DNA from: Actinoalloteichus caeruleus DSM 43889
Lineage (GTDB): Bacteria; Actinomycetota; Actinomycetes; Mycobacteriales; Pseudonocardiaceae
NCBI RefSeq assembly: GCF_000429185.2
Contig: NZ_AUBJ02000001.1
Coordinates: 5,332,001-5,396,000, forward strand
Length of the DNA stretch: 64,000 nucleotides
Direction: 5' to 3'
Made by a program: the position numbers and the translations under genes. Under the pieces are notes generated by a model. That model did no database searches, was not told where the DNA came from, and worked only from the letters and a program-made list of their open reading frames with translations. This document shows positions 1 through 64,000 of the stretch, in pieces. The stretch's first letter is position 1. Every line of letters starts with the position of its first letter.

Positions 1-131
1 CGAGGACTTTTCGAGCAGGTCAGCGTGCGGTTTCGATGGGTGGGTCGACCCCGGAGCGTGATCTTCAGGTCACGGGCCTGCAACAGTGCTTGACAGTGGG
101 GCGTGTCACTCGAAGACTGGTCAAGCGAATT

Positions 132-145
132 TGGGAGCGCTCACA
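132..145. promoter_or_regulatory. CebR-like operator upstream of cebE
   Basis: The 14-bp sequence TGGGAGCGCTCACA matches the Streptomyces CebR box TGGGAGCGCTCCCA at 13 of 14 positions and contains the palindrome GAGCGCTC. CebR is a LacI-family repressor released by cello-oligosaccharides. The site lies about 65 bp before the proposed start of a solute-binding protein gene, in front of the same gene order that CebR controls in Streptomyces (cebE-cebF-cebG-bglC). The regulator gene is not in this window. Function is inferred from sequence and context. Confidence 0.75.
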
Positions 146-209
146 TGAGGTGTGGCGCCGTCGTTCCTCGAGCAGGTCGACCGTCGCACCCACCAACAGG
201 GAGTTCGAG

Positions 210-1517
210 GTGCGTGATTCAACGATGCGTCACTTATCCAGGACAACGCTGACCGTTTCGGCCGGGATGGCGGCCGTGCTGACGCTGGCCTCGTGCGGTG
301 GTGGCGGGGGAGGTGGTGGCGGCGCCGACGGTGAGATCGAGCTGACCATCGCGACCTTCGGCTCGATGGGCTACGAGGCCCTGCTGGAGGAGTACGAGGA
401 GCAGAACCCGGGCATCACCATCGTCCAGCAGCACACGGGACGGTCCCCCGCCCACCACCAGAACCTGTTCCAGAAGCTCGGCGCCGGATCGGGACTGTCC
501 GACATCGAGGCCGTGGAGGAGGGGCACATGGCCCGGGCCCGGGGTGCCTCCTCCCGCTTCAACGACCTCACCGAGATCGGTCCCGAGGGGCTCGAGGACC
601 GCTGGCAGGAGTGGAAGTACGCCGGCGGTCAGGACGCCGAGGGCCGGTTGATCGGCTATGGGACCGACATGGGCCCGCTGGCGATGTGCTACCGACAGGA
701 CCTCTTCGAGGAGGCTGGCCTGCCCTCCGACCCGGAGGAGGTGGCTCCCCTGTTCGAGACCTGGGAGGCCTACTTCGAGGCCGGCGACGAGTTCACCTCG
801 GCCGACATCGGCTCCGCCTGGTTCGACAACGGCAGCCAGGTCTTCAACGCCATGAACAACCAGCTCGAGTTCGGCTACTACGACGCCGAGGACAACCTGA
901 TCGTCGAGAGCAACGAGGACGTCCGGCACAACTGGGACCGGATGACCGCGGCGGTCGAGGGCGGCCAGTCCGCCGGGCTGGCGGCGTTCAGCAACGAGTG
1001 GGAGAGCGGGTTCGCCGACTCGGCGTTCGCGACCAAGACCTGCCCCGCGTGGATGATGGGGCCGATCAAGGAGCACTCCGGCGAGGAGCACGCCGGGCAG
1101 TGGGCCATCAGCCCGACCTTCCCCGACGGCGGCGGCAACTGGGGCGGCACCTACCTGACGGTGCCCACCCAGAGCGAGCACCCCGAGGAGGCGGCGGAGC
1201 TGGCGGCCTGGCTCACCGCCCCCGAGCAGCAGATCCGCGCCTTCGTGGCGGAGGGCCCGTTCCCGGCGCAGGTCGAGGCCCTCGACATGGAGGAGCTGCT
1301 GGAGCACCGCGACGACTACTTCGCCACCCCGGACGTCGGACCGCTCTTCTCGGAGGCGGCCAAGCGGATCGAGCGGGCGCAGTACAAGGGCCCGAGCGAC
1401 GGCGACCTGCAGGACAACGTCTTCGGACCGGCCATCCAGACCATCGAGCAGGGACTGGCCAGCCCGGACGAGGCGTGGGAGCAGGCGGTACGCGGCGCCA
1501 ACGAACTGGAGGGCTGA
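210..1517 (+). CDS. cebE: Cellobiose-type ABC transporter solute-binding lipoprotein
   Basis: Predicted extracytoplasmic sugar-binding lipoprotein of ABC solute-binding family 1, about 435 residues. It has a basic N-terminus, a hydrophobic stretch and a lipobox ending LASC, followed by a run of glycines; the cysteine (residue 29) would be lipidated. The mature part has the usual two-lobe family-1 pattern, with the early ELTIATFG strand and many acidic and aromatic residues. I chose the GTG at 210 because AGGGAG sits 6 nt upstream; an ATG at 225 is the alternative and leaves the signal peptide intact. Two permease genes and a GH1 beta-glucosidase follow, and a CebR-like box precedes it. This context argues for cellobiose or cellotriose binding. 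No ATPase gene is present, as in ceb loci served by the shared ATPase MsiK. Confidence 0.88.
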   Translation: MRDSTMRHLSRTTLTVSAGMAAVLTLASCGGGGGGGGGADGEIELTIATFGSMGYEALLEEYEEQNPGITIVQQHTGRSPAHHQNLFQKLGAGSGLSDIEAVEEGHMARARGASSRFNDLTEIGPEGLEDRWQEWKYAGGQDAEGRLIGYGTDMGPLAMCYRQDLFEEAGLPSDPEEVAPLFETWEAYFEAGDEFTSADIGSAWFDNGSQVFNAMNNQLEFGYYDAEDNLIVESNEDVRHNWDRMTAAVEGGQSAGLAAFSNEWESGFADSAFATKTCPAWMMGPIKEHSGEEHAGQWAISPTFPDGGGNWGGTYLTVPTQSEHPEEAAELAAWLTAPEQQIRAFVAEGPFPAQVEALDMEELLEHRDDYFATPDVGPLFSEAAKRIERAQYKGPSDGDLQDNVFGPAIQTIEQGLASPDEAWEQAVRGANELEG

Positions 1518-1614
1518 CCGCGACCTCCCGGACGGGGCGCCGTGACGGCGCCCCGTCCGCTCCACGACCGTCATCCGTCCGCCGCGTCCGCGCAGCCCCT
1601 ACCGAGGAGGGGAG

Positions 1615-2625
1615 TTGGCCGATCTGCGCTCCGAGACCGCCGAGGTGTCCCGGAAACCGTCTCCACCGCCCGGAGGCCGTTCAGGCTCCGGTAAGAACGA
1701 CCTGACCCTGCGACAGCGCCTCTACCGCTTCGACGTCAAGTCGGCGCCCTACTTCTACATCGCGCCGTTCTTCATCGTCTTCGGCCTGGTCGGCCTGTTC
1801 CCGCTGCTCTTCACCGCCTACGTCTCGCTGTTCGACTGGGACATGCTGGCGGACGAACAGCAGTTCGTGGGGCTCGACAACTACGCCAGGCTGATCGAGT
1901 CGGACCAGTTCTGGAAGGCGCTGGTCAACACCATCAGCATCTTCCTGCTGTCCACCGGTCCGCAGCTGGTGATCGCGGTGCTGCTGGCCGTGCTGCTGGA
2001 CGCGAGGATCCGCGCCCGCACCGGCTTCCGCGTCAGCGTGCTGATCCCGTACGTGGTGAGCCTCGTCGCCCTGGGCATCATCTTCAGCAACCTGTTCGGG
2101 CACAACTACGGTCTGATCAACAACGTGCTGGAGTTCTTCGGTTTCGACCGGATCAACTGGCACAGCGACCGCTTCGCCAGCCACGTCGCCATCGCCACGA
2201 TGGTGAACTGGCGGTGGACCGGGTACAACGCGCTCATCATCCTGGCCGCCATGCAGGCCATCCCCCGGGACCTCTACGAGGCCGCGGTCGTCGACGGGGC
2301 CGGGCCCTTCCGCCGGTTCTTCAGCGTCACGATGCCGCTGCTGCGGCCCACGCTGATCTTCGTCGTGATCACCTCGACCATCGGTGGTCTCCAGATCTTC
2401 ACCGAGCCCAAGCTGTTCAGCGACATCCCGGGCTCGAACAACGGCGGGTCGGACAACCAGTTCCAGACCATCACCCTGTTCATGTACCAGGCCGGATTCG
2501 AGCGTTTCGACCTCGGGTACGCCTCGGCGATCGCCTGGACGCTGTTCCTGCTGATCGTCGTGATCGCGCTGATCAACTTCCTGATCACCCGCCGGATCGC
2601 CTCGACCGGGGAGGAACGTCGATGA
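1615..2625 (+). CDS. cebF: Sugar ABC transporter permease (CebF-like)
   Basis: Inner-membrane permease of a carbohydrate ABC importer (MalF/UgpA type), 336 residues. About 40 polar N-terminal residues precede six predicted membrane segments, the first near residues 46-70. The cytoplasmic EAA loop that contacts the ATPase is at about 221-244 (YEAAVVDGAGPFRR and following). The start is TTG at 1615, supported by the GAGGAGGGGAG ribosome-binding region just upstream. It follows the binding-protein gene by 97 nt, and its stop codon overlaps the next permease start as ATGA, so the two permeases are probably translationally coupled. Specificity for cello-oligosaccharides is inferred from the operon, not from this protein. 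Confidence 0.92.
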   Translation: MADLRSETAEVSRKPSPPPGGRSGSGKNDLTLRQRLYRFDVKSAPYFYIAPFFIVFGLVGLFPLLFTAYVSLFDWDMLADEQQFVGLDNYARLIESDQFWKALVNTISIFLLSTGPQLVIAVLLAVLLDARIRARTGFRVSVLIPYVVSLVALGIIFSNLFGHNYGLINNVLEFFGFDRINWHSDRFASHVAIATMVNWRWTGYNALIILAAMQAIPRDLYEAAVVDGAGPFRRFFSVTMPLLRPTLIFVVITSTIGGLQIFTEPKLFSDIPGSNNGGSDNQFQTITLFMYQAGFERFDLGYASAIAWTLFLLIVVIALINFLITRRIASTGEERR

Positions 2626-3512
2626 GTACCCAGACCGCTCCCCGGCCACCGAGGACCCGACGCCGCGCGTCCGAGGGAGGAGAACACGCCTCCCTGATCA
2701 GCCGGCCGCGCTTCCTGACCTACGGCCTGCTGCTCGCGTTCGTCCTCGGGTCGGTCTTCCCGCTCTGGTGGTCGTTCATCGTCGCCAGCCACGAGAGCTC
2801 CGTGGTGCGGGAACGCATCCCACCCCTGCTGCCCGGTGCGAACTTCTTCTCCCACGCCGCCGAGGTGTTCGACACCGTTCCCTTCTGGCTGGCGTTGGGC
2901 AACAGCCTGATCGTGGCCACCACGGTGACGGTCTCGGTGGTGCTCTTCGGGACCCTCGCCGGCTACGCCTTCGCCCGGCTGCGGTTCAGGGGGAGCGGCG
3001 CCCTGTTCGCCTTCGTGGTCGCCACGCTGGCGGTACCCACCCAGCTGGGCATCATCCCCCTCTACATCGCGATGACCTCCTACGGCTGGCAGGGCCAGCT
3101 CGCCGCCGTGATCGTCCCGAACCTCGTGACCGCGTTCGGCGTGTTCTGGATGCGCCAGTACCTGGTCGGAGCGCTGCCCCACGAACTGCTGGAGGCCGCG
3201 AGGGTCGATGGGTGCAGCATGATCAGGACCTTCTGGCACGTGGTCCTGCCGATCGCCCGCCCCGCGGCCGCGATCCTCGGCCTGTTCACCTTCATGCACT
3301 CCTGGAACGACTTCCTCTGGCCCCTCGTGGTCCTGGACGCGCAGAACCCGACCGTGCAGGTGGCCCTGGAACGGCTCCAGGCCGGCTACTACACCAACTA
3401 CTCGCTGGTGCTGGCCGGGACGACGCTGGCCACGATCCCGATCCTCCTGGTCTTCGTCATCTTCGGGAAGCAGATCGTCGCCAACATCGCCCAGGGAGCG
3501 GTGAAGGGATGA
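2622..3512 (+). CDS. cebG: Sugar ABC transporter permease (CebG-like)
   Basis: Second membrane subunit of the same importer (MalG/UgpE type), 296 residues, presumed to pair with the upstream permease. A charged N-terminus of about 28 residues leads into six predicted membrane helices, the first at about 31-55. The EAA loop is at about 190-210 (LEAARVDGCSMIRTFWHVVLP). The ATG at 2622 overlaps the preceding stop codon by 4 nt, which fixes the start. A strong hairpin 21 nt after the stop may separate it from the beta-glucosidase gene. The ATPase partner is not encoded here; a housekeeping MsiK-type ATPase is expected elsewhere. Confidence 0.92.
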   Translation: MSTQTAPRPPRTRRRASEGGEHASLISRPRFLTYGLLLAFVLGSVFPLWWSFIVASHESSVVRERIPPLLPGANFFSHAAEVFDTVPFWLALGNSLIVATTVTVSVVLFGTLAGYAFARLRFRGSGALFAFVVATLAVPTQLGIIPLYIAMTSYGWQGQLAAVIVPNLVTAFGVFWMRQYLVGALPHELLEAARVDGCSMIRTFWHVVLPIARPAAAILGLFTFMHSWNDFLWPLVVLDAQNPTVQVALERLQAGYYTNYSLVLAGTTLATIPILLVFVIFGKQIVANIAQGAVKG

Positions 3513-3532
3513 GCGGGCCCGCGGGGCCCGAC

Positions 3533-3560
3533 CGCCGACCGGACGCGCCTCCGGTCGGCG
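3533..3560 (+). terminator. Hairpin after cebG
   Basis: A perfect 11-bp inverted repeat (CGCCGACCGGA / TCCGGTCGGCG) with a 6-nt loop lies just after the cebG stop. There is no T tract, which is usual for hairpins in high-GC actinomycetes. It could be a terminator or an mRNA processing site that lowers bglC expression relative to the transporter genes. A shorter GGGCCC-type hairpin lies immediately upstream. Confidence 0.5.
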
Positions 3561-3684
3561 CCTTCCCCGCGGGGTTCACCTGATCTCTCCGCCGCAGACA
3601 CACCAGCGAGCAACACCGAGCCAAGGACGGAGGCGAGGGGCGCTCCCCGGCGATCGGCCGGGGACGGCGCGCCCCCACAACGAG

Positions 3685-5115
3685 ATGACGGAACACACTG
3701 CCCAGGACCCGGCCGCGAGTTCGGCCGCCATCACGTTCCCGGAGGGATTCCTCTGGGGAGCGTCCACCGCGTCCTTCCAGATCGAGGGCTCCACCACCGC
3801 CGACGGGCGCACCGACTCCATCTGGGACGTCCTCTGCAGGAAACCCGGCGCGGTGGCCAACGCGGACACCGGTGACCCGGCGGCGGACCACTACCGCCGG
3901 GTGTCCGAGGACGTCGCGCTGATGGCGGATCTCGGACTGGCCACCTACCGGTTCTCCGTCGCGTGGCCGCGGGTGCGACCGGACGGTGGGTCGGTCAACC
4001 AGCGGGGCCTGGACTTCTACCGGGGTCTGGTCGACGAGCTGCTGGAACGCGACATCGTTCCGTGGATCACCCTCTACCACTGGGACCTCCCGCAGGCCCT
4101 GGAGGAACGGGGCGGGTGGACGAACCGGGACACCGCCTACCGCTTCGCCGAGTACGCCGACACGGTGGTCACCGCGCTCGGTGACCGGGTGCCCTACTGG
4201 ACCACGCTGAACGAGCCCTTCTGCGCGGCGTTCCTCGGGTACGCCTCCGGAGAGCACGCCCCGGGGCGGACCGAGCCGGACGCCGCGGTCGCCGCCGTGC
4301 ACCACCTGCTGGTGGCCCACGGTCTCGGCACGGCGCTGATCAGGGCGCGGCGGCCCGACGTCAAGCTGGGCATCACGCTGAACCCCGCGCCCATCGTGCC
4401 GGCGGACCCGGACGACCCGGTGGACGTCGCCGCCGCCAGGCGGGTGGACCTGGTGCGCAACCGCGTCTTCCTCGATCCGCTGTTCCGGGGCGAGTACCCG
4501 GAGGACGCCCACACGCAGTTCGACCAGTTCGGGTTCTCCGAACTCGTGCGGGACGGTGACCTGAAGCTCATCTCCCAGCCGATCGACCTGTTGGGCGTGA
4601 ACTTCTACCACGACGAGGTCGTCTCCGGGCACGGCGGGACGGAGGCGCCCTCGCTGGACGGACGTCCCACACCCCTCGTGGGCGCGGCCCCCTTCAGCAA
4701 TCCCGAGCGCGACCTGCCCAGGACCGCGATGGGTTGGCCGGTCGACCCCCGGGGGCTGACCGACCTGTTGCTGCGACTGCACCGGGAGTACCCGGGCGTT
4801 CCGCTCTACGTCACGGAGAACGGCGCGGCCTACCTGGACACGGTGGCGGAGGACGGCCAGGTCCATGACGAGGACCGCACCCGGTACCTCGACGGGCACC
4901 TGCGAGCCGTGCACGACGCCATCGAGCAGGGCGTCGACCTGCGCGGGTACTGCTGCTGGTCGCTGCTGGACAACTTCGAGTGGGCCTGGGGCTACGACCA
5001 GCGGTTCGGTGTCGTCCACGTCGACTACAAGACGCAGGAACGGACCGTCAAGGACAGCGGCAGGTTCTTCGCCCGCGTGATCAAGGCCAACGGGATACCC
5101 GGCTCCGGCGACTGA
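3685..5115 (+). CDS. bglC: GH1 beta-glucosidase
   Basis: Cytoplasmic family 1 glycoside hydrolase of 476 residues, a normal length for the family. It would split imported cellobiose and cellotriose to glucose. The general acid/base is Glu177 in TLNEP, and the nucleophile is Glu378 in YVTENG. The N-terminal FLWGASTASFQIEG motif and the C-terminal WSLLDNFEWAWGY segment, which forms part of the sugar-binding site, are intact. There is no signal peptide, consistent with intracellular action after uptake. It lies 172 nt after cebG, separated by a hairpin, and is followed by a strong terminator-like palindrome, so it probably ends the transcription unit. The start ATG at 3685 lacks a strong ribosome-binding site but gives the family N-terminus. 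Confidence 0.95.
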   Translation: MTEHTAQDPAASSAAITFPEGFLWGASTASFQIEGSTTADGRTDSIWDVLCRKPGAVANADTGDPAADHYRRVSEDVALMADLGLATYRFSVAWPRVRPDGGSVNQRGLDFYRGLVDELLERDIVPWITLYHWDLPQALEERGGWTNRDTAYRFAEYADTVVTALGDRVPYWTTLNEPFCAAFLGYASGEHAPGRTEPDAAVAAVHHLLVAHGLGTALIRARRPDVKLGITLNPAPIVPADPDDPVDVAAARRVDLVRNRVFLDPLFRGEYPEDAHTQFDQFGFSELVRDGDLKLISQPIDLLGVNFYHDEVVSGHGGTEAPSLDGRPTPLVGAAPFSNPERDLPRTAMGWPVDPRGLTDLLLRLHREYPGVPLYVTENGAAYLDTVAEDGQVHDEDRTRYLDGHLRAVHDAIEQGVDLRGYCCWSLLDNFEWAWGYDQRFGVVHVDYKTQERTVKDSGRFFARVIKANGIPGSGD

Positions 5116-5803
5116 GGACAGGCGCGGCCGGGCCGGCGCGGGGGCGCCCGAGGGTCATGACCCGGGTGCCCCCGCCCGCCATCCACCGAAGTCGGCGGAC
5201 CGGGGAGGCCGCCACCCGGAACACACCGCCCCACCGCTCGTCCGCTCCCTCCGGCTCGCGCCGGCTCCCGGTCGGCGAGTTCCACGGGCGAGGGCCAGCG
5301 CCCCTCCCGCCACCCGGCGGGAGCTCCCGGTCGGGCCGGTCCCGAGCGGGACCGACCAGCCGCCGGAGCGCCGCTGGACGTCCCGTGGACCGCGCTCGGT
5401 GCCGGAGGTGCCGCCCGGACGCCGTCCCCGGCACGGGCCGGGTCCTCCCGGCGCACCCGCCGCGCCGACGCCCCGCGCGCCCCGAGCCCGGTGCGGCCGG
5501 GGCCGCCCGAGGTGCCCGGGACCCGGTGGCGGTGGCGACGACCGCGTCCAGGGCGTTCCCCCGATGATCGTCAGTCGGGGTGACAACCGGTTCCCGACTC
5601 CCTCCTCCGGAGGAATCCTCCCGTGCCCGGGGGGAGCCGCTCGCGCGCACCGCGCGGGAAGTGTGACCGCTCCGTGTCACCAATCGGGTGCCCTGCGTGC
5701 CCGTTCGCGAGATCATCAGGGCCAGGTTCACGGTGCCGCCGCGCGGCACACCCCGGTCCCGAGCCCCAACCGCCGCCCGGGGGCCTCGCCGATGGGAGTC
5801 CTG
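5116..5803. other. Intergenic region between bglC and MFS gene
   Basis: These 688 nt hold no open frame with credible protein character. Besides the palindrome at 5138-5175 there is a perfect 12-bp palindrome TCCTCCGGAGGA at 5603-5614. The second half presumably carries the promoter of the MFS gene, but I cannot pick -35/-10 hexamers with confidence. Confidence 0.5.
5138..5175 (+). terminator. Terminator-like palindrome after bglC
   Basis: A 38-nt imperfect palindrome begins 22 nt after the bglC stop. Its core is the perfect 12-mer GGGTCATGACCC, flanked by GCGGGGGC and GCCCCCGC with a small bulge. It is a good candidate for the end of the ceb operon. There is no U tract. Confidence 0.6.
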
Positions 5804-7051
5804 ATGACCACGACAGCACGCCTCGGGACCGGGCAGCGGCCCGGGGTCCTCGTCGTCCTGCTGCTCGGTTCGACCCTGAGCGTGATGGCGGGCGCCATCC
5901 TGGGGCCGGTGATCGAGGTGCTGCGCGCCGACCTGGCCGTCACGGGAACGGCGGCGGGCCTGGTGCTCACCGCCCACTCCCTGGCGATCGCGCTCGCGAG
6001 CCCCCTGGTGGGATGGGTCATGGACCGCTGGGGGGTGCGCCGCCCGTTGGTGGTGGGGCTCCTGGTGTACGGCTTGGCCGGGGGAGCCGGGCTGGTGGTC
6101 GAGTCCTACACCCAGCTGCTGGTCACCCGCCTGGTCTTCGGTCTGGGGGCGGCGGCGGTCTTCACGGGGACGACGGTGGCGGTCCTCATGCTCTACCAGG
6201 GGACGGCCCGCGACCGCGTCGTGGGATGGCGGTCGACGGCCGTCAGCATGGGGGGTGTGCTCTGGCCGCTGATCGGGGGAGCCGCGGGAGCGGTCTCCTG
6301 GCACGGCCCGTTCGCCGTCTACCTCGTCGGAGTCCCGATCGCGATCGCGACCCTGGTGGTGCTCCCGGAGGTGCCCGCGCCGGCCCGGGGCGGTGGAGGT
6401 GGAGGACTGGTCTCGCTGCTGCGTGTGCCGCGCCTGATGGCGTACTGCGGGCTGCTCCTGGTACTGGCGATGTTGATGCTCGTCGTCGCGGTCTTCCTGC
6501 CCCAACGGCTCGCCCAGGTCGGCGTGCACAACCCCTTCGTCGTGTCGGTCTTCAGCGCGGTCCTCGCGGTCGCGATGAGCCTCGTGGGCCTGGGGTACGC
6601 CCGGATCCGGGGACGCCTCCGGTACCCGGCGATGCTGCGGGTCGCGGTGGTGGGCTGGAGTGCCGGCTTCCTCTGCCTCGGCCTGACCGACTCACCGCCG
6701 CTCATCCTGCTCGCCGTGATCGTCTTCGGTCTGGGCATGGGGCTGGCGATGCCCGCCCTCACCGTGCTGATCGCCGATGCCGCACCGCCAGCCGCACGGG
6801 CGCAGGCCGCTTCGTTGACCGGGACCGCCACCTTCGCGGGCCAGTTCGCCGCGCCGCTGCTGTTCGGTCCCCTGATGGAGGCGACCTCGATCAGGGCTGG
6901 TTTCCTGTCCGCCGCCGGCCTGTCGGTGATCCTGGTGGTGGGCCTGCTGTTCCTGCCGGCGGAGGCGCGGCAGGTGGAGGCGGCGGGCGAACCGGCGGAG
7001 GCCGCCTCGGCGACCCCGCGCGGCGCGGCCTCGGGGGAGGCGGGGAGCTGA
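5804..7051 (+). CDS. MFS transporter
   Basis: Integral membrane protein of the major facilitator superfamily, 415 residues, with about 12 predicted helices in two halves. The cytoplasmic loop between helices 2 and 3 carries the MFS signature (GWVMDRWGVRRPLVVG). A glycine-rich loop (RGGGGGG) joins the two halves. The ATG at 5804 is preferred over that at 5792 because GGGAG lies 5 nt upstream. The C-terminal tail is Glu/Ala-rich and probably cytoplasmic. The pattern is like CynX/drug-efflux-type families, but no substrate can be assigned. It stands alone, with long gene-free stretches on both sides. Confidence 0.9.
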   Translation: MTTTARLGTGQRPGVLVVLLLGSTLSVMAGAILGPVIEVLRADLAVTGTAAGLVLTAHSLAIALASPLVGWVMDRWGVRRPLVVGLLVYGLAGGAGLVVESYTQLLVTRLVFGLGAAAVFTGTTVAVLMLYQGTARDRVVGWRSTAVSMGGVLWPLIGGAAGAVSWHGPFAVYLVGVPIAIATLVVLPEVPAPARGGGGGGLVSLLRVPRLMAYCGLLLVLAMLMLVVAVFLPQRLAQVGVHNPFVVSVFSAVLAVAMSLVGLGYARIRGRLRYPAMLRVAVVGWSAGFLCLGLTDSPPLILLAVIVFGLGMGLAMPALTVLIADAAPPAARAQAASLTGTATFAGQFAAPLLFGPLMEATSIRAGFLSAAGLSVILVVGLLFLPAEARQVEAAGEPAEAASATPRGAASGEAGS

Positions 7052-7797
7052 CGGAGCTGGGCACGAGGGGCGGTGGGAGCTCCGCTCCCGCCGGGTGACC
7101 GGCTCGGGGCGCGCTTCCAGCCCTCGTCCGGGGCATGGCGTCCCGCCACCGGCGAGAACCGGGAAGGCGGAACGGACCACCGGCCCAGCTGTTTGTCCGG
7201 CATTTGGAGCAATGGAATTCCTCGGGTGGGGGAGTATTCGTTCCGGCGTCCCCGGGAAGGAACGGAGAATTCGGGCGGAACGCACTCGAGGGCATCACGT
7301 GGTGGCTCCGCCCGACTCTCCGCCCGCCCCGAACCGGCACTGCCGGGAGTGGCGGGGGAATTCGGTTCCCCGGGCGTCGGCCCGGCGGCGAACACACCTC
7401 GCGCGGTGGCGTGAGGCCTCGACCTGCCAGCCGCCGGCCCCTCCGCCATCGAGATCCGCGCAGGCGGAGGGCGCCAGGTCATCGGTGGTCGACCGGTGGT
7501 CCGCGCCGTGCGGGTCCTGCCGGAAGCAGGCGTACCACCGCCCGAAACTCCTCCTTCTGGGTGAAACGCGGCCGAATGTCGACGAGGAGTGCGCCATTAT
7601 CTTCCGCTTGTGGAGAATCGCACGCCGAGGCGCAAAGAGGGCCGATCGCGGCCACGTCTCCCGGGTGTGACGCGAGTGGGGGAGTAGCGTGTCCCTCTCC
7701 GGTTTCCGGTGTGACCGGATTCCGGTGGCCACCCGCGCCGGAGAACCGGGAAAACGAGGAAAGAGGCCGGCGTGGCTGGCCGGAAAGGGAGTGCGCA
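7052..7797. other. Intergenic region before sugar-binding gene
   Basis: These 746 nt contain no supportable gene. The long frames running through them on both strands are compositionally random. The right end holds an inverted repeat (7699-7725) and the ribosome-binding site of the next gene. Confidence 0.5.
7699..7725. promoter_or_regulatory. Inverted repeat, possible operator of the sugar ABC operon
   Basis: Two 12-bp arms, CCGGTTTCCGGT and ACCGGATTCCGG, flank a GTG spacer and are complementary at 10 of 12 positions. A further half-site-like CCGG..CCGG lies at about 7738-7749. The element is about 75 nt before the start of the binding-protein gene. A repressor or activator site is an inference from symmetry and position only. 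Confidence 0.35.
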
Positions 7798-8841
7798 GTG
7801 CGGGTCCCACCGTTCGTGACCGCCGTGCTCGGCACCGCGCTCGCGGTGTCCCTCACGGCCTGTGGTTCGAACTCGGACTACCTGCCGACCCGGGCCGAGG
7901 CCGAGGACCTGGGTGAGGAGAGCCAGCAGGTCGCCGAGGAACTCGCGGCCGAGCTGGGCATCCCGGACGTCTCCGGTGAGTCGGACGACCTGTACGTCTT
8001 CCTGCCCAAGTCGTTGGACAACCCGTACTGGGACGACGCCAGGGCCGGGATGGAGGACGCTGCGGAACGGCTCGGGGTCCGGGCGGAGTTCGTCGGCCCC
8101 CAGACCACCGACGTCGGCCAGCAGGTGCAGATGTTCGAGGCCGCCCTCGCCCGGCAGCCCAAGGGCATCGCGATCTCGCCGAACGACCCGGCGTCCGTCC
8201 TGGGCACCATCGCCACCGCGCGGGACATGGGCATCGAGGTCATCGCCTGGGACTCGCCCGTGCCCGACAGCGAGGCTCGTGGCTACATCGGGACCGACAA
8301 CACCAACGCCGGGCGGACCTTCGGTGAGCAGCTGCTGGAGCAGATCGGCGGGGAGGGCGAGATCGCCGTGATCGTCGGCTCGCTCGGCGCGGTGAACAGC
8401 CAGCAGCGGCTGACCGGGTTGCGCGAGGTCGTCGAGGCCGACCCCGACGTGGAGATCGTCGCGATCGAGGAGTCGGGCGACGCCATCGCCGAGGCGACCA
8501 GCAAGACCGAGGCGATCCTGGCCGCGCACCCCGACGTCGCGGCGATCGTCGGCGTCAACGGTGGCGACGCGCCCGGAGCCGCGACCGCCCTCCAGCAGAC
8601 GGGGCGGTGCGGCGACGTGCTGGTCGCGGGCTTCGACGCGATCCCCCAGGCCAGGGACCTGATGCGCAACGACTGCATCCAGCTGCTCGTCTCCCAGCGG
8701 CCCTACGGGATGACGGCGGCGGCCCTCCAACTGCTGGTCGCGATGGCCCAGGACGCGGACGTGGACGAGACCGAGCTGGACACCGGCGTCGTCGCCATCA
8801 CCAAGGAGACGCTCCCCGACTTCGAGCGGACCATCTCGTGA
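7798..8841 (+). CDS. Sugar ABC transporter substrate-binding lipoprotein (ribose/rhamnose type)
   Basis: Extracytoplasmic binding protein of the periplasmic-binding-protein type I-like sugar family (RbsB/RhaS-like), 347 residues. The start is GTG at 7798, with AAGGGA 7 nt upstream. The signal sequence ends in the lipobox LTAC (Cys22). The mature protein has family features: the FLPKSLDNPYWDD entry segment, repeated alpha/beta units, the IAISPNDPAS loop, and the conserved GFDAIPQARDLM hinge segment. Its stop codon overlaps the ATPase start (GTGA). Possible ligands are pentoses, rhamnose or fucose. The fucose-type catabolic operon is about 4 kb away on the other strand, so a deoxyhexose ligand is possible but not shown. 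Confidence 0.92.
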   Translation: MRVPPFVTAVLGTALAVSLTACGSNSDYLPTRAEAEDLGEESQQVAEELAAELGIPDVSGESDDLYVFLPKSLDNPYWDDARAGMEDAAERLGVRAEFVGPQTTDVGQQVQMFEAALARQPKGIAISPNDPASVLGTIATARDMGIEVIAWDSPVPDSEARGYIGTDNTNAGRTFGEQLLEQIGGEGEIAVIVGSLGAVNSQQRLTGLREVVEADPDVEIVAIEESGDAIAEATSKTEAILAAHPDVAAIVGVNGGDAPGAATALQQTGRCGDVLVAGFDAIPQARDLMRNDCIQLLVSQRPYGMTAAALQLLVAMAQDADVDETELDTGVVAITKETLPDFERTIS

Positions 8842-10391
8842 GCGCGGCACCCGAGGCGGAACCGCCCACGGACGACCCACCGGCCCCCGGCGTCGAACCC
8901 CTGGTGCGGATGACCGGGATCGTGAAGACCTACCCGGGCGTGCGCGCCCTCGACTCGGTGGACCTGGAGGTCCGGCCCGGCGAGGTGATGGGCCTGGTCG
9001 GTGAGAACGGGGCCGGGAAGTCCACCCTGCTCAAGGTGCTCGCCGGCGTGGTGAGCCCCGACGAGGGCGAGGTGCTCGTCGAGGGGCGTCCCGTCCGGAT
9101 GAGCGGCCCCCGGGACGCCCAGCGGCTGGGGCTGGCGGTGATCCACCAGGAACTCACCCTCGCCCCGCACCTCTCCGTCGCCGAGAACATCCTGGTCGCC
9201 GCCGAGCCGACCCGGTTCGGGATGCTCGACCGCCGGGAGATGGAACGGCGGACCGAGGCGGCGCTGTCCGAGCTGGGCATCCAGCTCGACCCGTGGGTCG
9301 AGGTGGAACGGCTGTCCCTGGCCAGGCGGCAACTCGTCGAGGTCGCCCGCGCGCTGGCCGCGAAGGCACGGCTCATCGTCATGGACGAACCGACCTCGGC
9401 ACTCACCGAGGACGAGGTGGACCGGCTCCTCGCGGTCGTCAGGAGGCTGCGGGACTCCGGCGTCTCGATCGTGTACGTGAGCCACCGGATGCGGGAGATC
9501 TTCGAGGTCTGCGACCGCATCACCGTGCTGCGGGACGGGCGGCACACCGGTCTGTCGCGCGCGGACGACACCGACCCGGACGCCCTCGTCGCCAGGATGG
9601 TCGGCCGGGAGATCACCCAGCTCTACGGGGAGCGGTCCGACCAGGCCCGGGACGAGGTCGTGCTCGAGGTCCGCAACCTCTCCTCCGGGGATCGGGTGCG
9701 TGACGTCTCCCTGGCGGTGCGCGCCGGGGAGATCGTCGGCCTGGCCGGCCTGGTGGGCTCGGGGCGGACCGAGACCGCGCGGGCCGTCTTCGGCGCCGAC
9801 CCCCACCAGGGTGAGATCCTGCTGCGGGGCCGGCCGGTGCGCTTCGGCCACCCGAAGGAGGCCCTGGCGGAGGGGGTCTGCTACCTCTCCGAGGACCGCA
9901 AGGCCACCGGGCTCTTCCTGGAGATGTCGGTCCGGCGCAACATCGCCGTGACGGTCCCGAGGACGATCGCGCCGAAGGGGTGGTTCCGGCCTCGGGCGGA
10001 ACGCGACGTGGCCGACAGGTTCCGCACGTCGTTGCGGATCGCGTGCCCCAGCGTCGACTCCCTCGTCGGAGGGCTCTCCGGCGGGAACCAGCAGAAGGTC
10101 GCGCTGGCCAAGTGGCTGGCGACCGAGCCATCGGTCCTCCTGCTCGACGAGCCGACCCGGGGAGTCGACGTCGGGGCGAAGGCGGAGATCTACCGGATCA
10201 TCCGGGAACTCGCTGCGGCCGGCGTCGCGGTCCTGATGATCTCCAGCGAGCTACCCGAGGTGATCGGGATGAGTGACCGGATCGTGGTGCTCTCCGCCGG
10301 ACGGACGGCGGGCGAGCTGACCGCGGACGAGGCCACGGAGGAAGCCATCGTGGCGCTGGCCACCGGAATCGGCACCCCGGCGACGGGCTGA
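8838..10391 (+). CDS. Sugar ABC transporter ATPase (RbsA/RhaT type, double domain)
   Basis: Cytoplasmic ATPase with two fused nucleotide-binding domains, 517 residues, the usual length for RbsA/MglA-type subunits. The first domain has the Walker A motif GENGAGKST (55-63), an LSLARRQ signature and a Walker B ending MDEPTSAL. The second has the degenerate P-loop typical of this subfamily (GLAGLVGSGRTE), the signature LSGGNQQK and Walker B LLLDEPTRGVD. The GTG start overlaps the binding-protein stop by 4 nt. It energises the permease encoded 12 nt downstream. Confidence 0.94.
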   Translation: MSAAPEAEPPTDDPPAPGVEPLVRMTGIVKTYPGVRALDSVDLEVRPGEVMGLVGENGAGKSTLLKVLAGVVSPDEGEVLVEGRPVRMSGPRDAQRLGLAVIHQELTLAPHLSVAENILVAAEPTRFGMLDRREMERRTEAALSELGIQLDPWVEVERLSLARRQLVEVARALAAKARLIVMDEPTSALTEDEVDRLLAVVRRLRDSGVSIVYVSHRMREIFEVCDRITVLRDGRHTGLSRADDTDPDALVARMVGREITQLYGERSDQARDEVVLEVRNLSSGDRVRDVSLAVRAGEIVGLAGLVGSGRTETARAVFGADPHQGEILLRGRPVRFGHPKEALAEGVCYLSEDRKATGLFLEMSVRRNIAVTVPRTIAPKGWFRPRAERDVADRFRTSLRIACPSVDSLVGGLSGGNQQKVALAKWLATEPSVLLLDEPTRGVDVGAKAEIYRIIRELAAAGVAVLMISSELPEVIGMSDRIVVLSAGRTAGELTADEATEEAIVALATGIGTPATG

Positions 10392-10403
10392 GGAGCGAAC
10401 ACC

Positions 10404-11447
10404 ATGTCCACGACCACGACGCCCACCGCCGACCCGGACCGGACCGGCTCCTCCGGCGCCAGCACGCGCCGAACCGACTCGCCGTGGCTGCGGCCCTTCC
10501 GGGGCAGGGAGTCGGGGCTGCTGCTGGTGGTGCTGGGGATCCTGGCCTTCCTGGCGATCAGGACCGACACCTTCGTCACCGTCGACAACCTGCTCGTGGT
10601 GGCCAGGCAGGCCGCCCTCGTCGCGATCATCGCGGTGGGCATGACCTTCGTGATCGCCACCGGCGGCATCGACCTCTCGGTGGGCTCCGTCGTCGCGCTG
10701 ACCTCGGTGGCGACCGGGTTCTGGGTGATCTCGGCGGACCTCCCCTACATCGTCGCGATCCCGCTGTCCCTGGCCACCGGTCTGGCCTGCGGGCTGCTCA
10801 ACGGCGCCCTGATCGTGCTCACGAAGGTCCCGCCCTTCATCATCACCCTGGGCATGTTGGGCATCGCCCGCGGCGTGGCCCTGGGCTTGACCAGCGGTTC
10901 CACCCAGACGGGCTTCGCTCCGCCCTTCCTGGGCATCGGGCAGGGGTCCTGGTTGGGGCTTCCCGTGCCGGTGTGGGTGGCGCTGGTGGTCGCGGTCGTG
11001 GCGCACCTGGTCCTGACCAGGACGACGATCGGGCGGCACGTCTACTTCACCGGGTCGAACGAACCCGCCGCGGTCCTCTCCGGGATCCGGGTCCAACGGG
11101 TCAAGATGTTCGTCTACGTGGTCGCGGGCTCGCTGGCCGCCCTGTCGAGCCTGTTGGAGACCGCGCGGCTGTCGGTGGCCCAGCCCAGCACCGGAGTCGG
11201 TTACGAGTTGACCGCGATCGGTGCCGTCGTCATCGGCGGCGCGAGCCTGTTCGGCGGCCGAGGAACGGTGCTCGGCGCGGTGCTCGGCGCGGTGCTGCTC
11301 AGCCTGATCACCAACGGCCTGATCGCCCTCCAGGTGAGCGCCTACTGGCAGCAGGCGATCCAGGGAGCGGTGATCATCCTCGCGGTGGCGCTCAACGAGT
11401 GGCGGGGCCGGCGGGCCGTCGCCGCCGGGCGGGCGGGGGACACGTAG
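10404..11447 (+). CDS. Sugar ABC transporter permease (RbsC type)
   Basis: Integral membrane permease of the ribose/xylose branch, 347 residues, with 8-10 predicted helices. Conserved RbsC-type segments include GMTFVIATGGIDLSVGS near residue 80, and the cytoplasmic GIRVQRVKMFVYV loop, which is followed by a GxxGGASLFGGRG-like segment. An N-terminal extension of about 45 residues is Ser/Thr/Asp-rich. GAGGAGCG lies before the ATG. It completes a three-gene importer. No kinase or isomerase is attached to the operon to reveal the sugar. Confidence 0.93.
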   Translation: MSTTTTPTADPDRTGSSGASTRRTDSPWLRPFRGRESGLLLVVLGILAFLAIRTDTFVTVDNLLVVARQAALVAIIAVGMTFVIATGGIDLSVGSVVALTSVATGFWVISADLPYIVAIPLSLATGLACGLLNGALIVLTKVPPFIITLGMLGIARGVALGLTSGSTQTGFAPPFLGIGQGSWLGLPVPVWVALVVAVVAHLVLTRTTIGRHVYFTGSNEPAAVLSGIRVQRVKMFVYVVAGSLAALSSLLETARLSVAQPSTGVGYELTAIGAVVIGGASLFGGRGTVLGAVLGAVLLSLITNGLIALQVSAYWQQAIQGAVIILAVALNEWRGRRAVAAGRAGDT

Positions 11448-12062
11448 GCGGTCGGCCGAGGCCGCCGTCCTCGGACCACGGCGCCCCCTCGGCGGCCGTG
11501 GCCGGGTTGACCCAGGCGGCGGCGTTCCTCCCCGCTTCGGCCAGGCGGGGCTCCGGCGCACGACCGGGGGCGGCCGTGGGCTCGTGCCACCCGGTCGCCC
11601 CGCGCGACGACGTCGTTCCCGTGAACAGGGTTCCGGCACTCCGTCGGGCGTGCTCGTGAGCCACGAGCATCCGTCGGGGCCTCCCCCGGGTGAGCCGGGT
11701 GGGAGCGATCAGCGGTCCGCGCTGGCCCGAGCCGCCGCGTCCGCCGCCCGGCGGCGCGGCGGGTGGTCCCGCCCGCCGTACTCCCCCGACCGGGTGAACA
11801 GGTGGGGCTGTTCCTCACCCGGTCAGCTCGAACGCGCGGCTGGGCTTCGGTCGCGGGGGGCGGTGCCCCTACGGTGGCGGAACCGCGCGGGCGCGTCGTC
11901 CCAGACCGAGGAGAGCGTCGACCGGGCCGCGTTCCCCGTTCTCGGCACACGGTCTCCGCCTCCGCTCCGCCGGCGCCGCGCCCGTCCGGGGAGGTGGGCC
12001 GCCGTGCCCGGGCGGCCCTGCCGCGCCGCGAGGCGCCAGCACGACGAAGGAGAGAGACACGC
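11448..12062. other. Intergenic region between permease and dehydrogenase
   Basis: These 615 nt carry no credible gene. They contain a GC-rich inverted repeat at about 11731-11762 and a strong stem-loop at 11788-11824. A purine-rich ribosome-binding site (AAGGAGAG) at the right end serves the dehydrogenase gene. Confidence 0.5.
11788..11824 (+). terminator. Strong stem-loop upstream of leuB-like gene
   Basis: Perfect 10-bp arms GACCGGGTGA and TCACCCGGTC enclose a second helix (ACAG/CTGT) with a GTGGGG loop. It lies about 340 nt after the sugar permease and about 240 nt before the dehydrogenase. It could be a late terminator of the importer operon or a leader structure for the dehydrogenase mRNA; the sequence does not decide between them. 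Confidence 0.4.
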
Positions 12063-13091
12063 GTGACGAGCAAGCGAGTGGCCGTCATCCCCGGCGACGG
12101 CATCGGGCCCGAGGTGACCAGCGAGGCGATCGCCGTCGTCGAGGCGACCGGGGCTCCGGTCGAGTTCGAGGAGTTCGGCATCAACTCGGGCCGGTGGCAC
12201 CGAGGGGAGGACCTCATCGGAGAGGAGGAACTCGAGCGCCTCGACACCAGCGCGGGCATCCTGCTCGGGGCCGTCGGCGACCCGGCCGTCCCCTCCGGCG
12301 TGTTGGAACGCGACATCCTGCTCAGGCTGCGGTTCCGCTACGACCTGGGAGTCAACCTGAGGCCGGTCCGCCTCCTCCCCGGTGCCAGGAGCCCGTTGCG
12401 CGCGGCGAACGCCGAGAGCGTGGACATGGTCTTCGTGCGGGAGAACACCGAGGGGCCCTACGCGGGGACCGGGGGGTCGTTCCGCGTCGACACCCCCGAC
12501 GAGTTGGCGCTCCAGGACTCGGTGAACACCAGGAGGGCCGTGACCAGGGCGGTGCGGTACGCCTTCGAGCTCGCCGCGGCGCGACGCGGTCACCTGACCT
12601 GGATCCACAAGACGAACGTGCTGACCCACGCCGGGAGGCTGTGGGCGAAGGTCGTCGAGGAGCAGCACCAGCGCTTCCCCCAGGTCGAGGTGGCCTACCA
12701 GCACGCCGACGCGACCTGCATTCACCTGGTCCAGGACCCGGGGCGTTTCGACGTGGCCGTCACCGACAACCTGTTCGGTGACCTGGTCACCGACCTCGGT
12801 GGGGCGGTGGCGGGCGGCATCGGGTTCCTGCCCTCGGCCAACATCGCCCCGGACAACCAGCACCCGGGGTTGTTCGAGCCGGTGCACGGGTCCGCACCGG
12901 ACATCGCGGGGCTGGGGGTGGCCAACCCCACGGGGTCGATCCTGTCCGCGGCCCTGCTGCTGCGCGAGATCGGGTTCGAGGAACAGGCCACCGCCATCGA
13001 GAAGGCGGTCAACGCGGCGGGAACCGCCGGGCGGCTGTCCGGCAAGACCCGGGAGATCTCCTCGGCCGTGGTCGAGCACCTCGACCGCTGA
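12063..13091 (+). CDS. leuB: 3-isopropylmalate dehydrogenase family protein
   Basis: NAD-dependent beta-decarboxylating dehydrogenase, 342 residues, the length of actinobacterial LeuB, which oxidises 3-isopropylmalate in leucine synthesis. It has the N-terminal VAVIPGDGIGPEV motif, the VPSGVLERDILLRLRF segment, the metal-binding VTDNLFGDLVTDL, and the cofactor loop LFEPVHGSAPDIAGLG. The substrate loop reads RENTEGPYAG. Actinobacterial LeuB, from memory, has REGTEGPYTG, and RENTEG is also seen in tartrate and homoisocitrate dehydrogenases, so a paralogue acting on another malate-like substrate is possible. The GTG at 12063 is supported by AAGGAGAG. No other leucine genes are adjacent. Confidence 0.85.
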   Translation: MTSKRVAVIPGDGIGPEVTSEAIAVVEATGAPVEFEEFGINSGRWHRGEDLIGEEELERLDTSAGILLGAVGDPAVPSGVLERDILLRLRFRYDLGVNLRPVRLLPGARSPLRAANAESVDMVFVRENTEGPYAGTGGSFRVDTPDELALQDSVNTRRAVTRAVRYAFELAAARRGHLTWIHKTNVLTHAGRLWAKVVEEQHQRFPQVEVAYQHADATCIHLVQDPGRFDVAVTDNLFGDLVTDLGGAVAGGIGFLPSANIAPDNQHPGLFEPVHGSAPDIAGLGVANPTGSILSAALLLREIGFEEQATAIEKAVNAAGTAGRLSGKTREISSAVVEHLDR

Positions 13092-13402
13092 CCGCCGGGC
13101 CTGCGGGCGGCAGCCTCGGCCCGCACCCCGCCGCGATCGCGGGTGGACGGTGCCGTGAGCTGGCCAGCCCCGGTTGCCCGGGGACGACAGGGACTCGGTG
13201 GGAGACCCGGGGGTCGTGGTCGGCCCGCGGCGGGGCCCCTCGCGACTCCCGGGTTGGAGTCACCCGGTGCGTACACCAGTTATCACCGAGGGTGACCAGT
13301 TTCGGGGTGGAGTCTCGACCGAGGGTGATCGGTGCTCACAGGGTGCTGCGTGATCGGATGAACGCGCATACTGTGAGTGCCGACATCGACACGGAGGTCA
13401 GC
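13092..13402. other. Intergenic region before methyltransferase gene
   Basis: These 311 nt hold no gene. The right part probably contains the promoter: a TACTGT hexamer at about 13369 could be a -10 element. GGAGG at 13393-13397 is the ribosome-binding site of the next gene. Confidence 0.45.
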
Positions 13403-14200
13403 ATGGAACAGGGCCCGCCCGGCGTGGACCTCTCCCAACCCAACCCCGCGCGCATGTACGACTACGCCCTCGGCGGGGCGCACAACTTCGCGATCGACCG
13501 GGACGCCTTCGACCGGCTCGCGGAGATCGACCCCGACGCGCCGCTGGTCGGGAGGACGAACCGCGCCTTCCTCCGCCGCGCCGTGCGCTACTGCCTCGAC
13601 CAGGGCGTTCGGCAGTTCCTCGACCTCGGCTCCGGCATCCCCACCGAGGGCAACGTGCACGAGATCGCGCAGACCGCCGCCCCCGACGCCCGCGTGGTCT
13701 ACGTCGACAACGAGCCGGTCGCGGTCAGCCACACCCGGCAGATCCTGCGCGACAACGATCGCGCCGACATCGTCCCGGCCGACATGCGTGACGTCCGAGG
13801 GGTACTCGCGGCGCCCGAGACCCGGCGGCAACTCGACCTCGACCAGCCGGTCGCCCTGATGATGGTCGCGGTGCTGCACTACGTGTCCGACCAGGACGAT
13901 CCCGCCGCGATCATCGCCGCCTACCGGGACCGCCTCCCCCCGGGCAGCGTGCTGGTGCTCTCCCACACCACCTCGGACCAGGCGAACCCCCACCTCGTGG
14001 CCGAGCTGAGACGTCTGTTCGGCGACTCACCCAACCCGGTGGCCCATCGCACGAAGGCGGAGGTGCGGGCGTTGTTGGACGGCACCCAGCTGGTGGAACC
14101 GGGCCTGGTCTGGACACCCCTGTGGCGGCCGGACGGCCGGGAACTGCTCGACGACGAACCGCACCGCTCGGGCACCTACGCGGCGGTCGCGGCGCTCTGA
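13403..14200 (+). CDS. SAM-dependent methyltransferase, DUF574 family
   Basis: Member of the S-adenosyl methyltransferase family PF04672 (DUF574), which is expanded in filamentous actinomycetes; 265 residues, a typical length. The N-terminal PNPARMYDYALGGAHNFAIDR is the family hallmark. The SAM-binding motif is DLGSGIPTEGN, followed by VVYVDNEPVAV (motif II) and ALMMVAVLHYV. The ATG at 13403 has a near-ideal GGAGG 5 nt upstream. Upstream in-frame starts at 13292 and 13358 lack such a site. The substrate of the family is not known, and neighbours give no clue. Confidence 0.93.
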   Translation: MEQGPPGVDLSQPNPARMYDYALGGAHNFAIDRDAFDRLAEIDPDAPLVGRTNRAFLRRAVRYCLDQGVRQFLDLGSGIPTEGNVHEIAQTAAPDARVVYVDNEPVAVSHTRQILRDNDRADIVPADMRDVRGVLAAPETRRQLDLDQPVALMMVAVLHYVSDQDDPAAIIAAYRDRLPPGSVLVLSHTTSDQANPHLVAELRRLFGDSPNPVAHRTKAEVRALLDGTQLVEPGLVWTPLWRPDGRELLDDEPHRSGTYAAVAAL

Positions 14201-14280
14201 GCCCGCGCACGGCCCCACCCGTCAAGCCCCCGCCCGGGGCGACCGATGGTTGCGGGAGGACGGCGGTCGAGGAGGTGCCC

Positions 14281-14769
14281 GTGGTGCGGCTCAGGTGGTA
14301 CCGGGCGGCTCCCCCGCCCGACCTCCCCGTCCGTCAGGTGCACGGCTTCCTCTTCGCGCCGGACGGGCGCGCGTTTCTCCGGGTCGACGGCGCCCGGCAC
14401 GGCCTGCCCGGTGGCAAACGGGAACTCGAGGACGCGGACCCGGCCGCCACCCTGCGCCGGGAGACCTGGGAGGAGGTCACCCTGGAGATCGGGGCGCCTC
14501 GCTACCTCGGGTACCAGCTCGTGGTGGACGGCGGCACCCACCGCTACGCGCAGGTCAGGATGGTGGCGCTGATCACGCGGATCCACCCGGTGGCGCCGGA
14601 CCTGGACAACGGGCGGACGTACCGCCGCCTGCTGGTGGACCCCCGCCGGGTCGGTGACCTGTTGGGATGGGGGCGTCGGGGCAGCCGGCAGGCGGCGGCC
14701 GCCAGGCAACGAGCGGTCGTCGAGTTCGCGCTGCCCACCCTCGACCTCCCGCCCGACGGCGAGGTCTGA
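14281..14769 (+). CDS. Nudix hydrolase-like protein
   Basis: Small protein of 162 residues with a Nudix domain over about residues 20-130. The Nudix box is recognisable (LPGGKRELEDADPAATLRRE then TWEEV) but irregular. The spacing between the first glycine and the catalytic REx2EE is one residue longer than the canonical motif, or the glycine is displaced, and the glycine after EE is Thr. The metal-binding glutamates are kept, so hydrolysis of a nucleoside-diphosphate-linked compound remains plausible. The GTG at 14281 has GGAGG 5 nt upstream. It follows the methyltransferase by 80 nt and may be co-transcribed. Confidence 0.82.
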   Translation: MVRLRWYRAAPPPDLPVRQVHGFLFAPDGRAFLRVDGARHGLPGGKRELEDADPAATLRRETWEEVTLEIGAPRYLGYQLVVDGGTHRYAQVRMVALITRIHPVAPDLDNGRTYRRLLVDPRRVGDLLGWGRRGSRQAAAARQRAVVEFALPTLDLPPDGEV

Positions 14770-15130
14770 GGCCGGGACGCCCGACCGGGTTCGCGGTGTC
14801 GCGGGTCGGGAGGCCGGCGGGCACCCCACCCCGAGCGCGGGGTGGTCCCGACCAGGCGCCCCGCGACGCCAGCGCGCCCCGGCTCCAGCCCGGAGCGGAA
14901 CGCGCCCCGTGGGCGGACCAGGGGGTGCGGCGCCCGCCATCTCGATGGCGCGCCACCCCCCGCCGGTGCGTGTCCCGGGTGCCAGTGCGCCCGCCGCGCG
15001 GCGTCCTCAGCCGGTGGGAGGGCGCGCACGGCCGGCGCTGGCGGGGCCGCGCCGCACCGCCGCCGCCGCCGCCGAACCGCCGACCACCCGGAGCCGTCCA
15101 CCTCCACGCCGGTGGCGGAGTAGCCGCCGC
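14770..15130. other. Convergent intergenic region
   Basis: This 361-nt stretch lies between the Nudix gene and the end of the convergent fucose-type operon. It is extremely GC-rich, with CCG runs near 15056-15075. No gene is supported. It probably contains termination signals for both sides. Confidence 0.45.
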
Positions 15131-17152
15131 TCAGCCCGCCCCCAGCCCGTAGACCCGCCGCGCCGTCCCCCCGAACACCGCCGCGCGTTCGGCCGCGCCC
15201 AACTCCCGGGTGAGCTCCTCCGCGGTCGCCACGACCGTGCCGTACTCCGCCGCGAGCAGGCAGACCGGCCAGTCCGAACCGAACAGCACCCGGTGCGGTC
15301 CGAAGGCGTCCAGGGCGACCGTGACGTACGGGCGGAGGTCCTCCACCGACCACCGCTCGTGATCGGCCTCCGTGACCAGCCCGGAGAGCTTGCAGCAGAC
15401 GTTGGGCGAGCGGGCGAGGCGGCGGAGGTCCGACTCCCAGTCCCGCACCGCGCCACGGGCGATCGCCGGCTTGGACAGGTGGTCCAGCACGAAGGTCAGG
15501 TCCGGCGACGCGGAGACGGTCTCGACGGCGGCCGGGAGCTGCCGGGGCAGGGTGAGCAGGTCGAAGACCAGGCCCGCGTCGGCCACGGCCCGCAGCCCCC
15601 GCCGCACCTCCGGCCGGCACAGCCACCGCTCGTCGACCTCGTCCTGGACTCCGTGGCGGACCCCGACCAACCGGCGGCCACCCGGCAGGCCCCGGAGCCG
15701 TTCCAGCTCGTCCGCCACACCACCGCCGGCCAGGTCGACCCAGCCGACCACGCCGGCCACGAGGTCGTCCGAGTCGGCCAGGGCCAGCAGCTCCTCGGTC
15801 TCGCCCGGGTCCGGAACTGTCTGCACGAGCACCGTCGCGGTCACACCGCGCGCCTCGGCGACGGGCCGGAGGTCCCCCAGGGTGAAGTCCCGGTGGATCG
15901 CCGCCATCCCGACCGGGTCGATCCACGGCTGCGGGCGGTCGCCCAGCCGCCACACGTGGTGGTGGGCGTCCACCCGACCCGCCGGCGGGTCCGCCGGGGG
16001 AGCGGCGCGCTCCGCCTCGCCGTGGCGGCCACCTCGTCCCGGGCCGTCCACGACGGGCTCGCCGGGTCGTGCGCCCGCCTCGGTCGTTCCGGAGCCGAGC
16101 ACCGTGTGCCGGGCTTCCCCGAGACCCGGCCACGGCCGGGCGGCGGCCTCCTCCCCCGGGCCGGGCGCCTCCGCCGCCTCCCCGGACGCGATGGCGTCCA
16201 ACTCGGCCCACAGCCCGGCCGGGACAGGGGTGGCGAGCAGGTCCACGTTCTCCCGCACCTCCCGAGCCGATCGCATGCCGACCAGGACGCTGCTCACGGC
16301 GGGGTCGCGGAGCGGGAACCGGAGCGCCGCCGCGACGAGGGGCACGTCCCAGCGCCGGCACGCCGCCGCCAGCCGTCGCGCGCGGCGCAGCACCGGTTCG
16401 GGGGCCGGTGCGTAGTCGAACGTCGCACCCGGCCTGGGGTCGGCGAGGATGCCGCTGTTGAACACCCCGCCCACGATCACGTCGACTCCGCGCCGGGCGC
16501 AGGCGGGCAGCAGGTCGGTCCCGGCCGTGCGGTCCAGGAGGCTGTAGCGGCCGGCGACGAGCACCGCGTCGATGTCGGTCTCGCTGACGAACCGGCTGAG
16601 CAGCGGGGTGTGGTTCATCCCCACCCCGATGGCCCGTACGACCCCCTCGGACCGCAACCGCTCCAGCTCCGGGTAGGCGTGGTCGAGGGCGTCCCGGGCG
16701 AAGTCGTCGGGGTCGTGGATGAGAACCAGGTCGAAGCGGTCCAGGCCGGTCCGTTCGAGGCTCTCGGTGAGCGAGCGGCGCACCCCGGTCGCGGAGTAGT
16801 CGCGTACCCGGCGCAGCGCGGGCTCCCCGGCGAACATGGACGTCTCCCGGGCACCGCCGTCCGCGACCAGCAGGCGACCCACCTTGGTGGACACCGCGAA
16901 CTCGTGACGCGGCAGATCGCTGAGGAACGCGCCGAGCCGGCGTTCGGCCCGGCCCGCGCCGTAGTGGGGCGCGACGTCGAAGTAGCGGAGCCCGCACCGC
17001 CAGGCGGTCTCGAGCGTCCGCTCCGCCTCCTCGTCGGACACCTCCGCGTAGAGCCCGCCCAGCGCCGCCGCCCCGAAACCGACCCGGCCGATCCCCGAGC
17101 TCCGGAGCCGCCAGCCTCCCCGGCTGGCCGTCCTCGCCTCACCACCCGTCAC
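15131..17152 (-). CDS. Fusion protein: aldo-keto reductase (L-fucose dehydrogenase type) + amidohydrolase lactonase
   Basis: One 673-residue polypeptide with two enzyme domains in a single uninterrupted frame. Residues about 20-325 are an aldo-keto reductase of the D-threo-aldose/L-fucose 1-dehydrogenase group, with the full tetrad Asp59, Tyr64, Lys90 and His146. Residues about 393-673 are an amidohydrolase-2 domain like L-fuconolactone hydrolases: HxH metal ligands in DAHHHVW (397/399), LDHLSKP, and the late FGSDWPVC aspartate. A Gly/Pro/Glu-rich linker of about 65 residues joins them. The two activities are consecutive: aldose to aldonolactone, then to aldonate. The GTG start overlaps the SDR stop (GTGA), placing it last in the operon. 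These steps are usually carried by separate proteins. Substrate (L-fucose, or a related sugar) is inferred. Confidence 0.9.
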   Translation of the reverse strand: MTGGEARTASRGGWRLRSSGIGRVGFGAAALGGLYAEVSDEEAERTLETAWRCGLRYFDVAPHYGAGRAERRLGAFLSDLPRHEFAVSTKVGRLLVADGGARETSMFAGEPALRRVRDYSATGVRRSLTESLERTGLDRFDLVLIHDPDDFARDALDHAYPELERLRSEGVVRAIGVGMNHTPLLSRFVSETDIDAVLVAGRYSLLDRTAGTDLLPACARRGVDVIVGGVFNSGILADPRPGATFDYAPAPEPVLRRARRLAAACRRWDVPLVAAALRFPLRDPAVSSVLVGMRSAREVRENVDLLATPVPAGLWAELDAIASGEAAEAPGPGEEAAARPWPGLGEARHTVLGSGTTEAGARPGEPVVDGPGRGGRHGEAERAAPPADPPAGRVDAHHHVWRLGDRPQPWIDPVGMAAIHRDFTLGDLRPVAEARGVTATVLVQTVPDPGETEELLALADSDDLVAGVVGWVDLAGGGVADELERLRGLPGGRRLVGVRHGVQDEVDERWLCRPEVRRGLRAVADAGLVFDLLTLPRQLPAAVETVSASPDLTFVLDHLSKPAIARGAVRDWESDLRRLARSPNVCCKLSGLVTEADHERWSVEDLRPYVTVALDAFGPHRVLFGSDWPVCLLAAEYGTVVATAEELTRELGAAERAAVFGGTARRVYGLGAG

Positions 17153-17931
17153 CGGGAGCCGCCCCTGACGCGGGGGCGTGGACGCAGGCCCGCCATCCCA
17201 CCGTCCACCTCCAGGGCCGTCCCGGTGGTGGAACCCGCGAGTGGGCTGGCCAGTGACGCGACGGCGAAGGCCACCTCGTCCGCCGACACGAGCCGGCCCA
17301 GTGGTTGCCGAGCCTCCAGGGCCGCCCGTTCCGCCACCGGGTCCTCGGCCGCGTCGAGCAGCCGAGCCACCCACGGGGTGTCGACGGTCCCCGGGTTCAC
17401 GCAGTTCACCCGGACCCCGTCCGCGAGGTGATCGACGGCCATCGCCCGCGTCAGCGCGAGGACGGCGCCCTTCGAGGCCGAGTACAGCGCGCGGTGCGGG
17501 AGCCCGGCCGTCGCCGCGATCGAGCAGGTGTTCACGATCGACGCGGCGGGGGAGTGGCGCAGGTGGGGGAGCGCCGCCCGGGAGACACGGGCGACCCCGG
17601 TCACGTTGACGTCGAACACCCGTGCCCACTCCGCGTCCGGGTTGTCCTCGACCGTGCCGGCCGCGCCGATCCCGGCGTTGTTCACGAGCACGTCCAGCCG
17701 GTCGTGGCGGGCCACGACCGAGGTCACCGCGGCCCGCACCGACTCGTCGTCGGTGACGTCGGCGTGCACGGTCGTCAGGGGTTCCGGTGCGCGGCCCGCC
17801 CTGTCGAGCGCGATCACGGTGGCGCCCCGGGCGGCGAGGAGCTGGCCCGTCGCCAGCCCGATGCCGGAGACCCCTCCGGTCACCACGGCCACCAGTCCGG
17901 TGAAGTCCTGCGGGAACGTCGACTGGGACAT
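17149..17931 (-). CDS. SDR-family dehydrogenase (deoxyhexonate pathway)
   Basis: Classical short-chain dehydrogenase/reductase, 260 residues. The NAD(P)-binding motif is TGGVSGIG (18-25), NNAG is at 84-87, and the catalytic residues are Ser137, Tyr150 and Lys154 (YSASK). ALDR after the second strand suggests NAD preference (an acidic residue at that position). In fucose oxidation loci such an enzyme serves as L-fucose dehydrogenase or as 2-keto-3-deoxy-L-fuconate dehydrogenase. Because an aldo-keto reductase already covers the first oxidation here, the later step is more likely. It sits between the mutarotase gene (1 nt apart) and the fusion gene (4-nt overlap). Confidence 0.9.
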   Translation of the reverse strand: MSQSTFPQDFTGLVAVVTGGVSGIGLATGQLLAARGATVIALDRAGRAPEPLTTVHADVTDDESVRAAVTSVVARHDRLDVLVNNAGIGAAGTVEDNPDAEWARVFDVNVTGVARVSRAALPHLRHSPAASIVNTCSIAATAGLPHRALYSASKGAVLALTRAMAVDHLADGVRVNCVNPGTVDTPWVARLLDAAEDPVAERAALEARQPLGRLVSADEVAFAVASLASPLAGSTTGTALEVDGGMAGLRPRPRVRGGSR

Positions 17932-17932
17932 C

Positions 17933-18259
17933 TCACTCCTCCATCAGGAAAACCTGTTCGGCCGGCGCCCACCACTCGCCGGGTCCCGCGCTCGCCAGCG
18001 GACGCTGGCAGGGGTCGGTCAGCCGCCACCACCGCTGGGTGACCGGGTCCTCGGCCATCGACGCCAGATCGGCCGCCAGGTCCGTCCCGTGGTACTCGAA
18101 ATAGGAGAACAGCAGGTCGTCCCGCAGGTGGATCGAGTAGTTGCGGATGTTGGCGTGCCGGATCCGATCGAGTACGGCGGGCCAGACCTCCTCGTGCAGG
18201 CGGCGGTACTCGGCGAGCATCTCGGGGCGAACCCGGATGACCTGGGCGACTCGTCGCAT
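17933..18259 (-). CDS. rhaM: L-rhamnose/L-fucose mutarotase (RhaM family)
   Basis: Small dimeric alpha/beta protein of 108 residues in the RhaM family (DUF718), which interconverts alpha and beta anomers of 6-deoxyhexoses. The active-site Tyr18 and His22 of E. coli RhaM are conserved at the same positions here (AEYRRLHEEVWP), as is the downstream QRWW pair. The ATG at 18259 has GGAGG 5 nt upstream. It is the first gene of a three-gene minus-strand operon with an SDR and the dehydrogenase-lactonase fusion, which suggests it prepares the beta-anomer for oxidation. Fucose or rhamnose as substrate cannot be separated from sequence alone. Confidence 0.9.
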   Translation of the reverse strand: MRRVAQVIRVRPEMLAEYRRLHEEVWPAVLDRIRHANIRNYSIHLRDDLLFSYFEYHGTDLAADLASMAEDPVTQRWWRLTDPCQRPLASAGPGEWWAPAEQVFLMEE

Positions 18260-19318
18260 CCGCACCTCCGGTGGCCCGCCCGACGTCACGGGCGGGCTGC
18301 TCGATCGTGATGGCGAGGCGGCCCCCGGCCCTCGGAGCCCGATCGAACCCGGGACAGCGGGGACCAGCGACCGTCGTGGTTCGACGCTACAAGCCGTGTC
18401 GAGAGACATCCGGTGTCTGTCCGGCCTTGGCCAGGACCGGACACCCGCCGATCAGGGGCCGGACCCGTGGTGGACCCGGGATCAGGTGTTCCAGCTCGCC
18501 AGTGGAAGGGGGCAAAGACATCTGATGAGTGGGTGGGGGTCCGGTGGCGGGGTAGGGCAGGGAGGTCCTGGGCGGGTGGGCAGGGACGCGGACGTGCCGG
18601 GGCGGAGGCCGCAGGGGACGGCAATGCTCATTCGAATGTGAGAGGAAAGTGAGGAAAGTGAGCGTGCCGGCATTCGCCCTTTTCGTCAGCGGTGCGCTGG
18701 TCACGTGACCGCCACGCCACCTGGGAACACCGCTCGTGACGAACTCCCCGATCACGGGACTCCGCGTCCTCATCGGGGCCGACCGCGTTCGGCGGGCCGC
18801 GCCCGGGATCCGGAACGAAAACAGCGGTGTGGTCGGTGGGAACCCGACCACACCAGCGGCCACTCCGGGTGGTTCCCCGGCGGGCTTCCCCCTATTCGGA
18901 TCCCGGTTTCCGCGGGCCCGGCGGCACGGCGCCGTTCTCCGATGGACCGTTCGGCGGAGCTCGACAATGTCGCCGGATGCGAATTGATCGCGCGCACGAC
19001 GAGGTCGCGTGCCCGGGCGCGTTCGCGGTCCGGGCACGCGACCAGTAGGGGTGGAGAACGACTCGGTGGCGGAAGCGAATCCGCGTTGGCCGCACCGGGA
19101 CGGTCACCGGTCCGCCGAAAAGAGGGCGGGTGGGGAAGTTGCCGGCATCAGCTCGGCGATGTCGGGTGCTGGCGCCTTTTCGCTGGTCGGGCTCGCGTGG
19201 CCGTGTCCAGGAGCCGCGCATTGCCCCCGGTCCGTCCGGGGGACTTCCGGCATTCCGGGCGGATCCGATCTCCGGTCCGGGCTGGCGAGTTCGGACGGGT
19301 GGTGCCGGCGTCGGATCG
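18260..19318. other. Gene-poor region upstream of the fucose-type operon
   Basis: This 1.06 kb has no credible gene on either strand; the long frames present have random composition. Features seen: the GACA-N5-TGTC palindrome at 18405-18417 with an adjacent stem-loop (18418-18443), the palindrome-like CTCATTCGAATGTGAG at 18627-18642, and a directly repeated GTGAGGAAA motif at about 18640-18660. Confidence 0.5.
18405..18443. promoter_or_regulatory. Inverted repeats upstream of the mutarotase operon
   Basis: An imperfect palindrome GACATCCGGTGTC (18405-18417) is followed directly by a stem-loop with arms TGTCCGG and CCGGACA (18418-18443). They lie about 150-180 nt upstream of the mutarotase ATG on the minus strand. 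Position and symmetry fit an operator for a local sugar-responsive regulator, but no regulator gene is adjacent. Confidence 0.35.
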
Positions 19319-19699
19319 TCAGGGCCGGCGGGGTTCGGGTATGCGCGGCCATTCCGGAAGCCACAACGCGCTGGGCGGGGACGTGATCCGGTAAGGCGAG
19401 TTCCGTTCCCCCGGATCGGGGAGGCACAGCAGCTCGATCGCCGTGTCCGCGAAAGTGCCCTCGTACTTCCACACCACCCTTCCCGCGGGCCGGTCACGGC
19501 CGTCTCCGCGTTCGTCCCGGAACCGGCAGGCCGTGGCGTCGTCCTCGCCCCGGATATGAATCCAGTCGATGTAGCCCGGCCAGCCAAAGGACGCCATCAG
19601 GGTGTGGGGCACCTCGGCATCTCCCGGCGCCGGCATGAACAGGAAGCCACGGTCCATCATTCGTTTCAGCAGGTCATCCACGGTGGGCATCCTTTCCAT
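19319..19699 (-). CDS. Hypothetical protein, 126 residues
   Basis: I do not recognise this protein. It starts MERMPTVDDLLKRMMDRGF and is a small soluble protein with an amphipathic N-terminal helix, a central Trp-rich segment (SFGWPGYIDWIHIRGED), and a C-terminal Pro/Trp-rich segment. Its amino-acid composition is protein-like, with third-position G/C bias, unlike the surrounding DNA. Starts are possible at 19699 (GGAAGG 3 nt upstream) or 19690 (GGAAAGG directly upstream). It stands alone in a 3.2-kb gene-poor region. There are no membrane segments or signal peptide. No function is proposed. Confidence 0.65.
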   Translation of the reverse strand: MERMPTVDDLLKRMMDRGFLFMPAPGDAEVPHTLMASFGWPGYIDWIHIRGEDDATACRFRDERGDGRDRPAGRVVWKYEGTFADTAIELLCLPDPGERNSPYRITSPPSALWLPEWPRIPEPRRP

Positions 19700-21457
19700 C
19701 CGCCTTCCCGCGTGGCGCGACCCGACGGCTGTCCCGATCTGTGCACCAATCCGCCGCAGGGCTGCTGACCAGCGGGTTCGGTGCTCTCGGATGGTTGTTG
19801 ACCGTCGTGTTCGGCCGTTGTCCAGTGCCTGAAGACGGCAGCACGGAACCAATTCGGGAGGAAGTCCGCCCCCGAAAACGATCTTTTCCTTTTCGTCGTG
19901 GTTGGCGAACTCGGCCTGTTCGAACCGGTCGCCGTGCTGTCATCCGATGTTGCTTCGGTACGCGCCCACCCGCCCCGCGAACCCTCCCCGGCGGCGGCTC
20001 GCGGCGGTGCCTTTGTGACCGAAGCCGGGGTGTGGAACGTGTCGGACAGTGCGCTGATAACGCATCGTGAGCGCGTGATAGCGAGAATAGCACGGAAGTT
20101 CTTATTCGCACACAACACGTAAGAGGTCGGGTGTCAGCTAGTCCGAAGTCACTCGCCGGGGGCGGGCAAACCATGCCGTGAACAGTGCGATTAACCGGAA
20201 ACCCGTGGCCCGCTCGCGAGGTGCTCGACAGTGTTCCGTCCGCGCCGCAAACGCCACCGCCCGCCGTTCTCCCGATAAAAAGCGTCCGCCGGCACCCGCA
20301 GTGGGAGCCCCCGGCTCGTCGGCAATCCCGCGCTATCCGGGCCCGTGGTCGACCGGGCGGACCAGAACGGCGTGTGCCACCCGGTGGAATGGGGGTGCGG
20401 TGAAACGGGCGCCGTTTGGGATGGTGTGCGCTGCCGCCCAGAGCCCTGCCGACCGGGGGTCCCGTCCCGAGAATGGGTCGCCGCTCGGTGGGTCGAAAGG
20501 TGCGGACCGCGACGGCGACCGGTCCGACCCCCATCAGATCCAGAACCGTCCATCACGAAATGCGCTGGGCGAAGCGGACATCGTCACCTGGGCCGCGAAC
20601 CGGGCCGCCGCCTGCTCCCTTCGCTTTGCTGGCCGGCATCCCGGCACGGCCCGGCGAGTGCGGGAAAACCCACATCGACTCCGGGGCCTCCCCAGCCCTG
20701 GGCACGGAATTCGGCCGAGGATCAACCCGCCCGGGCTCCTCGGCCCCGACCGGGGCCGGTGGATTCGGTGACGCTCCTGGCCCGGGTGTGCTCGTTGTCC
20801 TCTCCCGGCTCGAGGAGAACACGCGATCGACGAGCTCACCCGGATCCGCATCGGCGTCAACGGGTGCGCGGGGAAAAGCGTGGTGGCGGAATAGGGGGCG
20901 GCCGAATGGGAGCGGCCAGCACCAGGTGGTTCCAGTCGGACGTCGTCGAACGAGGGGCCCCGTCCGACGAGAACGCTGTCGGAGGGGGCTGGTCCCCCGC
21001 AGGGTGGCGGGGCGGGCCACGGGGCGGGGTCGAGGGGAGGGGCGGGCCCCGGCGAGGGGCCCCGGACCTCCCGGCCCCCGGGCGGACCGTGCGGGAACAG
21101 GTCCTGTGGAGGAGCCGCGACAGGACCGGCGACCCGGGAGGTCAGCTCGCGGGCTGCTGGGGCGCCGGCGAGCCAGGATGTGCCGGCGGCGTGGCGCTCC
21201 CCGCGAGTGTGGATCTCGTGGTTCCGCCCCGAGGGCGTTCCCACCGGCACCGGGCTGGCCGTGTCGGCCGGCCTGGGACGAGCGGATGACCGTCGGCGGC
21301 GGAGGGGGCACCCGGGGAGCCGATCCGCCACGACCCCGGCACCCGGTTGAGCTCGCATCGGAGCGGCCACCGGTGCGCCGTCCCTGGCGCGGTCGGGGGC
21401 GAGGACCGGCAGCGTCCCCGACCGGACACGGCCACCGGGACCGCCGAGGCGCGGAGG
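19700..21457. other. Long gene-poor region (1.76 kb)
   Basis: No open frame here looks like a protein on either strand. Part of it (about 20040-20120 and 20260-20290) is clearly less GC-rich than the rest of the window, for example around GATAACGCATCGTGAGCG and the CCCGATAAAAAGCG stretch. It may hold decayed genes, an unannotated RNA, or promoter sequences for the small hypothetical gene on the minus strand. I see no tRNA-like fold. Confidence 0.5.
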
Positions 21458-22234
21458 TCACCCGCCGGTGGTCGTCGCCCCCTCGTCCTCGGTCAGCGCT
21501 CGGTGAGCGACGAGGGTCCCGCCGGCCAACGCGGCCGGCATGACCAGGAGTGCCGCGAAGGGCACCAGGAGCAGCAGGTAGGTGGGCAGCGCGAACCCCC
21601 ACGCGCGCATCCGGTTCCGCCGCAGGCAGCGGTGACGCTCCCCGAGGGTGCGGCCACGGCGACCGAAGGGGACGGCCGTCATCTCCAGCCCCAGCAGCCA
21701 GCCGTTGACCAGGACACCCAGCACGAGGGCCAGCACCGAACCGACGACGGGGATGAGGCCGATGAGGAACAGGGGTATCGCGACCAGGACCGCGATGAGC
21801 ACCAGTAGCGCTGTCTCGCCCAGTCCCACCGAGAAGGAGCGCCACCAGGACGCCTCCTCAGACTCGGGAACGCCTCCCAGGTCGTCCTCGACGCGCTCGG
21901 CGATCGCCTCGTAGAACGGTCCGCCGATCGCCAGCGCGATTCCGGTGAAGCTGAGCATCGACACGGTCAGCGCCAGGGCCACCACCGCCACGCCGGCGGC
22001 GACGCGCACCAACGCCCGAAGGGGAGCCGCCCAGTCGTCGGCGAACGGCGTGACCAGCGCGGCGAGGTCCCCGGAGTAGTACACCAGGGCGGCGATGGCG
22101 CCGAGCAGGAGCACCGAGGTCAGCAGGGCGGGCAACGCGCCGAGCAGCAGAAGGCGTGGTGTGCGCGTCACCAGCCCGAACCCGCGCCCCAGCATGCCCA
22201 CGCCGCTGAGGAAGTTCCGAACTCCGTTGATCAT
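21458..22234 (-). CDS. EI24/CysZ-like membrane protein
   Basis: Integral membrane protein of 258 residues in the EI24 domain family (PF07264), which includes the sulfate transporter-related CysZ. About five to six hydrophobic segments are visible, with the GRGFGLVTRTPRLLLLGALP entry and the central IGGPFYEAIAERVEDDLG segment typical of the family. The C-terminal part has LLGLEMTAVPFGRRG and a final long hydrophobic helix. The ATG at 22234 gives the family N-terminus; the ribosome-binding site is weak. It lies 79 nt downstream of the XRE regulator on the same strand. Sulfate transport is only a family-based guess. Confidence 0.87.
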   Translation of the reverse strand: MINGVRNFLSGVGMLGRGFGLVTRTPRLLLLGALPALLTSVLLLGAIAALVYYSGDLAALVTPFADDWAAPLRALVRVAAGVAVVALALTVSMLSFTGIALAIGGPFYEAIAERVEDDLGGVPESEEASWWRSFSVGLGETALLVLIAVLVAIPLFLIGLIPVVGSVLALVLGVLVNGWLLGLEMTAVPFGRRGRTLGERHRCLRRNRMRAWGFALPTYLLLLVPFAALLVMPAALAGGTLVAHRALTEDEGATTTGG

Positions 22235-22313
22235 CGGCGGAGCATAGGACAGCGGTCGCGGAGCGCCCGTGAGGTTTTCCCCGGACCGCTGCCGAGCGGT
22301 TCGAGCCCTGGTG

Positions 22314-23174
22314 TCAGTCCCTCGCGAGGTCGCGGGCACGGCGGTCCAGCAACGCCGCCGACTCCTGGTCGGACAGCGCCATCCCCCCGACGCGTTCGGC
22401 CGCCAGCCGGTAGGGGGCGGCGCGCCCCGCTCCGTCGAGGACGGTGGTCCCCGCGGCGAGGTCCAACCTGACCAGCGGGGGTACCCGCTCCGACTCCAGC
22501 AACTGGAAGTCCCCGACGGCGAGGAGGGCGGCCAGCCTCGCGGTCGGCACGACCTGGACGCGCACGTGGGGGAGCTTCACCAGCTCCAACAGGTGCCACA
22601 GCTGACCGGCCAACACGGCGGGGCCGGCCCGGCCCAGGTCGGGACCCGGACGCACCGCCGGCTCGCCGAGGAGGACCCGCAGGGTGGGGGGGCGTGGCCG
22701 GTGCAGGATCTCCTGGCGTTCGAGCCGGGCGGCGACCTCCGCCTCCACGACCGACGTCGGAGTGCCCCGTGCCGTCAGCCAGGCACGCGCGTACTCCGCC
22801 GTGCGCACCACCTCGGGTACCAGGAACGCCGAGGCCTCGACGATCGAGCTGGTGTCCGCATCGGACGGCTCCGTCCCGTCCGGTGGGTCCGGCGCGGCCC
22901 ACCGCCGGCGTTCCCGGCGCCGTTCCGCCAGTTCCAGGAGTTCCGCCGTCACGCTGACGAACTCCCCGGCCCCCACCCCGACCTCCGTCAGGTAGGCGGC
23001 CGCCTGCGCGGCGGTGGGCAGCGTGTCCCCGCGTTCCCACCCGCCGACGACGCCGACGGGGACACCCACCCTCGTCGCCACGGTGCGGGGGGACATCCCG
23101 GCGGCCAACCGGGCCTGCCGGAGGCGGGCGCCCACCGCCCGGGAGCGGAGTGACCGCCCGCTGCTGCTGGCCAT
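22314..23174 (-). CDS. XRE-family regulator with DUF5753 domain
   Basis: DNA-binding protein of 286 residues with a Cro/CI-type helix-turn-helix at about residues 14-65 (VGARLRQARLAAGMSPRTVA..., GWERGDTLPT), followed by a DUF5753 domain from about residue 105, including a RLERQEIL segment and QVVPTARLA. This architecture is very common in filamentous actinomycetes and is typically encoded next to a small DUF397 protein. No DUF397 gene is visible on either side here, so this is an orphan regulator. The ATG at 23174 is followed by a Ser/Arg-rich tail before the HTH. Target genes are unknown; the divergent ABM-fold gene starts 193 nt away. Confidence 0.9.
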   Translation of the reverse strand: MASSSGRSLRSRAVGARLRQARLAAGMSPRTVATRVGVPVGVVGGWERGDTLPTAAQAAAYLTEVGVGAGEFVSVTAELLELAERRRERRRWAAPDPPDGTEPSDADTSSIVEASAFLVPEVVRTAEYARAWLTARGTPTSVVEAEVAARLERQEILHRPRPPTLRVLLGEPAVRPGPDLGRAGPAVLAGQLWHLLELVKLPHVRVQVVPTARLAALLAVGDFQLLESERVPPLVRLDLAAGTTVLDGAGRAAPYRLAAERVGGMALSDQESAALLDRRARDLARD

Positions 23175-23367
23175 CCGGCAACGCTAGTCAGCTGCGTCCT
23201 GACACCGGAACGGTTCAGCCTCGGATTGACTCCTTCGGTGGATCCCCTCGGCGGGCGACCGGCGGCTCACGGCCGCCGACCGGCCCGGCGGAAAACGGTT
23301 CGATCGGCGGGCAACCCCCTCAGTACCGTGCGAGGACGACCGCCCGCACGTTCCCAGGAGCCCGCGA

Positions 23368-24012
23368 ATGCCCGCTTCCGCACTACCGAACGTGACCCGC
23401 CCCGACTCCTGGACGGTGGTGGTCAGGGAACGCGACGTGCGCGGCGAGGACACGACACGCGCCGCCGACGCCGTCGTCGCCGAGTGGGACGCCCACGACT
23501 GGCCAGCGGGGCTGCTCAGCAGGGCGTGCCTCCGCAGCGTCACCGGCAACACGCTGCTCGAGTACGAGCAGTGGGCCGACCCCCGGCCGGGGGGCACGGG
23601 GGCCGAGGACACGCGCCCCCCGGAACCCGCGAGAGCGGGAACCGCGTACCAGCTCTACCGCAGCAGCGTGACCGACCTCCGCGAGCCCACCGGCTGCGCC
23701 GTCACCGTCGTGGTCGACCTTGGCCAGGCCGATCCGGCCGCGGCGAGGAAGTGGGTCGACGAGATGTTCGACGGGGCCTCCGAGCACGAGACCGGGCATG
23801 ACGCGCCCCTGCCCGGACTGCTCGCCGCCCACTTCCACGTCAGCCTCGACGGGAGCCGCGTCCTCAACTACGCGGAGTGGACCTCTCCCGAAGCCCACCG
23901 CTCCGCCATCCCGGGCCCCGAGGCCGACGACCCCCTTGCCGCCGACGTGGGGCGGCCGGGGGTGCGGGTGATCCGGTTCCTCCCCCACGGCCTCCGGGAG
24001 TCCCGAGCCTGA
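23368..24012 (+). CDS. Tandem ABM-fold (dimeric alpha-beta barrel) protein
   Basis: Protein of 214 residues that appears to contain two ferredoxin-like alpha/beta repeats of the antibiotic biosynthesis monooxygenase (ABM) type. The first is at about 13-100 (WTVVVRERD... LLEYEQWADP), the second at about 105-205 (VTVVVDLGQAD... VLNYAEWTSPEAHRSA). The Y-x-E/Q-W at the end of each half is the family signature. Some members are cofactor-free oxygenases, others have unknown roles. The ATG at 23368 has CAGGAG upstream. It is transcribed divergently from the XRE regulator. No adjacent biosynthetic enzymes indicate a substrate. Confidence 0.8.
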   Translation: MPASALPNVTRPDSWTVVVRERDVRGEDTTRAADAVVAEWDAHDWPAGLLSRACLRSVTGNTLLEYEQWADPRPGGTGAEDTRPPEPARAGTAYQLYRSSVTDLREPTGCAVTVVVDLGQADPAAARKWVDEMFDGASEHETGHDAPLPGLLAAHFHVSLDGSRVLNYAEWTSPEAHRSAIPGPEADDPLAADVGRPGVRVIRFLPHGLRESRA

Positions 24013-24232
24013 CCCGGCGGGCGCCCATGTCCGCCGTGCCGGTGACGATGCTCCTCGTCCACCCGGCCGAGTGGCACTCGCAACCCCCGCCGGGGCCCCC
24101 GCGTCCACCGGGAGACCGGACACCCGGACCACGGCGAGTTCGCGTCCACGCCCAACCCCGGGAGGGGGACCCGCCGAGGCGCTCGGCGGGTGGACCGGAC
24201 CCCGGGTCGAGACGATTGAGGACACCACCGCG

Positions 24233-25162
24233 ATGCCACACGACCTGTCCCGCCGTTCCCTGCTCGCACTGGCCGCGCTCGTCCCCCTGGCGGGCTGCGC
24301 GTCGACCGGAGCCGGGCCGGAACCCGCGGGCGGGGCCGTGCCCTCCCCACCAGCCCCGCCGGCCCCCTCGCCCTCGCCGGAGGAGCGGGAGGCGGCCTTC
24401 GAACGCGTCGAACGGGAACACGACGTGCGGCTGGGGGTGTACGCCCTCGACACCGGGAGCGGCCGCGCGCTGGTCCACCGCCCCGACGAACGTTTCGCGT
24501 ACTGCTCCACGATCAAGGCAGTCGCGGCCGGGGCCGTCCTGCTGGTGAGTTCCGACGAGCGGATGGGCCAGGTGATCCCCTACCAGCAGGGGGACCTCGT
24601 CACCCACTCACCCGTCACCGAGGCGCATGTCGGGGCCGGGCTGGGCCTGGACGCGCTGTGCGAGGCAGCCGTGCGGTACAGCGACAACACCGCGGCCAAC
24701 CTGATGCTCACCGAACTCGGCGGACCGGCCGGTTTCCAACGGAGGCTGCGCGAACTCGGCGACGAGGTGACCCGCAGCGACCGGTACGAGACGGAGCTCA
24801 ACGACGCCGTCCCGGGCGACGACCGCGACACCAGCACGCCCAGGGCGCTGGCGACGACCCTGCGGACCCTGCTGCTGGGGGACGCGTTGACCGACGAACG
24901 GCGCGCGGTGTTGGAGGACTGGATGTCGGGCAACGCCACCGGTGACGAGCTGGTGCGCGCGGGCGTTCCCTCGGACTGGCGGGTCGTGGACAAGTCCGGC
25001 GGCGGCTTCTACGGGACCCGCAACGACATCGCGGTGGCCTTCCGGCCGGACGCCCCGCCGATCGTCCTCGCCGTGCTGACCAGCCGGACCGAGCGGGACG
25101 CGGGAGGGCGGGCCGAGGCCGTCGCGGCGGCGGCGGCCGTGGTGGCCGACACCCTCGGCTGA
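24233..25162 (+). CDS. Class A beta-lactamase, predicted Tat lipoprotein
   Basis: Serine beta-lactamase of 309 residues. The N-terminus has a twin-arginine motif (SRRSLLALA) and a lipobox ending LAGC (Cys22), followed by a Pro/Ser-rich linker to residue 50, so it is probably exported folded and anchored to the membrane. The active-site elements are complete: STIK (Ser92, Lys95), SDN (150-152), the omega-loop ExxLN with Glu186, and KSG near residue 246. Chromosomal class A enzymes of this kind are common in actinomycetes and hydrolyse penicillins. The ATG at 24233 is preceded by GAGG. There is no neighbouring BlaI/BlaR-type regulator. Confidence 0.93.
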   Translation: MPHDLSRRSLLALAALVPLAGCASTGAGPEPAGGAVPSPPAPPAPSPSPEEREAAFERVEREHDVRLGVYALDTGSGRALVHRPDERFAYCSTIKAVAAGAVLLVSSDERMGQVIPYQQGDLVTHSPVTEAHVGAGLGLDALCEAAVRYSDNTAANLMLTELGGPAGFQRRLRELGDEVTRSDRYETELNDAVPGDDRDTSTPRALATTLRTLLLGDALTDERRAVLEDWMSGNATGDELVRAGVPSDWRVVDKSGGGFYGTRNDIAVAFRPDAPPIVLAVLTSRTERDAGGRAEAVAAAAAVVADTLG

Positions 25163-25234
25163 CCCCACACGGCCCGAGGGGGTCGGAGCCTCACCGCCGC
25201 CGCCCGCCCCCTGTGAGGACCTTTTCCGCTCGGC

Positions 25235-25276
25235 GTAACGCGGCGACCCCGGCCGGTAACAGGCGCTGCCTAGCGT
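25235..25276 (+). promoter_or_regulatory. Putative promoter/regulatory region of the nitrate operon
   Basis: Two GTAAC pentamers at 25235-25239 and 25256-25260 (21 bp apart) precede a possible -10 hexamer TAGCGT at 25271-25276, about 30 nt before the narK start. GTnAC is the half-site of the actinobacterial nitrogen regulator GlnR, whose normal period is 22 bp with GAAAC-type sites between. The intervening sites are poorly conserved, so this is a weak candidate only. Confidence 0.3.
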
Positions 25277-25306
25277 GGCTCCCGCCAGCCGCGAGAGGAG
25301 ACCGCC

Positions 25307-26710
25307 GTGCCGGTGACGACGGACGCCACTGCCCACCCGTCCGGTGACCGACGCCTGGAGCGCTGGGACCCGGAGGACCACGAGTTCTGGGAGCGGACGG
25401 GCCGGCACGTCGCCAGGCGCAACCTGCTCTTCTCGGTGCTCTCCGAGCACGTCGGGTTCTCGGTGTGGAGCGTCTGGTCGGTGATGGTGCTCTTCATGAC
25501 GCCGGAGATCGGCTTCCACTTCACCTCGGGCGAGAAGTTCCTGCTGGTCTGCACGCCGACGCTGGTCGGTGCCCTGCTCCGGTTGCCCTACAGCGGGTGG
25601 GTGTGCCGCTTCGGCGGCCGGAACTGGACGGTCGCCGCCACGGCGGTCCTGCTGGTCCCGACGCTGCTGGCCGCGATCCTCGTGCAGCGGCCGGAGACCC
25701 CGTTCTGGGTCTTCCTCGTCGTGGCGGCGGTGGCGGGTGTCGGCGGCGGGAACTTCGCGTCCTCGATGACCAACATCAACGCCTTCTACCCCGAACGGCA
25801 CAAGGGGTGGGCGCTCGGGCTGAACGCGGGTGGCGGGAACCTGGGGGTCGCCGCCGTGCAGCTGGTCGGCCTCGCCGTCATCTCGGTGGCCGGGTCGACC
25901 AGCCCCGCCTACGTCGCCGCCGTGTACCTGCCCGTGATCGTGCTGGTCACCCTGGCCTGCGCGCTGCGGATGGACAACCTGCCCGGGCTCCGCGCCGACC
26001 GCGACGCCCAGCGGGAGGCGGTCCGCGAACCCCACACGTGGCTGATCTCCCTGCTGTACGTGGGAACCTTCGGGTCCTTCATCGGCTACGGCTTCGCCTT
26101 CGGTCTCGTCCTCCAGACCCAGTTCGGGTTCAGCGCGGTGGAGGCCGCCTCCCTGACCTTCGTCGGACCTCTTCTCGGTTCGCTGAGCCGCCCGGTCGGT
26201 GGCTGGTTGTCCGACCGGTTCGACGCCGCCCTGGTCACGTTCTGGACCTTCCTGGCGATGGCGGCCGGCACCGGGCTGCTGGTCCTGGCCTCGTCCCAGG
26301 GGTCGTTCCGGCTGTTCATCGGGGCATTCACGGTGTTGTTCGTGCTGACCGGCGTGGGGAACGGCTCCACCTACAAGATGATCCCGGTGGTGTTCCGGGC
26401 GCGGGCGACCAGCCGGGCACCCGGGGCGGCGCCCGGGACGGAGGCGAGGTGGGTGCGCCGGATCACCGGCGCGGTGATCGGCATCGCCGGTGCCGTGGGC
26501 GCGCTGGGGGGCGTGCTGATCAACCTGGCGTTCCGCGCGGCCTACGGCGGGGAGGCGGGCACCGGGACCGGCGCGTTCCTGTCCTTCCTCGCCTTCTACG
26601 GACTGTGCGTGCTGGTCACCTGGGTGGTGTACCTGAGGGCTCCCCGGACCAGGAACGGCGCCCTCGCCCCCGAGCGGGGAGCCCCGGCGGCGGTGGGGGG
26701 TGGAGCGTGA
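25307..26710 (+). CDS. narK: Nitrate/nitrite MFS transporter
   Basis: Twelve-helix membrane transporter of the NarK/NasA nitrate-nitrite porter family, 467 residues. The family glycine-rich signatures are present: GVGGGNFASSMTNINAFYP in helix 5 and GLNAGGGNLGV just after it. A cytoplasmic N-terminus of about 45 residues contains an acidic WDPEDHEFWE motif common to actinobacterial NarK. The GTG at 25307 has GAGAGGAG 6 nt upstream. It is the first gene of a six-gene assimilation operon, so its main role is nitrate uptake. Its stop overlaps the nitrate reductase start (GTGA). Confidence 0.95.
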   Translation: MPVTTDATAHPSGDRRLERWDPEDHEFWERTGRHVARRNLLFSVLSEHVGFSVWSVWSVMVLFMTPEIGFHFTSGEKFLLVCTPTLVGALLRLPYSGWVCRFGGRNWTVAATAVLLVPTLLAAILVQRPETPFWVFLVVAAVAGVGGGNFASSMTNINAFYPERHKGWALGLNAGGGNLGVAAVQLVGLAVISVAGSTSPAYVAAVYLPVIVLVTLACALRMDNLPGLRADRDAQREAVREPHTWLISLLYVGTFGSFIGYGFAFGLVLQTQFGFSAVEAASLTFVGPLLGSLSRPVGGWLSDRFDAALVTFWTFLAMAAGTGLLVLASSQGSFRLFIGAFTVLFVLTGVGNGSTYKMIPVVFRARATSRAPGAAPGTEARWVRRITGAVIGIAGAVGALGGVLINLAFRAAYGGEAGTGTGAFLSFLAFYGLCVLVTWVVYLRAPRTRNGALAPERGAPAAVGGGA

Positions 26711-28890
26711 CCTCCACACCACCCGCGTCGGTCCCGCCGCCCGTGGTCGCGGCCACCGCCACCCACTGCCCCTACTGCGCACTCCAGTGCGGGACGGAAC
26801 TCGTCGAGGAGGGCGGGGGAGGCGGGGGACGCCCCACGATCGGGGTGCGCCCCACCGACTTCCCCGTGAACCGCGGTCGGCTGTGCCAGAAGGGGTGGAC
26901 AGCGCCGCGGCTGCTCTCCGCCGGCGACCGGCTGCTGGGTCCGCTGGTGCGGGACCACCGAGGCGGTCCGTCGCGGGCCACCGACTGGCCGACCGCTCTC
27001 GACCGCGCCGTCGCCGGGATCCGGGCCGCCGTTGACCGCGCCGGAGCGGACTCGGTCGCGGTGCTGGGAGGGGGCGGGCTGACGAACGAGAAGGCCTACC
27101 TGCTGGGGAAGTTCGCCCGGGTCGCGTTGGGCACCAGCCAGATCGACTACAACGGTCGGTTCTGCATGTCCTCGGCGGCGGCCGCCGGGAACGCGGCCTT
27201 CGGCGTCGACCGGGGACTGCCGTTCCCGGTCACCGACCTGGAGGCGGCGGAGGTGGTCCTGCTCGTCGGGGCCAACCCCGCCGAGACGATGCCGCCGCTG
27301 ATGGCCAGGATCGCCGCCGCTGACCTCGTCGTGGTGGACCCGAGGCGGACTCCCACCGCCGAACGGGCGGCGCTGCACCTGCGGACGCGGCCCGGGACCG
27401 ACCTGGCGCTGGCCCTGGGCCTGCTGCACGTCGCCGTCGTCGACGGGCACGTCGACCGGAGCTACGTCCGGGACCGCACCACCGGCTTCGACGAGGCATG
27501 GCGGCACGCGGTCGCCTGGTGGCCCGAGCGGACCGAACAGGTCACGGGCGTGCCGGTGGCCGACCAGCGGGCGGCGGTGCGGCTGCTGGCCGCGGCGTCC
27601 CACCGCTACGTGCTCACCGGGCGGGGCGCCGAGCAGCACAGCACCGGGACCGACACCGTCAGCGCTGTCATCAACCTCGCGTTGGCGTTGGGCCTGCCCG
27701 GCCGGCGGGGCAGCGGCTACGGCTGCCTCACCGGACAGGGCAACGGGCAGGGCGGCCGGGAGCACGGGCAGAAGGCGGACCAACTACCCGGGTACCGCTC
27801 GATCGAGGACCCCTCGGCTCGGAACCACGTCGCCGGGGTGTGGGGGGTGCGCCCCGAGGACCTGCCCGGGCCCGGCCGCAGCGCCTACGAACTGCTGGAC
27901 GCCCTCGGCGGGCCCGACGGGCCGAGGGCACTGCTGGTCTTCGGCACGAACCCGGTGGTGTCCGCCCCGCGAGCCGGGCACGTCACCGAACGCCTCGCCG
28001 CCCTCGACCTGCTGGTGGTGGCCGACTTCGTCCCCTCGGAGACGACCCGGATCGCCGACGTCGTCCTGCCCACCACCCAGTGGGCGGAGGAGGACGGCAC
28101 GATGACCAACCTGGAGGGGAGGGTGCTGCGACGCCGGGCCGCGGTGCCACCGCCCCCCGGGGTCCGCACGGACCTGGAGGTGCTCAGCGCCTTGGCCACC
28201 CGGCTCGGCCAGCCCGCCGGGCGGTTCCCCACCCGACCGGAGGTCGTCTTCGCCGAACTGGCCGCGGCCTCCGCCGGCGGCCGCGCCGACTACTCGGGGA
28301 TCGACTACGACCGGCTCGACCGGGGTGAGGCGTTGCACTGGCCGTGCCCCCGCACCTCGGGCGCGCCGCACCCCGGCACCCCGAGGTTGTTCCTGGACCG
28401 CTTCGCCCACCCGGACGGTCGGGCCCGGTTCCGGCCGGTCGCCCATCGCCCGGGAGCGGAGCCGCCCGACGATGGCTACCCGCTGTACGGCACGACCGGG
28501 CGCGTGCTCGCCCACTACCAGTCGGGGGCGCAGACCCGCCGCGTCCCGGAGCTCGCGTCGGTGGAACCCGTCCCCTACGTCGAGGTCCACCCCGACACCG
28601 CCGGCCGCGCCGGGCTCGCCGCCGGGGACGTGGCCCACGTCGTCACCCGGCGCGGTCGCGTCACCGCCACCGTGCGCCTCGTTCCCCACCTGCGGGCCGA
28701 CACCGTGTTCCTGCCCTTCCACTTCCCCGAGGAGGGACGGGCCAACCTGATCACCAACCCCGAGCTCGACCCGGTGAGCCGGATGCCCGAGTTCAAGGTG
28801 TGCGCCGTCCGGCTCGAACGAGCGGGCGGAACCACCTCGCCCGGACCGGGTGGCCCCGGCGGCTCGACCGGAGCGGAGGAGGTCCGATGA
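26707..28890 (+). CDS. nasA: Assimilatory nitrate reductase catalytic subunit (molybdopterin)
   Basis: Cytoplasmic molybdopterin oxidoreductase of 727 residues that reduces nitrate to nitrite. The N-terminal [4Fe-4S] site is C21-x2-C24-x3-C28 with a fourth cysteine at 60 (RLCQKGW), the NasA/NapA pattern. Molybdopterin-binding signatures follow (NGRFCMSSAAAA, VVDPRRTPTA, the GRRGSGYGCLTGQGNGQG loop, ADVVLPTTQWAEEDG), and a C-terminal dinucleotide-binding domain is at about 590-710. There is no Tat signal, which separates it from periplasmic NapA. The GTG start overlaps the narK stop, and the stop overlaps the next gene. Confidence 0.94.
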   Translation: MTSTPPASVPPPVVAATATHCPYCALQCGTELVEEGGGGGGRPTIGVRPTDFPVNRGRLCQKGWTAPRLLSAGDRLLGPLVRDHRGGPSRATDWPTALDRAVAGIRAAVDRAGADSVAVLGGGGLTNEKAYLLGKFARVALGTSQIDYNGRFCMSSAAAAGNAAFGVDRGLPFPVTDLEAAEVVLLVGANPAETMPPLMARIAAADLVVVDPRRTPTAERAALHLRTRPGTDLALALGLLHVAVVDGHVDRSYVRDRTTGFDEAWRHAVAWWPERTEQVTGVPVADQRAAVRLLAAASHRYVLTGRGAEQHSTGTDTVSAVINLALALGLPGRRGSGYGCLTGQGNGQGGREHGQKADQLPGYRSIEDPSARNHVAGVWGVRPEDLPGPGRSAYELLDALGGPDGPRALLVFGTNPVVSAPRAGHVTERLAALDLLVVADFVPSETTRIADVVLPTTQWAEEDGTMTNLEGRVLRRRAAVPPPPGVRTDLEVLSALATRLGQPAGRFPTRPEVVFAELAAASAGGRADYSGIDYDRLDRGEALHWPCPRTSGAPHPGTPRLFLDRFAHPDGRARFRPVAHRPGAEPPDDGYPLYGTTGRVLAHYQSGAQTRRVPELASVEPVPYVEVHPDTAGRAGLAAGDVAHVVTRRGRVTATVRLVPHLRADTVFLPFHFPEEGRANLITNPELDPVSRMPEFKVCAVRLERAGGTTSPGPGGPGGSTGAEEVR

Positions 28891-30545
28891 GCAGGATCGT
28901 CATCGTCGGGAACGGGCCGGTCGGTCACCGGCTCGCCGACCGGACGGCCCGAGGCGGTGAGCACCACCGGGTCACGGTGCTCGGAGCGGAACGGTGTCCC
29001 GCCTACAACCGGGTGCTGCTGCCCTCGGTGGTCGCGGGGACCCTGAGCGGGGACGACACCCGGTTGCCGCCGCCGGGGCCGGCGGTCGTCGTGCGGGTGG
29101 GGGAGCGGGTCACGGACGTGGACCGGGACCGCCGCCGTGTGCGTTCCTCCTCCGGCGCGATCCACCACTACGACGTGCTCGTGCTGGCCACCGGGGCGCG
29201 ACCGGTCTGGCCCGAGGCCCCAGGGCTGACCGGTCCCTCCGACCAGCCGGGGGCGGCGGTGGTCGCCCTGCGCACCCTGGACGACGTCGAGTACCTGGGA
29301 CGCCGCCTTCGCACCGGGCTGCCCGTGACCGTCCTCGGCGGCGGGACGCTGGGGCTGGAGACCGCTCGGGCGTTGGCCGCCCGGGGAGCGAGGGTCGACC
29401 TGGTCCACCGGTCCCGCTCCCTGATGGAACGCCAGCTCGACGACGTGGCGGGCGCCGTCCTGCTGGCCTCGACCCGTGCCCTGGGCATCACCGTCCACCT
29501 CGGCCACCAGCCGGTGGGCTACCGCGACGGGCACCTCGTCCTCGACGACGGCCGGGAGATCCACTCCGAACTCGTCGTCGTCGCCGTCGGCGCCAGCCCG
29601 AGGACCGAGCTGGCCACCGGGGCGGGGCTGGTGGTGCGTCGCGGTGTCGTCGTCGACGACACCCTGACCACCAGTGACCCCCACATCCGGGCCGTCGGTG
29701 ACTGCGCCGAACACGACGGCGTGCAGTACGGGTTGCTGGCCCCCGGCTTCGACCAGGCCGACGTCCTGGCCTCCCTGCTCACCCGCGCGGCGCCCGTCGC
29801 CGCCTACCGGGGTTCCAGCGCGGTGACGAGGCTCAAGGCGCGGGACATCGACCTCACCGCGCTGGGTGACAGCAGGGCGTCGGAGCCCGCCGACCTGGTC
29901 ACGATGGCCGATCAGCGGCGGGGCCGCTACGCCCGGCTGGCGGTTCGTGACGACCGGGTCACCGGGGCGATCCTGATCGGGTTCCCGCGTGCGGCGGCCA
30001 CCCTCGGGCAGCTCTACGACCGGGGTGATCCACTGCCGGACGACCCGTTCCACCTGTTGCTCGGTGAGACCACCGGCGGCGCCCAGGGCCAGGAACTCGC
30101 CGAGCTGCCCGACACCGCCGTGGTGTGCCGGTGCAACGCCGTCTCGAAACGGGCGCTGGTCACCGCCTGGCGGGTGGGTGCCAGGGATGTCCCGGCCCTG
30201 AGCAGGGTGACCCGCGCGGGCACGGGCTGCGGTGGTTGCGCCGCCACCCTCACCGGCCTGTGCCGGTGGCTGGAGCGTGCCGGGCCGGCCGCCGCGCCGG
30301 CGGGGGCGGCCGAGGGCGAGAACGGCGGGGCCGCGGCGGAGCCGGAACCCGCTGGGACGGCCCGGGCGCCCGGCCAACCCGAGTCCCGCGACCAGGACGT
30401 CCCGTCGTGCCAGGTCCCGCTCGCAGCCGCTCCCGCCGCGCGCCGCCCGCCCCCGGCGTCAGGCGCCGGGGACCTGGTCCGCGCGGGTGCCGCCCCTCCC
30501 GCTTCCACCGCACGCCCCGACCTGGACGAGGAAGGTGTCGCATGA
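28887..30545 (+). CDS. FAD-dependent oxidoreductase with BFD-type [2Fe-2S] domain
   Basis: Predicted electron-transfer partner of the assimilatory nitrate reductase (NasB-like), 552 residues. It has an N-terminal FAD-binding motif (IVIVGNGPVGHRLA), an NAD-binding motif (VTVLGGGTLGLE, residues about 148-159), and a BFD-type cluster with cysteines 414, 416, 448 and 451. After about residue 465 there is a low-complexity Ala/Pro/Glu-rich tail of nearly 90 residues with no domain, which is unusual for the family. Both ends overlap neighbouring genes by 4 nt, so it is firmly in the operon between nitrate and nitrite reductases. It resembles the N-terminal half of NirB encoded next, suggesting duplication. 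Confidence 0.9.
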   Translation: MSRIVIVGNGPVGHRLADRTARGGEHHRVTVLGAERCPAYNRVLLPSVVAGTLSGDDTRLPPPGPAVVVRVGERVTDVDRDRRRVRSSSGAIHHYDVLVLATGARPVWPEAPGLTGPSDQPGAAVVALRTLDDVEYLGRRLRTGLPVTVLGGGTLGLETARALAARGARVDLVHRSRSLMERQLDDVAGAVLLASTRALGITVHLGHQPVGYRDGHLVLDDGREIHSELVVVAVGASPRTELATGAGLVVRRGVVVDDTLTTSDPHIRAVGDCAEHDGVQYGLLAPGFDQADVLASLLTRAAPVAAYRGSSAVTRLKARDIDLTALGDSRASEPADLVTMADQRRGRYARLAVRDDRVTGAILIGFPRAAATLGQLYDRGDPLPDDPFHLLLGETTGGAQGQELAELPDTAVVCRCNAVSKRALVTAWRVGARDVPALSRVTRAGTGCGGCAATLTGLCRWLERAGPAAAPAGAAEGENGGAAAEPEPAGTARAPGQPESRDQDVPSCQVPLAAAPAARRPPPASGAGDLVRAGAAPPASTARPDLDEEGVA

Positions 30546-33073
30546 CCCGCACCCTAGTTGTCGTCGGCCACGGCATGGTCGGTCACCGGTTCGTGACCGC
30601 GTTCCGCGCCCGCGACCACGAACGTCGCTGGCGGGTGATCGTCCTCGGTGAGGAGCGCCATCCCGCCTACGACCGCGTCGGCCTGTCGTCCTACCTCGAC
30701 GGGCGGGGCCTCGCCGACCTGCGCCTCGACGACGGGGAACTCGCGGGGGACACGGCCGTCGATCTCAGGTTGGGGGTCGTCGCCGAGTCGATCGACCGGG
30801 CCACCCGCACCGTGTGGACCTCCGCCGGCACGCCGGTGCGCTACGACGCCCTCGTGCTGGCCACCGGTTCCCGCCCCTTCGTGCCCCCGGTCCCCGGGCA
30901 CGACCTGCCGGGGTGCTTCGCCTACCGCACCGTCGACGACCTCGATCGGATCAGGGCCGCGAGCGGGGAGGCGAGGGACGGGGTCGTCGTGGGCGGCGGC
31001 CTGCTCGGGTTGGAGGCAGCCAACGCGCTTCGACTGCTCGGGCTGCGGACCCAGGTCGTGGAGATGGCGGACTGGCTGATGCCGTTGCAGGTCGACGAGG
31101 GAGGCGGTCACACCCTGGGGCGGCTGGTCGAGCGGCTCGGCCTGGTCGTCCACACCGGTAGTGGGACGGGCGCCGTCGAGGCGGGCCAGGACGGCAGGAC
31201 CCGGGCGGTGCGCCTGACCGACGGAACCGAGGTCCCGGCCGATCTCGTCGTGTTCTCCGCCGGCATCCGGGCGCGTGACGAGCTGGCCAGGGCGGCGGGC
31301 CTGCCGGTCGGGGAGCGCGGCGGTGTCCTCGTCGACGAGACCTGCCGGACCGAGGACCCACGGGTGTGGGCGGTCGGTGAGTGCGCCGCCGTCGCGGGGC
31401 GCACCTACGGCCTCGTGGCACCCGGTTACGCGATGGCCGAGACGGTGGTGGACCGGCTGCTCGGGGGTTCGGCCACCTTCGGCGGGGCCGAACCCGCCAC
31501 CAAGCTGAAACTGCTCGGCGTGGACGTCGCCAGCTTCGGCGACGCGCACTCGACCACCCCGGGCGCCCTGGACGTCGTGCACGCGAACGCCGCCAGCGGC
31601 ACCTACACCAAGCTGGTGCTCAGTGACGACGCCAGAACCCTGCTCGGTGGGGTGCTCGTCGGAGACGCCGGCGCCTACCCCACGTTGCGGGCCCTGCTCG
31701 GGCGACCGCTGCCCGCCAGCCCGGAGGAGGTGCTGGCGCCGGTCGGGGGCGGCGGGCTGAGCGCCGACGCGGTTCCCGACGACGCCACCGTCTGCTCCTG
31801 CCACAACGTCAGCAAGGGAGACGTCACCGCCGCCATCACCGAGCACGGGTTGACCGACGTCGCCGGGGTGAAGCGGTGCACCCTCGCGGGCACGGGGTGC
31901 GGGTCCTGCGTGCCGATGCTCGGCGGCCTGTTGGCCGGGTGCGGGGTGGAACCGGACCGGGCGCTGTGCGAGCACTTCCGGCACACCAGGGCCGAGCTGT
32001 ACGAGATCGTGCGGGCCACCGGCATCACCACGTTCTCGGAGCTGGTCCGCACCCACGGGGCTGGCAGGGGCTGCGACGTCTGCAAGCCGGTGGTCGCCTC
32101 CATCCTCGCCGGTCTCGCGGGTGGCCACGTGCTCTCCGAGGACCAGGCGGGCCTCCAGGACACCAACGACCGCTTCCTGGCCAACATCCAGCGCAACGGC
32201 ACCTACTCGGTGGTGCCGAGGATCCCCGGCGGGGAGATCACCCCGGAGAAGCTGATCACGATCGGCGAGGTGGCCAGGGACTTCGGCCTCTACACCAAGA
32301 TCACCGGCGGCCAGCGGATCGACCTCTTCGGGGCCAGGGTCGAGCAGCTCCCGCTGATCTGGCGGCGGCTGGTGGACGCCGGGTTCGAGTCGGGCCACGC
32401 CTACGGGAAGGCGCTGCGCACCGTGAAGTCCTGCGTCGGTACCGACTGGTGCCGCTACGGGGTGGGGGACTCGGTGGCGATGGCCATCCGGCTGGAACTG
32501 CGCTACCGGGGCCTGCGGGCCCCCCACAAGATCAAGGCCGGGGTGTCCGGTTGCGCCCGGGAGTGCGCGGAGGCCAGGTCGAAGGACTTCGGCGTGATCG
32601 CCACCGAGAAGGGGTGGAACCTCTACGTCGGGGGCAACGGCGGCTTCACCCCCCGGCACGCGGAACTGCTGGCCGCCGACCTGGACGACCGAGCGCTCAT
32701 CGCCCTCGTGGACCGATTCCTCATGTTCTACATCCGGACCGCGGACCGCCTGCAACGCACGGCGGCGTGGATCGGGGCGATGGAGGGCGGGTTGGAGCAC
32801 CTGCGCGCCGTGGTGGTGGACGACTCGTTGGGGATCGCGGAGGAACTGGAGGCGGCGATGGAACGTCACGTGGGCGAGTACGCCGACGAGTGGGCGGGGG
32901 TGCTGGCCGATCCCGAGAAGGTGGCGCGGTTCGTGTCCTTCGTGAACTCCCCGGACGTGCCCGATCCGACGATCCGGTTCACCACGGAACGCGGGCAGAT
33001 CCGCCCGGGCGCCACGGACGGGCCCGTGCCGCTGCCCCTGCCGGTGATCCGTCCCGAGGCGGTGCGCGCATGA
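30542..33073 (+). CDS. nirB: NADH-dependent nitrite reductase large subunit
   Basis: Siroheme enzyme of 843 residues that reduces nitrite to ammonium in the cytoplasm. Domains in order: an FAD/NAD oxidoreductase part (residues 1-about 400, LVVVGHGMVGHRF), a BFD-type [2Fe-2S] region (C418, C420 and following cysteines), then the nitrite/sulfite reductase ferredoxin-like and siroheme/[4Fe-4S] domain. The siroheme ligands are C631-x5-C637 and C671-x3-C675 in the expected contexts (SCVGTDWC, SGCAREC). The ATG overlaps the upstream stop by 4 nt. The small subunit follows with another 4-nt overlap. Confidence 0.96.
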   Translation: MTRTLVVVGHGMVGHRFVTAFRARDHERRWRVIVLGEERHPAYDRVGLSSYLDGRGLADLRLDDGELAGDTAVDLRLGVVAESIDRATRTVWTSAGTPVRYDALVLATGSRPFVPPVPGHDLPGCFAYRTVDDLDRIRAASGEARDGVVVGGGLLGLEAANALRLLGLRTQVVEMADWLMPLQVDEGGGHTLGRLVERLGLVVHTGSGTGAVEAGQDGRTRAVRLTDGTEVPADLVVFSAGIRARDELARAAGLPVGERGGVLVDETCRTEDPRVWAVGECAAVAGRTYGLVAPGYAMAETVVDRLLGGSATFGGAEPATKLKLLGVDVASFGDAHSTTPGALDVVHANAASGTYTKLVLSDDARTLLGGVLVGDAGAYPTLRALLGRPLPASPEEVLAPVGGGGLSADAVPDDATVCSCHNVSKGDVTAAITEHGLTDVAGVKRCTLAGTGCGSCVPMLGGLLAGCGVEPDRALCEHFRHTRAELYEIVRATGITTFSELVRTHGAGRGCDVCKPVVASILAGLAGGHVLSEDQAGLQDTNDRFLANIQRNGTYSVVPRIPGGEITPEKLITIGEVARDFGLYTKITGGQRIDLFGARVEQLPLIWRRLVDAGFESGHAYGKALRTVKSCVGTDWCRYGVGDSVAMAIRLELRYRGLRAPHKIKAGVSGCARECAEARSKDFGVIATEKGWNLYVGGNGGFTPRHAELLAADLDDRALIALVDRFLMFYIRTADRLQRTAAWIGAMEGGLEHLRAVVVDDSLGIAEELEAAMERHVGEYADEWAGVLADPEKVARFVSFVNSPDVPDPTIRFTTERGQIRPGATDGPVPLPLPVIRPEAVRA

Positions 33074-33399
33074 GGTGGCGCGAGGTGTGCCGGTGGGAGG
33101 CGCTGCGACCAGAACTGGGTGCTCCCGTGCTGGTGGACGGCCATCTCATCGCCCTGTTCCGCACGGAGGACGGGGAACTGTACGCCCTGGGCAACGTCGA
33201 TCCGGTCAGCAGCGCCAGCGTGATGAGCCGGGGGATCGTCGGGGACCGAGCGGGGGAACCGGTGGTGGCGTCCCCCATGCACAAGCAGGTCTTCTCCCTC
33301 CGGTCCGGGCGTTGCCTCGATGTCACCCACCCGGAGTTGGCCCTGCCCACCTACGCTGTTCGGCGACAGGGCGACGTCGTCGAGATCGGACTTCCGTGA
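33070..33399 (+). CDS. nirD: Nitrite reductase small subunit
   Basis: Small Rieske-fold subunit of 109 residues that assembles with NirB. The fold is recognisable from the Val/Leu-rich strands and the ASPMHKQVFSLRSGRCLD segment. The cysteine/histidine cluster ligands of true Rieske proteins are absent, which is normal for NirD. The ATG at 33070 overlaps the nirB stop, and its own stop overlaps the HemD-type gene start. Together with nirB it completes nitrate-to-ammonium reduction in this operon. Confidence 0.94.
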   Translation: MRWREVCRWEALRPELGAPVLVDGHLIALFRTEDGELYALGNVDPVSSASVMSRGIVGDRAGEPVVASPMHKQVFSLRSGRCLDVTHPELALPTYAVRRQGDVVEIGLP

Positions 33400-34586
33400 C
33401 CCCACCGCGCGACCCTCCACCGCCACTCGCCGGCTACACCGTCGGGGTGACCGCGGCCCGGCGTGCGGAGGAACTGGGTGCGCTCCTGGAACGGCGGGGA
33501 GCCCAGGTGGTGCACGCCCCGGCCATCAGGATCGTCCCCCTCGCCGACGACGCGGACCTGGTGGCGGCGACCCGACGATGCCTGTCGGGCCGACTCGACG
33601 CGGTGGTCGCCACCACCGGTATCGGCTTCCGGGGCTGGGTCGAGGCGGCCGACGGGTGGGGCCTCGGCGACCGGCTGATCGACCGGTTGCGGGGCGCGCG
33701 GCTCCTCGCCCGTGGCCCCAAGGCGCGGGGGGCCGTCCGCGCCGCCGGTCTGCCCGACGCCTGGTCGCCGGCGTCGGAGTCCTCCGGCGAGGTGCTCGCC
33801 CGGCTGCTCGCCGAGGGAGTGGCGGGCGCCAGGATCGCCGTGCAACTGCACGGGCAACCGTTGCCGCACTTCGTCGACGCCCTCCGCGGCGCCGGTGCGG
33901 AGGTCATCGAGATCCCCGTCTACCGGTGGACGCGGCCCGTCGACGTGGAGCCGTTGCGGCGACTCGTCACGTTGGCCTGCGCGGGGGAGGTGGACGCGCT
34001 GACCTTCACCAGCGCCCCGGCGGCCGCGAGCACGCTCAGCACCGCCGCCGAGATGGGGAGGCAGCGGGACCTGCTGGCCGCGCTGCGGGGCCGGGTGCTC
34101 GTGGCCTGCGTCGGGCCCGTGACCCGCGCCCCGCTGGAGGACCACGACGTGCCCGCCGTGATGCCCGAGCGGTACCGGCTGGGAGCGCTGGTCCGTGAAC
34201 TCGCCGACGGACTCGCCGCCCGCTCCCCCCGGCTGCCCGTGGCCGGGACCGAGCTCTGGCTGCGCGGGCGGGCCGTCGTCCTGGGCGGTGCGCTGCGGCC
34301 GGTGCCTCCGAGCGCCATGTGCCTGCTGCGGGTCCTCGCGCGGCGGCCGGGCCGGGTGGTCCCCCGGGGCGAACTGGTCGACGCGCTCCGAACCGCCCCC
34401 GGCGGCAGCCAGGACATCGACGAACACGCGGTGGAGACGGCGATGACCAGGCTGCGGGCCGCGCTGGGACGGGCCGATGTGATCCAGACGGTCATCAAAC
34501 GGGGGTACCGGCTGTCCTACGACCCCCTCCAGGACGCCCCGCGCTGCCCTGGGGGTGCGGCCGAGCGCCCCGGGGCGCGCCGCTGA
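33396..34586 (+). CDS. Uroporphyrinogen-III synthase fused to winged-helix DNA-binding domain
   Basis: Two-domain protein of 396 residues. Residues about 12-270 match uroporphyrinogen-III synthase (HemD), the enzyme closing the tetrapyrrole ring that leads to siroheme. Residues about 290-385 form an OmpR/PhoB-type winged helix (PSAMCLLRVLARRPGRVVPR... [13 protein letters not shown]... VIQTVIKRGYRLSY). The same architecture is known near nitrite reductase genes in mycobacteria and other actinobacteria. It may couple siroheme precursor supply to transcription, or the HemD part may be a sensor domain. The GTG overlaps the nirD stop, making it the sixth and last gene of the operon. Confidence 0.92.
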   Translation: MTPPRDPPPPLAGYTVGVTAARRAEELGALLERRGAQVVHAPAIRIVPLADDADLVAATRRCLSGRLDAVVATTGIGFRGWVEAADGWGLGDRLIDRLRGARLLARGPKARGAVRAAGLPDAWSPASESSGEVLARLLAEGVAGARIAVQLHGQPLPHFVDALRGAGAEVIEIPVYRWTRPVDVEPLRRLVTLACAGEVDALTFTSAPAAASTLSTAAEMGRQRDLLAALRGRVLVACVGPVTRAPLEDHDVPAVMPERYRLGALVRELADGLAARSPRLPVAGTELWLRGRAVVLGGALRPVPPSAMCLLRVLARRPGRVVPRGELVDALRTAPGGSQDIDEHAVETAMTRLRAALGRADVIQTVIKRGYRLSYDPLQDAPRCPGGAAERPGARR

Positions 34587-34670
34587 GGACCCGGGCGCCC
34601 CGTCCGGCCGACGACCTGGCACGGGGCCCGGCTCGGTTGGCCCGGCCCCCGCCCCGCGTGCCCTCCTCGC

Positions 34671-35378
34671 TCACACCGGCACCGTGCGCCTACCCATCGC
34701 CTCCACGGGCCGGCAGGCCGTCCGGTGCGCGATACCGGTGCGGTGGGCGATGGCCGCCGCCTCGGTCCGGTTCGACACCCCCAGCTTCCGCAGGATGCTG
34801 AGCACGTGCGACCCGACGGTGGCCCTGCTGATGAACAGCTCCACCGCGATCTTCGAGTTGGGCAGCCCCTCGGCGAGCAGCGCCAACACGTGCTGCTCGC
34901 GTTCGGTCAGCAGGTCAGCCGGCGCCGGCCCGCTCCGGAGCACGTTGACCAGGCTGGAGGCCTGGGTCGCGAGCACCTCGGGGGACAGGAACAGCTTGTG
35001 CTGCGCGGCCGAGTGCAGCGCGGCGGTGAGCACCCAGGGAGTGTCCGCCGTGGTCACCACGCCGGCGAGCTGGGACCGGAGCACGGCGTCGAAGTCCGTC
35101 GCGCCCTTGGGGTAGACCATGACCACGGGCGCGGGCTGGCCCTCGACCGCGGTGCGCGCCCTCAGGTCGACGAGGTCGTCGCCGTCCAACGCGTCGGAGT
35201 AGAGCAACCAGGCCGCGACCTCCGAGTTCGCCGAGTGGCGCAGGGATTCCCGCAGCGTCTCGTGCACCGCGTGGATCGAGATGTTGAAGCGGCCGAGGCC
35301 GAGCGCGATCATGAACTGGAGCTGGGTGTCGTTCTGCAGCCTGTCCCTGCTGCCGGTGATGATGTCGATGCTGAGCAT
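34671..35378 (-). CDS. LuxR-family regulator with degenerate receiver-like domain
   Basis: Regulator of 235 residues. The C-terminal LuxR/NarL helix-turn-helix is at about 155-215 ([23 protein letters not shown]..., [17 protein letters not shown]). The N-terminal 130 residues resemble a response-regulator fold (strands [23 protein letters not shown]) but lack the acidic pocket and a clear phosphorylated Asp, so it may be phosphorylation-independent. No histidine kinase is adjacent. GGGAGG lies 6 nt before the ATG at 35378. Upstream are a possible 14-codon leader frame and three 11-bp-spaced GTTGAG repeats. It is followed by the SARP regulator gene upstream on the same strand, so the two may form a regulatory cascade. 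Confidence 0.88.
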
Positions 35379-35846
35379 GGGAAGCCTCCCGTTGCGAGTG
35401 GTCCGTGGCTGACGGAGTTGGTCGGGGGCGGTCTCGCCGCCCCCGTCAGCCCGTGGCGCTTCCGCGTGCGTTCATCTGGGTGATGTCCATGCCGTTCCAA
35501 CCTGTCGAGTTCGCCCCTGCGCACCCCAGCGAACCGGACCGCCGTTGAGTCGGCGTTGAGGATGCGTTGAGTGGTGGTGGCGTGACGTCCGGAACCGGGG
35601 GACCGCGCACCTCGCGAGCGGGCACGGGCACCGCCGACCCCGGACCGGGGTGGGGTGCCGGGTCGCGCCCGGGTGAGCCCGACGCTCGCGTCCCGGGCGG
35701 GGACGTTGGGAGGCGCGCGCCCGCCGACCTCGAACCTAGCGGCTACCCTCCGTGGCGACATCCGCCAGATCACCTAATGTCAGCTGTCCGGGGCTGGCCG
35801 GCCGATCGATGCCCGGTGCGCCTCGGCGCGGCGGACGCGCCGCCCC
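35379..35846. other. Intergenic region between LuxR and SARP genes
   Basis: These 468 nt on the minus strand separate the end of the SARP gene from the LuxR-type gene. They contain the 11-bp-phased GTTGAG repeats (35544-35571). There is also a 14-codon minus-strand frame (35490 to 35446, beginning [10 protein letters not shown]) with GGAAC 4 nt upstream, which could be a leader peptide but may be chance. No longer gene is supported. Confidence 0.5.
35544..35571. promoter_or_regulatory. Three GTTGAG direct repeats at 11-bp spacing (possible SARP box)
   Basis: GTTGAG occurs at 35544, 35555 and 35566, exactly 11 bp apart, which puts each copy on the same face of the helix. SARP/AfsR proteins are known to bind heptamer-like direct repeats with 11-bp periodicity upstream of target promoters. 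The repeat is 166 nt upstream of the LuxR-type gene and just downstream of the SARP gene. Binding by that SARP is an inference; the match is in periodicity, not in a fixed consensus. Confidence 0.5.
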
Positions 35847-38018
35847 TCAGCAGGCCGCGCTGGGGCGCTCGCGGCGCGGATCGCACCGCTGCCGCACCCG
35901 GGCGAGGATCTCGGTGGCGGTCCGTTCCCGCCGATCGGCCCGCAGCTGACGCCAGAGCGTGACGGCCCGGGTCGCGGTCTCCTCGGCCGAGGAGTAGGCA
36001 CCGGCGCGTTCGTGGGCCTCCGCGAGCCGGGTGAGGGCCATCGCCTGGAACGACTGGTGTCCGATGTCGACGCACCGGCGGTGGGCCGCCCCGAGCAGTG
36101 ACAGGGCCTGGTCGTGGTCGCCCAGCCGGCTTCTGGCCTCCCCCGCGAAGCCGAGGAAGGTGATCTCGGCCAGCATCGTGTGCAACGACCGGGCCAACTC
36201 GACACCCCGCTCGGCCCGGCGGAGTGCTCTCGCCACCTCCCCCAGCCGCAGGTCGTGCTGTGTTCGCCCGTGCAGGTAGCGCAGTTCGCACCGGGGGTCG
36301 TCGACGGCGACCAACCGCGACTCGACGATGTCGAAGAGCTCGTCGGCCTCCGCCGTCCGGCCGGCGGCCGTGAGCGCGCCCGCCTCGCAGCAGAGGCCCT
36401 CCACCACCAGCGTCGGGGCGACCCCATCGACCCGTTCCGCCAGGGCCGTGAAGGCCCGGAACTCCCGCAGCGCGCCGAGCTGGTCGCGGAGCCCGGCGTG
36501 GCAGTAGCCCAGTGAGAGCCTGACCTGCAACATCTCCGTCGGTTCCAGGCTGCCGGCGTGGCGGCGGAGAACGTCCTCCAGGAGTCGGCGGGCCTCCGAG
36601 AAGTCCCCGAACTCGCCGATGGCCGCCGCCACCGCGAGCCGCGCCCTGGGCAGCAGGGGATCGTCCCCGGGCAGGGCGTCGGCGACCAGCCGCCACAGCG
36701 CGGTCAGCTCACGTTGTCGACCGAGGGATTCGAAGTAGGGCCGCACCGAGTCGAGGAGTCCCACGGCCTCCTCGAGCAGCCCGTGCCCCACCAGGTCGGC
36801 GACGACGCCGGACAGGGTGCGCTTCTCGCCGAGCAACCACTCCCACGGGGCCTCGACGATCGTCCGCACGGTCTCCTCCGGGACCGGTCGCGCCGTCACC
36901 GCCCTCGGACGCGGCAGGGTCGGGTACACGCCCGCCCGGTCCGCCGCGCGCTCGGCCACCTGCCGCACCCCGGCCACCAAGCGGCGCAGTACGTCGCGAC
37001 GTTCGTCCACGTCCCGTTCGAAGAGCCGTTCCCTGGCGTAGTCCCGCAACAGGGAGTGGAACCTGTACACGGGCCACCCGTCGTACCCGGGGGCGTCGAT
37101 GTCCAGGAGGTACCGGGAGACCAGCTCGTCCAGCGCCCGGTCCGCCTGCCAGGGGGCGAGCAGGCGGAACATCCAGTCGGACACCGTCTCGGTGTGCAGC
37201 ACGCCCAGGGTGTCCAGCGACCGGGCGGCCACCGGGGTCAACGCGTCGTAGGTCGCGGAGATGGCGGCCCTCACCCCGGTTCCGCCGTCCTCCGCGCTGT
37301 CCAGCCGGGTGCGTTCCGCGCGCAGACCCCGCAGGAACGCCGCCAGCGGGAGGTGCGGGGTGGAGGCGAGCTTGCCGGCCACCACCCTGATCGCCAGGGG
37401 AAGGCCCTCGTACCGGGCGACGATCTCGTGCGCGGCCCCGCTCTCCCGCGCGGCCCGGTGCCGGCCGATGGTCAGCCCCAGCAGTTCGTAGGACTCCTGG
37501 TTCGACAGCGGGCCGAGCTGCACGTACCGCATCCCCGCGAGCCCGGTCAGGCGGAACCGGCACGTGATCAGCACGGAGCAGCCCGCCGTACCCGGGATCA
37601 GCGGTTCCAACGACTCCGGTCTCTCCCCGGCGTCGTCGAGTACGAGCAGCACCCGGCGATCGGCCAGCCGGGACCGGTACAGCGACGCCCGTTCCTCCAG
37701 GGAGGCCGGCAGCAGTCCCGGCGGTACCCCGAGGGCGCGGAGGATCTCGCCCAGCAGCTCGATGGGCTCCTTGGGGTGGCCGGAGCCACCCCCGAGCCGG
37801 ATGTAGAGCTGTCCGTCCGGGAACCACGAGCGGAGCTGGTGCGCCGTGTGCAGGGCCAACGCCGTCTTGCCCACGCCGGGTGGCCCGCAGATCGCCGCGA
37901 CGGGCACCGCGGTGCCAGGAGCGGACTCCGCCAACACCGACCGAAGGGTGCGGAGTTGCTCCGCCCGCCCGGTGAAGTCGGCGATGTCCGCGGGAAGTTG
38001 GTACACGGGCTCGGACAC
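35847..38018 (-). CDS. NB-ARC/TPR half of an AfsR-type SARP regulator
   Basis: Frame of 723 residues from GTG at 38018. It has an NB-ARC ATPase domain with the P-loop GPPGVGKT (45-52) and Walker B RVLLVLDDAG, a winged region and GLPLAIRVVAGKLAS, then from about residue 420 a series of TPR-like helices to the C-terminus. This is the sensor and effector portion of AfsR-like proteins, normally continuous with an N-terminal winged helix and BTAD. Those N-terminal domains are encoded directly upstream in another frame, so this is probably the 3' part of one frame-split gene. Sequence before the GTG in this frame (DEVDAFPV) continues the expected protein. Confidence 0.85.
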   Translation of the reverse strand: MSEPVYQLPADIADFTGRAEQLRTLRSVLAESAPGTAVPVAAICGPPGVGKTALALHTAHQLRSWFPDGQLYIRLGGGSGHPKEPIELLGEILRALGVPPGLLPASLEERASLYRSRLADRRVLLVLDDAGERPESLEPLIPGTAGCSVLITCRFRLTGLAGMRYVQLGPLSNQESYELLGLTIGRHRAARESGAAHEIVARYEGLPLAIRVVAGKLASTPHLPLAAFLRGLRAERTRLDSAEDGGTGVRAAISATYDALTPVAARSLDTLGVLHTETVSDWMFRLLAPWQADRALDELVSRYLLDIDAPGYDGWPVYRFHSLLRDYARERLFERDVDERRDVLRRLVAGVRQVAERAADRAGVYPTLPRPRAVTARPVPEETVRTIVEAPWEWLLGEKRTLSGVVADLVGHGLLEEAVGLLDSVRPYFESLGRQRELTALWRLVADALPGDDPLLPRARLAVAAAIGEFGDFSEARRLLEDVLRRHAGSLEPTEMLQVRLSLGYCHAGLRDQLGALREFRAFTALAERVDGVAPTLVVEGLCCEAGALTAAGRTAEADELFDIVESRLVAVDDPRCELRYLHGRTQHDLRLGEVARALRRAERGVELARSLHTMLAEITFLGFAGEARSRLGDHDQALSLLGAAHRRCVDIGHQSFQAMALTRLAEAHERAGAYSSAEETATRAVTLWRQLRADRRERTATEILARVRQRCDPRRERPSAAC

Positions 38019-38839
38019 CGGGAAGGCGTCGACCTCGTCGGTGGGGCGCCGGGCGCTGCCGACGCCCCTGGCGGGGGCGCGGGTTCGGTGGGAGCGTGCT
38101 GGTGGCCGGCGGTCAGGATGGCCTGGTGCAGCTCGACCAGGTCGCGGCTCGGTGAGACGCCCTGCTGGTCCCGCAGCATCCCGTAGAACTCCCGGTAGGC
38201 CTCCAACGCCTCCGTGCGCCGGCCCGACGCGTGCAGCACCCGCATGAGCTGGCCCCAGCGCCGTTCCCGCCAGGGGTTCTCGCTGAGCAGGCGCCGCAGT
38301 TCCACCGTCAGCGTCACGTGCTCCCCGGTCGCCAGGTCGGCCTCGATCCGGTGGTCGAGGGCGAGGTCGCGGCGCTCGCCGAGCGCCCGGCGGGCCGCGG
38401 TCACCGACGGGGACGGGACGACGTCCGCCAGCGGCTCACCGGACCACAGGTCCAGTGCGTCCCTCAGCAGGGCGGTGGCGAGCGCGGGGTCCCCGGCCTC
38501 CAACTCGGCCACCCCCTCGGCCACCTGGTGGCGGAAGACCTCCGAGTCCACGTCCTCGGGAGGGCAGCGCAGGCGGTATCCGGCCGGTTCGCGCACCAGC
38601 AGGGTTCCGCCGTCCGCACCGAGGAACCGGCGAAGCCGCATCACGTAGTTGCGCACCAGGTCGTTCGCCCGGGTGGGTGGTGTCTCGCCCCACAGCTCGT
38701 CCACGAGGCGGGACGTCGAGACCGGCAGGTCGCGGTTGATCAGCAGCACGGCCAGCAGCGACCGCCACTTCGGAGCGCCGACCGGGACCCAGGAATCGTC
38801 ACGGCGGACGCGCAGTGGGCCGAGCACGCGGAATCGCAT
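37598..38839 (-). CDS. SARP DNA-binding/BTAD half, frame-split from NB-ARC part
   Basis: The frame opens with ATG at 38839 (GGGAGG 7 nt upstream) and encodes an OmpR-type winged helix (residues 1-95) and a bacterial transcriptional activator domain, BTAD (about 96-245), the hallmark of SARP antibiotic regulators. SARP-like sequence ends near residue 265 (position about 38044). From there the literal frame runs on for about 150 codons of compositionally odd, Ser/Pro/Arg-rich sequence to 37598, while the NB-ARC domain continues in another frame. A single-base indel near 38041-38050, real or a sequencing error, would restore one AfsR-like protein of about 990 residues. Coordinates given are for the frame as it stands. 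Confidence 0.75.
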   Translation of the reverse strand: MRFRVLGPLRVRRDDSWVPVGAPKWRSLLAVLLINRDLPVSTSRLVDELWGETPPTRANDLVRNYVMRLRRFLGADGGTLLVREPAGYRLRCPPEDVDSEVFRHQVAEGVAELEAGDPALATALLRDALDLWSGEPLADVVPSPSVTAARRALGERRDLALDHRIEADLATGEHVTLTVELRRLLSENPWRERRWGQLMRVLHASGRRTEALEAYREFYGMLRDQQGVSPSRDLVELHQAILTAGHQHAPTEPAPPPGASAAPGAPPTRSTPSRCPSPCTNFPRTSPTSPGGRSNSAPFGRCWRSPLLAPRCPSRRSAGHPAWARRRWPCTRRTSSARGSRTDSSTSGSGVAPATPRSPSSCWARSSAPSGYRRDCCRPPWRNGRRCTGPGWPIAGCCSYSTTPGRDRSRWNR

Positions 38840-39271
38840 CGGTCCTCCCGTCCGTGAAACAGGGCATGGTGCGGTGCGCTGAATGCGCCGATCGTATGAC
38901 GTGGGCTTCGTCCGGGAGGTTCCACTTCTCACGATCGTGGAGAACGGCTCGCGCCGTCGGCGCCGTGCGGCCACGCCCGGCTCGCCGTCGCTCGATCCGG
39001 GGGTTCCCGAGGGGCGAGACGCGGCCGAGCACCGCGAGGAGGACCATGATCAGCCCTGGTCAGGGGCGGTGTCGGTGTCGGTGTCGGTGTCGGTGCCGGT
39101 GCCGGGGGCCGGGTGGCCGGGGGTGCCCCGGCCACCCGGCGGTGAGGACGTCGTTCCGATCTCAGGCCGCCGTGCTCCTCGAACGCACCGAGCGCGGGTG
39201 CCTTCGCCGATAACGGATTCGGTCGTCCCCGGAATTCCGGGAATTCTCCCGCTCCATCCCGGGGACCCGGC
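38840..39271. other. Intergenic region with hexanucleotide repeat
   Basis: These 432 nt lie between the SARP start (minus strand) and the fbiC stop (minus strand). They contain a six-copy CGGTGY microsatellite at 39067-39102 and presumably the SARP promoter near 38860-38950. No gene is supported. Confidence 0.5.
39067..39102 (+). repeat. CGGTGY hexanucleotide tandem repeat, 6 copies
   Basis: Four perfect CGGTGT units are followed by two CGGTGC units without interruption. It lies in non-coding sequence about 230 nt upstream of the SARP gene start. It could vary in copy number between strains. Confidence 0.9.
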
Positions 39272-41824
39272 TCACCCCGACCCGCGCGAGTCGGTGCCCA
39301 GCAGCGGCAACGCGATCGTCGCCACCTCGTGGGCCTCCTCGGCCACCTGTCCGTAGTCGGTCGTCCGTTGCCGCACGGGACGGCCGATCCCGGTCGCCAG
39401 CTCTCGGAGTTCGGTGATGCTCTTGCGGGAGCCGTGCCGCGATCCCGCCATGCGGCTGATCGTCTCCTCCATCAACGTGCCCCCGAGATCGTTCGCGCCA
39501 CCCCGCAACAGCTGGCGGACCCCGTCGTCGCCGAGTTTCACCCAGGAGCACTGCACGTTGTCGATCCGGCCGTGCAGCACCAGCCTGGCGACGGCGTGCA
39601 CGGCCCTGTTCTGCTCGGCCGTCGGGCCCGGCCGGGCGAGGCCCGCCAGGTAGATCGGCGCGTTGGTGTGCACGAAGGGCAGGGGGACGAACTCGGTGAA
39701 CCCGCCGGTGTCGTCCTGGATGGCGGCCAGGGTCCGCAGATGGGCGACCCAGTGCTCCGGGGTGTCCACGTGGCCGTACATCATGGTCGCCGACGAACGG
39801 AGACCAACCCGGTGCGCCGTGGTGATCACCTCGATCCAGGTGGCGGCCGGGAGTTTGCCCTTGGTGAGGACCCAGCGCACGTCGTCGTCGAGGATCTCCG
39901 CGGCCGTGCCGGGTATCGAGTCCACACCGGACCGCTTCGCCTCGACGAGCCACTCCTCGATGGACATGCCGGTGCGACTGGCGCCGTTGACGACCTCCAT
40001 CGGGCTGAAGGCGTGCACGTGCAGCCCGGGTGCGCGGTTCCGCACCGCCGAGGCGATGTCGAAGTAGGCCGTCCCGGGGAGGTCGGGGTGGATGCCTCCC
40101 TGCATGCACACCTCGGTGGCGCCCAACCGCCAGGCCTCCTCGGCCCGGTCGGCGACCTGCTCCAGGGACAGGGTGTAGCTGTCCGCGTCGCCGCGCCGCT
40201 GCGCGAAGGCGCAGAACCGGCAGCCCGTGTAGCAGACGTTGGTAAAGTTGATGTTCCGGTTCACCACGTAGGTGACCTCGTCACCGACGACGTCCCGTCG
40301 CACGTCGTCGGCGAGCCGGCACACCTCCTCGAGTTCCGCTCCCGTCGAGGTGAGCATCGCCAGCGCCTGGGCGTCGCTCATCGCCGCGGGGTCGTCCTCG
40401 GCGACCCGCAGCGCGGCACGCACGTCCCCGTCCAGCCGAGGGGGCGCCCCGGCCGCCGACCGGTCGAGCCTGGCCCGCAACTCGTCCCAGTCGCCGTAGA
40501 CGCTGTCGAAGTCGTCGCGCCGGTCCCGGCTGCGGCCGGCGGTGTCGATGGTGTCGTGCAGGTCGGTCCGGCCGGACTCGGCCAGGCCCAGCTCGGGCTC
40601 CTGCCAGGGCGCCCCCCGCGGGATCGCGCCCTCCCTCGCCAGGCCGTCCTCGTCGGCGAGCGCGTCGACATGGGCCCGGAGACGCGGGTCAAGCCAGGGC
40701 TCGCGGAGGTAGGGCGGGTAGGCGGTCAGCCGTTCCCGCAGGACGAAACCCGACTCCGCGCAGCGCTGGGCCAGCTCGTCGATCTCCGGCCAGGCCCGCT
40801 CCGGGTTGACGTGGTCCGGGGTCAACGGGGAGATGCCACCCCAGTCGTCGATCCCGGCGCGGAGCAGGAGGGCGTACTGCTCGTCCACCAGGTTCGGCGG
40901 GGCCTGGATGCGGGCGGAGGTGCCCAGCACGAGTCGGGCGACGGCGATGGTGGCCGCCAGGTCCTCGACCTCCGCGTCGGGCACGCCGCGCATCGCGGTG
41001 TCCGGCTTGGCGCGGAAGTTCTGGACGATGACCTCCTGGATCCCGCCGTAGGCCCGCGAGATCCGCCGCAGCTCGAAGAGCGACTCCGCCCGTTCCTGGT
41101 CGTTCTCCCCGATGCCGATGAGGATCCCGGTCGTGAACGGGACCCCGCTCCGCCCGGCGTCCTCCAGGGCGCGCAGGCGCACCGCCGGTTCCTTGTCCGG
41201 GGAGCCGTAGTGGGGGCCGCCCGGTTCGGACCACAGCCTGGTGGCGGTGGTCTCGAGCATCATGCCCATCGAGGGGGCCACCGGCTTCAACCGCTGGAAC
41301 TCCTCCCAGGTCAACACGCCCGGGTTGAGGTGCGGCAGCAGGCCGGTCTCCTCCAGCACCGCGATGGCGCAGGCGCGGAGGTAGTCCACGGTGGACGACC
41401 ACCCGCGTTCGGCGAGCCACTCCCGGGCCGCGGGCCACCGCTCCTCCGGGCGGTCGCCCAACGTGAACAGCGCTTCCTTGCACCCCAGCCGCGCGCCGTC
41501 CCTGGCGAGGGCGACCACCTCGTCCCGTTCCAGGTACGGAGCCGCGACCCTGCCGGGCACGGTCGCGAAGGTGCAGTAGTGGCACCGGTCGCGGCACAGC
41601 CTGGTGAGCGGGATGAAGACCTTCCGCGAGTAGGTGACCACTCCCGGCCTGCCGGCCGCGGCCAGCCCGGCGTCCCGGACGCGGGCCGCGCTGGCCATCA
41701 GGTCCGTCAACGCCTCGCCCCGGGCCGAGAGCAGCACCCGTGCCTCGTCCACGTTGAGGGTGACCCCGTCCCGGGCACGACGCAGGGCCCGACGGAGTGC
41801 GGAAGAGCTCACCGGCAACGGCAT
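39272..41824 (-). CDS. fbiC: FO synthase (fused CofG/CofH), coenzyme F420 biosynthesis
   Basis: Bifunctional radical SAM protein of 850 residues that makes 7,8-didemethyl-8-hydroxy-5-deazariboflavin (FO), the chromophore of coenzyme F420, from tyrosine and a ribityl uracil. The N-terminal CofG-like half has its [4Fe-4S] cluster cysteines at 77, 81 and 84 (CRDRCHYC). The C-terminal CofH-like half has cysteines 531, 535 and 538 (CYTGCRFC). The length is that of actinobacterial FbiC. The ATG at 41824 was chosen over an upstream in-frame start at 41896 because it gives the family N-terminus. No other F420 genes are adjacent, which is common for fbiC. Confidence 0.97.
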
Positions 41825-41976
41825 GACACCACCTTCTTCCGGCGCCGCCCCAGCGCCGCCGGTTCGCCTGATCCGCTGGGAGGTCCCAGCCTGCACCCGC
41901 CGCCCTGGCTTGCCAAGTGATCGGTCGGCGTGCCGGCCGATCAGGTGGCCCGCCGGTGCTGCCGGGACCGTCCGAA

Positions 41977-42321
41977 TCAGACCCAGAGCACCGCGATCGC
42001 GGCGTTCACGAAGGTCAGCGCTCCGGTTGCCAGGAACATTCCCGTCGAGGGGGTGGTCCGTCGGCGCGCCAGCAGGATCAGGACGACCACGGCGAGGGCG
42101 ACGAGCAGTTTGATCCCGATCTTCATGTGGTCGACCGGGAGGTCCTGCGCCTCACGGAGCCCGACGAGGGCCGCTCCGGTGACGAGCTGGACGAGACCGC
42201 CCCACCACATCACCTCTCCGGGCTTGTGGTCCCCGGCGCGCCACTGCACGAGGAAGCCTCCCAGCAGCAGGGCCAGACCCACGAGATGGGCCAGAACGAA
42301 GAGGAGCCGCACGACGTCCAT
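41977..42321 (-). CDS. Small integral membrane protein, unknown function
   Basis: Protein of 114 residues with four predicted hydrophobic helices. The order is [20 protein letters not shown], a second helix around [14 protein letters not shown], a third at [18 protein letters not shown], and a last one at [19 protein letters not shown]. This pattern resembles small DUF-type actinobacterial membrane proteins; I cannot name a function. The ATG at 42321 is the first plausible start, with a weak ribosome-binding site. It sits upstream of fbiC on the same strand, 152 nt away, and may or may not be co-transcribed. Confidence 0.8.
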
Positions 42322-42561
42322 GGGGTGATCCGTTCCGTGGTGGTGGCGACGACCCCGCCTGGGTCCGCACCCGAGCGGCGGATCAGCCGCCACGTTGTGG
42401 TCAGTTCGGTGGCACGAACGTACCAACAGGATGAATCGGGCCCCTCGCACGAGGTCGCCAGTTCGTGGTCGGTGTCACTCGGTGACGGTTGGACAGACGT
42501 CAGGGGCGGTCGGAGCACCGTGTGCTCCGACCGCCCCTGGTCGTGGAGGTGACGCCGGGCG

Positions 42562-43596
42562 TCAGCTACCGATGTTGGCCGGGCCGGCCTCCTGGGCCGC
42601 CTGGGCGCCCTCGGCCGAGCGGGTCTCGATGCGCTCGGTGATGTCGGCGTCGCGGGACTGCGTGGCCAGCGTCATGGTGCGGGCGGAAGCCTGCACCGGA
42701 GCCAGCTCGGCGCACTGACCCAGCGACTCACCGCGGACACGGTTGTCCGTGCCGCGCGGGGCGGGGTCGTTGTCGGTGCAGCTGAGGTCGCCGCGGACGA
42801 TGTTGTTGCTCACGTACCCGTCGGCGCTGTTGCCCTCGAAGGACAGCCCACCACCGAACACGTTGGTGCCGCAGCCGCCGTAGGGCTGGGCGGCGCCGAC
42901 CTGGAGGATCTGGCTGTTGCCGACGAAGGCGGCGTCGCCGTCGACCTCGGTGGAGCAGAGGACGCTGCCCTGCTCGGCCCCGCTGACGCGGAAGTCGCCG
43001 GTCACGACCGAGTCGTAGACGTCGGTGAGCAGGCTGCCCTCGGAGCTCAGGCTGCCCTCGACCCAGCTGGACTCGACCAGCACCTCGCTGTTCTGGGTCG
43101 CGACGTCACCGGTGATGTCCGAGTCGAAGCTGTAGAAGAAGCCCGAGTCGGTGGCGGTGGCACCGCTCAGCTCGCTGTCGTAGGCGTAGGTGCCGAAGGC
43201 GTTGGCGAGGGTCACCGAACCCGACACCGACGAACCGGCGGCGTCGAGGAAGCCGTTCTCCCGCACCGTGACCGAGCCGTTGATGGTCACGTCCTGGAGC
43301 AGCAGGTCGGAACCCTCGAAGACGGTGACGTCGCCGTTGATGACGGTGCCGGTCAGGTCGCACGACTCACCAGCGGGGACGACCAGGTTGTTGGGCACTG
43401 TCACGGCGCCGGCGGTGCCCACGCAGTGGGTCGTCAGCGCGGCGTGCGCGGCGGGGGCCGCGAGGAAGGTGGCCGCCCCGGCCAGGGTGGTCGTGAGGGC
43501 CGCGACGGCGGCGGTGCGCCGACGGGCGGGCTTCACACCCCGTCCAGTGGCCGTGTTCTGCTGCGCCGACGGAATTGCCGAGTTCGCGAGGTCCAC
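42562..43596 (-). CDS. Secreted beta-solenoid-like protein
   Basis: Secreted protein of 344 residues. A basic N-terminus and hydrophobic core end in APAAHA-A, giving a likely signal peptidase cleavage near residue 53. The mature part is rich in Gly, Ser, Val, Asp and Asn in short repeating turns (INGDVTVFEGSDLLLQDVTI, INGSVTVRENG, VSGSVTLAN and similar), typical of right-handed beta-helix/solenoid proteins. Several cysteines could form disulfides. The GTG at 43596 has AAGGAG 6-8 nt upstream. A promoter with good hexamers lies at 43636-43663. A surface or matrix role is an inference; no catalytic motif is seen. Confidence 0.85.
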   Translation of the reverse strand: MDLANSAIPSAQQNTATGRGVKPARRRTAAVAALTTTLAGAATFLAAPAAHAALTTHCVGTAGAVTVPNNLVVPAGESCDLTGTVINGDVTVFEGSDLLLQDVTINGSVTVRENGFLDAAGSSVSGSVTLANAFGTYAYDSELSGATATDSGFFYSFDSDITGDVATQNSEVLVESSWVEGSLSSEGSLLTDVYDSVVTGDFRVSGAEQGSVLCSTEVDGDAAFVGNSQILQVGAAQPYGGCGTNVFGGGLSFEGNSADGYVSNNIVRGDLSCTDNDPAPRGTDNRVRGESLGQCAELAPVQASARTMTLATQSRDADITERIETRSAEGAQAAQEAGPANIGS

Positions 43597-44434
43597 GCTG
43601 TTCTCCTTGTTATACGCCTGTGAGCACCGGGTACAAATGTATGGGCGGGGCGCGGCAGGTCAACAAGACGGCAAAAAGGTTTGTCTGCCTGTGGCCAGGC
43701 TGTAACGGATTTGACCGACCGGAGTTATCGGTTCGTGTCCGACTTGGTGCACCGCGACGCATCTGTCTGGGACGGGCTCGTCGCTCCGCGTGCGCGGGAC
43801 CATCGCCTGCCCGGGTGGTCGACCTGGAGGAGCCGCGGCCCCGGCGCCAGGGCGGGTGGCGCCGAGGTCCGCGAGAGTGCCGGGTCCGCGCAGCTCCCCG
43901 AGGGTGTTCCTCCTGTCGAGCTCCCGTCGTCGCCGTGCGGCGCGCCATGATTCCTGGTTCCGCTCCGTGTCCGCGTTCTCCCGTTCGGGGAACGGGTGAC
44001 TCCCCGGCGATCCAGTGGGTGAATTGCTCACCTCGCGCGGGTGGCGGGAGGAGAGGTGGCGCGCAGCGGGTTGACCGGGTGGTGAGCTGCGGTTGGCGCG
44101 CCCGCCCGGTCGAAACCCCTCCCATTCACCGCCGCCATCGCGGGAATGGAAAAAAGCGGAACAATCGCCGGATGAACGGTTCGGCCTCCCGTGGAACCGT
44201 TCGGGAGTGCCATTGCCCGGCCGCCCGGCCGCCGGAATGCTCGACAGGATGCCGCCCGGCTGCGGCACCCGGCCGGCCGGCCTGGCTCCGGCGGCGGATT
44301 GTGGCCGTCCCGGCCCGCTCCTAGTGTCGGAGGGCACGGGTGGCGGGCATGGGCGCTTCGCCTGCCGGGAGGGGAGCCGGCCCAGCTCCTCCGGTCCACC
44401 CCGAGCGCCGCCGAACGCACCCGTGGGGGGAACC
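43597..44434. other. Divergent intergenic region
   Basis: This 838-nt region lies between the beta-solenoid gene (minus) and the metalloprotease gene (plus). Its left end holds the promoter at 43636-43663 and a comparatively AT-rich stretch up to about 43740. The rest shows no gene. GGTTCGTGTCC at 43731-43741 resembles a tRNA T-arm but no tRNA can be folded around it. Confidence 0.5.
43636..43663 (-). promoter_or_regulatory. Sigma-70-type promoter of the secreted protein gene
   Basis: On the minus strand, TTGACC (43663-43658) and TACATT (43641-43636) are separated by 16 nt. The -10 element is about 40 nt from the start codon, so transcription would begin near 43629. This is one of the few places in the window with near-consensus housekeeping hexamers, which suggests substantial expression. 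Confidence 0.55.
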
Positions 44435-45325
44435 ATGAGAGGTCGACCCGGACTCGTGCTGGCCGCACTGGCGGCGGTCTTCCTGGCCGCGATCCCCACG
44501 ACCAGCGGAACCGCCGGCGCGGAGCCCGGGAACTCGGAGGCCGCGGCGCCGACCGCCGTCGTCGAGGTCGCCGATGACTGGAACCCGCCGGCCCACCTGC
44601 GCCAGCCCCTCCAGGAGGTGTGGGACCACGTCGAGGCCACCTACCCGGACCTGCACGGCTTCCGCAACTACGGCTGGGACCAGGTCATGGCCAACGGCGG
44701 ATACCTGAACTTCTGCGTGCGCTGGGACTCCTCGCGGCCGGTGTCCGAGGAGCTCCGGGACCGCATTCACGAGACCCTGCGTCGGCAGTACCGGAAATGG
44801 ACGGACGTGATGCTCGACAACGGCCAGGGGCACAACGCCTGGCCCTACACCGAGGTGCCCGTCACGGTGGTGGGGTGGGCCGTCCGGGACAGGGACACCC
44901 TGCGATGGGATGACGACTCGGTCGACATCTACGTCAACGACATCCGCGAGGGCGCTCCGCAGTGCGCCGAGGAGTGCGGCCGGTTCTTCAACCAGGACGG
45001 CGACTACTCCCGGTGCCCCGGAGGAACGGCGCGGCACTACGACCAGTCGCTGTGGCTGACCGAGGGGATGAGCGGTGGCGCGGGCGGTGACTGGGGACAG
45101 CGCATGGGCAGCGAGTACTTCGTCGACTCGCTCGACGCGGAGAACGTCACGATCCTGTTGCACGAGATCGGCCACACCTTCGGCCTGGACGACTTCTACG
45201 ACTGGACGCCGACCGGCGTCAGCGAGTTCATCATGCGGGCGGGCAGTTCGCCGCACATCACCGAGTTCGACGGGTGGATGCTCCGCGACTTCTGGCGGAA
45301 CGTGAAGCACCGGTACGGCCTCTGA
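44435..45325 (+). CDS. Secreted zinc metalloprotease-like protein (HExxHxxGxxD)
   Basis: Exported protein of 296 residues with an N-terminal signal peptide (MRGRPGLVLAALAAVFLAA..., cleavage near AGA-EP, residue 29). The motif HEIGHTFGLDD at 243-253 gives zinc ligands His243, His247 and Asp253 and catalytic Glu244. The HExxHxxGxxD form with Asp as third ligand is known from snapalysin-type metalloproteases of Streptomyces. The protein is longer than snapalysin, and its N-terminal half (residues 45-150) has cysteines and many aromatics not seen there. It starts at ATG 44435 after GGGGGGAACC. A secreted protease role is likely; the exact family is not certain. Confidence 0.87.
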   Translation: MRGRPGLVLAALAAVFLAAIPTTSGTAGAEPGNSEAAAPTAVVEVADDWNPPAHLRQPLQEVWDHVEATYPDLHGFRNYGWDQVMANGGYLNFCVRWDSSRPVSEELRDRIHETLRRQYRKWTDVMLDNGQGHNAWPYTEVPVTVVGWAVRDRDTLRWDDDSVDIYVNDIREGAPQCAEECGRFFNQDGDYSRCPGGTARHYDQSLWLTEGMSGGAGGDWGQRMGSEYFVDSLDAENVTILLHEIGHTFGLDDFYDWTPTGVSEFIMRAGSSPHITEFDGWMLRDFWRNVKHRYGL

Positions 45326-45415
45326 CGGCCACGCCCCCACCCCGCCTCGGGCCGCCCAGCGGATCGGGTGGGCAGGGCCTGGCTGAGTCGAAGCCGGCAC
45401 CGGCCGGTTACCTCG

Positions 45416-46348
45416 TCAGCGCGGCAGGGCCACCAGCTTCTCGGGGTTGACCACCTCGTACACCCCCAGCACCAACCCGTCCCGGATGGCGAAGGACGTC
45501 ACCCTGCCCCCCGGTTCGTCGCGACCGCCCCAGCCCGAGCCGGCGGCGAGCATCATTCCGAGGTCGCCGTTGACCAACACCGCCCTGCCGGCCGTCACCG
45601 GCAGCGTGCCGTGCCGGCGCAGCAGGCCGAGGAACAGTCGCGCCACCTTCTCCGCGCCGACGACCACCCGGAGCGCCGTCCTGGCCCGACCGCCACCGTC
45701 GCTGATGAACCTGACGTCCGGGTGGAGGAGGGAGGTGACGGCGACGACGTCCCCGGAGCGGAGCGCCACGAGGAAGCGGTCCAGCACCTCCCGCTGTTCG
45801 ACGAGGGCCGCGCGGGGAGGCGGGTCGGCGGCGGCCATCGTCCGTCGACCACGGACCGCGTGCTGCCTGGCCGTGGCGGGAGCGCAGCCCAGCGTCGCCG
45901 CCACCTCGTCGAAGGGCACCCCGAAGGCGTCGTGCAACACCACCGCCACCCGCTGCTCCGGCGTCAGCTCGTCGAGGACGACCATCGCCGCCATCCGCAC
46001 GCCGTCCGCTCGCACCACGGAGGCCAACGGATCGTCCTCCCCGCCCTCGAGGGTGGTGACCAGGGGCTCCGGCAGCCACTGGCCCACGTAACGCTCCCGG
46101 CGCCGCTGGGCGGACCGCAACCGGTCGACGCAGAGCCGACCGACGGTGGTGGTCAGCCAGCCGCGCAGGTCCCGCACCTCCGCGAGTTCCGCATCCCCCA
46201 GCCGGGACAACCGGAGCCAGGCGTCCTGCACGGCGTCCTCGGCGTCGGCGCGGCTGCCGGTGAGGCGGTAGGCGACACCGACGAGGTGGGCCCGGTGGGT
46301 GCCGAAGGCCCGGGCCAACTCCTGGTCCCGCCCGTCGACCCCTCGCAC
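45416..46348 (-). CDS. ECF41-type RNA polymerase sigma factor (SigJ-like)
   Basis: Extracytoplasmic-function sigma factor of 310 residues. Region 2 is at about 5-75 (HRAHLVGVAYRLTGSRADAEDAVQDAWLR), region 4 at about 120-175 (LDELTPEQRVAVVLHDAFGVPFDEVA). After that comes a C-terminal SnoaL-like domain of about 120 residues, which in ECF41 factors replaces an anti-sigma factor. The DGGG motif linking the domain (FISDGGGRARTA) is present. The GTG at 46348 has GGTGGGGA upstream; a GTG at 46363 is also possible. ECF41 genes usually sit beside a carboxymuconolactone decarboxylase or oxidoreductase gene; none is adjacent here. A MarR gene is divergent, 222 nt away. Confidence 0.93.
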   Translation of the reverse strand: MRGVDGRDQELARAFGTHRAHLVGVAYRLTGSRADAEDAVQDAWLRLSRLGDAELAEVRDLRGWLTTTVGRLCVDRLRSAQRRRERYVGQWLPEPLVTTLEGGEDDPLASVVRADGVRMAAMVVLDELTPEQRVAVVLHDAFGVPFDEVAATLGCAPATARQHAVRGRRTMAAADPPPRAALVEQREVLDRFLVALRSGDVVAVTSLLHPDVRFISDGGGRARTALRVVVGAEKVARLFLGLLRRHGTLPVTAGRAVLVNGDLGMMLAAGSGWGGRDEPGGRVTSFAIRDGLVLGVYEVVNPEKLVALPR

Positions 46349-46570
46349 CGCGTCCCCACCCACGGGCGGATCGTAGTACCGACGACCCGCTCCGCGACGG
46401 ACGGCGGGTGAACGAGCCGACCGCGCGGCGCCGGGAGTCCCCGAGGGCAGGGGCCGGGCGCTTCGGGGTGGCCGAGCCGACGACGGTCTCGTCCTCGCAA
46501 GGGGAGTGGTACTCGTTGACCTCGGAAAAGGCGAGCGCGGACATCCCCGGCGCGCTGCTAGAGTCGCAGC

Positions 46571-47095
46571 GTGGCCACTGTGGGAGAGGACGCGGACGCG
46601 CAGGGTGGTGTGCCGGACCCGACCGGCGCGGGTGCGCTCCTGGTCCAGGTGGGCGCCTACGCGGCCGGCTTGTTCGCCGAGAGGGCGGCCGCGCTGGGCC
46701 TGTCCGCGCCCCAGGTCAAGATCCTGCGAGCCGTGGACGCCGCACCGGGGCTGAGCCAGCAGGCGCTGGCGGACCTGCTCGGAATCCTGCCCAGCCGGGT
46801 CGTCGGTCACGTCGACGACCTGGAAGCCAAGGGCTTGGTCGAGCGCCGGCGGAACCCCGAGGACCGCCGGCTCCACGAACTGCACCTCACGGTGGCGGGA
46901 GCGGCGCGCATGGACGACGTCGACCGGATGGTCGCCGACCACGAGAGCGCGCTGTGCTCCTCCCTGTCCTCCGAGGAACGCCGGGTGCTGGCCGGGCTGC
47001 TGACGGCGATCGCGATCAGGCCATCCGGTGAGCAGGCGTCAGGAGGCCGGGGCACCACCAGGACGGCGGCCGACCGGGGCCACGCGACCCGCTGA
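46571..47095 (+). CDS. MarR-family transcriptional regulator
   Basis: Winged-helix regulator of 174 residues. The DNA-binding region spans about 45-110 (LSAPQVKILRAVDAAPGLSQ, LADLLGILPSRVVGHVDDLE, GLVERRRNPEDRRLHEL), with dimerisation helices at both ends. An unstructured N-terminus of about 20 residues and a C-terminal Gly/Arg/Thr tail flank the domain. The start is GTG at 46571; TAGAGT just upstream could be a -10 element, giving a very short leader. It is divergent from the ECF41 sigma factor, so it may regulate itself or that gene. No ligand can be inferred. Confidence 0.9.
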   Translation: MATVGEDADAQGGVPDPTGAGALLVQVGAYAAGLFAERAAALGLSAPQVKILRAVDAAPGLSQQALADLLGILPSRVVGHVDDLEAKGLVERRRNPEDRRLHELHLTVAGAARMDDVDRMVADHESALCSSLSSEERRVLAGLLTAIAIRPSGEQASGGRGTTRTAADRGHATR

Positions 47096-47569
47096 TCCGC
47101 GTCCGCTCCCCAGTGAACAGGACGAACGGGGACAGCGGAACCGGTCCCACCACGGGGATGGCGGAGCCGCCCGTGATCGGGGCCATCCCGCCGCACCCCT
47201 CCGCGCCTGGGGTGGCTCACGGCGAAGGCGCGACACGGCAGGGCGCACCCGGTGGCGCGCGTCGGCTCCGCCACCGGATGACCGGACGGCCAGCCGCCTG
47301 GCCCACCGCTCGGCTCGACGGCCACCCGGGCCAGCGGGAGTTCCTGGCGGACCTCGTCGTGGTCGCGGTCGCTCCGGCGGACCGGGAGGACGAGAACGCT
47401 GCGCCCGCGACGCGGCGGCGTTCCGCCGCGTGAGCCGACCGACCACGCCGGTGCGCACCGGAGCCCCCGGTCCCTGGCCCGGGGCGGCGGGTCCGGCGGT
47501 CCCCGACCCGGGGCGGCCCGGTGCCGCGAGCGTTCCCCGGCCGGTCGTCCCGGCCTCGTCCGACCGGGG
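47096..47569. other. Intergenic region between MarR and APH-type genes
   Basis: These 474 nt lie between convergent genes. A plus-strand frame at 47113-47433 is open but Pro/Gly/Arg-rich and lacks a ribosome-binding site, so I do not call it. No hairpin stands out. Confidence 0.45.
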
Positions 47570-48469
47570 TCAGCGCCGGGACCAGTCGTGCCGGTCGGCC
47601 CCGGTGCGCAGCGCGCGCAGGCGTTTCCGGAGTTCCCCCGCTGCCCACTCGTCGTCGGCCCTGGCGCTCAACCAGCAGGTCATCAGCACCTCGCGGATGT
47701 CCGCGAGCCGCTGGTAACCGGGCCAGCGGCGGATGTCGTAGCCGTAGGCGTCCGAGAAGGCCCGGTACTCGGCCTCGGTGTGCCAGCCGAACCTGTCCGC
47801 GAAGAGAGCCGTCTGGAGCAGGTCCCACTCACGCGGACCCGTCGCCGCGTACTCGAGGTCGAGGAGCAGCGGTCGGCCCGCACCGTCCACCACCGCGTTC
47901 CCGGTGTTGGCGTCACCGTGCACCACCCCCGTCGGTAGCACGAAGTCGAGGTCGGCCCAGTCGGTCCGAGCCTGGTGCACCCGCCCGCGCAGGTAGTCCA
48001 GGTCCTGCTCGTCGAGCGGGGCGGACGCCAGCCAGTGGTCGACGCGGGCGAAGGGGTTGAGGGCTGGCAGGTCCAGCTCCGGCGGTGCCGTGAGCTCGTG
48101 GAACCGGCGGAGCAGCGTGGCGAGTTGCCCGGTCGTGGCCGGGGCTGTGACCTCGACCGCCTCCCAGCAGGTGACGACCCGACCCAGCACCATCATCGGT
48201 TGGTCGAGGTCGAGCGGGACGGCGGCCGGGAAGTCCCGGGTCCGCAGCCACCGGGCGACGGCCACCTCCCGGCGTGCCGCCGGGAGCAGGGCCGCGGACC
48301 TGGCGATCCGGACGACGACCGGCCCGACGCGGTAGACCGCGTTGTCCCCGATCCGCATGAGCCTGGCGTCGGGGGCGGACATCCCCGTTCGCCGGCACAC
48401 CTCCCGCAGGACCGTTCCGGCGGTGTCCGGGCTGAGCGGCTGGTTGCTGCTGTCGTGGTCGGGCGGCAC
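47570..48469 (-). CDS. Aminoglycoside phosphotransferase (APH) family kinase
   Basis: Cytoplasmic kinase-like protein of 299 residues in the APH/choline kinase fold. The catalytic motif HGDANTGN begins at residue 184 (Asp186 as base, Asn191 as metal ligand), and the DFG-equivalent Asp204 is in LLDLEYA. The N-lobe has a recognisable nucleotide-binding region (RIGDNAVYRVGPVVVRIARS). The GTG at 48469 starts the protein; its ribosome-binding site is weak. Families of this kind phosphorylate small molecules with hydroxyl groups, including antibiotics, but substrate cannot be predicted. A nitronate monooxygenase-like gene starts 88 nt away in the opposite direction. Confidence 0.9.
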   Translation of the reverse strand: MPPDHDSSNQPLSPDTAGTVLREVCRRTGMSAPDARLMRIGDNAVYRVGPVVVRIARSAALLPAARREVAVARWLRTRDFPAAVPLDLDQPMMVLGRVVTCWEAVEVTAPATTGQLATLLRRFHELTAPPELDLPALNPFARVDHWLASAPLDEQDLDYLRGRVHQARTDWADLDFVLPTGVVHGDANTGNAVVDGAGRPLLLDLEYAATGPREWDLLQTALFADRFGWHTEAEYRAFSDAYGYDIRRWPGYQRLADIREVLMTCWLSARADDEWAAGELRKRLRALRTGADRHDWSRR

Positions 48470-48556
48470 CCGACGACCGTATCCCGGGTTCCGGCGGCGC
48501 CGAGGGGACCGTGGCCGAGGACGGTGGGAGGCGTGCGATGCTCCAGGAGGAGTGCG

Positions 48557-49594
48557 ATGGCCCGGCGGAGGACGGAGATCGGTGTGGGCGAGTTCGACGA
48601 GTTGACGACGCCCGTGGTCGCGGCTCCGATGGCCGGTGGCGCGAGCACCCCGGACCTCGTCGTGGCCGTGAACTCGGCGGGTGGCCTCGGGTTCCTCGCG
48701 GGTGGCTACCGCTCCGCCCAGGAGATGCTCCACCAGGTGAGCGAGGTGCGGGGCCGCACCGACCGGGCCTTCGGTGTGAACCTGTTCGTGCCCGGCGAGG
48801 ACCGGGCCGTCCCGGCGGAGCTCGACGAGTACCGGCGGCGGCTGGCACCCGAGGCCGCCAGGGTGGGTGTCGAACTGGGGGAGCCGCGCTGGGATGACGA
48901 CGGTTTCCCCGCCAAGCTCGCCGCTCTCCTCGACGATCCCGTGCCGGTCGTGTCGTTCACCTTCGGGCTGCCGGACGCGAGCGCCGTCCGTGCGCTGCGC
49001 CGGGCCGGCAGCCTGGTGGTCGTGACCGTCACCTGCGTGGAGGAGGCCCGTGCGGCGGCCGAACGGGGAGCCGACGCGCTGTGCGTGCAGGGAGCCGAGG
49101 CAGGTGGGCACCAGGGGTCCTTCGACGACACCGAGGAACGGGTCCAGCCGCTGGCCTCCCTCCTGGCGGCGGTGCGAGCCAGTGTCCCGCTGCCCCTGTT
49201 GGCCGCCGGCGGCCTCGCCTCGCCGGCCGCGGTGCGGGCCGCGCTCGGTGGGGGAGCGGTGGCCGTCCAGGTCGGCACCGCCCTGCTCCTCGCCGACGAG
49301 AGCGGCGCGAGCGCGACCCACCGGGCCGCTCTCGTCGATCCGGAGCCGAGGACGACGAGGGTGACGAGGGCGTTCAGCGGTCGTCGGGCGCGTGGCCTGG
49401 TCAACCGCTTCCTCGCGGCCCACGACGAGGCCGCGCCGGCCGCCTACCCGCAGGTGCACCGCATGACGGCGCCGCTGCGGGCGGCGGCCGCCCGCGCGGG
49501 GGACACGGGCACGACACACCTGTGGGCGGGCACCGGCTTCCGGTCCGCCAGCGCCCGCCCGGCCGCCGCGATCTGCCAGGAGCTGGTCGGCTGA
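48557..49594 (+). CDS. Nitronate monooxygenase-like FMN protein
   Basis: TIM-barrel flavoprotein of 345 residues in the nitronate monooxygenase/2-nitropropane dioxygenase family. It has the N-terminal PVVAAPMAGGASTPDLV and NSAGGLGFLAGGY, a central ADALCVQGAEAGGHQGSF (phosphate/substrate loop), and PLLAAGGLASPAAVRAALGGGAVAVQVGTALL, the FMN phosphate site. AGGAGG at 48545-48550 lies 6 nt before the ATG. The family oxidises alkyl nitronates such as propionate 3-nitronate. In actinomycetes several paralogues are usual, and the true substrate is often unknown. Confidence 0.92.
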   Translation: MARRRTEIGVGEFDELTTPVVAAPMAGGASTPDLVVAVNSAGGLGFLAGGYRSAQEMLHQVSEVRGRTDRAFGVNLFVPGEDRAVPAELDEYRRRLAPEAARVGVELGEPRWDDDGFPAKLAALLDDPVPVVSFTFGLPDASAVRALRRAGSLVVVTVTCVEEARAAAERGADALCVQGAEAGGHQGSFDDTEERVQPLASLLAAVRASVPLPLLAAGGLASPAAVRAALGGGAVAVQVGTALLLADESGASATHRAALVDPEPRTTRVTRAFSGRRARGLVNRFLAAHDEAAPAAYPQVHRMTAPLRAAAARAGDTGTTHLWAGTGFRSASARPAAAICQELVG

Positions 49595-49703
49595 CCCGTC
49601 ACGGGGCGGACGGTCGTCGTCGCCAGCAGCGGGAGTGCGGTGTCCACCCCAGCCCACGGCGTTCGGCGCCCCGCCGCCCGTCCTCGGCGCTCCCCTCCAC
49701 GGG

Positions 49704-50117
49704 TCATGAGTACTGGTCGGCGAAGTCCACGGTGGGTGCCACCGGGGTGATGACGTCCACCAGCACGCCGTTGGGGTCCCGGGTGATGAAGTGGCGCTGC
49801 CCGAAGTCCTCGGTGCGGAGATCGAGCAGGCAGGGGAGTCCCGCCCGTTCCACCAGGCGCGCGTACTGGGCGTCCACGTCGTCGACTTCGATGTTGATCA
49901 GCACGCCGGTCGCGGTCGCGCCCCGGTGGCTCTCCGGCAACGTGGGGTGGTCGGCCGCGAGGAGGGCGAGCTCCTGGTGTGGCGCGCCGCGGTGGCGCAG
50001 GCTTACGTACCAGTCCGACTCGAAGGTGATGTCGAAGTCGAGGTGGAGGGTGTAGAAGTCGAGGCTCTCCCGCAGGCGGGTGGTGCACAGCACCGGATAG
50101 CAACTGGTCAGCGTCAT
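49704..50117 (-). CDS. VOC-family (glyoxalase/bleomycin-resistance fold) protein
   Basis: Small protein of 137 residues with two beta-alpha-beta-beta-beta units of the vicinal oxygen chelate superfamily. Segments typical of the fold are [24 protein letters not shown] at the start and the late [16 protein letters not shown] motif. Members are lyases, dioxygenases or drug-binding proteins. The ATG at 50117 is 20 nt from a 17-bp palindrome. The divergent TetR gene and paired identical operators in between strongly suggest that the TetR protein controls this gene, so its substrate or a related compound may be the inducer. Confidence 0.9.
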
Positions 50118-50136
50118 GGTTCCCGTCCTTCCCTTC

Positions 50137-50153
50137 ACATACCCTCGGTATGT
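50137..50153. promoter_or_regulatory. TetR operator copy 1
   Basis: The palindrome ACATACCCTCGGTATGT has 7-bp arms (ACATACC/GGTATGT) around CTC. It lies 20 nt upstream of the VOC gene start. A second copy, identical in the 15-bp core, is at 50175-50189. Confidence 0.85.
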
Positions 50154-50174
50154 GACCTGGGGGACGCTAGGACG

Positions 50175-50189
50175 CATACCCTCGGTATG
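50175..50189. promoter_or_regulatory. TetR operator copy 2
   Basis: CATACCCTCGGTATG is identical to the core of copy 1, with the two centres 37 bp apart. It lies 27 nt before the preferred TetR start at 50217. An in-frame ATG at 50187 falls inside the palindrome and is therefore an unlikely start. The pair suits autoregulation and control of the divergent VOC gene. Confidence 0.85.
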
Positions 50190-50216
50190 TCAAACTGGGG
50201 TACCGGAAGGAGACCG

Positions 50217-50876
50217 ATGGGAGCGACGACGTCGAGCAAGGCCCGGCAGCGCGAGGCGACGCGACAGGCGCTGATCACCACGGCCCGCGCGCTCTTCTCC
50301 AGGCGGGGATACGCGGAGGTGGGGCTCAACGAGATCGCACGGGAGCTCGCGCTGACCAAGGGCGCGCTCTACCACCACTTCGGCAGCAAGGCCGGCCTGT
50401 TCCGAGCCGTGGTGCGCCAAGCGCAGGAGGAGGTCGCCGACCGCGTCGTCGCAGCCGCCGAGCGGCAGGGTGACCCCTGGGAGGGCCTCCTCGCCGGCTG
50501 TCGCGAGTTCCTGGTCGCCAGCTCCGCCCCCGAGGTGCGGCGCGTCATGCTCGTCGACGGTCCCGCGGTGCTCGGCTGGGAGGAGTGGCGCGCCCTGGAC
50601 GAGGAATCGTCGGCGCGTCACCTCGACGAGGTGCTCGACCAGCTGATGACCGCGCGCGTCATCGACCAGCAACCACGGGAACCACTGGTGCGCCTGCTCT
50701 CCGGCGCCATGAACGAGGCCGCGCTCTGGCTGGCCCGCGCCGACTCCCCGGCCCAACTGGAGGAGACCGTCGCCGCCCTGCGCCGACTGCTCGGATCGCT
50801 GCGTTCCTCCCCGGGCGGGTCACCCACCCGCCAGCCCCCGGTCGGAAGGACGGGCAGCGCCGAACAGCGGGCCTGA
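50217..50876 (+). CDS. TetR-family transcriptional repressor
   Basis: Repressor of 219 residues. The N-terminal TetR helix-turn-helix is at about residues 36-58 (LNEIARELALTKGALYHHFGSK), with the canonical YHHF recognition helix. The remaining helical domain binds an unknown ligand, and a disordered Pro/Gly/Ser tail ends the protein. The ATG at 50217 has AAGGAG 4 nt upstream and is preferred over 50187. It is divergent from a VOC-family gene, with two identical palindromes in the shared 99-nt region, so it most likely represses both genes. Confidence 0.93.
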   Translation: MGATTSSKARQREATRQALITTARALFSRRGYAEVGLNEIARELALTKGALYHHFGSKAGLFRAVVRQAQEEVADRVVAAAERQGDPWEGLLAGCREFLVASSAPEVRRVMLVDGPAVLGWEEWRALDEESSARHLDEVLDQLMTARVIDQQPREPLVRLLSGAMNEAALWLARADSPAQLEETVAALRRLLGSLRSSPGGSPTRQPPVGRTGSAEQRA

Positions 50877-50999
50877 CGGCGGCCTGGCGGGGAGTGCCTG
50901 GGAGTGCCGGGGCACGGGCGCCAGCACGGCCCAGGTCGGCGTTCCGCGCTCACCTCCCGGTCGCGGCGTTCACGACCGGGAGGCCGAGCCGCGGCGCGA

Positions 51000-51878
51000 T
51001 CAGCAGGAGTCGTACTGGTACGTCGGCGACCCCGGCGGGGTGACGTTCACGTCCCGCAGGACCACCGAGACGCTGTCACCGATCTCGGCGCAGGTCGACT
51101 CGAAGTGCTGGCGTTCGTACTCGATGGCGATCAGGTTGTCGCCGAACACCTGCCGGTACAGCTGGCACTCCCGCCACATGCCGCAGTTCTCGGCGATCGC
51201 GAAATCGAACCCGATCTCCTCCAGCGACACCGCGCGCGGCAACTCCACCGTGTTCTTCTGGGCCGCGGCCATCCCCAGGTCGTGGGTGACCTCAGTCAGC
51301 CGGGCCGCGAAGTCCACCGCCTCGTCCTGCCCGAAGGGGACCAACTCCTCGACCGGCGTCCCGTCGAAGCGCATCCACGAGTCGAGGTTGTCGAACTCCA
51401 CCGCCGAGAACCCCTTGTCGGCGCAGGTCTCCAACATCGGCCGCAGGTGCTCGACCGCGTCGATCCGGTTGCCCTCGGTCGAGATGTCGACGAGGTACTC
51501 GCCGCCCCAGTTCGGGTCGTCGCCCAGTTCGAGGAGCACCAGGTGGGACGGCCAGTTCGACAGCTCATCGGGTCGTGTCCCGGACCAGTCCGGTTGGGTC
51601 TGGAAGGCGTTGACGTAGCAGATGCCGTAGACGTCCTGCGGGACGGAACCGTAGTACCAGTCGCGGGACACCACCGTCACGTCCTCCGGTAAGGGGTACT
51701 CACCGCCGATCTGGTAGTCGAAGGAGGCGTTGACCGGCGGCGCGGCCCACCCCTGGGCGTCCTCCCGCGCCACCGTCGTCGATTCCGGCTCAGCCGGCTG
51801 CCCGGCGGCGGACCCGTACGCGCAACCCGTGGCGAGCAGGCACAGCGCGAGGGTGGCCGCGGTGGAGTGTCGGGACAT
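51000..51878 (-). CDS. GH114-family (endo-alpha-1,4-polygalactosaminidase-like) lipoprotein
   Basis: Predicted lipoprotein of 292 residues: a short signal sequence ends in LLATGC (Cys19). From about residue 55 it matches the TIM-barrel of glycoside hydrolase family 114, whose founding member cleaves alpha-1,4-linked galactosamine polymers. Recognisable segments are FDYQIGGEY, ICYVNAFQTQPDW, the acidic FSAVEFDNLDSW motif carrying likely catalytic residues, and IAENCGMWREC. The ATG at 51878 has GGAG about 9 nt upstream. It converges with the TetR gene and diverges from the glycosyltransferase gene. It probably acts at the cell surface on an amino-sugar polysaccharide. Confidence 0.9.
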   Translation of the reverse strand: MSRHSTAATLALCLLATGCAYGSAAGQPAEPESTTVAREDAQGWAAPPVNASFDYQIGGEYPLPEDVTVVSRDWYYGSVPQDVYGICYVNAFQTQPDWSGTRPDELSNWPSHLVLLELGDDPNWGGEYLVDISTEGNRIDAVEHLRPMLETCADKGFSAVEFDNLDSWMRFDGTPVEELVPFGQDEAVDFAARLTEVTHDLGMAAAQKNTVELPRAVSLEEIGFDFAIAENCGMWRECQLYRQVFGDNLIAIEYERQHFESTCAEIGDSVSVVLRDVNVTPPGSPTYQYDSC

Positions 51879-52362
51879 GCTCTCGTCTCCTCGCAAGCGA
51901 CTCGTGCGGTCGTCCCGCGCCGAGCGGGACCTCCCAGCCCGGCGCGAGAACGGGGCGGAGCGTACGACAGGTTGATCTTCCTGCCTACCGCCAGCCGGGC
52001 CCGTGGTGTGCGACGGCACACCCGGCCGGCCGCCGGCTCTCGGGACACCGGACGTGCGAGGCACCCGGCCCGAACACTCCCGCTTCCTGGCCGACCAGGG
52101 CCGAACCGGGGGCGGGGCGGATGCCGGGGGCGAGCGAGCATGTCCCATCGCCCCCTCGTTCGGACCAACGTGGCCACCCTGACGGTCCCGCCCACCACCA
52201 GGGCGTCGGCAAAGACTTCGGTCCCACCGCAGCGACTTCTCCCGGTAGGCCACCCACGCTGGAACCGACCGACCGGGACCGGGACGGGTGGCCAGCCGGA
52301 GCGGAGGGCAGCGCCGGGGCCCCTCACCCGGCGCCATGCTCCGAACCAACCCTGGGGGCCAG
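51879..52362. other. Divergent intergenic region before glycosyltransferase
   Basis: These 484 nt separate divergent genes and must contain promoters for both. I see no near-consensus hexamers and no supportable gene. Confidence 0.45.
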
Positions 52363-53550
52363 ATGCGCGTGCTGTTCGCAGGTCTTTCCTCGATCGGCCA
52401 CTTCTTCCCACTCCTTCCCCTCGCGACGGCGATCAGCCGGCACGGACACCACGTCGGCTATGCCATCGACGCCGGGCTGCACGGACGGGTGGCGGCGTTG
52501 GGGCTGGAACCGGTCGCGGCGGGGATGTCCATGCCGGCGGCGTTCGAGGAAGCCGCCCACCACGTGTTCGGGCGACCCGTCCGCATCGCGGACCTGCGCC
52601 CGGAGCAGATCCCGGGCTACCTGGCCGTCGTCTTCGGCTCGGTGCTCCCGCGCCGCTACGCGGATGACCTGGAGGTCGCACTGCGACGGTTCCGCCCCGA
52701 CCTCCTCGTCTACGACGCGGTCTGCCCTGGAGCTGGGATCGCGGCAGTGGCGGTGGGCGTTCCCGCGCTTGCCCACGGACTGGGTCACCGCACGCTCACC
52801 CAGCTCTCACCCGAGTACGTGAGCAGGGTTCGGGACTTCGCGGCCGAACGGAAGCTGCGTCTCGACCTGACCGACCCCAACCCCCTCGGACATCCCTACC
52901 TCGATATCTACCCGCCCTCGATGCAGGACCCCGACTTCGTGGCCGGCGCGAGACGAGTCGAACTCCGTCCCGTCCCCCACGTCGACGATGCCCACCCGCT
53001 GCCGCCCCTACCGGCCTCCACCGGTCACCGCCCCCGGGTCTACGTCACCTTCGGCACCGAGGCCGGGGCGGAGGGCGCCTCGGCCGCGATCCGCGAGACG
53101 GTGGCGGGTCTCGCGGTACTCGACGCGACGGTCCTCGTCGCGACCGGTCCGAAACTCCCCGTGGACGTGCTGGGGGCCCCACCGGACAACGTCATCGTCC
53201 GTCCTTGGGTGGCGCAGGCGGCCGTACTGCCCCACCTCGAACTCGTCGTGAGCCATGCCGGTTCGGGAACGATGCTCGGCGCGCTCGCCAAGGGCCTGCC
53301 CCAACTGCTCCTCCCGCGAGGAGTCGACCAGTTCGTCAACGCCGACGCCGTCCTCGCGGCCGGCGCCGGTGAACGGCTGCTGCCCGAGGAACTCACCGCC
53401 TCGGCGGTGGCGGCCTCGGCGCGACGCCTGCTCGCCGAACCGACGTTCCGCGCGTCGGCGCGACGGGTCGCGGACGAGATCGCCGCGATGCCCGGCCCGG
53501 ACGAGATCGCCGACCACTTGCCCGACATCCTCGCTCAGCTGACCGCGTGA
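52363..53550 (+). CDS. UGT/GT1-type glycosyltransferase
   Basis: Cytoplasmic GT-B fold glycosyltransferase of 395 residues, like those that attach sugars to macrolides, aromatic polyketides or other small molecules. The N-terminal acceptor domain starts MRVLFAGLSSIGHFFPLLPL. The C-terminal donor domain has VRPWVAQAAVLPHLELVVSH and AGSGTMLGALAKGLPQLLLP, the UDP/TDP-sugar signature with the conserved His-Ala-Gly-Ser-Gly. No auxiliary activator gene (DesVIII type) is adjacent. The ATG at 52363 follows GGGGGCC. The stop codon lies inside a ten-copy 8-bp repeat. It is the first gene of a region with FAD oxidase, sugar O-methyltransferase and exporter genes. Confidence 0.92.
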   Translation: MRVLFAGLSSIGHFFPLLPLATAISRHGHHVGYAIDAGLHGRVAALGLEPVAAGMSMPAAFEEAAHHVFGRPVRIADLRPEQIPGYLAVVFGSVLPRRYADDLEVALRRFRPDLLVYDAVCPGAGIAAVAVGVPALAHGLGHRTLTQLSPEYVSRVRDFAAERKLRLDLTDPNPLGHPYLDIYPPSMQDPDFVAGARRVELRPVPHVDDAHPLPPLPASTGHRPRVYVTFGTEAGAEGASAAIRETVAGLAVLDATVLVATGPKLPVDVLGAPPDNVIVRPWVAQAAVLPHLELVVSHAGSGTMLGALAKGLPQLLLPRGVDQFVNADAVLAAGAGERLLPEELTASAVAASARRLLAEPTFRASARRVADEIAAMPGPDEIADHLPDILAQLTA

Positions 53551-53619
53551 CCGCGTGACCGCGTGACCGCGTGACCGCGTGACCGCGTGACCGCGTGACC
53601 GCGTGACCGCGTGACCGCG
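53540..53619 (+). repeat. Octanucleotide tandem repeat TGACCGCG, 10 perfect copies
   Basis: Eighty nucleotides consist of exactly ten perfect head-to-tail copies. The glycosyltransferase stop TGA (53548-53550) is in the second unit. Because 8 is not a multiple of 3, the array supplies TGA stops in all three plus-strand frames. It ends 41 nt before the FAD oxidase start. Confidence 0.97.
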
Positions 53620-53660
53620 ATCGCAAGCCAACCGTCCACACCCGCGAAGGAGCGTCCACG

Positions 53661-55256
53661 ATGGACGAGGTGCCGTCGAACCGGCTGATCAACCCCAAGG
53701 TCCTCAGCGGCGACCCGGGCCCGCCCCGCATCACCCCCGAGGACGCCCGGTACGAGGACCTCGCGCTCCGAGTGAGGAACGAGCGGTTCGAACACCGTCC
53801 CCGCTACTTCCGCGTCCCCCGGACGACCGAGCAGGTCGTGACCGCCGTCACCGAGGCAGTGCGGGCGGGGGACCGGATCACGATCCGCAGCGGAGGCCAC
53901 TCGATGGAGAACTCCGTCGGCGAAGCCAGCGACGGCGTGATCATCGACCTGTCCGCCATGAACGGCGTCTACCACGATCCCGGGAGGAGGGCCTTCGTCG
54001 TGGAATCCGGTGCCACGCTGGGCGAGATCTACCGGGTCCTCTACCTGACCTGGGGGGTCACCATACCGGGAGGCTGGGGGCACTCGGTCTGCGTCGGCGG
54101 CCACATCCAGGGCGGGGGATACGGGGTGCTCTCCCGCAGCCTTGGCTCCGTCGTCGACTACCTGTTCGCCGTCGAGGTCGTCGTGGTCGACGCCGACGGC
54201 ACGGCACGCGCGGTCATCGCCACCCGGGACCCGGCCGACCCCCACCACGAGCTGTGGTGGGCGCACACGGGCGGCGGCGGTGGCAACTTCGGCGTCGTCA
54301 CCCGGTACTGGCTGCGAAGCGCCGTGACCCCGGGTGACGACCCGGCCCAACTCCTACCCCCACCGCCCGCCACCCTGCTCACCGGTGTGCGCCGCTGGAC
54401 CTGGGACGGGCTGACCCGCGACGCCTTCCACCAGCTGATGGACAACCACGGGCGGTGGCACCAGGCCAACAGCTCCCCCGGCTGCCGGTACGCCGCACTC
54501 GCCTCCCGACTCGTGGTCACCGGGCGGGGCGACCAGGAGGACGGCGAAGCCGTCGTGGTCGCCGCCATGATCGACGGGGGACTGCCCGACGCTCGCCGCA
54601 TGCTGGCGGACTACCTCGACGAGGTCGGCGACGGAGTGGGCGGTGAGCAGCACATCGGACAGGCGACACCGTGGCTCTACACGATGATGCCCCCTGTGCC
54701 CGATGGCGACGCCCACCGGGGAGCGGAGTACGACCGGTACAAGGGCAAGGCCGGGTATCTCCGGCGGGGCTTCACCCGCCAGCAGATCGACACCGTCTAC
54801 GACTACCTGACCAGCCCCCGGGCCGGAGTCGAACTCGCCAGGCTGTGGCTGCTCGCCTACGGCGGCCAGATCAACGCGGTCGACCCGGCCGCGACCGCGC
54901 TCGCCCAGCGCGACTCCGTCCTCAAGGCCGTGTACATCGCCATCTGGTCCGACGCGGCGGACGACGCCGAGAACCTCGACTGGATGCGGAGGTTCTACCG
55001 GGACGTCTACGTCGAAACCGGAGGTGTTCCCGTTCCCGGTGAGGTCCACGACGGTACGTACATCAACTACCCCGACACCGACCTGGCCGACCCGGCCTGG
55101 AACACCTCCGGCGTGCCCTGGCACTACCTGTACTACAAGGACAACTACGAGCGGTTGCGACGGGTGAAGCGCGACTGGGACCCACGCGACGTGTTCCGGC
55201 ACGCCCTGTCCGTCCGCCCGGCCGACCCGCCCGGCGAACCCGCACCCACCCCTTGA
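53661..55256 (+). CDS. Berberine-bridge-type FAD-linked oxidase (bicovalent FAD)
   Basis: Oxidoreductase of 531 residues in the BBE-like family of the PCMH FAD-binding superfamily. His80 (IRSGGHSMENS) and Cys144 (GWGHSVCVGGH) are placed about 64 residues apart like the two covalent FAD anchors of AknOx, GilR and TamL. These enzymes oxidise alcohols, including sugars attached to polyketides. The substrate-binding domain spans about 240-450 and the C-terminal BBE motif reads NYPDTDLADPAWN. GAAGGAG lies before the ATG at 53661. It follows the glycosyltransferase gene, and oxidation of the attached sugar or its aglycone is a reasonable inference. No Tat signal is present. Confidence 0.92.
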   Translation: MDEVPSNRLINPKVLSGDPGPPRITPEDARYEDLALRVRNERFEHRPRYFRVPRTTEQVVTAVTEAVRAGDRITIRSGGHSMENSVGEASDGVIIDLSAMNGVYHDPGRRAFVVESGATLGEIYRVLYLTWGVTIPGGWGHSVCVGGHIQGGGYGVLSRSLGSVVDYLFAVEVVVVDADGTARAVIATRDPADPHHELWWAHTGGGGGNFGVVTRYWLRSAVTPGDDPAQLLPPPPATLLTGVRRWTWDGLTRDAFHQLMDNHGRWHQANSSPGCRYAALASRLVVTGRGDQEDGEAVVVAAMIDGGLPDARRMLADYLDEVGDGVGGEQHIGQATPWLYTMMPPVPDGDAHRGAEYDRYKGKAGYLRRGFTRQQIDTVYDYLTSPRAGVELARLWLLAYGGQINAVDPAATALAQRDSVLKAVYIAIWSDAADDAENLDWMRRFYRDVYVETGGVPVPGEVHDGTYINYPDTDLADPAWNTSGVPWHYLYYKDNYERLRRVKRDWDPRDVFRHALSVRPADPPGEPAPTP

Positions 55257-55269
55257 ACCACCCGGGGGG

Positions 55270-57003
55270 TCAACTCGTGATCCGCCAGCTCCTCGCGTGC
55301 TCGTACTGGTCGTACAGGCGGGAGAAGATCCCGCCCGTGTTCCGCAGATCCGCCGGTGTCCCGACCTCCGCGATGCGCCCCCTGTCGAGGGCCACCACCT
55401 GATCGGCCGTGGCCAGCGTCCCGGGGCGGTGGGCGATCACGATGACCGTCCGTTCGGGGTCCACCGACAGGTTCGCGATGGCCTGGCTGACGGCACTCTC
55501 GTTCTCGGGGTCGAGCGCCGAGGCCGCCTCGTCGATGAGCACCACCCGGGCCCGCTTGAGGAAGGCCCTGGCGATGGAGACCCGCTGACGTTCGCCACCC
55601 GAGAGCTGGGTGCCGCCCTCCCCCACGCGGGTCCGCCACCCCGCCGGCAACCGTTCGATGACCTCGTCGAGGCGGGCGTTGCGAGCAGCCTCCTCCAACT
55701 CCGCCCGGCTCGCCTCCGGCCGGGCCAGCCGGAGGTTCTCCTCGATCGTCGTGTCGAACAGGTAGACGTCCTGGAAGACGATCGCGACGTCGTTCAGCAG
55801 GACCGGGTGGTCCAGCTCCCGGACGTCCACGCCGCCCACCAGCACGCTGCCGGAATCCACGTCGAAGAACCGCGCCACGAGCCGGGTGATCGTCGTCTTC
55901 CCCGACCCGGAAGGCCCCACCAGCGCCGTGGTGGTGCCCGGCCGGCACCGGAAGGAGACATCGGTCAGGGCGGGTGTGTCCCCGTAGGAGAAGGTCACCC
56001 GGGAGAACTCGATGTCGGCGCTCCGGAGAGAGCGCACCGGGTTCGGGTGGTGGGGGAGGGCGGGGATGCGCAGCACCTTCTCGACCCGCTCGGCGAGGTA
56101 GTCCATCGCTCCGATCCCGGACGCGTGGTCGATCATCGCCCCGAGCGGTTCCAGGAAGCGGATGGCCAGGATCAGCAGTGCGAGGGAGTCCGCCACGGAC
56201 AGCGTGCCGGACAACAGGAACTGGACCCCGAGAACCAGCACCACCACGTAGCCGATCATCACGACCCCGCTGTAGGAGAGGTCGGGGAACAACATCCGGT
56301 CCAGGCCACGCCGGTACTGCGAGCGGTGGTCGTCCAGCGCCTCCCGCATCCGCGCGCTGCCCGTGGAGCTGGTGCCCGCCGCCCGGAGCACCGGCTGCGC
56401 CTGGCCGAACTCGATGGCGCGTCCGGCCACCTCGTTCGCCGCGATCTCCATGTCGACCGACACCCGGGCAACGGTCCGACGGGAGACCCGCATCACGGCC
56501 AGGGCGAGCGGGAGGGTGGCCAGCAGCACCAGCGCCAGGCGCCAGTCCACGGCGAAGGTCACCCCGATGACGGTGACGGGCACCAGGACGCAGGTGATCG
56601 CCGGTGCGGCGACGGTCACCGTCAGCTGGGACAGGACGCCCGTCACGTTCGTGACCGTGCGGACGAAGGTCGCCTTCCTGTCCGAGGTGAACCATCCCAG
56701 GGGAAGGGTGGTGACGTGGCGCATCAGGTGGTGCCGGAGCTGTTCGGCCAGCTTCATGCTCGCCGTGAACCCCAGAGGCGTGGCCACCACGCTCAGCACC
56801 GCGTACAGGGCCAGTCCGAGTCCGCCAACGACGAGCCACGGGGCGGCGGCCGCGAAATCTGGCTCCGGGCGCAACACCGCGCGCAGGATCGGGATCAGCA
56901 ACCCGAGCAACAGCCCCTGCAGCACGGCGAGGACCGCCGTCATCAGCCACACACGGACCATCAGGCCGGGATGGGGCCACAAGCGGTAGAGCCTGCGAAT
57001 CAC
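55270..57003 (-). CDS. ABC exporter half-transporter, second of pair (IrtB/YbtQ-like)
   Basis: Type-I ABC exporter half-molecule of 577 residues: six membrane helices in residues 1-310, then an ATPase domain with Walker A GPSGSGKTT, signature LSGGERQRVSIARAFL, Walker B VVLIDEAASALD, and the H-loop. Both ATP sites look catalytically competent. The GTG at 57003 overlaps the upstream partner's stop (GTGA), so the two halves form a heterodimer. The pairing, lengths and an iron box upstream resemble the mycobacterial IrtAB and Yersinia YbtPQ siderophore importers, but no siderophore-interacting domain is fused. It converges with the FAD oxidase gene. Confidence 0.92.
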   Translation of the reverse strand: MIRRLYRLWPHPGLMVRVWLMTAVLAVLQGLLLGLLIPILRAVLRPEPDFAAAAPWLVVGGLGLALYAVLSVVATPLGFTASMKLAEQLRHHLMRHVTTLPLGWFTSDRKATFVRTVTNVTGVLSQLTVTVAAPAITCVLVPVTVIGVTFAVDWRLALVLLATLPLALAVMRVSRRTVARVSVDMEIAANEVAGRAIEFGQAQPVLRAAGTSSTGSARMREALDDHRSQYRRGLDRMLFPDLSYSGVVMIGYVVVLVLGVQFLLSGTLSVADSLALLILAIRFLEPLGAMIDHASGIGAMDYLAERVEKVLRIPALPHHPNPVRSLRSADIEFSRVTFSYGDTPALTDVSFRCRPGTTTALVGPSGSGKTTITRLVARFFDVDSGSVLVGGVDVRELDHPVLLNDVAIVFQDVYLFDTTIEENLRLARPEASRAELEEAARNARLDEVIERLPAGWRTRVGEGGTQLSGGERQRVSIARAFLKRARVVLIDEAASALDPENESAVSQAIANLSVDPERTVIVIAHRPGTLATADQVVALDRGRIAEVGTPADLRNTGGIFSRLYDQYEHARSWRITS

Positions 57004-58835
57004 CTGCTGTCTCCGTTCTGCTGGGCACGCCACATCCGGGCGTACAGGCCTCGTCGTCCGAGGAGTTCCGCATGGGTGCCGTTCTCGACGACGCGGCCCG
57101 CCTCCAGCACGAGGATCTGGTCGGCGTGCTGGATCGTGTGCAGCCGGTGGGCGATCACGACCACCGTCTTCCCCGCGACGAGCCGGGCGAGCGCGTCCTG
57201 CACCGCGGCCTCGCTGTCCGGGTCGAGCGAGGCCGTCGCCTCGTCGAGCACCACGATCGGTGCCCGCGAGAGGATCGCCCGCGCGATGGTCAACCGTTGA
57301 CGCTCGCCACCGGACAGACCGCCCGTCCCCGACTCCAGCACCGTGTCGTACCCCAGCGGGAGCCGCTTGATGACCTCGTCGATCTGTGCTGCTTCCGCGG
57401 CCTCCCTGACCTCCTCGTCGGTGGCACCGGGGCGCCCCACCCTGATGTTCTCGGTGACCGTGTCCCGCAGCAGGGTGACGTCCTGGAACACCAGGGACAT
57501 CGACGCCAGCAGGGTCGTGGAGGAGATATCCCGCAGGTCCACGCCCCCGATCCTGATGGCGCCGGCCGTGACGTCGTAGAACCGGGGAAGGAGGCTCGCG
57601 ATGGTGCTCTTCCCCGCGCCGGACGGCCCCACGATGGCGGTGACCGTGCCGGGCTCGCAAACCGTGTCGATCTCCGCCACGGCGTTGGTGACTCCGTCAT
57701 AGGAGAAGGACACCCGGTCGAACTCGATGCGGTACCCCTCGGGTTGGCGGGGGTGGTCGGGTTCGGGCAGCGGTGGGTGCCTGAGCAGGCTGTCGATGTG
57801 GCCGGCGGCCATCCGTGCCATCCGGAGACCCTGGGCACCGTGGATCATCGGGCTGAAGGAGGTGGGCAGGCCCACTCCCACCACGAGGAAGGGGAGGAGG
57901 TCCGCCACGGGGAGCCAGCCGGCGGCCACGAAGGCCAGCCCGCCGGCCATCACCACCCCGAAGACCGCCATCTCGGATCCGAGCACCCGGTTCACCGCGG
58001 AACTCCTGCGGTGGCCCGCCATCCAGGCCCGGTAGGCCGCGGTGTGTTCGGCCATCGCGTCGGCGAACCGGCCCAGGACCCGTCCCTCCGTGCCGCCGAA
58101 GGTCTTGACCACGCCGATGCCGTCGACGTACTCCACGCTCGCCGCGCTGATCTGGCCCTCCGCCGCGATGAGACGGGACATGTGCTCGGGCAGCGAACGC
58201 ATCGACATCCGGTAGGTGATCAGCGTCAGCACGGGCACGGCCAGGGTGACCAGGGCCATCCGCCAGTCCACCAGGAAGAGGTAGGTCGTTCCGACGACCA
58301 CCGCCACCGCCGCGCCGAGCAGGCCGCCCAGCGCGTGGGCGAAGAGCTCGTGCATCTCCTCGAGGTCGTCGGTCATCGCCTTCTTGACCCGCCCCGACCC
58401 CGCCGCGCGGAACCAACCCAGCGGGACGGTGCCGAGTCGCCCGACGATCCGCACCCGGAGGCTGTGCAGCATCTGGGCGTCGGCCTTGTGCCCGACGTGG
58501 GTGGACAGGCCGAGCAGCAGGAGCCGGAGGAGCGCGCCGCAGGCGCCGGCGATGGCCCAGGCCCACACCGTGCTCGCCACCGGACCACCGGTGTTCCCCA
58601 GTACGGTTCGCGCGATCTCCGCGACGGCCACGAACGGCAGGAAGCCCGCGGCGGCCGCCACGGCGGAGAACACCGCGCAGGTGATGAGGTGGCGTCGCAC
58701 CGGGCGGAGCATCCGGGCCGTGTCGCGGATCGGAAGCAGACGGGGCTCGTTCGGTTCGGCCCTCGGCTGCTGCTCATCAGATGCCGGGGCGCCGGCGGGC
58801 TCGAATTGCTCCGCCGTCGTCTCCGTGCTTTTCAT
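57000..58835 (-). CDS. ABC exporter half-transporter, first of pair (IrtA/YbtP-like)
   Basis: Half-transporter of 611 residues. An acidic, Pro-rich cytoplasmic N-terminus of about 45 residues precedes six membrane helices (about 50-330), then an ATPase domain with Walker A GPSGAGKST, LSGGERQRLTIARAIL and VVLDEATASLD. The ATG at 58835 has GAGGG 7 nt upstream. It is the promoter-proximal gene of the pair, and an iron-box-like sequence lies 170 nt upstream. Likely role: transport of a siderophore or a siderophore-like metabolite, induced when iron is scarce. Direction (import as in IrtAB, or export) cannot be told from sequence. Confidence 0.92.
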   Translation of the reverse strand: MKSTETTAEQFEPAGAPASDEQQPRAEPNEPRLLPIRDTARMLRPVRRHLITCAVFSAVAAAAGFLPFVAVAEIARTVLGNTGGPVASTVWAWAIAGACGALLRLLLLGLSTHVGHKADAQMLHSLRVRIVGRLGTVPLGWFRAAGSGRVKKAMTDDLEEMHELFAHALGGLLGAAVAVVVGTTYLFLVDWRMALVTLAVPVLTLITYRMSMRSLPEHMSRLIAAEGQISAASVEYVDGIGVVKTFGGTEGRVLGRFADAMAEHTAAYRAWMAGHRRSSAVNRVLGSEMAVFGVVMAGGLAFVAAGWLPVADLLPFLVVGVGLPTSFSPMIHGAQGLRMARMAAGHIDSLLRHPPLPEPDHPRQPEGYRIEFDRVSFSYDGVTNAVAEIDTVCEPGTVTAIVGPSGAGKSTIASLLPRFYDVTAGAIRIGGVDLRDISSTTLLASMSLVFQDVTLLRDTVTENIRVGRPGATDEEVREAAEAAQIDEVIKRLPLGYDTVLESGTGGLSGGERQRLTIARAILSRAPIVVLDEATASLDPDSEAAVQDALARLVAGKTVVVIAHRLHTIQHADQILVLEAGRVVENGTHAELLGRRGLYARMWRAQQNGDSR

Positions 58836-58983
58836 GAGGATCCCTCGCTCCGCTCGTCCTTCACCTTCCCGTCCCGCGGCTCTCGACATCCTCCGTTGGT
58901 GGCGAGTGACGCGGGCGGCACCCGGGTCGGCCAACAGTCGCGGAGGGCACGGATCAGCGACTCCATGTCCTGCGACGAACGAA

Positions 58984-58996
58984 TGACCGACGGTCA
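58984..58996. promoter_or_regulatory. 13-bp palindrome near the iron box
   Basis: TGACCGACGGTCA has perfect 6-bp arms around A. It lies between the iron-box-like site and the ABC transporter start, about 150 nt upstream of the ATG. It looks like a dimeric repressor site of unknown ownership. Confidence 0.4.
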
Positions 58997-59004
58997 GTCA
59001 CCAG

Positions 59005-59023
59005 TGAGGTTAGTCTAAGCTAA
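59005..59023. promoter_or_regulatory. IdeR/DmdR-type iron box
   Basis: TGAGGTTAGTCTAAGCTAA matches the 19-bp actinobacterial iron box TTAGGTTAGGCTCACCTAA at 15 positions, 16 if the symmetrical AA variant is used. It lies 170 nt upstream of the ABC transporter pair on the minus strand. Repression by an iron-loaded DtxR-family regulator is the known role of such sites. It is also in one of the few AT-rich patches of the window. Confidence 0.7.
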
Positions 59024-59128
59024 GACCACGCGACCACGGGGTCCCGTGACACCGGTGCCGACGCGTCGGCCGCGTGGGCTCGCCGGGCGAGCCCGGCGAG
59101 CGGTGGCGGGGCCTGTGCTGGGCGTGCG

Positions 59129-60289
59129 TCAGACCGGCTCGCGGGGAATCCACGGCGGCGGCGCGTCCTTGGTGTTGAGCCCCTTGTCGACGAAGGCGAT
59201 GTTGCGGTAGCAGTGCACGCCCGAGACATACCGTTCGGTCATCGACGGCGTGTGTTCGTCCAGCGAGCGGTACTCGAGCAGGTTCAGCCCGTCGAGAAGC
59301 GCCTTGACCCGCTCCACCGAGGTGCCGGTCACCCCGCTGCCGGGCGGGCCGCCACCGAAACCCTCCCAGTACGAGGTGTGCATGTCCTCGATGACGTAGA
59401 TCCCACCCTCCCTGACGTGGGGGAAGAGGGCGTCGAAGGAGGTCGACACGTGCTCGTTGACGTGGCTGCCGTCGTCGATCACGACATCGAAGGGCCCCAG
59501 TTCCTCGGCGAGCCGCCCCAGGAACTCAGGGTCGTTCTGGTCGCCCCGGATGGTGCGCATCCTCGGACCGCGGATGGTCGACTTGTCGTGGATGTCGAGT
59601 CCGTAGACGAGGCCCCTGCGGAAGTAGCGTTGCCACATCCGCAGGGATGCCCCACCCGCCGTGGGGTCGTCGTACCCGCCGACGCCGATCTCAAGGAGGC
59701 GCACCGGCTCGTCCGCCAACCGCCGGAAGTGCTCGGCGTAGTGCTGGGTGAACCAGTGGAGGAAACCCCACTTGTCGGAGCCGAACCGCACCGCGAGGTC
59801 GTCCAGGCTCACAGGAGCCGACAGGCAGCCGGAGAGCACGGCCTGGATCGCCTCGGCATAGGGCCGCTGCGCCTGGAACATCAGGTAGCTGTCCTCGCGC
59901 GGGTCCCGCCCAGGAGGGGTGAGCAGGGATTCGACCTGCCTGGTGGTCCCGGATGGCCTGGTGGCGGGGCCGTACAGCGCGGTGACGAGGTCGGCGATCT
60001 CGAAGCGGACCAGCGCACCGGGGTCCCCGGCTCGCCCGGCGGTCACCTCCAGCTCTCCCCCGTCGAAGGAGAAGGTGTGTTCCGACCTGCCCTCGCCCCG
60101 TCGTAGTTCGAGCACCAGCGTCGCGGTCACCCCGCTCGGCGGTGCGCACCGGCTGACGATCTCGTCGATGACCAGCGGTACCACCGTCTCCAACGTCAGT
60201 TCGTCGACCAGCGCGCCGATCTCGTCGGGGGGTCCCGCCGCGGCGCGCAGCAGGGCTTCGACCGTGTTGCCCGGGGCTTTCCTCTGCAT
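59129..60289 (-). CDS. MycE-like Mg-dependent sugar O-methyltransferase
   Basis: SAM-dependent methyltransferase of 386 residues with the two-domain layout of MycE (mycinamicin VI 2''-O-methyltransferase). The N-terminal auxiliary domain covers about 1-155 and the catalytic Rossmann domain about 160-386. The SAM motif is LLEIGVGGY (198-206). Metal-site residues line up with MycE: Asp272/Asp273 and His276 in DDGSH, and Glu301/Asp302 in VIEDMH. MycE methylates a 6-deoxyhexose already attached to a macrolide. GGAG lies 6 nt before the ATG at 60289. With the glycosyltransferase and FAD oxidase nearby, methylation of a natural-product sugar is the leading hypothesis. Confidence 0.9.
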   Translation of the reverse strand: MQRKAPGNTVEALLRAAAGPPDEIGALVDELTLETVVPLVIDEIVSRCAPPSGVTATLVLELRRGEGRSEHTFSFDGGELEVTAGRAGDPGALVRFEIADLVTALYGPATRPSGTTRQVESLLTPPGRDPREDSYLMFQAQRPYAEAIQAVLSGCLSAPVSLDDLAVRFGSDKWGFLHWFTQHYAEHFRRLADEPVRLLEIGVGGYDDPTAGGASLRMWQRYFRRGLVYGLDIHDKSTIRGPRMRTIRGDQNDPEFLGRLAEELGPFDVVIDDGSHVNEHVSTSFDALFPHVREGGIYVIEDMHTSYWEGFGGGPPGSGVTGTSVERVKALLDGLNLLEYRSLDEHTPSMTERYVSGVHCYRNIAFVDKGLNTKDAPPPWIPREPV

Positions 60290-60815
60290 CGGTACTCCAG
60301 GGATCGTCGTGGCTGGGGGCGGCCGACGTCCGCCCTCGGCAGCCGACCGCCTGGTTACAGGCTGATGGTCGCCACGGCCGAAGTCCCTGCGGTGGGACCG
60401 AAGACTATGCCGAAGGTGCCGCTCCGAGGCGGTGGCGCGAACCAGGGCGGTCCCCCGCGGTCCCCTCCCGCTGCCGTGGTCCACCCGCGCCCACCGGTCC
60501 ACGGCCGTGTCGTGGTACCGCTCCGCCCAACTGGGTGGCCGACGCCGGTCCCCGTCCTGATCTCGCCTGGGTCCGGGGCGGTCGGTCACGGAAGGAGGCA
60601 ACCATTAGCCCCGATCGTGTGATGGTCCGGGTGATCCACGATGAGTAATCTGATGACGACCACGACTCGTGTGGTCCAGAACGTGGTGAGGATTCGGTGG
60701 ATCGCGTCCCGATCTGGGAAATCGAGCTGCCACGGTCGTTGGACTCGAATTGCCAGCCGATCCGATTGACCCCATTGTTCGCGGAAACAGCTGACCGACG
60801 GGCGACGGGGGCGGA
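60290..60815. other. Intergenic region before prenyl synthase operon
   Basis: This 526-nt divergent region contains the 17-bp palindrome-like ACCACGACTCGTGTGGT at 60659-60675. A comparatively AT-rich stretch (60600-60800) is probably the promoter region. A small frame at 60697-60894 overlaps the next gene and is not called. Confidence 0.5.
60659..60675. promoter_or_regulatory. Palindrome upstream of prenyl synthase operon
   Basis: ACCAC and GTGGT arms enclose a second palindrome CACGACTCGTG (60661-60671). The site is about 140 nt upstream of the prenyl synthase start. An operator role is inferred from symmetry and position. Confidence 0.35.
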
Positions 60816-61712
60816 ATGGCCGCGAGAAACGATTCCACGCTGCGTGACTCCTTCGCGTTGTGCCGTCGGGTGCACGCCGTTGGCGACCGCCTGAGCTTCC
60901 TCACGGTGCGTGCGCTCCTGCCGGCCAGGACCCGCCCCCACGCGCACGCCGTCTACGCCTTCTGCACCACCTCGGACCGCATCGCCGACGAAGGGGAGAC
61001 CCCGGGCTCACGGCGGAGGCACTTCCACCGGTGGGCCGAGGAGTCGTTGCGCGAGCTGCGCAGGGGGCACAGCGATCACCCGCTCCGCCGAGCGGTGGTG
61101 CACACCAGCAGAGAACGGGACCTCGACCCCACGCTCTTCGAAGCCTTCCTCGACGCGACGGCGCGTGACGCGGCCGGCCCCGCCGAATTCCCCACGTTCG
61201 AGGACCTCCGCCAGTTCCTGCGCGGGGTGGCCGGGGTGCCCGCTCTGCTGGGAGTGCGGCTCCTCGGCGTCGTCTCCGAGGAGGCCGATCGGCTGGCCTC
61301 GAAGATGGGGGAGGTCTTCCAACTGGTCGACATCACCCGCGACTTCCCGGTGGACCTGCCACGGGGGCGGGTCTACGTGGCGGACGAGGACCTGGCGCGG
61401 TTCTCGGTCAGCCGGTCCGAGTTCCGACGCGGCCTCCCCAGCCCCGCCCTCGACGACCTGGTGCGCCACCTCGCCTCCAGGGCTCGGGAGATGTGCCGGG
61501 AGGGGGCCGCCCTGGTGCACCACCTGCCCCCGGTCGACCGGCCCTTCATGGCCGCGGCGACCAGGGTGATGATGACGCACTTCGAGCTGGTCGACCGGGC
61601 TGGTGCCCGGGCCCTGCGCCAGCGGGTCGAGCTGTCCCGCTCCACCCAGGCCCTGGTGCTCGGGACGCACCTCCTCGGTGCCCGCCGTGAGAAGGGACGG
61701 TTCGGTTCGTGA
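60816..61712 (+). CDS. Phytoene/squalene synthase family protein
   Basis: Trans-isoprenyl diphosphate head-to-head synthase family protein of 298 residues. Both aspartate-rich motifs that bind diphosphate and Mg are present: DRIAD (54-58) and DITRD (172-176), in the usual contexts (YAFCTTSDRIADEGE and FQLVDITRDFPVDLPRGRVY). It would condense two prenyl diphosphates to phytoene, squalene or a C30 analogue. No phytoene desaturase, cyclase or hopanoid genes follow. Instead its stop overlaps an ABC ATPase gene, followed by a permease, an arrangement unusual for the family. The ATG at 60816 gives the normal N-terminus. Confidence 0.88.
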   Translation: MAARNDSTLRDSFALCRRVHAVGDRLSFLTVRALLPARTRPHAHAVYAFCTTSDRIADEGETPGSRRRHFHRWAEESLRELRRGHSDHPLRRAVVHTSRERDLDPTLFEAFLDATARDAAGPAEFPTFEDLRQFLRGVAGVPALLGVRLLGVVSEEADRLASKMGEVFQLVDITRDFPVDLPRGRVYVADEDLARFSVSRSEFRRGLPSPALDDLVRHLASRAREMCREGAALVHHLPPVDRPFMAAATRVMMTHFELVDRAGARALRQRVELSRSTQALVLGTHLLGARREKGRFGS

Positions 61713-62560
61713 GGAAGACACGTCCGTTACCCGGCTCGCCACCGGGGACACCCCCGCCCGAACCCCGCCCGGGCGTCGGAGCGGCACCCGGGACGGGTCC
61801 CGCGAGTGGCGGCCGGACCCGCGATTCCCCGGCACGCGGATCGGGTCCCGGTGGCCTCGGAGCTCTCGGGAACCCGCCCGACGTGGGCGGCGGCCCCCGT
61901 GCCGGCGGCGGAGTCGTCGCCCACCCGGCAGCCGGTGACCACGACCCCGTGCTGCTGGTCTCCTCGGTCAGCAGGTCCTACGGACGACAGCGGGTCCTGA
62001 CCGACGTCAACCTGGGTGTCCGGCCTGGGGAACTGGTCGGGGTGGTGGGGGAGAACGGAGCTGGAAAGACGACCCTCCTCCGGATACTCGCCGGGCAGCT
62101 CCGCCCCGACGGCGGGACGGTGCGAGTGCGGGGTTCCCTGGGGTACTGCCCCCAGCAGGCGGTGGTGAACGAGGCCCTCACCGTCGGCCAACACCTCAGG
62201 CTCTTCCAGGTCGCCTACCGCCTCCAGAACGACCACCGCGCACGGGAACTGGCCGAGCGGCTCGGGCTCACCCGCTACGAGCGGGTCCCGGCCGGTGTGC
62301 TCAGCGGCGGGAACCAGCAGAAGCTGAACCTGGTCCTGGCGCTGATGCACGACCCCGCCGTGGTGCTGCTCGACGAGCCGTACCAGGGCTTCGACTGGGA
62401 GACCTACCTCCGGTTCTGGGACCTCGCCGACGACCTGCGGGCCAGGGGCCGCGCGATCCTGGTGATCTCCCACCTGGCGCACGACATCGAACGTCTGGAC
62501 CGGCTGCACCGCCTCCGCGCTGGTGCGCTGCGCGGGCCGGGAACGGAGGACCGACGGTGA
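61709..62560 (+). CDS. ABC transporter ATPase
   Basis: Single-domain ABC ATPase of 283 residues. The first about 75 residues are Pro/Gly-rich and disordered, an unusual extension. Translation may in fact begin later, but the GTG at 61709 overlaps the upstream stop (GTGA) and is favoured by coupling. The ATPase part has Walker A GENGAGKTT, LSGGNQQKLNL signature and Walker B VVLLDEP, followed by an aromatic YQGFDW D-loop. It pairs with the permease encoded next, whose GTG overlaps this stop by 4 nt. It is like the CcmA/NatA-type exporter ATPases; the substrate is unknown. Confidence 0.87.
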   Translation: MRKTRPLPGSPPGTPPPEPRPGVGAAPGTGPASGGRTRDSPARGSGPGGLGALGNPPDVGGGPRAGGGVVAHPAAGDHDPVLLVSSVSRSYGRQRVLTDVNLGVRPGELVGVVGENGAGKTTLLRILAGQLRPDGGTVRVRGSLGYCPQQAVVNEALTVGQHLRLFQVAYRLQNDHRARELAERLGLTRYERVPAGVLSGGNQQKLNLVLALMHDPAVVLLDEPYQGFDWETYLRFWDLADDLRARGRAILVISHLAHDIERLDRLHRLRAGALRGPGTEDRR

Positions 62561-63360
62561 GAACCGCCGGGACGGTCGCCTGGCTGACGCTGTACGAGCT
62601 GAGCCGGAACCGGCTCGCCATGCTCCTGCTGCTCGTGTTCATCCCCGTGTGGATCAGCCTCGCCCACCTGGTGTTCTCGCCGGTACCCCTCGACTTCACG
62701 CACCGGTCGACGGGGACCCTGCTCCAGGTCAGCGGTCGGGAACTCACCATGATCAGCGGCTCGCTGAACGCGGTCACCCTGCTGATGGGGTTCCTGATGT
62801 TCAGCGCCACCCGGCGGGCGAGGATGTTCGACCGGCGTCTCACCGACGCTGGCTGCCCCCGGCGCGCGCTCCTGCTGGCCAAACTCGTGGCCCTGACCGT
62901 CGGCTCGCTCCTCGTCGCCGGCTGGGCCACCCTGGTGATGTTGGCCTACTGGGACGTGCGGCAGCCGTGGCTGCTCTACCTGGCCCTCGTGGTGTCCGGG
63001 CTCATCTACGGCGGGATCGGCATCGTCCTCGGGGTGTTCCTCCCGGACGACCTGGAAGGCATGTTCACCATCATCATGGTCAGCATCATCGACCTCGCCC
63101 TGCAGAACCCGATCGCGAATCCCGCCGCCGACGCGGCGCTCATCGTCTACCTGCCCAACTACGGCCCGATGCAGCTCGGGGTCGCCGCCGGCTTCACCGA
63201 CCTCGTACCGCGTGCCCCGCTGCTGAACTCGCTGGCCTGGTGCGTCGGCTGCGGGCTCGTCGGCCTCGTGGTCTTCCACCTGCGCACCCGGCGGCACCAT
63301 TCCGCCGAGGGCCCGTCGGGCACCCGACAGCAGGGGTGGTCCGACCCGGTCCGGCCCTGA
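62557..63360 (+). CDS. ABC transporter permease (ABC-2 type)
   Basis: Integral membrane protein of 267 residues with six predicted helices and the layout of ABC-2 export permeases. A first helix (LLLLVFIPVWISLAHLVF) is followed by an extracytoplasmic loop, then helices around MGFLMFSATRRARMF, LVALTVGSLLVAGWATLVML, GLIYGGIGIVLGVFL and a last one near GCGLVGLVVF. The GTG at 62557 overlaps the ATPase stop. It completes a three-gene coupled operon with a prenyl synthase, so export of a terpenoid-derived or other hydrophobic product is a possibility. Confidence 0.87.
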   Translation: MRTAGTVAWLTLYELSRNRLAMLLLLVFIPVWISLAHLVFSPVPLDFTHRSTGTLLQVSGRELTMISGSLNAVTLLMGFLMFSATRRARMFDRRLTDAGCPRRALLLAKLVALTVGSLLVAGWATLVMLAYWDVRQPWLLYLALVVSGLIYGGIGIVLGVFLPDDLEGMFTIIMVSIIDLALQNPIANPAADAALIVYLPNYGPMQLGVAAGFTDLVPRAPLLNSLAWCVGCGLVGLVVFHLRTRRHHSAEGPSGTRQQGWSDPVRP

Positions 63361-63702
63361 CCGACCTGGTGGCGCCCGGGGTCACGTCCCGGTCGGCGCG
63401 AGCGCGACGCCTGGCGCGGGTGTTCGCCCGCCGCGGCACGGGTACGACGGTTCGGTCCCGGGGGGTGCGCCACCCCTCAGGCCCGCGCGACTGGCGGTCG
63501 GTCGCCGAGAGCGTGGAGAGGAGCCGCCGCGTCGGGATCCGGGCCCCCGCCCCCGCCGCCTCCATGGAGCTCCGTCCTCGGCGTGGTGAACGCCCCGCCC
63601 CACCGGGGCGAGCCCGTCAGCGGCACCGGCAGCCAATGCCTCGTCGAGCTCGCCGTCGGGGCGGTCGTCGCGTCCCGGCCGGTGGTCCCAGGCGGTGACC
63701 CG
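63361..63702. other. Convergent intergenic region
   Basis: This 342-nt stretch lies between the ABC permease and a minus-strand partial gene. Very GC-rich, with no supportable gene and no standout hairpin. Confidence 0.4.
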
Positions 63703-64000
63703 TCAGGAACAGAACGGGTCCTCGTACTCGTCGAGCGCGATGACGGCCATCGCCGTCTCCACCCCGCCAGGGCGCAGGATGTGACGCATCCGCGCCACGT
63801 CGAGGAAGGCGTTGTCGAGCGGGTGGGCCATGAGTCGGGACAGCGCCGCCGCGTACTTGGCGGCGGAGTCCTCACCGGGCATCTCGATCGACATCTCCGT
63901 GCGGGTCTCGAACAGTTCGTGCGTGACCCCGTCGGGCAGCCGTTCCGGCGGCACCTCCTCGAGATCCACCGGGACCTTCACCAGCCAGTGCGGACCTTCC
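63703..64000 (-). CDS. Partial hypothetical protein, 5' end beyond the window
   Basis: The minus-strand frame is open to the window edge and ends at 63703. The visible part (about 98 residues) reads EGPHWLVKVPVDLEEVPPERLPDGV... and ends DEYEDPFCS. It is a small acidic protein, with strand-like VKVPVDLEE, helices around SAAKYAAALSRLMAHP, and METAMAVIALD-like C-terminal strand. The pattern resembles muconolactone-isomerase-like dimeric alpha/beta barrels, but similarity is weak and I do not assign a function. A GTG at 63981 is a possible start but has no suitable ribosome-binding site. Confidence 0.65.
   Translation of the reverse strand, partial: EGPHWLVKVPVDLEEVPPERLPDGVTHELFETRTEMSIEMPGEDSAAKYAAALSRLMAHPLDNAFLDVARMRHILRPGGVETAMAVIALDEYEDPFCS

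Follow-up and report, generated by a model that had tools for sequence, protein, structure and literature searches.

The bacterial non-phosphorylating pathway of L-fucose catabolism includes the L-fucose 1-dehydrogenase FucA and the L-fucono-1,5-lactonase FucB, as described in PMC11199699. In the genome of Actinoalloteichus caeruleus DSM 43889 (G000) a single gene encodes an aldo-keto reductase (AKR) and an amidohydrolase that are predicted to catalyze successive reactions like those of FucA and FucB, and it shares with them the kinds of neighboring genes; unlike FucA/FucB, they form one polypeptide rather than two, and the dehydratase and hydrolase genes are located elsewhere in the genome. 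In fold alignment the lactonase half shares 40% identity with 4dlf, a COG3618 enzyme, and the nearest solved relatives of the AKR half, by sequence as well as by fold (Foldseek), are L-galactose dehydrogenases (viz. 8scc, 7ezi, 7smi, 9w6y, and 7lh6), which are 24–30% identical to it in fold alignments and whose PDB chains of 324–362 residues are without a lactonase domain. Adjacent genes homologous to the two halves (AKR 47–64%, amidohydrolase 56–67% identity), often abutting, are found in actinobacteria and proteobacteria and also on alphaproteobacterial plasmids; unlike the fusion, these are separate genes.

Dehydrogenase–lactonase fusions are a kind already known from eukaryotes, where G6PD::6PGL belongs to unrelated protein families and acts, within the pentose phosphate pathway of the cytosol or ER, on a phosphorylated sugar; the present fusion is a genuine, if modest, new variation on this kind. 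The eukaryotic fusions resemble it in that one chain carries a sugar dehydrogenase together with the lactonase for the following step, and they arose several times (metazoan H6PD, apicomplexans, Giardia/Trichomonas), according to PMC3148214. The Giardia enzyme is reported (PMC8399836) to release its lactone without channeling.

The fusion gene lies in an operon within the window, the whole stretch of 64,000 nucleotides that was analyzed. The features of this operon are:

15131..17152, minus strand: AKR–lactonase fusion gene, 673 aa, GTG start (translation and Pfam; also present in G023, the other genome of the genus)
16190..17086, minus strand: AKR domain, residues 23–321, tetrad D59/Y64/K90/H146 (Pfam and residue check)
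15983..16180, minus strand: disordered linker, residues 325–390 (pLDDT below 50; dN/dS)
15143..15973, minus strand: Amidohydrolase-2 (COG3618-type lactonase) domain, residues 394–670, H397/H399/H500/H558/D627 (Pfam; closest solved structure 4dlf)
17149..17931, minus strand: SDR dehydrogenase, 260 aa, candidate 2-keto-3-deoxy-L-fuconate 4-dehydrogenase (Pfam; 94% identical in G023)
17933..18259, minus strand: mutarotase (PF05336), whose likely ATG start, taken from the G023 alignment, is residue 51 of a longer frame (17933–18409)

Translation of the fusion gene yields 673 residues and a single terminal stop, and the uninterrupted frame with a full AKR and a full amidohydrolase-2 domain that the original prediction described is thus confirmed. 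The match to Aldo_ket_red (PF00248) spans residues 23–321 and profile positions 1–289 of 291 (E 1.1e-43; 149.9 bits, which passes the curated cut-off of 24), and that to Amidohydro_2 spans residues 394–670 and the complete profile (1–289 of 289; E 4.6e-52). The tetrad and the HxH pair (H397/H399) are found at the positions claimed for them. Residues D59, Y64, K90, and H146, which we take to be the Asp-Tyr-Lys-His catalytic tetrad of the AKRs, are identical in 16 of 16 separate AKR sequences in an alignment (A2) where about ten C-terminal residues of the AKR rows are still misplaced. Residues H397, H399, H500, H558, and D627, the conserved His/Asp site residues of the lactonase half, each have an identical counterpart in 4dlf. 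This structure is the closest solved one by sequence (E 7.6e-51), and it also ranks first in a Foldseek search with the model of the fusion (E 4.3e-24, TMt 0.90, 40% identity). The top NCBIfam model for this half is NF052480 (L-fucono-1,5-lactonase), with 240.4 bits against a cut-off of 400, and because the score falls below this value we make no claim of equivalog-level membership. The AlphaFold2 model, built from a 28-row alignment in which 4 rows represent the two fusions in two lengths, has a mean pLDDT of 83.5 and a pTM of 0.51 and contains two confident domains; residues 325–390 fall below a pLDDT of 50, and the disordered linker of about 65 residues that had been proposed is accepted on this basis. 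A single copy of the fusion gene is present in the genome, where three other matches are weak and cover the AKR only. The fusion of two enzymes predicted to catalyze consecutive steps is supported, and the protein probably combines L-fucose 1-dehydrogenase and L-fucono-1,5-lactonase activities, its two domains being connected by a flexible tether.

Two genomes of the genus were compared and the fusion is found in both; the copy in G023, a fragmented assembly of 890 contigs, is 85% identical and has no internal stop. A search for further proteins of AKR plus amidohydrolase-2 architecture, which had been proposed as a check, yielded this one and none else among the samples searched. Within a family sample of 150 genomes, a stop-free span of both halves occurs, among the matches listed, only in G000 and G023; a match in G141 covers both halves, but a stop separates two genes. 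No fusion beyond that of G000 was found in the order sample (101 genomes, E 1e-130 or better) or the class sample (148 genomes, E 1e-120 or better), both of which include G000 itself and whose thresholds miss fusions in distant relatives. The gene neighborhoods of relatives were checked in 113 loci, viz. the best 80 of at least 409 relatives together with loci from the genome itself and the family sample, a set that is biased to close relatives and contains repeats (the halves of L058 and L089 are identical, and L041 and L042 have the same coordinates and identities). Neither half was found in 3 of these loci, one half only in 11, both in separate frames in 97, and both in one frame in 2; the fusion hence accounts for 2/110 and the two-gene state for 97/110 of the loci with either half. 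Between the AKR stop and the lactonase core of the 97 separate-gene loci there are at most 15 nt in 29 and 16–200 nt in 12 (200 nt or less in 41/97), 201–520 nt in 50, and a greater distance in 6. One of the 50 is that of S. scabiei, in which a small rhaM-family gene (L035:11035-11346) lies between the AKR and lactonase genes; it has no match to a solved mutarotase at E 0.01 and would belong to another mutarotase subfamily serving the pathway. A tblastn search of plasmids matched 902 records, and 25 of the 40 matches listed are annotated with an aldo/keto reductase and, as a distinct feature, an amidohydrolase, 2 with an AKR only, 7 with neither, and 6 are unannotated. The two AKR-only plasmids have no fused gene, since their AKR genes are of ordinary length and the lactonase region is unannotated. 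Separate genes are likewise seen on a Marivivens plasmid (AKR–RbsD/FucU–amidohydrolase, near SDR, dehydratase, and FAH genes) and a Croceicoccus plasmid (enolase-type gene, mutarotase, and AKR). No published account of this fusion was found in a literature searched mostly without subscription journals.

Trees of the two halves were based on 48 rows from the 93 loci with both halves, including every family locus and a sample of the others. Both halves of the two fused species pair in these trees with 100% SH-aLRT. The rows nearest to the fusion by path are L087, L013, L010, and L091 in the AKR tree, and L010, L089/L058, and L096 in the lactonase tree, where the fusion groups at 88 with L087, L010, L013, and L018; the rows of L089 (family member G017) are identical to those of L058 (Gandjariella) in both trees. 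Because the lactonase core of L087, L010, L013, L018, and L091 starts 0–3 nt past the AKR stop, the linker has no counterpart in these loci. Two neighboring genes that were transcribed together would have fused in an ancestor of the genus when the AKR lost its stop and a spacer of about 66 residues was acquired.

The stretch upstream of the operon (window positions about 18400–20829) aligns with G023 at 82% identity; the 2487 aligned bases contain 67 indels, 59 of which have a length indivisible by three. The single frame tested there (19319–19852) gave no Pfam match, and there was no Rfam match within window positions 14–24 kb. A terminator-like 12-pair stem followed by a T-rich tail is located in this stretch at 18825–18855 on the minus strand (one found against 0.6 expected from shuffles). 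The idea that the linker is a remnant of the gene lying between the AKR and lactonase genes in S. scabiei was rejected: when the two linkers were compared by blastx with the ORFs (100 aa or longer) in the loci of relatives, one marginal match (E 0.18) lay outside the fused species, and blastn gave scattered short matches (best E 2.9e-7) that were taken for composition effects.

Comparison of the two fused genes indicates that the AKR domain (dN/dS 0.12) and the lactonase domain (0.29) are constrained. Over residues 321–391, which include the linker, dN is 0.360 and dS 0.359, giving a dN/dS of about 1, and the substitutions are evenly distributed over codon positions; its amino acids thus appear to drift neutrally while the frame keeps register. 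The linker DNA has diverged by about 27%, yet it is in frame in both species. If the upstream stretch is assumed to be noncoding, its indel rate leads one to expect about 5 frame-breaking indels in the 210 bases of the linker, where we observe one 3-base gap (MAFFT) or indels of 4 and 1 that cancel each other (BLAST). As frame-breaking indels are fewer than this rate predicts, the comparison suggests, without proving, selection for keeping both domains in one frame. The open frame of the linker taken alone is weak evidence, a fraction of 0.64 of random sequences with equal composition being open by chance as well. The latter value, together with the neutral drift of the linker and the fact that nearly all relatives examined manage unfused, speaks for the fusion being a neutral accident in which the domains act as if apart and linkage brings no benefit, with free lactonase also possible via an internal start or linker cleavage. 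The conserved register at about 27% divergence, with none (MAFFT) or two cancelling (BLAST) of the predicted frame-breaking indels, argues against such an accident, as does the lack of a convincing ribosome-binding site (judged by eye) ahead of the lactonase core; we put its probability somewhat short of even. This alternative is about benefit and overlaps with the preferred reading of a bifunctional L-fucose enzyme, which is about chemistry. That the two domains form a coupled unit, in which the tether raises flux or curbs leakage of lactone beyond what a separate pair would achieve and selection keeps the spacer frame while its sequence drifts, is a tentative proposal to which we assign rather low odds.

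The operon has the order mutarotase–SDR–fusion, and the predicted co-occurrence of a mutarotase and an SDR with the fusion is borne out by Pfam. The GTG start of the fusion gene and the SDR stop share 4 bases (GTGA, 17149–17152), as they do in G023. The nearest solved relative of the mutarotase is the L-fucose mutarotase 7byu (E 1.2e-37), the L-rhamnose mutarotase 2qlx following at E 4.1e-10; the protein passes Pfam rhaM and scores 45.7 bits, below the cut-off of 99.6, against TIGR02625 (L-rhamnose mutarotase). The best solved match of the SDR is 4dqx (E 5e-50, vs. 8.8e-36 for 8y4j), which is not the known L-KDF dehydrogenase. Of the residues given for L-2-keto-3-deoxyfuconate 4-dehydrogenase in PMC11199699 (R148, T183, R192, R214, and W252), three have counterparts in R147, T182, and R208 of the SDR, whereas leucine stands at the place of R192, with an arginine one position earlier, and methionine replaces W252. 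The SDR may be a dehydrogenase of 2-keto-3-deoxy-L-fuconate that acts in a later step rather than a member of the front end. The mutarotase–dehydrogenase–lactonase front end envisaged in the original prediction would in this respect be modified; its pathway outline stands, with L-fucose as the most likely substrate.

Neither a dehydratase nor a hydrolase gene was found at the fusion locus among the window ORFs or by domain search. Their absence, which had been pointed out previously, is true of the locus; candidates are present elsewhere in the genome, as is a fucosidase:

C1:2143584-2144903: L-fuconate dehydratase homologue (667 bits to 1yey; 98% identical in G023)
C1:5906454-5907071: FAH-family hydrolase candidate (homology)
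C1:171258-172190: GH29 fucosidase (homology)

Each step of the non-phosphorylating L-fucose pathway therefore has a homologue in the genome (viz. mutarotase, fusion, dehydratase, SDR, and FAH hydrolase). The dehydratase homologue is 3.2 Mb from the fusion locus and its top NCBIfam models are talarate/galactarate and arabinonate dehydratases, at scores below their cut-offs, and the FAH protein reaches 269 bits against a cut-off of 500; because several curated cut-offs are not reached, the pathway assignments are homology calls. Among related loci (the best 80 of at least 409; all counts are lower bounds owing to contig ends), an L-fuconate dehydratase homologue of 69–75% identity is present in 62/80, two further loci with homologues of 29 and 32% identity being left out of this count, an SDR homologue in 63/80, an FAH hydrolase in 22/80, and the window's kind of mutarotase in 1/80. 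The last is that of Saccharopolyspora shandongensis (L056), where FAH–mutarotase–SDR–AKR–lactonase occur as separate genes, with an order matching that of the fusion operon. Among candidate substrates L-fucose has the best support, since the mutarotase is nearest to 7byu, the lactonase to 4dlf and the L-fucono-1,5-lactonase model, and L-fuconate dehydratase homologues occur near 62/80 related loci and in the genome; the pathway reading is right in outline. Points that speak against the bifunctional L-fucose reading are the scores of the lactonase half and the FAH protein below their cut-offs, the L-galactose dehydrogenases as closest solved relatives of the AKR half, the top models of the dehydratase homologue and its distance from the fusion, the rarity of this kind of mutarotase at related loci, and the best solved match of the SDR. 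The same evidence, together with the GH29 fucosidase, makes it unlikely that the fused enzyme acts mainly on D-arabinose, L-galactose, or some other sugar that shares this ring configuration, L-fucose being secondary, although the AKR half is nearest to L-galactose dehydrogenases, the operon is without a dehydratase gene, and D-arabinose, L-fucose, and L-galactose are all substrates of a related P. mimosarum AKR (PMC6336799). L-rhamnose as the main substrate was rejected, the mutarotase and the dehydratase both being closer to L-fucose enzymes.

Other genes of sugar metabolism were also noted. The dehydratase homologue adjoins a PL11 rhamnogalacturonan lyase (L129:7582-10947; C1 about 2143.6–2146.9 kb), a possible hint that the sugar derives from plant cell walls. 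The enolase superfamily has ten matches above cut-off in this 6 Mb genome, several of them glucarate- or galactonate-dehydratase-like, and sugar-acid catabolism therefore looks rich for its size. A ribose-type sugar ABC transporter (binding protein, ATPase, and permease) is encoded at window positions 7810–11447 on the plus strand, opposite to the operon and not adjacent to it, and might import the sugar; PMC11378808 describes a related subfamily of transporters next to fucose genes. An IclR search of the genome gave nine matches and was uninformative.

For the bifunctional L-fucose enzyme we propose the following sequence of events. The co-encoded mutarotase would supply the L-fucose anomer, which the N-terminal AKR would convert into L-fucono-1,5-lactone by NAD(P)+-dependent oxidation at C1, and the C-terminal COG3618-type domain would hydrolyze this lactone to L-fuconate. 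The later steps would be carried out by the candidate L-fuconate dehydratase and FAH-family hydrolase in trans and by the SDR from the operon. The tether most likely fixes a 1:1 stoichiometry, holds the hydrolase near the source of the lactone, and pulls the oxidation forward, the lactone probably traveling through solution. The direct hand-over of the lactone from the AKR site to the lactonase site without release, which the original prediction proposed, would suit predicted consecutive reactions in one chain and a reactive intermediate (pathway as in PMC11199699); it is nevertheless very improbable in view of the disordered tether of about 66 residues, a model (pTM 0.51) in which no interface between the domains is indicated, and the reported release of lactone by the Giardia fusion (PMC8399836). 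An assembly or sequencing artifact that erased a stop or frameshift between two genes, the usual state at 97/110 loci, is rejected with near certainty because G023 has the same single frame with linker DNA about 27% different, which largely supports the absence of a stop or frameshift, and the genome itself is one contig of 6.04 Mb rated 99.84% complete.

The fusion provides independent gene-fusion support for the view that the neighboring AKR and COG3618 genes of many bacteria act in succession. A coupled unit, if real, would set beside the eukaryotic G6PD::6PGL fusions an equivalent from bacterial sugar catabolism. Because fused and unfused states exist within one family, the advantage of linking a sugar dehydrogenase with its lactonase becomes testable, both on the natural versions and by splitting the linker.
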